A DNA stretch of 20,200 nucleotides, from positions 1 to 20,200 of IMG/VR virus record IMGVR_UViG_3300008450_000621. The stretch is one strand, 5' to 3'. This DNA comes from a virus. Below the pieces are notes generated by a model. That model saw nothing but the letters and a program-made list of their open reading frames with translations. It had not been told where the DNA came from and ran no database searches. Each line of letters opens with the position of its first letter. Position 1 is the first letter of the stretch. This document shows, piece by piece, positions 1-20,200 of this stretch. Made by a program: the position numbers and the translations under genes.

Positions 1-237
1 GCTAGGCTTGAGGCTGATGGTATGGTTTTGTTTACCGATAAAGGCTATGCCTACGCGCACCCCGCTTGGGGCATGCGCACGGCAACCGAAGAGAGGATTT
101 ACAAATGGCTGAGCGCTCTAGGATTGACGCCAAGCGATCGCGCCCGGCTAGGCATCGCAATGGTGCAGGCGCGCACCCTGTTGGAGGAATTCAGGGAGAA
201 ATTCGCGGCGTTGCCGAATGGCCGCCCAAATGGTTGA
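1..237 (+). CDS. Phage terminase small subunit, C-terminal part (P27-like)
   Basis: The frame is open from base 1, so the gene begins upstream of the window; 78 residues are visible. The tail contains a H-P-A-W-G-M-R segment, then an amphipathic helix and an L-G-L-T-P-S-D-R-A-R-L segment. This is the usual end of P27-family small terminases (aromatic or charged helix followed by GLTPSxRxRL). Small terminases bind the phage packaging site and hand DNA to the large subunit. The position directly before, and overlapping, a large terminase supports the call. A long run of codons lies inside the neighbour's likely 5' end. The family call rests on a short C-terminal pattern and position, so it is good but not certain. 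Confidence 0.75.
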   Translation, partial: ARLEADGMVLFTDKGYAYAHPAWGMRTATEERIYKWLSALGLTPSDRARLGIAMVQARTLLEEFREKFAALPNGRPNG

Positions 238-1724
238 CGCCCACTAACCCTGAAGATTTAGCCCGATCGTTGGGCGATCAGGTGGCTGCGTTCGGTGAGG
301 CATTGGTGCCCATCGCAAAGGATTCGATCGGCGGGCTCTCAGGTGAGCCCATGCAATTTCGCCCGTGGCAACGTGAGCTGCTACGCCACGCCCTAGCACG
401 CAAATCCGATGGCACCTTTTCGCACCGCTTTTTCATGATCGGCGCAGCCCGTAAGAATGGCAAAACCGCGCTGCTCTCAACGGTGCCGTTGGCGCTTGGG
501 CTCTTCGGTGATCAGGGGGGTGAAATCTATTCAGCCGCTGCGGATAGGGATCAAGCCAAATTGGTGATGAGCCACGCGAAGCGCGCTGTTGAGATGAGCC
601 CCATGTTGGCTGAGCAAATCAAGGTGTTTCGTGACACCCTAGAATTCAAGCCCACGGGCACCATTTGGCGGGCGCTATCATCAGAGGCGTACACCAAAGA
701 GGGCTTGAGCGCCACGCTAGTGCTTGCCGATGAATTGGCGGCATGGCCCAACCGCGATCTTTTTGACGTGCTCAGCCTGAGCATGGGCGCCCGGCGCAGC
801 CCGCTGTTTCTGGCGATCACCACGGCAGGGCAGCGCACCGATCAAACGGGCATGGATTCAATTGCGTTCACGCTCTACCAATTGGCACGCCGCCGCATCA
901 CAGGTGAGCACGATGACCCCACGTTGGGCATGGCGTGGTTTGAGGCTGATGAAGATGCCTATGCCGATGAAACCAAATGGGCACAGGCGAATCCGGGGCT
1001 GCTCTCAACGCCGCCGCTGCTCAGCCTAGAGGATTTGAAGAGCGCGAAGATGCGCACCCCTGAAGCCGAATTTCGCACTAAGCGGCTCAACCAATTCACG
1101 GCCTCAGGCGTGGCGTTTCTGCCTGCGGGCACGTGGGATTCATGCGCCGATACCACGCTGAAGCTTGAGCCGGGTGACCCGATCGTGTGCGGGTTTGACG
1201 GCTCATTTTCCAACGATAGTACGGGGGTGATCGGCGTGCGCCTGACCGATGGCGCGGTGTTTACGCTTGGGCTTTGGGAACGCCCCATTGACGATCTCTC
1301 ATGGCGCGTGCCCGTTGAGCAGGTTGAGATGAGGGTTGAAGAAATCTGCAAAACCTATGACGTGCGAGAGATCAATTGTGACCCGTACCGATGGCAGGCC
1401 GTCATGGAGCGTTGGCAACAGGCAGGCTTGCCCGTGGTTGAGCACCCTCAGAGCCCTGCCCGCATGACGCCCGCAACCGCCGCTTTCTATGATGCCGTTG
1501 TGAATGGGCGGTTGAAGCATGACGGTGATCCGCGCCTTAGCCGCCATGTCATGAATGCAAGCCCCGTGCAAACGCGCTACGGGGTGCAGGTGCGAAAGGG
1601 TAAAGATGCAGGCAAGAAAATTGACCTTTGCGTGGCAGCGATTATGGCTTGGGGTAGGGCTGCTACGCTAGGCGCGAAGGCGCTTGATACGCCGAAGGCA
1701 TCGGTGCAATTCATTGAGCTGTAG
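105..1724 (+). CDS. Terminase large subunit (ATPase and nuclease)
   Basis: This is the motor that pumps DNA into the prohead and cuts it. With the start at 105 it has 539 residues. An R-P-W-Q-R-E-L segment comes first, then a Walker A motif G-A-A-R-K-N-G-K-T near residues 113-121, a Walker B motif L-V-L-A-D-E near 205-210, and a T-T-A-G coupling motif near 239. The C-terminal RNase H-like nuclease shows G-F-D-G-S, N-C-D-P-Y and a final I-D-L-C segment. The order matches the actinophage-type terminases of the Terminase_1 family. ATG 105 is chosen because GAGAGG at 91-96 sits 8 bases upstream. ATG 66 has no ribosome site. Sequence that looks conserved begins only around the P-P-K-W-L-T segment (222-239), so the true start could be later (TTG 234). 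Confidence 0.95.
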   Translation: MAERSRIDAKRSRPARHRNGAGAHPVGGIQGEIRGVAEWPPKWLTPTNPEDLARSLGDQVAAFGEALVPIAKDSIGGLSGEPMQFRPWQRELLRHALARKSDGTFSHRFFMIGAARKNGKTALLSTVPLALGLFGDQGGEIYSAAADRDQAKLVMSHAKRAVEMSPMLAEQIKVFRDTLEFKPTGTIWRALSSEAYTKEGLSATLVLADELAAWPNRDLFDVLSLSMGARRSPLFLAITTAGQRTDQTGMDSIAFTLYQLARRRITGEHDDPTLGMAWFEADEDAYADETKWAQANPGLLSTPPLLSLEDLKSAKMRTPEAEFRTKRLNQFTASGVAFLPAGTWDSCADTTLKLEPGDPIVCGFDGSFSNDSTGVIGVRLTDGAVFTLGLWERPIDDLSWRVPVEQVEMRVEEICKTYDVREINCDPYRWQAVMERWQQAGLPVVEHPQSPARMTPATAAFYDAVVNGRLKHDGDPRLSRHVMNASPVQTRYGVQVRKGKDAGKKIDLCVAAIMAWGRAATLGAKALDTPKASVQFIEL

Positions 1725-1735
1725 GGAGAAATTGC

Positions 1736-2911
1736 GTGGGCATTCTTGATCGAATCTTGGGGCGTGAGGGAGAGCAGCGGCAGGTAGGCGGCATGTGGCC
1801 TGTTGAATCTGACGTTGCAGGGGTGAGCCTAAACGAACGCAACGCAACATCAATTGGCGCGCTGTATGCGGCGGTGAAGCTCTACGCTGACACCGTGGCA
1901 AGCATGCCCGTGGGCGTATTCATTCGGGATCGTGGCGTTCGCCGCCCGGTGACGCGCCCGCTCTGGCTTGATAACCCTGTGCCGAATAACAAAAACTATA
2001 CGCGCTTTGATTTGATGCACCGCACCGTGAGCAGCCTGCTCATTGACGGCAACGCATTCTTGATGGTGTTGCGTGGTGACAATGGCGAGATTGTTGAGGT
2101 GCGCCTGCTTGACCCGCGCAAAGTCACGGTGCTTCGCGCCGATGACGGCTCACCGATTTACCGAATCACCACCACATCGGGCAAGATCGATCTCACCGAT
2201 GATGACATTGTGCACATCACCCTGTTTGGTGTGGGCGAAGATTTGCGCGGCCTCAGCCCTGTTGAGCATCACAAGGTGACGTTGGGGCTTGCAAAGGCAA
2301 CGATGGAATACGCTTCGCGTTTCTTTGAGCAGGGCGCTTCGGTTTCGGGCTTGGTTACCGTACCGGGAGAGCTCACCAATGATCAAGCAGAAACCCTACG
2401 CGCATCGTTCGGGCGACGTCACGAAGGGCTGCGCAACATGCACAAAATTGCCGTGCTCACGGGCGGCGCTGATTTCAAGCCGCTCACCTTCAAGCCTTCC
2501 GATCTTGACATTGTGGCAAACATGGAGGCGGGCACGCAGGCCGTGGCGCGAATCTATGGCGTGCCGCTGCACCTGCTTCAATTGCCGGGCGGCAATTCGT
2601 CATACAACAGCCTAGAGATTGTCAGCCGTGAATGGCTGATGCTTGGGTTGGGCAGCCTGATTGCGCGGCTTGAGGCAGGGCTTCAGCGCCTCATCGTGGG
2701 CGAAACCACATTCATCAAATTCAACGTTGATTCAATGCTGCGCCCGCTCACCAAAGAGCGCTTTGACGCCTACGCCGTGGCGCTCAATAACGGTTTCTTG
2801 AGCCTGAATGAGGTGCGCACGCTTGAGGATCGCGCACCAATCGGCGCTGATGGTGACACCTTCAGGCAGCCGCTCAACATTGGCACCGTAGGTGAGGAGC
2901 CTCAGGCTTGA
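1736..2911 (+). CDS. Portal protein (HK97 family)
   Basis: Twelve copies of this protein would form the ring through which DNA enters and leaves the capsid. The 391-residue length, and the sequence from the N-terminal S-I-G-A-L-Y-A-A-V-K-L helix through the L-L-I-D-G-N-A segment, a P-L-H-L-L motif and E-W-L-M-L-G helix, fit the HK97-type portal family (Phage_portal). It starts at GTG 1736, 11 bases after the terminase stop, with a GGGAG ribosome site at 1723-1727. Its TGA stop overlaps the TTG start of the next gene, so the two are likely translationally coupled. The gene order terminase, portal, protease, capsid is the standard HK97 order. Confidence 0.93.
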   Translation: MGILDRILGREGEQRQVGGMWPVESDVAGVSLNERNATSIGALYAAVKLYADTVASMPVGVFIRDRGVRRPVTRPLWLDNPVPNNKNYTRFDLMHRTVSSLLIDGNAFLMVLRGDNGEIVEVRLLDPRKVTVLRADDGSPIYRITTTSGKIDLTDDDIVHITLFGVGEDLRGLSPVEHHKVTLGLAKATMEYASRFFEQGASVSGLVTVPGELTNDQAETLRASFGRRHEGLRNMHKIAVLTGGADFKPLTFKPSDLDIVANMEAGTQAVARIYGVPLHLLQLPGGNSSYNSLEIVSREWLMLGLGSLIARLEAGLQRLIVGETTFIKFNVDSMLRPLTKERFDAYAVALNNGFLSLNEVRTLEDRAPIGADGDTFRQPLNIGTVGEEPQA

Positions 2912-4413
2912 GCTACATCATCGTTGATCTTGACGGCACGCTGATTCTTGAGAATGAGCAGCCGAATCAGCCGCTCATTGATCACCTGAACGCGCAGGTG
3001 ATGAGCGGTGATGCCCAATTGATTGTGGTGAGCGCCCGTAAGGTTGACCGCCTTACCGAAACCCGCGCATGGCTGCAAGAGCATGGCGTTGCAGGCGTTG
3101 ATGAAATCCATTTGAATGATTTTGAGGGCAGCGCCTTCGCCACCGGGCTTGCATTCAAAGAATACAAATACGGCCTGCTTGCCACCGAATACGGCAGCGA
3201 AATCGAATACGCAATTGACAATGACCCTGACGTGCGCGCAATGGCACGCGGTTTGGGCATTGAGGCGTACAGCCCTGAAGAGGCGTTGCGCGAAGAGCAC
3301 CGCGCCATTGTGCAGGTGCCTGCCTACATTTCAGCCGCTGCAACCGCAGGGCTTGAGGCGTATGAGGGCGGGCTTGCAGGCGAAGGCTTGCAGGATCAAA
3401 CCGTGCGCGAAGCGCGGCAGCTTGCAGCGGGCAGCGTTGATGATGAAAAGGTGGTGCGCATGGCTGCGTGGATTCGCCGCCATCGTGGTGATTGGGAAGG
3501 CGTGCCGCAGAATAGTGACCCTGAGCACCCCGATTTCCCTGCACCGGGGGCGGTGGCGGCCCTGCTTTGGGGCGTCAATCCCGTAGACACAAACGGCGCC
3601 GATCGTGTGTTGGCATGGGCAGATAGAATCGTTGCGGAGGCGGCACAAAAGGAGAGCAATGCAATGGCACGTGAGCACGAAACCCGCGCCCTACCATTGG
3701 GCGATTTCAGCGTTTCCGAAACCGAAGATGGGCAGAAAACCTTCAGCGGGTATGCCGCGATTTTCAACGCAGAATCATCGGGGCTGCCATTCATTGAGCG
3801 CATTGCAAAGGGTGCCTTCAGCCGCGCAATCAAGCAGGCTGAGCAGGGGCGCCGCGTCATCAAATTTCTTCACGGTCACGATGAAAGCCGCATGCTTGCC
3901 ACCACGGCAAGCGGGCGCCTGAGCCTCACCGAAGATGAGGTTGGGCTGAAGGTTGAGGCGCGGCTTGATCCCGCTGACCCTGACGCCGCAGCCGTGATCT
4001 CAAAACTACAAAACGAATCAAAGGCAATGGGCATGAGCTTTGGGTTTACCGTGCCGAAGAATGGGCAGGTTTGGAACGATGACGGCAGCCGCACCCTTAC
4101 CGAAATTGGGCTGCTTGAGGTGTCAACGCTCTCAGGCCATCAGCCTGCCTACCCGGCAACGCTTGGGCTTACCGCCGTGCGAAAGATCGCGCCTGCAAAG
4201 ATCGGCGTTGATGGTGACGCATTGGTTGAAACGCTTGAAGCCGTGAAGGCGGGCACCGCTCTTGACGCTGACCAAACCGCTCTGCTTGACGCTGTGCGCG
4301 CCCGATTGGGTGCAGCCGCTGAGCCTGAGGCGATCGAATCTGAGCCTGCACCAATGGGTGAGCACCACACGATTGTGGCAGCCCGCCTCAAATTGGAGCA
4401 GCTCAAGGGATAG
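2908..4413 (+). CDS. HAD phosphatase-like domain fused to prohead protease (U35)
   Basis: This 501-residue protein has three parts. Residues 1-130 look like a HAD-superfamily phosphatase: D-L-D-G-T at 7-11 (nucleophile D7, acid/base D9), V-V-S-A-R with S42, lysines at 84 and 87, and D-N-D at 104-106. Residues 135-245 form a central domain (V-P-A-Y-I, T-V-R-E-A-R, W-I-R-R-H, D-F-P-A-P-G, A-L-L-W-G) that I recall from other phage head proteins but whose function I do not know. Residues 255-430 match the HK97 prohead protease: F-S-G-Y-A-A-I-F, L-H-G-H-D (probable catalytic H324) and M-G-M-S-F-G-F (probable S377). The protease trims scaffold and capsid during head maturation. It starts with TTG 2908 inside the portal stop. 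There is an internal start at 3664. Confidence 0.88.
   Translation: MSYIIVDLDGTLILENEQPNQPLIDHLNAQVMSGDAQLIVVSARKVDRLTETRAWLQEHGVAGVDEIHLNDFEGSAFATGLAFKEYKYGLLATEYGSEIEYAIDNDPDVRAMARGLGIEAYSPEEALREEHRAIVQVPAYISAAATAGLEAYEGGLAGEGLQDQTVREARQLAAGSVDDEKVVRMAAWIRRHRGDWEGVPQNSDPEHPDFPAPGAVAALLWGVNPVDTNGADRVLAWADRIVAEAAQKESNAMAREHETRALPLGDFSVSETEDGQKTFSGYAAIFNAESSGLPFIERIAKGAFSRAIKQAEQGRRVIKFLHGHDESRMLATTASGRLSLTEDEVGLKVEARLDPADPDAAAVISKLQNESKAMGMSFGFTVPKNGQVWNDDGSRTLTEIGLLEVSTLSGHQPAYPATLGLTAVRKIAPAKIGVDGDALVETLEAVKAGTALDADQTALLDAVRARLGAAAEPEAIESEPAPMGEHHTIVAARLKLEQLKG
3648..3666 (+). promoter_or_regulatory. Internal ribosome site and in-frame ATG before the protease domain
   Basis: AAAGGAG at 3648-3654 lies 9 bases before ATG 3664, which is in frame with the large fusion protein (Met253). 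Initiation here would give a 249-residue stand-alone prohead protease, close to the usual length of this family (HK97 gp4 is about 225 residues). The site is as good as any ribosome site in the window. I infer that both a long fusion and a short protease are made, or that two ancestral genes have merged without losing the second start. Confidence 0.6.
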
Positions 4414-4446
4414 AATCCCTAACAGCCCACGCACCACGCTGCGCAT

Positions 4447-4461
4447 GCCTGATCATCAGGC
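4447..4461 (+). other. Short hairpin in protease-capsid spacer
   Basis: The 108-base spacer between protease and capsid (4414-4521) holds no gene. It contains a 6-bp stem GCCTGA/TCAGGC with a 3-base loop, and further down an AAAGAGG ribosome site for the capsid. There is no T-run, so it does not look like a terminator. It may be an RNA processing or stability element; I cannot tell, and no confident promoter was seen here. Confidence 0.3.
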
Positions 4462-4521
4462 GCATCGGATAGGCGGCCCGGCACATTGTTTGTAAAACCA
4501 GAAATTGAAAGAGGTTAGAAA

Positions 4522-5625
4522 ATGTCTGACGCTATCAAGAATCTGGCTGAAAAGCGCGCCGCGCTGCTAACCGATGCTTCAAGCATCGTGGCAGAGCATG
4601 CCGAAAAGGGCGAAGCCCTGACGGCTGAGGCAGCCGTTCTCAATTCCGCGATCTCTTCGGAGAAGATCGCCGCAGAGGCCCGCGCCGCCGCTGATGCTGC
4701 CCGTTCGGAAAAGGCTGTTGCCTTCGCCCCGGCTGCCGATGCAAAGCGTGACCTTTCCGCAGAGCTTCGCCGCATTGCCCGTGAGGGTGGTGAGGTTGAG
4801 CTTCGCGACATTACCAAGGCAACGTTCACGCAGCAGGTTGAGCAGGGTGATCGTTTCTGGGTCACGGCTGGGCAGGTAAACCCATTCGTTGATCCTGCGG
4901 TTGTCACCGTGCTTCAGGTTGCAAAGGGCAATGTGATTGCGCTCCCGCGCACCACGGCTCTAGGCACCGCTGCCGCTGTGAATGAGGGAAGCAACATTGG
5001 CGAGAGCGACGGAACGAACAGCTCCCTCAGCCTCACGCCTGTGAAGTACGCTTCGCTGCTTCAGGTTGGTATTGAAACCGTTCAGGATGAGATGTTTGAC
5101 GTTGCCGCTTGGGCAACCGAAAAGCTCGCCGCCGAGCTTGCCGTTGCACATGGGGCCGTTGCAGGCCCTGCCGTTGCGGCAGCCGCTACCGTTGGCAAGC
5201 AGGGTGCAGCGATTGCGCCTACGTATGCTGACCTGCTCGCGCTGATCTACAGCGTGAAGCAGCAGGATCGCCGCGCTGCGAAGCGTGGTTTCTTGATGAA
5301 CGACACCACGCTTGGTGCCATCATGGGCTTGGTTGACGGCGCAAGCCGCCCAATCTTTGTTCCGGGTGACCAGAGCCGCCCGGACACCATTCTTGGTTTC
5401 CCGGTGTATTCAGCCGCGTTGGCTGATAACGGTGACGAAGCCTTGAGCATTGCCTTCGGCAACCTTGGGGCCGTATACACGGCTGTTGCGGGAGCGCCTG
5501 CAATTGAGGCTGACCGATCCTATGCGTTTAACGCAGGGCTCATCACCTACCGTGGTATTCTTCGCGGCGCTACGGGTCTGATCGATCCAAACGCTGTTAA
5601 GACATTCAAGGGCGCGAACGTCTAA
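4522..5625 (+). CDS. Major capsid protein (HK97 fold)
   Basis: This is the main shell subunit. At 367 residues it is close to HK97 gp5 (385). Residues 1 to about 95 are Ala/Glu/Lys-rich and helical, fitting the delta domain that serves as an internal scaffold and is removed by the prohead protease encoded just upstream. The remainder has the Phage_capsid pattern: a V-L-P-type strand region (I-A-L-P-R near 139), E-G-S-N-I-G-E-S (E-loop area), S-L-L-Q-V-G-I-E-T-V-Q-D, G-F-L-M-N-D-T-T, and I-L-G-F-P-V-Y. Start ATG 4522 has AAAGAGG upstream. A strong hairpin terminator follows the gene. It appears richer in GCT, GTT and CTT codons than its neighbours, which would suit high expression, though I did not count this. 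Confidence 0.95.
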   Translation: MSDAIKNLAEKRAALLTDASSIVAEHAEKGEALTAEAAVLNSAISSEKIAAEARAAADAARSEKAVAFAPAADAKRDLSAELRRIAREGGEVELRDITKATFTQQVEQGDRFWVTAGQVNPFVDPAVVTVLQVAKGNVIALPRTTALGTAAAVNEGSNIGESDGTNSSLSLTPVKYASLLQVGIETVQDEMFDVAAWATEKLAAELAVAHGAVAGPAVAAAATVGKQGAAIAPTYADLLALIYSVKQQDRRAAKRGFLMNDTTLGAIMGLVDGASRPIFVPGDQSRPDTILGFPVYSAALADNGDEALSIAFGNLGAVYTAVAGAPAIEADRSYAFNAGLITYRGILRGATGLIDPNAVKTFKGANV

Positions 5626-5644
5626 TCTTTAGACAAAGCGCACC

Positions 5645-5683
5645 GCTGAGGGGCTGAGCATTACGCTCAGCCCCTCAGCATTT
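5645..5683 (+). terminator. Hairpin terminator after the major capsid gene
   Basis: A perfect 15-bp inverted repeat (5645-5659 and 5665-5679) encloses a 5-base loop ATTAC and is followed by ATTTA. The stem is GC-rich. The T-run is short, so termination may be partial, which would lower expression of the downstream connector and tail genes relative to the capsid. It may also protect the 3' end of the capsid mRNA. Confidence 0.75.
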
Positions 5684-5696
5684 AGAGAGGGAAACA

Positions 5697-5927
5697 ATGA
5701 GAATTCAATTGGTGATCAAGATTGACGGGCTGCGAAATGGGGAACGATGGCCTGCGCCGGGTGGCATCATTGACCTGCCCGCATCGGAGGCGGTAAACAT
5801 GATCAGCCACGGGTACGCGATCCCTGCCCCTGCGCCACAGGTGCAAGAGCGTGCAACCGCTGAGCCTGTCATTGAGCGCGCTACACTAGCCCCCACACAG
5901 CCCAAGAGGCGAAAGGGGAAAGCGTAA
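5697..5927 (+). CDS. Small head-region protein, function unknown
   Basis: This 76-residue protein has a compact N-terminal domain with the pattern N-G-E-R-W-P-A-P-G-G-I-I-D-L-P, then a conserved E-A-V-N-M-I helix and G-Y-A. A Pro/Glu-rich stretch and a basic tail (K-R-R-K-G-K) follow. I recall similar short proteins just after the capsid gene in many siphoviruses, but their role is not clear to me. The start ATG 5697 has AGAGGG 7 bases upstream, right after the capsid terminator. The basic tail could bind nucleic acid. The protein at 7230-7418 shows the same strand-helix-glycine pattern. Confidence 0.75.
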   Translation: MRIQLVIKIDGLRNGERWPAPGGIIDLPASEAVNMISHGYAIPAPAPQVQERATAEPVIERATLAPTQPKRRKGKA

Positions 5928-6188
5928 ATGGCAATCACCACGGGGCAATTGGCGGTGACTAGTACCGCGGGAAAGATCGTCACGCCCGACGTTGACGGCT
6001 GCCGCATTATTCTTCACACCATTGGCAACGCCGACGTATTCATTGGCAAAGCCAACGTCACCACCTCAACAGGGCTGTTGCTTGATAAAGAGGCAGGAGC
6101 CGTTGAGATGCGCATTCTGCCCGGTGATGAATTGTGGGCCGTATGCGCCACCACCGAAACCCTCACCTTCATGATTTTGGAGAATTAG
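5928..6188 (+). CDS. Small beta-rich phage protein, possible head decoration or connector accessory
   Basis: This is an 86-residue protein predicted to be almost all beta strands: T-V/T-S-T-A-G-K-I-V-T-P, I-I-L-H-T-I-G-N-A-D-V-F-I-G, an S-T-G-L-L-L turn, and a D-E-L-W-A-V segment. The layout resembles the small single-domain proteins found between capsid and connector genes in other phages, where some act as capsid decoration or stabilising proteins. The function here is inferred from that position. The ATG follows the upstream TAA directly, and AAAGGGG lies just before it, so translation is coupled. Confidence 0.7.
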   Translation: MAITTGQLAVTSTAGKIVTPDVDGCRIILHTIGNADVFIGKANVTTSTGLLLDKEAGAVEMRILPGDELWAVCATTETLTFMILEN

Positions 6189-6191
6189 CCC

Positions 6192-6800
6192 ATGAGCTAC
6201 ATGACGCTTGCAGAATTCAAGAGCAGCATCGGGATTGCCTCAGGTGATACCGCTGACGATACCGCGCTGCAATCCTGCCTAGATGCTGCCGATCAGCTCA
6301 TTAATAATTATTGCGACACAAAGGTTGGCTTTGGCGTCACGTCAAGCCAGACCCGTTATTACACCGCAACGCGGTGGGATTTCGTGCTTACCGATCCGAT
6401 TGTGACGGTCACCACGCTTGCCACCGACGTTAACGGTGATGGCACCTATTCGCAGACATGGAGCGCCAACGATTACGTGCTTGCCCCACGCAACGCCGCG
6501 CTTGACGGGCGCCCCTACACCGAAATTGACGTGAGCCCATTTAGCGGCGGCACGCTGAATTTCCCAACGGGATACCTTGAAACAAAGGTGGTTGGCACCT
6601 TCGGTTGGCCTTCGGTACCTGCCGCAATTAAGCAGGCAGCCGGGATTCAGGCGGGTGCAATTTGGAGCAGCCGCACCGCCCCATTCGGGATCGTAGGCTC
6701 ACAGGATTTGGGCGGGGTATTGACGATGCGCAGCGCCCTGCACCCTGAGGCACGCATTCTCATTGAGCCCTACCGCAACCGTGGTGGGCTTGCAATCTAA
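6192..6800 (+). CDS. Head-tail connector (adaptor), gp6-like
   Basis: This 202-residue protein fits the head-tail adaptor family (Phage_gp6 / gp15-like). It opens with an M-T-L-A-E-F-K-S segment, a D-D-T-A-L-Q-S-C-L-D-A-A helix pair and I-N-N-Y-C. A beta-rich middle follows (R-Y-Y-T-A-T, D-P-I-V-T-V-T-T-L), and a C-terminal helix (V-P-A-A-I-K-Q-A-A) ends in P-Y-R. Adaptors form a ring under the portal at the capsid vertex. It starts at ATG 6192 with GGAG 9 bases upstream. The stop overlaps the next start by one base (TAATG). Confidence 0.85.
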   Translation: MSYMTLAEFKSSIGIASGDTADDTALQSCLDAADQLINNYCDTKVGFGVTSSQTRYYTATRWDFVLTDPIVTVTTLATDVNGDGTYSQTWSANDYVLAPRNAALDGRPYTEIDVSPFSGGTLNFPTGYLETKVVGTFGWPSVPAAIKQAAGIQAGAIWSSRTAPFGIVGSQDLGGVLTMRSALHPEARILIEPYRNRGGLAI

Positions 6801-7237
6801 TGAATGATCTAACGATTCATCAGGCTGTGGCTGCGCGCCTGTTGGCGGCAACCCCGCCCACGGGGTACACCCTCCGCAACGCCTATGCCACGCCGCCTGA
6901 CAATCTCGCCGTGGTGCCTGCGGCGGTGTGCATTCCCGGTGGGGATTCGATCGCCTACGGCACAGGCGGCAGCCGCACCACGGTGCTTGGCGTGACCGTG
7001 ATTCTCTACCTGAATGAGCAGGCTGACATGGGCCGCAAATACGCTGACCTGCTCACATGGCGGGCGTGGCTGCGGGGCGTGTTTGATGGGCAGGTGCAAT
7101 TGAACACAGCGGGCGTTGCCCAAGCCATCGTTGCAAGCACTACCATTGGCACCGATACGTGGGCTGATACCACGTACATGACGATTGCCGCTGACCTGCA
7201 GGTGAGCGTGCTTGAAGGGGTGAACGTTAGTGCCTGA
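6800..7237 (+). CDS. Probable tail terminator or head-tail joining protein
   Basis: This is a 145-residue protein. An N-terminal helix (I-H-Q-A-V-A-A-R-L) is followed by beta strands including V-L-G-V-T-V-I-L-Y-L, a helix R-K-Y-A-D-L-L-T-W-R, and C-terminal strands. That arrangement fits small tail terminator or completion proteins, which cap the tail tube and join it to the head. Its place between the adaptor and the tube gene supports this. No motif fixes the exact role, and a stopper function is also possible. It begins with ATG 6800 overlapping the adaptor stop by one base. Confidence 0.65.
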   Translation: MNDLTIHQAVAARLLAATPPTGYTLRNAYATPPDNLAVVPAAVCIPGGDSIAYGTGGSRTTVLGVTVILYLNEQADMGRKYADLLTWRAWLRGVFDGQVQLNTAGVAQAIVASTTIGTDTWADTTYMTIAADLQVSVLEGVNVSA

Positions 7238-7418
7238 GATGCTGAAGGTAAAGGTGAAGCAGCCCCGCCCGGAGGGCAACCCGTACCTGCCTGAATCCGA
7301 CGATGCCGTTGAGATTGATGCCGCTGTTGCCACATCGTTGGCGGCTTCGGGATTGGTTGAAATCGTAGACAATAAGCCCACCGCAAAAGCGGAAAAGACA
7401 TTGAAAGAGGTTGAATAA
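7230..7418 (+). CDS. Small protein before the tail tube gene, function unknown
   Basis: This 62-residue protein starts at GTG 7230, 9 bases after a GAAGGGG site, overlapping the previous gene by 8 bases. It has a strand (L-K-V-K-V), a proline-rich turn, then V-E-I-D-A-A-V-A-T-S-L-A-A-S-G-L-V-E and a charged tail. The strand-helix-glycine layout is like the 5697-5927 protein, so both may share a small fold. No function can be read from the sequence. Confidence 0.65.
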   Translation: MPEMLKVKVKQPRPEGNPYLPESDDAVEIDAAVATSLAASGLVEIVDNKPTAKAEKTLKEVE

Positions 7419-8429
7419 ATGGCCGTCACGCTAGGCGCTAAGGCATTTACAAAGGTTGTTGCGAAGAGCGAAGCCGCCTACGGCACCCCTGCATCATTCA
7501 ACGATGCGTTGGGTGAGCTGCTGCACACAGACATTGTTGGCGTGATCGATCCGGGCGTGACCGTTGATTTGGCTGACGATAAGAGCGCAGGCATTCGCCC
7601 ACGCCGCCTTGCATCATCGGCAACCGTCACCGCGAAGATGCCTGTTGTGACCCTAGCCGATGCGCCTGTTTCGGCGCGCAATCTCCCAATCTACTTTGAT
7701 GCGCTTGCCACCATCACCCCAACGGGCACGGGGCCGTACACATGGGCATACACCCCAAGCGCCACCGATGTTGACACGCTCAAGACCTATTCGCTCTTCA
7801 TGACCGATGGTGTGCAGAAATACATTGTTGATGGCTGCGTGCCTTCAGAGCTCACCATTTCCGCAGATCAGAGCGGCCTGCTTCAGGCAGGCGTCACGTG
7901 GTCAGCGCGCAACATTGCCACCACCACAGACACGTCAACGGCTGCATTCGCGCAGCAATACTTTGTGCCGGGGCGCTTGTTTGGTGTACGCACCGATTCG
8001 GCATGGATTTCTTCGGTTGGCGGCGGCACGGCGTATTCAACCTACGCCACCAATTGGAGCCTCACCATTATGCCGGGCGCAGCCCCGCTTCAGGTGCTCA
8101 ACGGCTCAACCACCAATGTGAACGCGGGCGGCGTTGCCTACACGGGCGCGCTTGATGGCACGCTTGAAATCACGGTTGCATCAAACAGCTCAAAGGCTTC
8201 AGCCTTCCCATTGGCTGACATTGGCACAAAGAAATACGTTCAGGTTTCAGGGGTTGACGGGTCAGGCTATGGCTTCACAGCCTCAATCGTTGGCGTGATG
8301 GAAAACGTAAGCGTGATCGGTAGCGAATCTGACGGGCTCATTTTGGAAACCGTCACGCTTCAGCTTGCATCTGATGGCACAAACACCATCAAGTGTTGGG
8401 TGGTTTCGCCGCTATCGGCGCGCCCGTAA
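7419..8429 (+). CDS. Major tail tube protein
   Basis: This 336-residue, Thr/Ser/Gly/Ala-rich, beta-dominated protein sits directly before the tail chaperone pair, which is the standard place for the tube gene. It contains G-T-P-A-S-F near the start, Y-T-W-A-Y-T-P, S-E-L-T-I-S-A-D-Q-S-G, a repeat of long strands, and V-T-L-Q-L near the end, a common pattern in phage tube proteins. Many copies stack into the hollow tail tube. The length and the hairpin-forming glycine turns suggest an extra Ig-like C-terminal domain, but I cannot place its edges. AAAGAGG lies 8 bases before ATG 7419. Confidence 0.85.
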   Translation: MAVTLGAKAFTKVVAKSEAAYGTPASFNDALGELLHTDIVGVIDPGVTVDLADDKSAGIRPRRLASSATVTAKMPVVTLADAPVSARNLPIYFDALATITPTGTGPYTWAYTPSATDVDTLKTYSLFMTDGVQKYIVDGCVPSELTISADQSGLLQAGVTWSARNIATTTDTSTAAFAQQYFVPGRLFGVRTDSAWISSVGGGTAYSTYATNWSLTIMPGAAPLQVLNGSTTNVNAGGVAYTGALDGTLEITVASNSSKASAFPLADIGTKKYVQVSGVDGSGYGFTASIVGVMENVSVIGSESDGLILETVTLQLASDGTNTIKCWVVSPLSARP

Positions 8430-8435
8430 TGTAAA

Positions 8436-8450
8436 CCCGCCGCAGGCGGG
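8436..8450 (+). other. Hairpin after the tail tube gene
   Basis: CCCGCC and GGCGGG form a 6-bp all-GC stem with a 3-base loop just after the tube stop codon. No T-run follows, so it is not a standard terminator. It lies next to the GGGAGAGGGGG ribosome region of the chaperone gene, so it could shape mRNA decay or translation at that boundary. Confidence 0.4.
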
Positions 8451-8462
8451 AGAGGGGGAAAC

Positions 8463-8753
8463 ATGGCAGGCACCGCAAACGATCCCGTGATTGTGCACCT
8501 TGACGGCGATTTTGCAGGGTGGCACGCAACGTTCAGGCCGCTCACGAGAATCAGCGCCCGCGTGCTCATTGATCTTGAGAGCGATTCAATCGGCGTGCGA
8601 TTGCAGGCGTACACAAAGATGATCTTGAGCATTGAAGGGTGGCGCGATCTTGACGGCAACCCAACCAATGATCCGCTTGACGCGCCGATTCAGGCGCTAG
8701 AGGCAGCGGCAACCAAATTTATTGGTGAGGCCGCAACCCTCCCAAAAGCGTAA
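8463..8753 (+). CDS. Tail assembly chaperone, short form (gpG-like)
   Basis: This 96-residue acidic protein lies between the tail tube and tape measure genes. In long-tailed phages this slot holds the chaperone that wraps the tape measure during tail assembly. The zero frame ends at TAA 8751, just 3 bases after a slippery sequence C_CCA_AAA (8741-8747), from which a longer form arises. Position plus slippery site make the call firm, though the sequence itself is not strongly conserved across phages. ATG 8463 has a long purine-rich ribosome region (GAGGGGG) upstream. Confidence 0.85.
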   Translation: MAGTANDPVIVHLDGDFAGWHATFRPLTRISARVLIDLESDSIGVRLQAYTKMILSIEGWRDLDGNPTNDPLDAPIQALEAAATKFIGEAATLPKA

Positions 8754-8941
8754 GGCTTGCCGCCCGGCAATTGAGCTTGGGGCAAAGCGTCAAGCCAACG
8801 CCCGAAATCATTTTCTACATGCTTGCCAAAGAATTTGGCAAATTCCCGTGGGAGGTTGAAGAGCAGCCGCTACACTACGTGCTGAAGGCGTGGGCTCTCC
8901 ATGCTGAATTGCAACCTAAAGAGGTGAAGCGTGGCCGCTAA
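8463..8941 (+). CDS. Tail assembly chaperone, -1 frameshift form (gpGT-like)
   Basis: Slipping -1 on C_CCA_AAA (8741-8747) continues translation to TAA 8939-8941, giving a 159-residue protein: 95 residues shared with the short form, then 64 new ones. I translated the extension by hand. It reads without a stop and contains E-I-I-F-Y-M-L, F-P-W-E-V-E and H-Y-V-L-K-A-W-A-L-H, a typical compact helical, charged extension. The same stretch has no normal start codon with a ribosome site. The long form is made in small amounts and recruits tube subunits in lambda. Its end overlaps the GTG start of the next gene (8931). Confidence 0.8.
8741..8770 (+). promoter_or_regulatory. Programmed -1 frameshift site with stimulatory hairpin
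   Basis: The heptamer C_CCA_AAA at 8741-8747 lies in the zero frame of the chaperone, fitting the X_XXY_YYZ rule. After a 9-base spacer, TTGCC (8757-8761) and GGCAA (8766-8770) form a 5-bp stem with a GCCC loop. The zero-frame stop TAA is at 8751. Site, spacing and hairpin match known tail-chaperone frameshift signals. Confidence 0.8.
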
Positions 8942-9440
8942 GGGCAATGAAAAGGTGCGCATCTTTGTCACGCCGCAATCGTTGAAGGCGGCTGATGAGC
9001 TGCGGCTTGGCTTTCTTGAGGCATCAAACCCGCGCAAATTCAGGGCGATGCTGCAATTGGCAACGCTGAACGCAGCGCGCACGATGGTGAAGCCCGTGAA
9101 GGCTGAGGCACCCGTGCGCACAGGGCGCCTAAAGCGCGCCGTGGCTGCCCGTAAGGCGCTCAAAGATCGCCCTGCCGCCGTGGTAGGCGTGCGCGCAGGC
9201 AAGAGCCGGGGCGATCAAAAAGGCGCATGGTATCGGTGGTTTGTGGTGAGCGGCACAAAAGGCACCCGCATGACAAAGGCGCGGGGTAGGATCACCGTGC
9301 AAGCCATTCGTGGCAACGATTTCGTGAAGCGTGCCGTCACCGCGCCAACCAATCAGGCGCGCGCGATCGAAGCGCTCAACAAAACGGTGCAGGCTTTTTT
9401 GAGCGGCGTCATCAAATACCGAAAGGGCAGGGGTAGGTGA
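8931..9440 (+). CDS. HK97 gp10-like tail completion or neck protein
   Basis: This is a 169-residue, very basic protein. The core reads A-R-T-M-V-K-P-V-K-A-E-A-P-V-R-T-G-R-L-K-R-A-V, the hallmark of the HK97 gp10 family (A-P-x-x-T-G-x-L-x-x-S/A-I), followed by a strand region with V-V-G-V-R-A-G and a W-Y-R-W-F segment. HK97 gp10-like proteins take part in head-tail joining or tail completion. Usually the gene lies before the tail tube; here it sits after the chaperones and before the tape measure. GTG 8931 has AAAGAGG 6 bases upstream. Confidence 0.82.
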   Translation: MAAKGNEKVRIFVTPQSLKAADELRLGFLEASNPRKFRAMLQLATLNAARTMVKPVKAEAPVRTGRLKRAVAARKALKDRPAAVVGVRAGKSRGDQKGAWYRWFVVSGTKGTRMTKARGRITVQAIRGNDFVKRAVTAPTNQARAIEALNKTVQAFLSGVIKYRKGRGR

Positions 9441-10768
9441 TGGATAAAGGCATTATGAATTTGGTGGTGAAGGCGGTTGATAACGCCACGCCCACCCTGC
9501 GAAAAATCGGCAAGGGCTTTGGCGGCCTGTCAAAGGCAGGATCAGCCGTTGGGAGCGGGCTGCAAACCGCTGCGCTTGGAGCGGTAGGCATTGCCACCGC
9601 CGTTGCAGGCTTCACCATTGCCGCCACTAAGGCGGCAGCCGATGAGGAAAAGCAGGTTGCCCGGCTCAATGGCGTGCTCAAAGCGCGCAACATGCTCACC
9701 GATGAAAACACCGCAGCCGTTGAAGCTCAAACGGCGAAGATGGAAAACCTTGCCTTTGCCGATGACGCCGTGCGCGAGAGCCTCATCACCGCAACCGCGT
9801 TCACAAAGAATTTCAATGACGCCCTGAAGATTCAAAACGTGGCGGCTGACGTTGCCGCTGCCAAAAACATTTCGCTTGAAGAGGCAACGGCTCTGGTGGG
9901 TAAGGCGTATCAGGGCAACACAAGGGGGCTGAAGGGGCTTGGCGTTGAGGTAAAGAAAGGCGCAAAGGGCATTGACGTGCTTAATGCCGTCACCAATAAA
10001 TACAAAGGCTCAGCCGAAGCCGCAGCCAATACCGTAAGCGGGAAATTTGCCAAAGCCCAAATCAAGATGGGCAACATCTTTGAGAATTTCGGCGCGGCAT
10101 TCTTGCCGATTGCAGCCGATGGGCTCACGATCCTATCCGATAAAGTCTTGCCCGCCGTAGGCGAAGGGCTCAAGGCAATCATGCCGATCATTCAAACCGT
10201 GGGCAAATTCATCATGAATAATTTGGTGCCTGCGGTTGGCGGCTTCATCAATAAATTGACGGCGCCGGGCGGCGTGATCGAATCGGTGATGAGCGTCATC
10301 GGGCCGATCGTTAATAGCCTGATCCCTGTTTTCGGCATGATCTTTGATTCGGTAGGTAAGACAGGCGCGAAGATCGCTGAGCTGGTTGGGATTCTTTGGG
10401 GAGATGGCAAAGGCCCATTGGCGGTTGGCGTGCAGGCAATGGGCAACATCTTGGGGTTTGTGGGCAAGATCGTTGCAAACCTGATTGGCTTTATTGGTGA
10501 GGCGATTGGGGCGGTCATCAACGTATCAAAGGCAATCATGGATTCACCAATTGGTTGGGTGATCAAAACCATTGCAGGCATCATCGGCAACGTTGCGGGC
10601 GCGGTGGGCGGCGCAATCGGTTTGACGCCACCTGCCAATGCAGGCACAGGCGTTTCGGGTAATCCGATGGATACCAAATACACCATCAACATCGGCGGCA
10701 AGGCGGTTGACGGCGTGGTGAAGGATTCGCTCGGGCGCATCGTCACCACCACCACACCGGGGCGCTAA
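9440..10768 (+). CDS. Tail tape measure protein (short)
   Basis: This 442-residue protein is rich in Ala, Gly, Val and Ile. An N-terminal helical region with a hydrophobic stretch (A-L-G-A-V-G-I-A-T-A-V-A-G-F) near residues 45-60 precedes a helical, charged part. It then has a long series of hydrophobic glycine-spaced segments (I-G-P-I-V-N-S-L-I-P-V, I-L-G-F-V-G-K-I-V-A-N-L-I-G-F-I) to about residue 400. This is the normal composition of tape measure proteins, which set tail length and help DNA pass the membrane. At roughly 0.15 nm per residue the tail would be about 60-65 nm, short for a siphovirus. ATG 9440 overlaps the upstream TGA by one base; GTG 9437 is an alternative. Confidence 0.88.
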   Translation: MDKGIMNLVVKAVDNATPTLRKIGKGFGGLSKAGSAVGSGLQTAALGAVGIATAVAGFTIAATKAAADEEKQVARLNGVLKARNMLTDENTAAVEAQTAKMENLAFADDAVRESLITATAFTKNFNDALKIQNVAADVAAAKNISLEEATALVGKAYQGNTRGLKGLGVEVKKGAKGIDVLNAVTNKYKGSAEAAANTVSGKFAKAQIKMGNIFENFGAAFLPIAADGLTILSDKVLPAVGEGLKAIMPIIQTVGKFIMNNLVPAVGGFINKLTAPGGVIESVMSVIGPIVNSLIPVFGMIFDSVGKTGAKIAELVGILWGDGKGPLAVGVQAMGNILGFVGKIVANLIGFIGEAIGAVINVSKAIMDSPIGWVIKTIAGIIGNVAGAVGGAIGLTPPANAGTGVSGNPMDTKYTINIGGKAVDGVVKDSLGRIVTTTTPGR

Positions 10769-12199
10769 ATGGCAACGCACCCTTTTGCCATTCTGGTTGA
10801 TGGCGTCAATAGCGGTGCAAACATTCTTGATGACTATTCAACGTCAAGCCCAACCACGCCGTGGGTTGATCCTGAGAGCGTAAGCCTCACCCAAGATGCA
10901 AACGGTGAGGGCGGCTCTCTCACCTTTGACGTGGTGCAGGTGAAAACGCCAAGCCCCGGCGGGCCGTGGTGGAAATCAGGCGGCGTCAATGACAATGCGC
11001 GCGTGCGCTTTCAGGTAAGCGGCACCACCACCTTTCTTGGGTACATCACATCGATTGACGCGCAGCTTGCCGAAAATGGCTTGGGCACGCGCGCAACCGT
11101 CACGGCTGCCGCAGCGTCAACGTTTCTTGACAAAATCATTGTCTACAAAGGGCGCCTGACTACAGGCACCCGCCCTGATTACACTTCAAATTTCCTGATC
11201 GGCACGGCATCAAGCACCGATCAAGCATGTGTCACGGCTCTGGTGTCAAAGGCTGATGCCGTGCAGGCGTTTAGCGGCGGCACGTCAGGCCGCACCGCCA
11301 ATCGGTTGATCGTTTCAACCAATACCACGCCCGCCTATTCGGGCACCGCCGTGACGATTGGGCAGCAAAAGATGGTGCCCGGCACGCTACGCTCAGCGCT
11401 TGACACGATCAAAGAGGCGGCAGAATCGGTTGACGGTGAGCAGCGCCGCTATTGGGTGGCGGCTAACGGGCGCATCAATTACGCCCGGCTTGGAACGGCA
11501 GCCCCTACGTTTGCCACCGCCCCGTTCAAGATCGTGACCACGGCAACATTCAACCCCTACGGCTCAGCATCGGAGGCGGCAACCATTCAGGCGCGCAATC
11601 TCAGCGTGGTGCTTGATCATGATTCAATCGTGAAAAAGGCACGCTTCACCTTCAACACCAATGCATCGGATTGGGATTCAAAGATTAGTGCGGGCGCCTA
11701 TACCGTGGCTGACCCGTACGGGCGCGTCTATGACGAAGCAGCGCCAGATGGTGCAGGCATGACGACGCGCAACGGCCCACGCCCTGAAACCATTATTGGC
11801 GTGACGCCGCAGCCGAATAAATCAGCGGCGCCTACCTATTGGAGCGACAAAATCACCGCGTACGCCAAGCGCTATTTCGGCACCGATACCTACCCAAACC
11901 GCGCTGCCCCACAGCGCAGCATCAGCTTCAGCATTCGCGGCGCTGACACTACAAACAATCCCTACGGCTTTGCCAACGGGTACCGCCAAACGGGCACGGC
12001 GCCTGATACATTCACCCTGCAATCGGGTTGGGAGGCAGGGCAATGGGTAAACATTGCCGCGCCGGGGCTTGATCTCAGCGGCATTTACCGCATTGAAAGC
12101 ATCACCATGACGTTTGAGCCGGGCTCTATGATTCGGCAATTCGACATGACCGCAGAGCGGGCACCACGCAACCCGCTCAAGAAATTCTTGCAGGGGTAA
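10769..12199 (+). CDS. Minor tail protein, probable tail tip hub
   Basis: This is a 476-residue beta-rich protein placed between tape measure and fibre. It has A-R-V-R-F-Q-V and F-L-G-Y-I-T-S-I-D near residues 70-95. Its C-terminal part (W-E-A-G-Q-W-V-N-I, Y-R-I-E-S-I-T-M-T-F) is like the hub domain of baseplate/tail tip proteins (gp27/gp44 type), where a strand set closes with an I-E-S-I-x-M-x-F segment. It is the only gene between tape measure and fibre, so it would have to serve as tip, with no separate Dit-like distal tail protein seen. The start ATG 10769 follows the previous TAA directly. The specific family is inferred. Confidence 0.75.
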   Translation: MATHPFAILVDGVNSGANILDDYSTSSPTTPWVDPESVSLTQDANGEGGSLTFDVVQVKTPSPGGPWWKSGGVNDNARVRFQVSGTTTFLGYITSIDAQLAENGLGTRATVTAAAASTFLDKIIVYKGRLTTGTRPDYTSNFLIGTASSTDQACVTALVSKADAVQAFSGGTSGRTANRLIVSTNTTPAYSGTAVTIGQQKMVPGTLRSALDTIKEAAESVDGEQRRYWVAANGRINYARLGTAAPTFATAPFKIVTTATFNPYGSASEAATIQARNLSVVLDHDSIVKKARFTFNTNASDWDSKISAGAYTVADPYGRVYDEAAPDGAGMTTRNGPRPETIIGVTPQPNKSAAPTYWSDKITAYAKRYFGTDTYPNRAAPQRSISFSIRGADTTNNPYGFANGYRQTGTAPDTFTLQSGWEAGQWVNIAAPGLDLSGIYRIESITMTFEPGSMIRQFDMTAERAPRNPLKKFLQG

Positions 12200-12202
12200 G
12201 AC

Positions 12203-13900
12203 ATGGTTGAGAAATTTGGCAGCGATCAACAGCAAATCGCAACGCTAGGCGGCGGCGTCATCAGCGAAGATGGCGCCACGCTATTGAGCGGTGAGAGCAC
12301 GGGGGAAAGCGCCCTGCTCTTCGGCCCCGCCTCCCTGCGGGAGATCAAAGCAGGCGTTGCCAACGGCGATTTTGCCATTGCCCCGGCTGACCCAACGGGG
12401 ACGATCACCGCTGACAATGCGTTGCCCTATTGGACTTTTACCGATGTAAACAGCGCGGGCGCGATTACCGCTGCATTGGTTGCCGATGCAGGCGCGGCCT
12501 CAGGCAACGTGTTGCGCTTCACCGTGGCAAGCGGCACCCTCACCGGGAAGAGCGCCACCCTCACCCGATTTATTCCCGTGCCATCTTCAGCCTCACGCTC
12601 ATTCTCATTCTATGCCGAAGCCACGTTTGAGAGCGGCACGGCAAGCACGCAGGCAACGGCAACGCTCAGCGGGCAATTCTACAAAATTGATCAGGCAACC
12701 ACCACGGGCAGCCCGATCACATCAGATACGTACCCGTTTTCATCTCTAGTTGGCGCAACGGGAATAACCGCCCCTGATCTCTACGGGGTAGCACCTGATC
12801 TCACCACGATGACCGCGCCCGCCGATGCGGCTTTTTTGAAAATCACCATCACCATTGCAACGGTTGCCACGCAATCTGCCGATCGCACGGTTGATCTAAC
12901 CGAAGTGCGCGTGACGGCGGGCCTTCCTGAGCTATTGATTACCGATAGAGATGATCCAACAAACCCGCCCGCTGTAATCAATGCATCAGCGGGTGAGCTC
13001 AACATTCAGAGCGGCTCAGGTGACTACCTTTTGATTCGCCCCGATGCGTTATTTGTCGCCGCAGATTCAATGGGCATCAACGCCGGGTCAGGCGATGCAA
13101 CGATTACTAGCGGTGATAACGTCAACCTGATTGCCCCTAACGGCGTTTACGTCACCACAAACGGTACCACCGAAGGATCAATCTATGCAGCAAATGTCAT
13201 TTCGGCTGGTGACCTTCGGCTGTTGGCTGATGGTGGTGACGTTTATCTAAACAGCACGGCGGCGGGCGTTGGGCCGCGCCTGCTCTTCAGGGATAGTGCG
13301 GGCACATTCTACGGCGGGCTTCGAATGGAGGGCGCCAACGTATTTCGTTTTTATAACGGCAGCACAACCAACGATTATGCCTACATTTACGCAGAACGCA
13401 TCTACGCAATGGACGGCACCACGGCCAGCCGCTACATGTTTGATAACGGCACACAAACAGCGTTCAGCGGGCCGATCCTAGCGGGCGCAATCACATCAAC
13501 AGGAAACGTGAGCGCCAATCAATACAGCGCTGACAGCATCACAGGCACCACGGCAACCACAAACGCCGCCATTTGGGTGCTTACCGCAGGCACCACGTAC
13601 AACCTACGCCGCAACACATCTTCGGCGCGATACAAAACAAACATCGTTGATGCTGATGAGGCGGTGCTAGAGGCAGCCCGTAAGATCAAGCCACGCCACT
13701 ATGAATCAACCATTGCCGATGAGGCGGGCGCAACGCGCTTGGGATTCATTGCCGAAGAGGTAGAGGCGGCAGGGCTTACACATGCCGTGGGGTATGACGC
13801 TGAAGGCCGCGTTGATACGATTGACCCCACCGCTTTGATTGCCGCGCTCTTTGCGCGCGTCAATGATCTTGAAGAGCGGCTGAAGGCGCTTGAGGGTTGA
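12203..13900 (+). CDS. Tail fibre or spike with C-terminal S74 chaperone domain
   Basis: This is a 565-residue host-recognition protein. Residues 1-50 probably attach it to the tail tip. Residues 50-245 form a beta-sandwich-like region that resembles a carbohydrate-binding module by composition. From 255 to 460 there are repeated short beta strands with N-G/D-G turns, as in fibre shafts. Residues 471-565 are a peptidase S74 intramolecular chaperone: N-T-S-S-A-R-Y-K-T-N-I, K-P-R-H-Y-E, L-G-F-I-A-E-E-V, and a final coiled coil (V-N-D-L-E-E-R-L-K-A-L-E). The S-S/K pair (residues 473-478) is the self-cleavage site in this family. The domain folds the trimer and is then cut off. GGGG before ATG 12203 is the ribosome site. 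Confidence 0.9.
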   Translation: MVEKFGSDQQQIATLGGGVISEDGATLLSGESTGESALLFGPASLREIKAGVANGDFAIAPADPTGTITADNALPYWTFTDVNSAGAITAALVADAGAASGNVLRFTVASGTLTGKSATLTRFIPVPSSASRSFSFYAEATFESGTASTQATATLSGQFYKIDQATTTGSPITSDTYPFSSLVGATGITAPDLYGVAPDLTTMTAPADAAFLKITITIATVATQSADRTVDLTEVRVTAGLPELLITDRDDPTNPPAVINASAGELNIQSGSGDYLLIRPDALFVAADSMGINAGSGDATITSGDNVNLIAPNGVYVTTNGTTEGSIYAANVISAGDLRLLADGGDVYLNSTAAGVGPRLLFRDSAGTFYGGLRMEGANVFRFYNGSTTNDYAYIYAERIYAMDGTTASRYMFDNGTQTAFSGPILAGAITSTGNVSANQYSADSITGTTATTNAAIWVLTAGTTYNLRRNTSSARYKTNIVDADEAVLEAARKIKPRHYESTIADEAGATRLGFIAEEVEAAGLTHAVGYDAEGRVDTIDPTALIAALFARVNDLEERLKALEG

Positions 13901-13902
13901 CC

Positions 13903-14088
13903 GTGACGAAATCGCAGGCAGAAACGATCATTGCCCGGCTTGATGCGCAGAGCGAAAAGATTGACGCGCTAAAGGCGGAGATCGATCAAATGAAAGGCGG
14001 CTTGGCGGTGCTTCGCGCATTGGGCGCGATGCTAGGTGTTGGGGGTATCGGCGCGCTCTTGGCGTGGCTGCAAGCACAGGGCAAATAA
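13903..14088 (+). CDS. Small coiled-coil/membrane protein, XhlA- or holin-like
   Basis: This 61-residue protein has an N-terminal helix with coiled-coil heptads ([20 protein letters not shown]) followed by one hydrophobic segment near residues 36-55 ([20 protein letters not shown]). This layout, with the coil first and the membrane helix last, is like the XhlA family that works with holins in some phages. Start GTG 13903 has GAGGG 6 bases upstream; TTG 13897 is too close to that site. It stands at the head of the lysis region. A lysis role is inferred from form and place. Confidence 0.7.
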
Positions 14089-15119
14089 TGCGGCGGGTGC
14101 TCTTGCCGCTCTTGGCCGCATTTGTGCTTTGGCGTGCGGTGCCCGTTGCCGCTGCCGAATGGGTATTTACCACCACCGCGAATGGCACCGTGCAGCTCAT
14201 TGACGGCGGCTTTGTCATTACGGGCGCCGATGGTGGCGGCGGCTCTCACGTCACCACCTACACCACCACCGCCGATGCAGCGGGCACGGTGTGGCTGCTC
14301 TGGCAATACGCCACCACCGATGGCGCGTGGTATGACCGCCCGCAATTTCTGATCAATGGCGTTGCCACCGATCTCATGACGCAGGGGCTTGAAGGCAACG
14401 GCGGCGTTCAATTTGAGGTGCAGCCGGGTGACGTGTACGGCTTTGGCGTGTGGGCGATTGACACATGCTGCGGCGCGGGCGTGCTCACTATCACCGATCC
14501 CGCGTTTATCCCTGCAAGCCCTGAGCCTTCCCCTGAGCCTTCACCTGACCCCACCCCGCTGCCTAGCGTGCAGCCTAGCGAAGAGGTGCCCACCTATGAG
14601 CCCACGCCATCCCCTGAGCCTTCGCCAATTGATAGCCCTCAACCTAGCCCTAGCCCTGATTCTAGCCCTGAGCCTAGCCCTACGCCTAGCCCCGTAGAGC
14701 CCTCTCAGAGCCCCGCTACGCCTTCGCCCACGCCAACGCCGCCACCTGCGCCTGAATCGCCCTCACCTAGCCCCACCGTGGCGGAAACCCCTACGTTGGA
14801 GCCTTCGCCTGAGGTGAGCCCTGAGCCCACCCCTTCGCCTACGGCTGAGCCCACCCCTGAGCCTGTGCCCTTTGACCCCGGCGCAGCCGCCGAAGAGGTG
14901 GCAGCCGCGATTGGTGAGGCAGCGGCAGCGGTTAGCGAAGCCGTAGGGCAGGCCGCGGCGTTTGTCGCAAATCTTGGACACGATCTATCGCCTGAAGAAA
15001 AAGAGAAAGCAGCCGCTACAATCGTTCCCGCTGTGATCATCACGCAGGTTGCCCAAGCGGCAACCGCGGCGGCGGCTGCGGCAGCTTCAATTGGAGGCTC
15101 ACGAAAGGCGAAACCGTGA
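14088..15119 (+). CDS. Secreted surface-like protein with Pro-rich linker and C-terminal hydrophobic tail
   Basis: This 343-residue protein has a clear signal peptide: M-R-R, then a hydrophobic stretch to V-A-A-A (residues 1-23), with cleavage likely after A23. Residues 24-142 form a small beta-rich domain ([31 protein letters not shown]) resembling jelly-roll domains of bacterial extracellular proteins. Residues 144-264 are a Pro/Ser/Glu/Thr linker, and the C-terminus has an Ala-rich hydrophobic stretch (309-337) and a basic end (R-K-A-K-P), like a membrane anchor. Its role is not known. It could be a surface-exposed lysis aid or a phage-made cell-surface protein. ATG 14088 overlaps the previous TAA; GTG 14064 would spoil the signal peptide. 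Confidence 0.7.
14517..14879 (+). repeat. Degenerate Pro-Ser-Glu codon repeat
   Basis: This stretch of about 360 bases repeats short units such as CCTGAGCCT and CCTAGCCCT with variation, encoding Pro-Ser, Pro-Glu and Pro-Thr steps. Such runs form stiff extended linkers in proteins crossing or leaving the cell wall. The units differ enough that it is not a simple tandem array; it may shrink or grow by slippage. Confidence 0.75.
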
Positions 15120-15295
15120 AGCACCTGATTGATTTTATTTTGGATCTCAGCGCCTCATCGTTCACGTGGTTGGGCATGATGGTGGCTTGGATTGTATTGC
15201 CAGAATCTGGCACGCGGGATTTTGTAGGCATGAGCATTTTGGTATTGATCGCCCTGTGGGCAATCACAGGGCCGTTGCGATGGGGTAAAGGCTGA
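15116..15295 (+). CDS. Two-helix small membrane protein (holin candidate)
   Basis: This 59-residue protein was found by reading the frame by hand. It starts at GTG 15116, overlapping the previous TGA, with AAAGG 7 bases upstream, and ends at TGA 15293. It has a hydrophobic segment near residues 16-29 ([14 protein letters not shown]), a short charged turn (E-S-G-T-R-D), a second segment near 36-51 ([16 protein letters not shown]), and a basic end (R-W-G-K-G). Two helices with a short loop and basic tail are what small holins look like. It lies in the lysis region, so a holin or anti-holin role is inferred, not shown. Confidence 0.75.
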
Positions 15296-15546
15296 TGACG
15301 TTTACGGATTACATCGAACAGGTTGCCGCTCAGGGTTGGGCGCGCGTTGACGTTGCGCCGGGCGAATGGGTTGCCGTGGTGCCAAACGATGCGCACACCG
15401 CATTCGGCGGCACGCTCTGGCGCCGCGCCGAAAATGGCAATGACTACGCCGAAGGCGTCACCGAAGGTCACCCCGTAAGCGCCGCGCTTGACTATGATGC
15501 AGCCGCCCGCGCTCTTGCCGTGATGATCAAGCGGGAAAACGCCTAA
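15295..15546 (+). CDS. Small protein of unknown function in lysis region
   Basis: This 83-residue protein is soluble in appearance, with aromatic and charged residues (Y-I-E-Q-V, W-A-R-V-D-V, E-W-V-A-V-V, T-L-W-R-R-A-E). The N-terminal helix and then strands suggest a small alpha/beta fold. I do not recognise a family. Starts and stops overlap its neighbours by one base each (TGATG at 15293-15297 and TAATG at 15544-15548), so it is translated with the peptidase-holin gene next to it and may modulate it. Confidence 0.65.
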   Translation: MTFTDYIEQVAAQGWARVDVAPGEWVAVVPNDAHTAFGGTLWRRAENGNDYAEGVTEGHPVSAALDYDAAARALAVMIKRENA

Positions 15547-16703
15547 TGCCGCGCTACCTAGTGGCTTCGCAGCTCTACGCCGATGCCGAAGCCCAATTGA
15601 AGGGCGCCAAACAAATTCTTGACGATTGCACATGGTCATCGTGCGCCGCCGCCGTATCGTGGGCGAGCGGGTACGCCGTCACCTACACCGCCGCGCAGGG
15701 CGTTGCAGCCTTTGAGAAAGCCACAGGGCGAAAAGACAAACAGGGCGTGAGCGATGCCGGGGGCTCTCTGCCCGAAGCCGTCAAAACCATTGCGGTGCTT
15801 GGGGGAAAAGCCCGCTATGCCAAATCATGGGCCGATGCCGTAGAGGCAGCGAAGCAGGGCGCCGCCCTCATGGTGTGGGTGCAACAGCCTGTTGGCTATC
15901 CCGCGGGCGTACCAATCAGCGCATGGCACGATCGTTGGCGCAAATGGTGGGGCAAGCATGCGCCTCAGAAGCTCATTGACGGCTACGGGCACATGACCTC
16001 AGCGGGGTGGTGCGAAGATCACGGGTGGCAATGGGCGTGCCCAACGCGCGATGAGAAAACCGCGGCTGAGAAATACGCGGTGCCTGTCACCGAAGAGCAA
16101 TTGCGGGCGATCGCAAACAGCAAGGTGAAAGCCAAAAAGGCAAAGGCTGATTTCAAGTGCCTGCTCATCGTCACGCACCCGGCGCGCAACGCCGCGCCTG
16201 CGCCCGTGGCGCCTGTTGCAACGCCTGTGCCAACGCCTGCCCCAACGCCAAAGCCTGCCCCTGCCCCTACGCCTGCGGCGCAGGTGGTGGCAAAGGCTGA
16301 AGCCCCGAAGGCCGCGCCAAAGCCTGCAAGCCCAACCGTGGCAGATCAGGTGGGCAAGGCGCTTGAGGGTGTAGATTGGGAGCAGCTCAGCGGGAGGGCG
16401 CTCACAGCCGCAACAGGTGCGGCGGCGGCTGCGTCAAAAGTGAAAGGTGCCCCCGCAAAAATGATGACGTTTATCAAATACATCAAAGACAACACGGGCA
16501 TTGATGAAGCCCTGATCGAATTTGTGCGCACGTTTGTCACGGTGAGCATCAGCGTGGCGCTTGGCTTGGGTATCCCGCTGCTAGACATCAGCGGGGGAGA
16601 TTTCCGCACGGTGCTTTCAGCCGGGCTTGCCTCAGGGTTGCAGGTATTGGTGAAATACCTTGACCCGAAAAACAGCGCCTTCGGCATCAAAGAAAAGCCC
16701 TAA
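15546..16703 (+). CDS. Papain-like peptidase joined to a holin-like membrane domain
   Basis: This 385-residue protein has three parts. Residues 1-210 look like a papain-fold cysteine peptidase (C39/CHAP-like): D-C-T-W-S-S-C at 27-33 with nucleophile C28 or C33, and G-Y-G-H-M at 147-150 with probable catalytic H149. Residues 215-266 are a Pro/Ala linker. Residues 317-385 resemble a separate actinophage-type holin: two hydrophobic segments (F-V-R-T-F-V-T-V-S-I-S-V-A-L and L-S-A-G-L-A-S-G-L-Q-V-L-V) and an end Y-L-D-P-K-N-S-A-F-G. It thus appears to combine an endolysin-type enzyme and a holin-type domain. ATG 15546 overlaps the previous TAA; an internal ATG at 16461 could also start a holin-only form. 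The peptidase call is moderate. Confidence 0.72.
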   Translation: MPRYLVASQLYADAEAQLKGAKQILDDCTWSSCAAAVSWASGYAVTYTAAQGVAAFEKATGRKDKQGVSDAGGSLPEAVKTIAVLGGKARYAKSWADAVEAAKQGAALMVWVQQPVGYPAGVPISAWHDRWRKWWGKHAPQKLIDGYGHMTSAGWCEDHGWQWACPTRDEKTAAEKYAVPVTEEQLRAIANSKVKAKKAKADFKCLLIVTHPARNAAPAPVAPVATPVPTPAPTPKPAPAPTPAAQVVAKAEAPKAAPKPASPTVADQVGKALEGVDWEQLSGRALTAATGAAAAASKVKGAPAKMMTFIKYIKDNTGIDEALIEFVRTFVTVSISVALGLGIPLLDISGGDFRTVLSAGLASGLQVLVKYLDPKNSAFGIKEKP

Positions 16704-16712
16704 CACAAACGT

Positions 16713-16773
16713 TGCCACACAGGTGGCACAAGATCGGGTGTAGGCTGCGAATAGTCACCTAAACAGGTGGCAC
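16713..16773 (+). promoter_or_regulatory. Paired repeats with hairpin potential before the HTH gene
   Basis: The 11-base unit ACAGGTGGCAC occurs twice, at 16719-16729 and 16763-16773, 44 bases apart. Similarity continues past the unit (AGATCGG and, with one inserted base, AGATTGG). The first copy forms a hairpin TGCCAC/GTGGCA (16713-16718, 16723-16728), and the second a stem CACCT/AGGTG (16756-16760, 16765-16769). The last copy ends just before the GGAGG ribosome site of the HTH gene. Two repeated sites in a gene-free spacer look like an operator pair for a regulator, possibly the adjacent HTH protein. No good promoter was seen. Confidence 0.5.
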
Positions 16774-16791
16774 GTAGATTGGAGGTACCCG

Positions 16792-17022
16792 ATGAACGCG
16801 CTTGATGAATTGCGGGCGTTGAGCCGCCCGCGCAAAGGCCCACCGTGCGGCATGGCTGCCGTGCATCTTCAGGGTGAGGATTGGGAAACATTGCAGGTAG
16901 GGTTGGCTGACCCTGCAATTACTAACAAAGCGCTGACCGCGTGGCTTGAAAAGCGCGGCTTCACCATTTCGTTTTGGACTATCGCACGGCACCGCCGGGG
17001 CGAATGCGCGTGCAAATCATGA
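16792..17022 (+). CDS. Small HTH-type DNA-binding protein
   Basis: This 76-residue protein has a Cys in G-P-P-C-G-M near the start, an N-K-A-L-T-A-W-L-E-K-R-G-F-T-I helix pair, and an F-W-T-I-A-R-H-R-R-G-E-C-A-C end. The sequence P-x-x-x-N-K-A-L-T-A-W-L to R-H-R-R-G-E-C is a short helix-turn-helix pattern I recall in actinophage proteins, often joined to a metallophosphoesterase like the one downstream. GGAGG at 16780-16784 is 7 bases before ATG 16792. Two paired repeats lie directly upstream, so it may regulate itself. The ends of the two genes overlap by 4 bases (ATGA). Confidence 0.65.
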   Translation: MNALDELRALSRPRKGPPCGMAAVHLQGEDWETLQVGLADPAITNKALTAWLEKRGFTISFWTIARHRRGECACKS

Positions 17023-18044
17023 GCGAAGAATTGCAGCTTGAGCAGCGCCTGCATGAGGTGACCGAAGCCCACAAACGCGCGCTGCGCCAATTGGCAAAGC
17101 GTGATGCTGCCCGTGAAGAATTGGTGGCGGCGGTGTATCAGGCCGCCAAAGATGCGGCGCTGAGCATCACGATCCCACCCGTACCAAAGCCCAAAGCCTC
17201 AGGCAAGAAAGGCGAAGCCGAAACATTGGTGGTGCTCTTGGGCGATTGGCAGCTTGGGAAGCATTCAGAAACCTACGGCATTGACGTGGCAAAGGCGCGC
17301 ATTGCGCTGCTTGCCACTAAGGTGCAGCGCCTGATCGAATTGCACGGCACGCCTGTCAAAGAAATTGCATGCGTGCTCTTGGGCGATTTCGTAGAGAGCG
17401 ACGGGAACATTTTTCCAAGCCAAGCCTATGAGGTAGAGCGCGGCGGTTTGTACGTGCAGATTTTTGAGGGCGCGGGCATGCTTGCACAATTCGTGCGCGC
17501 AATGGCAGCGCTTGCACCAAAGGTGACCGTGCGCGGTGCGATCGGAAACCACGGGCGGTTGGGCCGCTTCGGTGATCATTCAAATGAATCAAACGCCGAT
17601 GCGATTTTGTACCGCGTAGCGGCTGAGCATTTGAAGGCTGAAAAGCGCGTTGATTGGCGCGAGAGCCTCACGATGGGTGGGCGCCATTGGTATGACACGC
17701 TGAGCCTGCCCGGCAATAAAACCGCCATGCTTGTTCACGGTGATCAATTCAGGGGCGGCGCTTTCGGGTTGCCGTACTACGCAATTGCGAAGCGTGCACA
17801 GGGTTGGAATCTTTCGGTGCAGCCGTTCGATTTCCTGTTTTACGGCCATTGGCACACGCCTGCAAGATTGGTGCTATCCGATGGGGCGCATACGGTGTGG
17901 GGCAATGCAAGCATTGAATCATCAAACCGCTACGCCCAAGAATGGTTGGCGGCAAGCGGCACCCCTGCGCAATGGGCGCTGTTTTTCGGCAAGGGTGGCG
18001 TGACCGCCGAATACCTAGTGCGCCTAGAAGATGCCAACGGCTGA
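17019..18044 (+). CDS. Phage metallophosphoesterase (calcineurin-like)
   Basis: This is a 341-residue enzyme. An N-terminal coiled helix (residues 5-45) and linker precede the catalytic fold with motifs L-L-G-D-W-Q at 73-78, L-L-G-D-F at 120-124, I-G-N-H-G at 175-179, L-V-H-G-D-Q at 238-243 and Y-G-H-W-H at 275-279. These bind two metal ions and cleave phosphoester bonds, probably in nucleic acids. The usual first motif D-x-H reads D-W-Q here. Start ATG 17019 overlaps the HTH gene (ATGA); the upstream ATG in the same frame (16974) is inside the HTH gene without a ribosome site. Many actinophages carry such a gene near recombination genes. Its physiological target is unknown. Confidence 0.85.
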   Translation: MSEELQLEQRLHEVTEAHKRALRQLAKRDAAREELVAAVYQAAKDAALSITIPPVPKPKASGKKGEAETLVVLLGDWQLGKHSETYGIDVAKARIALLATKVQRLIELHGTPVKEIACVLLGDFVESDGNIFPSQAYEVERGGLYVQIFEGAGMLAQFVRAMAALAPKVTVRGAIGNHGRLGRFGDHSNESNADAILYRVAAEHLKAEKRVDWRESLTMGGRHWYDTLSLPGNKTAMLVHGDQFRGGAFGLPYYAIAKRAQGWNLSVQPFDFLFYGHWHTPARLVLSDGAHTVWGNASIESSNRYAQEWLAASGTPAQWALFFGKGGVTAEYLVRLEDANG

Positions 18045-18234
18045 GCCGAAGCTTGGGCCCTGCCCGGTTTGTGGGGAGCCGGGCAGGCTCTATGCCTACG
18101 GTGAGCAGGTAGCGAATACAGGGCCGTACGGGGTGGCTTGGGTGCTCTCCCAAACCCTGTGCGGGGGGTGCCTAAAGGTGGTGGTTGAGGCGGCTCAGGC
18201 AGGGGGGTTGCCCGATCTTGAAACAGGGGGTTGA
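18031..18234 (+). CDS. Small zinc-knuckle protein
   Basis: This 67-residue protein has C-P-V-C near residues 11-14 and C-G-G-C near 44-47. Two CxxC pairs about 30 residues apart form a likely zinc ribbon. It overlaps the end of the phosphoesterase gene by 14 bases, so it is coupled. No family is recognised. The stop TGA 18232-18234 is inside the next promoter. Confidence 0.6.
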   Translation: MPTAEPKLGPCPVCGEPGRLYAYGEQVANTGPYGVAWVLSQTLCGGCLKVVVEAAQAGGLPDLETGG

Positions 18235-18260
18235 CAGCCGCCAACCGTTAGCCTTATTCT
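18231..18260 (+). promoter_or_regulatory. Sigma-70-type promoter for the small-gene operon
   Basis: A perfect TTGACA at 18231-18236 is followed after 18 bases by TATTCT (18255-18260), which matches the -10 consensus in four of six positions. The next gene starts at 18315, leaving a leader of about 48 bases. The -35 box overlaps the stop of the upstream gene. Confidence 0.7.
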
Positions 18261-18267
18261 TCGGGTG

Positions 18268-18298
18268 TCAGGGAAACAGCCCCAAACGGGGCGCCTGA
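18268..18298 (+). promoter_or_regulatory. Structured 5' leader hairpin
   Basis: Immediately after the probable transcription start, GCCCC (18279-18283) pairs with GGGGC (18288-18292) around loop AAAC, and outside it TCAGG (18268-18272) pairs with CCTGA (18294-18298). The result is a hairpin of 10 base pairs with an internal bulge, ending just before the GGAGG ribosome site at 18302. It may stabilise the mRNA or act as a weak attenuator. Confidence 0.5.
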
Positions 18299-18314
18299 TT
18301 TGGAGGATAAAAAG

Positions 18315-18557
18315 ATGGCAAACGTAAGCCTTCGGGAAATCAAGACAGCGCTTAGCCTGATTGGTGACGGCGTGTTGATGCAGCCCCGGGATCGCAGCCA
18401 CTATGACGCGGCTATTGCGTTGAAGGTAGCGGTGCGACATGCCCACGGCTTCAAGAGCGTGCGCGGCGAAGGCGGCGCAGCCGCAATTCGATTTGAAGAG
18501 CTAGGCGATTACGAAACCGCCAACATGATCAATGCCACGATCTTGGAGGCGTTCTAA
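18315..18557 (+). CDS. Small protein, function unknown (first in operon)
   Basis: This 80-residue protein begins at ATG 18315 with GGAGG at 18302-18306, 8 bases upstream. The earlier in-frame ATG 18300 lies before that ribosome site and is rejected. The sequence is helical and charged (V-S-L-R-E-I-K-T-A-L-S-L, A-A-I-R-F-E-E-L-G-D-Y-E-T-A). No known family is recognised. It is the first gene behind the promoter at 18231, followed by an unbroken chain of overlapping small genes. Confidence 0.7.
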   Translation: MANVSLREIKTALSLIGDGVLMQPRDRSHYDAAIALKVAVRHAHGFKSVRGEGGAAAIRFEELGDYETANMINATILEAF

Positions 18558-18793
18558 TGAGCGGCGCACGATTCTCACACCTTTGCCAATACACCACCCG
18601 CCGCAACATCAGCGTTGCGATGGGGCGTGGGGTGCACGTGTGCAACCGCGCAGCCGATGCATTCGGTGAGGATTACTACCCTGAAGGCGCAACGCAGCCA
18701 ATGCTAGTGACTATGTGCACAAAGCATGCTGAGGTTTGGGCGAAGAAAGCGGCACGCATTAAGCGCGCCCGAATGGTTGGAGGTGCACGATGA
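18557..18793 (+). CDS. Small Cys/His-containing protein, function unknown
   Basis: This 78-residue protein has Cys near residues 10, 29 and 54 and His near 8, 27 and 57. The pairs H-L-C, H-V-C and C-T-K-H could bind a metal. A basic C-terminal helix (K-K-A-A-R-I-K-R-A-R) may contact nucleic acid. TAATG links it to the previous gene, and GGAGG precedes ATG 18557. I do not recognise a family. Confidence 0.65.
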   Translation: MSGARFSHLCQYTTRRNISVAMGRGVHVCNRAADAFGEDYYPEGATQPMLVTMCTKHAEVWAKKAARIKRARMVGGAR

Positions 18794-18942
18794 GCTCAGC
18801 GTTTTGGAATCTCTGCCCGGTATCCGCACGCCACGGCTATTTGCAGGTGGTGAAGAATGCGCAGGGCGGCTTGATTGCCGTATGCGCCAAATGCTACGTG
18901 CCCGTTAAGGGGCGCGAAAACCTTTTGGGAGGTGGCAAATGA
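18790..18942 (+). CDS. 50-residue zinc-ribbon-like protein
   Basis: This gene was read by hand. It begins at ATG 18790, overlapping the previous TGA, with GGAGG at 18779-18783 six bases upstream. It ends at TGA 18940-18942. It holds L-C-P-V and C-A-K-C, so three Cys are in place, plus H in R-H-G, giving a possible ribbon of mixed ligands. Its small size and place in a chain of overlapping genes are typical of phage accessory genes. No function is known. Confidence 0.6.
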   Translation: MSSAFWNLCPVSARHGYLQVVKNAQGGLIAVCAKCYVPVKGRENLLGGGK

Positions 18943-19025
18943 TCACGGCAATTCGGGAATTTCTTGCCTTCGCAATCTTTGTTGGCTGCATCATCGTGGT
19001 GCTCATCGTTGGCGGTGCAGCGTGA
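18939..19025 (+). CDS. 28-residue single-helix membrane microprotein
   Basis: The frame from ATG 18939 to TGA 19023-19025 encodes 28 residues, mostly one hydrophobic helix (F-L-A-F-A-I-F-V-G-C-I-I-V-V-L-I-V-G-G). It overlaps its neighbours by ATGA and GTGA, and GGGAGG precedes the start. So short a gene is hard to prove from one sequence, but the ribosome site and the exact fit in the overlapping chain support it. Confidence 0.55.
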   Translation: MITAIREFLAFAIFVGCIIVVLIVGGAA

Positions 19026-19192
19026 GCGCGCTGAATCGCACAGGGCAGCCGCGCATGGTGAACGGCCTGCGCCGCCGCAGCGCTCTTGAGGCGTTTGAGG
19101 TGGCAGAGCGGCGCCGTGAACGGCAGCGCTATACGATCGCGCTCTGCGTGGCGTTGATCGTTGGCGCCGTCATCATTCGAATGGGGGCGTAA
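19022..19192 (+). CDS. Small basic protein with a C-terminal membrane helix
   Basis: This 56-residue protein starts with GTG 19022, overlapping the previous stop (GTGA). It has a basic and charged N-terminal half (R-R-R-S-A-L-E, A-E-R-R-R-E-R-Q-R) and a hydrophobic segment (T-I-A-L-C-V-A-L-I-V-G-A-V-I-I) near the end. No strong ribosome site is present, so it is probably translated by coupling. ATG 19055 is an alternative start. Function is unknown. Confidence 0.5.
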   Translation: MSALNRTGQPRMVNGLRRRSALEAFEVAERRRERQRYTIALCVALIVGAVIIRMGA

Positions 19193-19195
19193 GCG

Positions 19196-19393
19196 ATGCC
19201 CCTGTTTGATTACCAATGCCGTACCTGCAACGTGACCGTTGAGGCGCTTGCCCCGGCTGACGGGCGCAAAGCCCTGAGGCATGAGGTGTGCGGTGCAAAA
19301 TTGTGGCGGCTATTCAGCCCACCCGCCGTGATCTTTAAGGGTGAGGGCTTCGCAAAGAATGATCGGAGGGCTAAGAATGGCAAAGGCATTTGA
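19196..19393 (+). CDS. FmdB-like zinc-ribbon protein
   Basis: This 65-residue protein begins M-P-L-F-D-Y-Q-C-R-T-C, the signature start of the FmdB/CxxC_CxxC_SSSS family of putative regulators. It ends with F-K-G-E-G-F, also a family feature. The second knuckle reads H-E-V-C-G, where family members usually have C-P-x-C, so His may replace one Cys. It appears intact. Its function in phages is unclear. It overlaps the exonuclease gene by 17 bases, with a GGAGGG site at 19365-19370. Confidence 0.75.
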   Translation: MPLFDYQCRTCNVTVEALAPADGRKALRHEVCGAKLWRLFSPPAVIFKGEGFAKNDRRAKNGKGI

Positions 19394-20200
19394 ATTCGTA
19401 CGCGCTGAGCAGCGCTCTGAGGCATGGCTTGAGCTACGCCGCGCAGGGCTTGGGGCTTCAGACATGGCGGCGGTTATGGGCGTGAGCCCGTATAAAACGC
19501 CCTTTCAACTATGGGCTGAGAAAACGGGCACGGTGCCTGAGCAGGCCGTTGGGGCAGCCGCCCACCGGGGCGTGATTCTTGAAGATGCGGTGGCGCGCTA
19601 TTACGAAATTGAACGCGGCGTGAAGCTGCGAAAATCAAACGGGATCGTGCGCCTGAAGAAACACCCGCGCATCATGGCAAGCCTAGATCGAACGATTGCG
19701 GGGCAGCCTGAGGGCATCGTTGAAATCAAAACCTCAGCCTCACCGCGTTGGAGCATGTACCCCGTGCCGCCTGAGGCGGTGGTGCAGGTGACTACCCAAA
19801 TGGGCATCGTGGGCGCGCAATGGTGTGACGTGGTGGCGCTCTTGGGCGGTTTGGTGTTCAAGATTGAGCGGGTGCAATTTGACCCGGCGCTGTGGGCTGA
19901 GATTCAGCGCAGCGCCATGCTGTTTCTTGAGGCCGTAGATACTAAAACCCCACCACCGATGGAGGCGCTAGATGCCGCCGCCTTCGCATTGGCAACGCCG
20001 CAGGCTAGTGACGTGATCCTTGAGGCTGATGAAAAGATTGAGCGTGTCTATGAGCAGCTCAGGGAATGCAACACCGAATTGCATTTCTTGGAGCAGAAAA
20101 AGGGCGCGCTTGAGATGATCATCAAAGAGGCGATCGGTGAGCACGGCGGTATTGCGGGGGGCAATTGGGCAATCTATTGGCGCCAATCCCGCCCAACGCA
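19377..20200 (+). CDS. YqaJ-type viral recombinase exonuclease, 3' end missing
   Basis: The reading frame from ATG 19377 runs without a stop to the window end (274 residues visible). GGAGGG at 19365-19370 is six bases upstream. The sequence has R-S-E-A-W-L-E-L-R-R, G-L-G-A-S-D, Y-K-T-P-F-Q-L-W-A-E-K-T-G, G-V-I-L-E-D, and the catalytic set S-L-D-R-T (D104) and G-I-V-E-I-K-T (E116, K118), as in YqaJ/lambda-exonuclease nucleases. They resect double-strand DNA ends from the 5' side for single-strand annealing. A partner annealing protein may be just downstream. Confidence 0.9.
   Translation, partial: MAKAFEFVRAEQRSEAWLELRRAGLGASDMAAVMGVSPYKTPFQLWAEKTGTVPEQAVGAAAHRGVILEDAVARYYEIERGVKLRKSNGIVRLKKHPRIMASLDRTIAGQPEGIVEIKTSASPRWSMYPVPPEAVVQVTTQMGIVGAQWCDVVALLGGLVFKIERVQFDPALWAEIQRSAMLFLEAVDTKTPPPMEALDAAAFALATPQASDVILEADEKIERVYEQLRECNTELHFLEQKKGALEMIIKEAIGEHGGIAGGNWAIYWRQSRPT

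Follow-up and report, generated by a model that had tools for sequence, protein, structure and literature searches.

Results

Gene order and architecture of the long protease gene

The window, i.e. the whole stretch of 20,200 nucleotides analysed here, is a 20.2 kb virus record. It encodes a terminase, a portal protein, a long open reading frame (ORF), an HK97-type capsid protein, a connector and tail genes. The upstream neighbour of the long ORF is the portal gene (Pfam PF04860, 1.8e-73) and the downstream neighbour is the capsid gene (PF05065, 5.6e-26). The ORF starts with a TTG at 2908, which overlaps the portal stop codon (TGA, 2909–2911), and runs through 501 codons without an internal stop to a TAG at 4411–4413. 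A single open frame of this length and position between portal and capsid had been described in the initial annotation, and both its coordinates and its length are correct. The product consists of three parts, namely an N-terminal HAD phosphatase domain, a middle module (CEN) and a C-terminal S78 prohead protease. The following features were assigned:

2894–2899, + strand: Shine-Dalgarno sequence GAGGAG of the long form (duplex with the 16S tail of -7.8 kcal/mol, spacer 8)
2908–4413, + strand: long ORF, HAD-CEN-S78 prohead protease of 501 aa (sequence, Pfam/PHROG, full-length relatives)
2908–3294, + strand: HAD phosphatase domain, residues 1–129 (phrog_415, AlphaFold, Foldseek; D7, D9, T11, S42, R44, K84, D104, D106)
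3295–3306, + strand: candidate processing site E130-H131-R132/A133 between HAD and CEN (boundary motif; cleavage predicted only)
3304–3642, + strand: CEN module, residues 133–245, predicted all-helical (AlphaFold, phrog_2859)
3648–3654, + strand: internal Shine-Dalgarno sequence AAAGGAG (-8.9 kcal/mol)
3664–3666, + strand: internal ATG, codon 253, predicted start of the short form (start codon at the same column in relatives)
3664–4413, + strand: predicted short form, a plain prohead protease of 249 aa (Peptidase_S78; standalone proteases start there)
3679–3690, + strand: candidate processing site E258-T259-R260/A261 before the protease core (motif at 150/150 distinct CEN-S78 boundaries)
3712–4164, + strand: S78 protease core, residues 269–419 (PF04586, TIGR01543; invariant H324, S377 and E404)
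4798–4809, + strand: capsid E93-L94-R95/D96, candidate cleavage site of the delta domain (E-x-R-[DA][VIL])

PADLOC gave no match to a defence system. GTDB reference genomes were scanned for prophages or hosts with the same HAD domain and none was found, so no host is assigned. Kinship with the Pontimonas phage phiPsal1 (see below) hints at Microbacteriaceae and goes no further.

The HAD domain resembles the phosphatase of T4 Pnkp

Residues 2–123 match a polynucleotide-kinase-type HAD (phrog_415, polynucleotide kinase, 4e-13). The alignment-based AlphaFold model of residues 1–129 is compact, with a pLDDT of 93.6. Foldseek returned HAD phosphatases with the Rossmann-like HAD fold as top matches of this model, and the best solved structure is the 3' phosphatase of T4 Pnkp (pdb entry 5uj0, E 4e-6, TM 0.74). 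HAD motifs and fold had been claimed from the sequence, with structure prediction of the N-terminal part set as the test beforehand, and it was the HAD fold that this test produced. Motifs I–IV (DxDGT, S/T, K and an acidic pair) are represented by D7/D9, S42, K84 and D104/D106. These residues and K87 are all present, and they are invariant in the relatives save for occasional exceptions; deviations in the motifs were found in L193 (D7G), L017 (D7E) and L212 (G10D). In the lineage of L193, L194 and L198 (YGIDGT) the nucleophile is gone and the HAD domain is still in frame. Thus, the domain is not always an active enzyme. The dN/dS values of 0.05–0.33 in unsaturated pairs indicate purifying selection on the HAD domain.

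The T4 Pnkp phosphatase (5uj0, 2ia5) shares the fold and the HAD core, including DxDGT, S-x-R, K and the ID-N-D motif. Most catalytic residues align with those of T4-type Pnkp, and R44, the arginine of the S-x-R motif, is invariant in this alignment. Its counterpart in T4 Pnkp is R213. Compared with T4-type Pnkp, 12 residues are missing from the loop after motif I, and the alignment places no arginine in it; the T4 enzyme has a further active-site residue, R176, in this loop. The ORF also differs from T4 Pnkp in that neither Pfam nor PHROG detects a 5'-kinase domain. Among 16 long relatives, some of them possibly incomplete contigs, there was no AAA_33 domain over the cut-off and no DNA or RNA ligase. 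A classic end-repair pathway, lacking both a kinase over the cut-off and a ligase partner in these relatives, was rejected. The A1 profile gave no match to PDB sequences; the link to Pnkp came from the PHROG profiles and the structure comparison. By its predicted fold the domain is a Pnkp-type phosphatase. The assignment of a nucleic-acid 3' phosphate as its substrate is tentative.

The CEN module and the S78 protease

The middle module matches phrog_2859, which is annotated as of unknown function. Its predicted model is all-helical (pLDDT 88.8) and has no structural match in the PDB. Viral models in BFVD with the CEN fold are joined to prohead proteases and to HAD-like, XkdF, ParB-like, portal and capsid proteins, and in the Roseobacter phage CRP-831 the module opens a 974-aa CEN-DUF5824-protease-capsid fusion. 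CEN is a phage-only, head-associated module, in agreement with the phage-associated central domain noted initially.

The C-terminal part belongs to the prohead proteases. PF04586 (Peptidase_S78) was found at 1.1e-29 for the predicted short form and 3e-29 for the core, with 102.7 bits (curated cut-off 21) and TIGR01543 at 1.6e-24 with 86.7 bits (curated cut-off 59), which bears out the proposed fusion to a U35/S78 protease. PHROG/Pfam extend the S78 region over residues 243–436 (1e-33). The active-site His and Ser are conserved and the motifs GHDES, GMSFGF and LLEVS (GHD, EVS) are in place.

A conserved internal start precedes the protease

The sequence AAAGGAG stands 9 bases upstream of the in-frame ATG at 3664, exactly as reported in the initial annotation, which had proposed that this start releases a protease of normal size. 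The predicted product of 249 residues begins where ordinary standalone proteases begin. The first codon of the standalone protease of Phage Wrath is the equivalent of residue 253, and the starts of standalone S78 proteases lie there or no more than ~10 residues away.

Among the relatives a start codon (ATG, GTG or TTG) occupies the conserved column in 42/49 clusters, and 39 of these have a Shine-Dalgarno sequence of -5.9 kcal/mol or stronger. Divergent lineages carry different Shine-Dalgarno sequences (GAGGAG, AGGGAG, GAGAGG or AAGGAG). Hence the expected conservation of the internal AAAGGAG-ATG holds for its function, whereas the exact sequence of ribosome-binding site and start codon varies.

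Codon choice points to selection on this site. Where the start column encodes Val, the codon is GTG in 25/25 clusters (13/13 with stricter thinning; background 31%), and Leu in this column is TTG. Arginines of the Shine-Dalgarno region are encoded by AGG in 19/19 and 10/11 cases (29/30 in total; background 4%). No other column tested is as uniform in its codons as the GTG column (30 clusters, median nucleotide identity 60%). As other codon-homogeneous columns exist (CGC, AGC, GAC), the argument was confined to the GTG column and the AGG counts. This codon-choice test across clusters, together with the column ranking, replaced a per-sequence synonymous null, which was not significant in most clusters: in a median of 26% of trials, re-encoding with synonymous codons produced an equally good site, a consequence of the many E, K and R residues in the linker. 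The evidence is comparative, from lineages that are not independent of each other, and it indicates codon-level selection on the internal start.

Two sequences with recent CEN deletions (L151, L153) keep the Shine-Dalgarno sequence and the ATG. The internal start is absent from the CEN-less lineages L372 and L382, in which the fusion is still present; L071, L212 and L383 have no start at the conserved column, and phiPsal1 is ambiguous. The nested start is very probably functional. A short major and a long minor form had been expected from the two-start layout. The internal start is upheld, but the ranking of the two products is not established: both Shine-Dalgarno sequences are good (-7.8 kcal/mol for the long and -8.9 kcal/mol for the short form) and the short form is favoured solely by its ATG, as against the TTG of the long form.

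The fusion is widespread and its N-terminal modules are exchanged

The full-length fusion is deeply conserved and intact in at least 80 distinct metagenomic virus contigs (59–95% identity). Frame breaks in contigs L362 and L395 are single cases. Such breaks and the unusual length are all that speaks for an artefact in which a sequencing error, a lost stop codon or a frameshift joined two genes. This alternative, including the local mutation considered initially, is refuted by the open fusion in these contigs, which come from many samples and have differing module orders; its remaining chance is negligible.

Architectures were tallied over the fetched loci, some contigs having been fetched more than once. 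The labels PYL, KFT and HIP were coined in this analysis and denote small modules, of which HIP has four cysteines and matches HiPIP weakly. HAD-CEN-S78 is by far the commonest architecture. The others are PYL-HIP-CEN-S78, HAD-HIP-CEN-S78, HAD-KFT-CEN-S78, HAD-(KFT)-DUF5824-CEN-S78, PYL-HAD-CEN-S78, PYL-DUF5824-HIP-CEN-S78, PYL-HIP-DUF5824-CEN-S78 and a few HAD-S78. Distant S78 lineages (L308/L386, L446/L458, L456) share the same HAD-CEN front. These varied architectures, together with the distant lineages, mark the N-terminal front of the protease as a cassette zone. HAD is the most frequent cargo among the sampled sequences, some of which were collected with HAD queries. It seems that the protease gene carries cargo domains that can be exchanged.

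Module junctions share a candidate cleavage motif

The motif [DE]-x-R-[ASDVIL] is present at 60/81 thinned module boundaries, compared with 15 ± 3.4 in residue shuffles. Per residue, its frequency is 0.0455 at boundaries and 0.0078 inside domains. Each module starts behind the motif, and the sequences at these starts are ExRAVYxVP (CEN), xRALPDxYRP (HIP), ExRAPVAG (KFT), RADAPAPP (DUF5824) and ExRALPxG or ExRSLPIG (S78). At the presumed boundary of the capsid delta domain, E-x-R-[DA][VIL] was found in 27/29 representatives. The data on which the motif was first noticed largely overlap with those used to test it. Two proteins that were not used to define it have EERAV, KERAM and ERRAV (CRP-831 fusion) and DKRAAV (a Salinibacter protein).

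A [DE]-x-R-[AVSD] junction shared by unrelated modules and the capsid boundary is a strong lead to a cleavage site. Because the motif is common to module and capsid boundaries, the protease may cut the junctions, which suggests that it separates the modules in the same way as it cuts the capsid protein. This pattern lends support to the earlier suggestion that the HAD part could be released by cleavage. That the modules are indeed cut apart is slightly favoured.

Discussion

Relation to known systems

Polyvalent proteins are multidomain proteins encoded among virion genes, with N-terminal effector-type domains and an assemblin-like peptidase that is always C-terminal; processing during virion assembly and delivery with the DNA have been proposed for them (Iyer et al. 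2017, PMC5512222). The protein described here likewise combines at least two disparate domains in a virion gene cluster and ends with an assemblin-like peptidase. It differs in its carrier, which is the main prohead protease of the portal-protease-capsid cassette, and in having a conserved nested start as well as a junction motif common to the modules. The main text of PMC5512222 does not mention "polynucleotide kinase" or "phosphatase". An enzyme domain on a head protease had been called unexpected. It is unusual, but less so in the light of the polyvalent proteins described in 2017 (PMC5512222) and of similar fusions from uncultured phages, which UniProt already lists under the names "Prohead protease" and "HAD-like domain" protein. 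One of these, A0A6J5R419 (BFVD/UniProt; automatic name "Prohead protease") from an uncultured Caudovirales phage, has 501 aa with a CEN module that is 60% identical, and its architecture is probably the same as that of the ORF at 2908–4413. The closest isolated relative is the prohead protease of phiPsal1 (AUV61415.1, MG835450), a protein of 484 aa with CEN, S78 and the same gene order, in which PYL and HiPIP-like modules take the place of HAD.

HK97-type prohead proteases (Peptidase_S78/U35, TIGR01543) share the family, the gene order and a capsid protein with an N-terminal delta domain. The predicted short form is a normal member of this group, whereas the long form has ~250 additional N-terminal residues with HAD and CEN, and the gene has two starts. 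Capsid protease genes with an in-frame internal start are known from lambda (C/Nu3) and herpesviruses (UL26/UL26.5). In those genes it is the scaffold that is made as the nested short product. In contrast, the short product predicted here is the protease itself and the part confined to the long form is an enzyme-like cargo. In the openly licensed literature, no description of this fusion or of a two-start prohead protease was found. The new features are a phosphatase of the Pnkp type, a nested start that is conserved, the variety of modules exchanged before a single protease family, and a junction that the modules have in common.

Proposed function and alternatives

We propose that the nested gene encodes a self-processing, capsid-borne polyvalent long form and a plain protease as the short form, and that the cargo is ejected; we give this model an even chance. 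The long form (501 aa, TTG 2908) would be a head protein carrying the Pnkp-like HAD, CEN and the protease, and the short form (249 aa, ATG 3664) an ordinary protease. Both would enter the procapsid via the protease. Using E-x-R/A-type sites, the activated protease would then cut the delta domain of the capsid protein as well as the junctions between its own modules. The freed phosphatase would stay in the head and leave it together with the DNA at ejection; early in the infection its target would be 3'-phosphorylated ends of nucleic acids, or else a related phosphate. How many copies bear cargo would depend on the two starts. Taken by itself, the step in which the cargo is carried in the virion and delivered, also raised in the initial annotation, is plausible, at somewhat less than even chances. 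A broader version is doubtful as a whole: the head-maturation protease would be a general cargo chassis in a large group of aquatic phages, synthesized as a polyprotein with swappable enzyme modules (Pnkp-like phosphatase, HiPIP-like redox module, DUF5824 and others). These would be separated at an E-x-R junction shared with the capsid protein and travel in the head to the next host, in a dose set by the conserved nested start, and the phosphatase would undo 3'-phosphate damage from a host defence nuclease.

The front of the protein could instead be structural, with HAD and the other modules as folded passengers giving the procapsid interior its shape or size (as scaffold, counting device or plug) and the two starts tuning the amount of scaffold; catalysis would then be irrelevant. 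The loss of the nucleophile in the L193 lineage with HAD kept in frame, the swapping of modules of unrelated chemistry and the occurrence of CEN with proteases, portals and capsid proteins would fit such a role. We consider it unlikely: apart from the L193 lineage, nearly all lineages retain the catalytic residues, and HiPIP-like, HAD and DUF5824 modules, which have no sequence in common, can hardly be imagined in one shared structural role. Equally unlikely is a HAD domain that simply profits from the strong expression of a late gene. After being cut off, either before assembly or away from it, such a domain would serve the producing cell in nucleotide metabolism or in end repair during packaging. 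HAD phosphatases often use small metabolites, the late operon position would provide high expression, and candidate cut sites flank the domain. However, a separate gene would do likewise without constraining the protease, and the head-associated CEN lies between HAD and protease.

The internal start might also be idle, with only the long form made and the Shine-Dalgarno sequence and ATG left over from a former separate protease gene or arising as a by-product of an E/K/R-rich linker. Per-sequence synonymous nulls often give such a site, and L372 and L382 are fused yet lack it. Against this stand the uniform choice of GTG (25/25), AGG (29/30) and TTG for Leu in differing linkers, and a relic would have decayed at a dS near 2. 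An idle start is thus quite improbable.

Significance

If the proposed capsid-borne long form is real, the prohead protease, whose only known task is to trim the shell, would also load enzymes that travel in the virion. The cargo would enter as the protease must enter and leave as the protease cuts. The junction motif and the conserved internal start lead to testable predictions of which bonds are cut and which peptides occur in virions. Capsid-borne effectors could then be found in metagenomes via the domains that precede prohead proteases.

Gene layout among the relatives

In two relatives the HAD phosphatase domain is joined directly to the S78 prohead protease:
L372:2985-4217, HAD-S78 fusion, all-helical CEN module absent
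L382:622-1875, HAD-S78 fusion, CEN absent

Neither of these ORFs contains an internal start, so the protease role there falls to the long form, which, judged from sequence, must be the sole protease. Two other contigs, each the single instance of its break, are interrupted at the CEN-S78 junction, probably through assembly errors:
L362:1379-2762, broken frame
L395, ORFs around 1971-3417, broken frame

The HAD motif itself varies. L193, L194 and L198 read YGIDGT, with Gly instead of the catalytic nucleophile; the HAD protein of this lineage (692 aa, from L193:2014) carries two additional modules. L017 has a D7E substitution and L212 has DDT in the motif. HAD may be inactive in these lineages.

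Other modules and genes

The following relatives carry a four-cysteine module (CGNCxFY...C...YYCxAW) with a prohead protease behind it:
L214:1276-2913
L219:2329-4086
L201:2173-3870
L082:3809-5263 (phiPsal1)

The module matches HiPIP (Fe-S) weakly, and redox cargo is a possible role. Further genes are:
L229:4086-6626 (Salinibacter phage 15_1), 846-aa "hypothetical protein", DUF5824-like module and weak S78 match; recurs in many Salinibacter phages
window 12203-13900, tail protein with a C-terminal Peptidase_S74 domain (chaperone of endosialidase, 9e-9)
window 19196-19393, 65-aa protein, zinc ribbon (Zn_ribbon_8, 6e-7, under the curated cut-off)
L228:4473-7397 (Roseobacter phage CRP-831), one 974-aa gene, labelled major capsid protein, that unites CEN and DUF5824 with the S78 protease and the capsid

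The tail protein is a second protein of the window that probably cleaves itself. In CRP-831, the predicted 974-aa product must be cut, or translation restarted internally, for capsid release.
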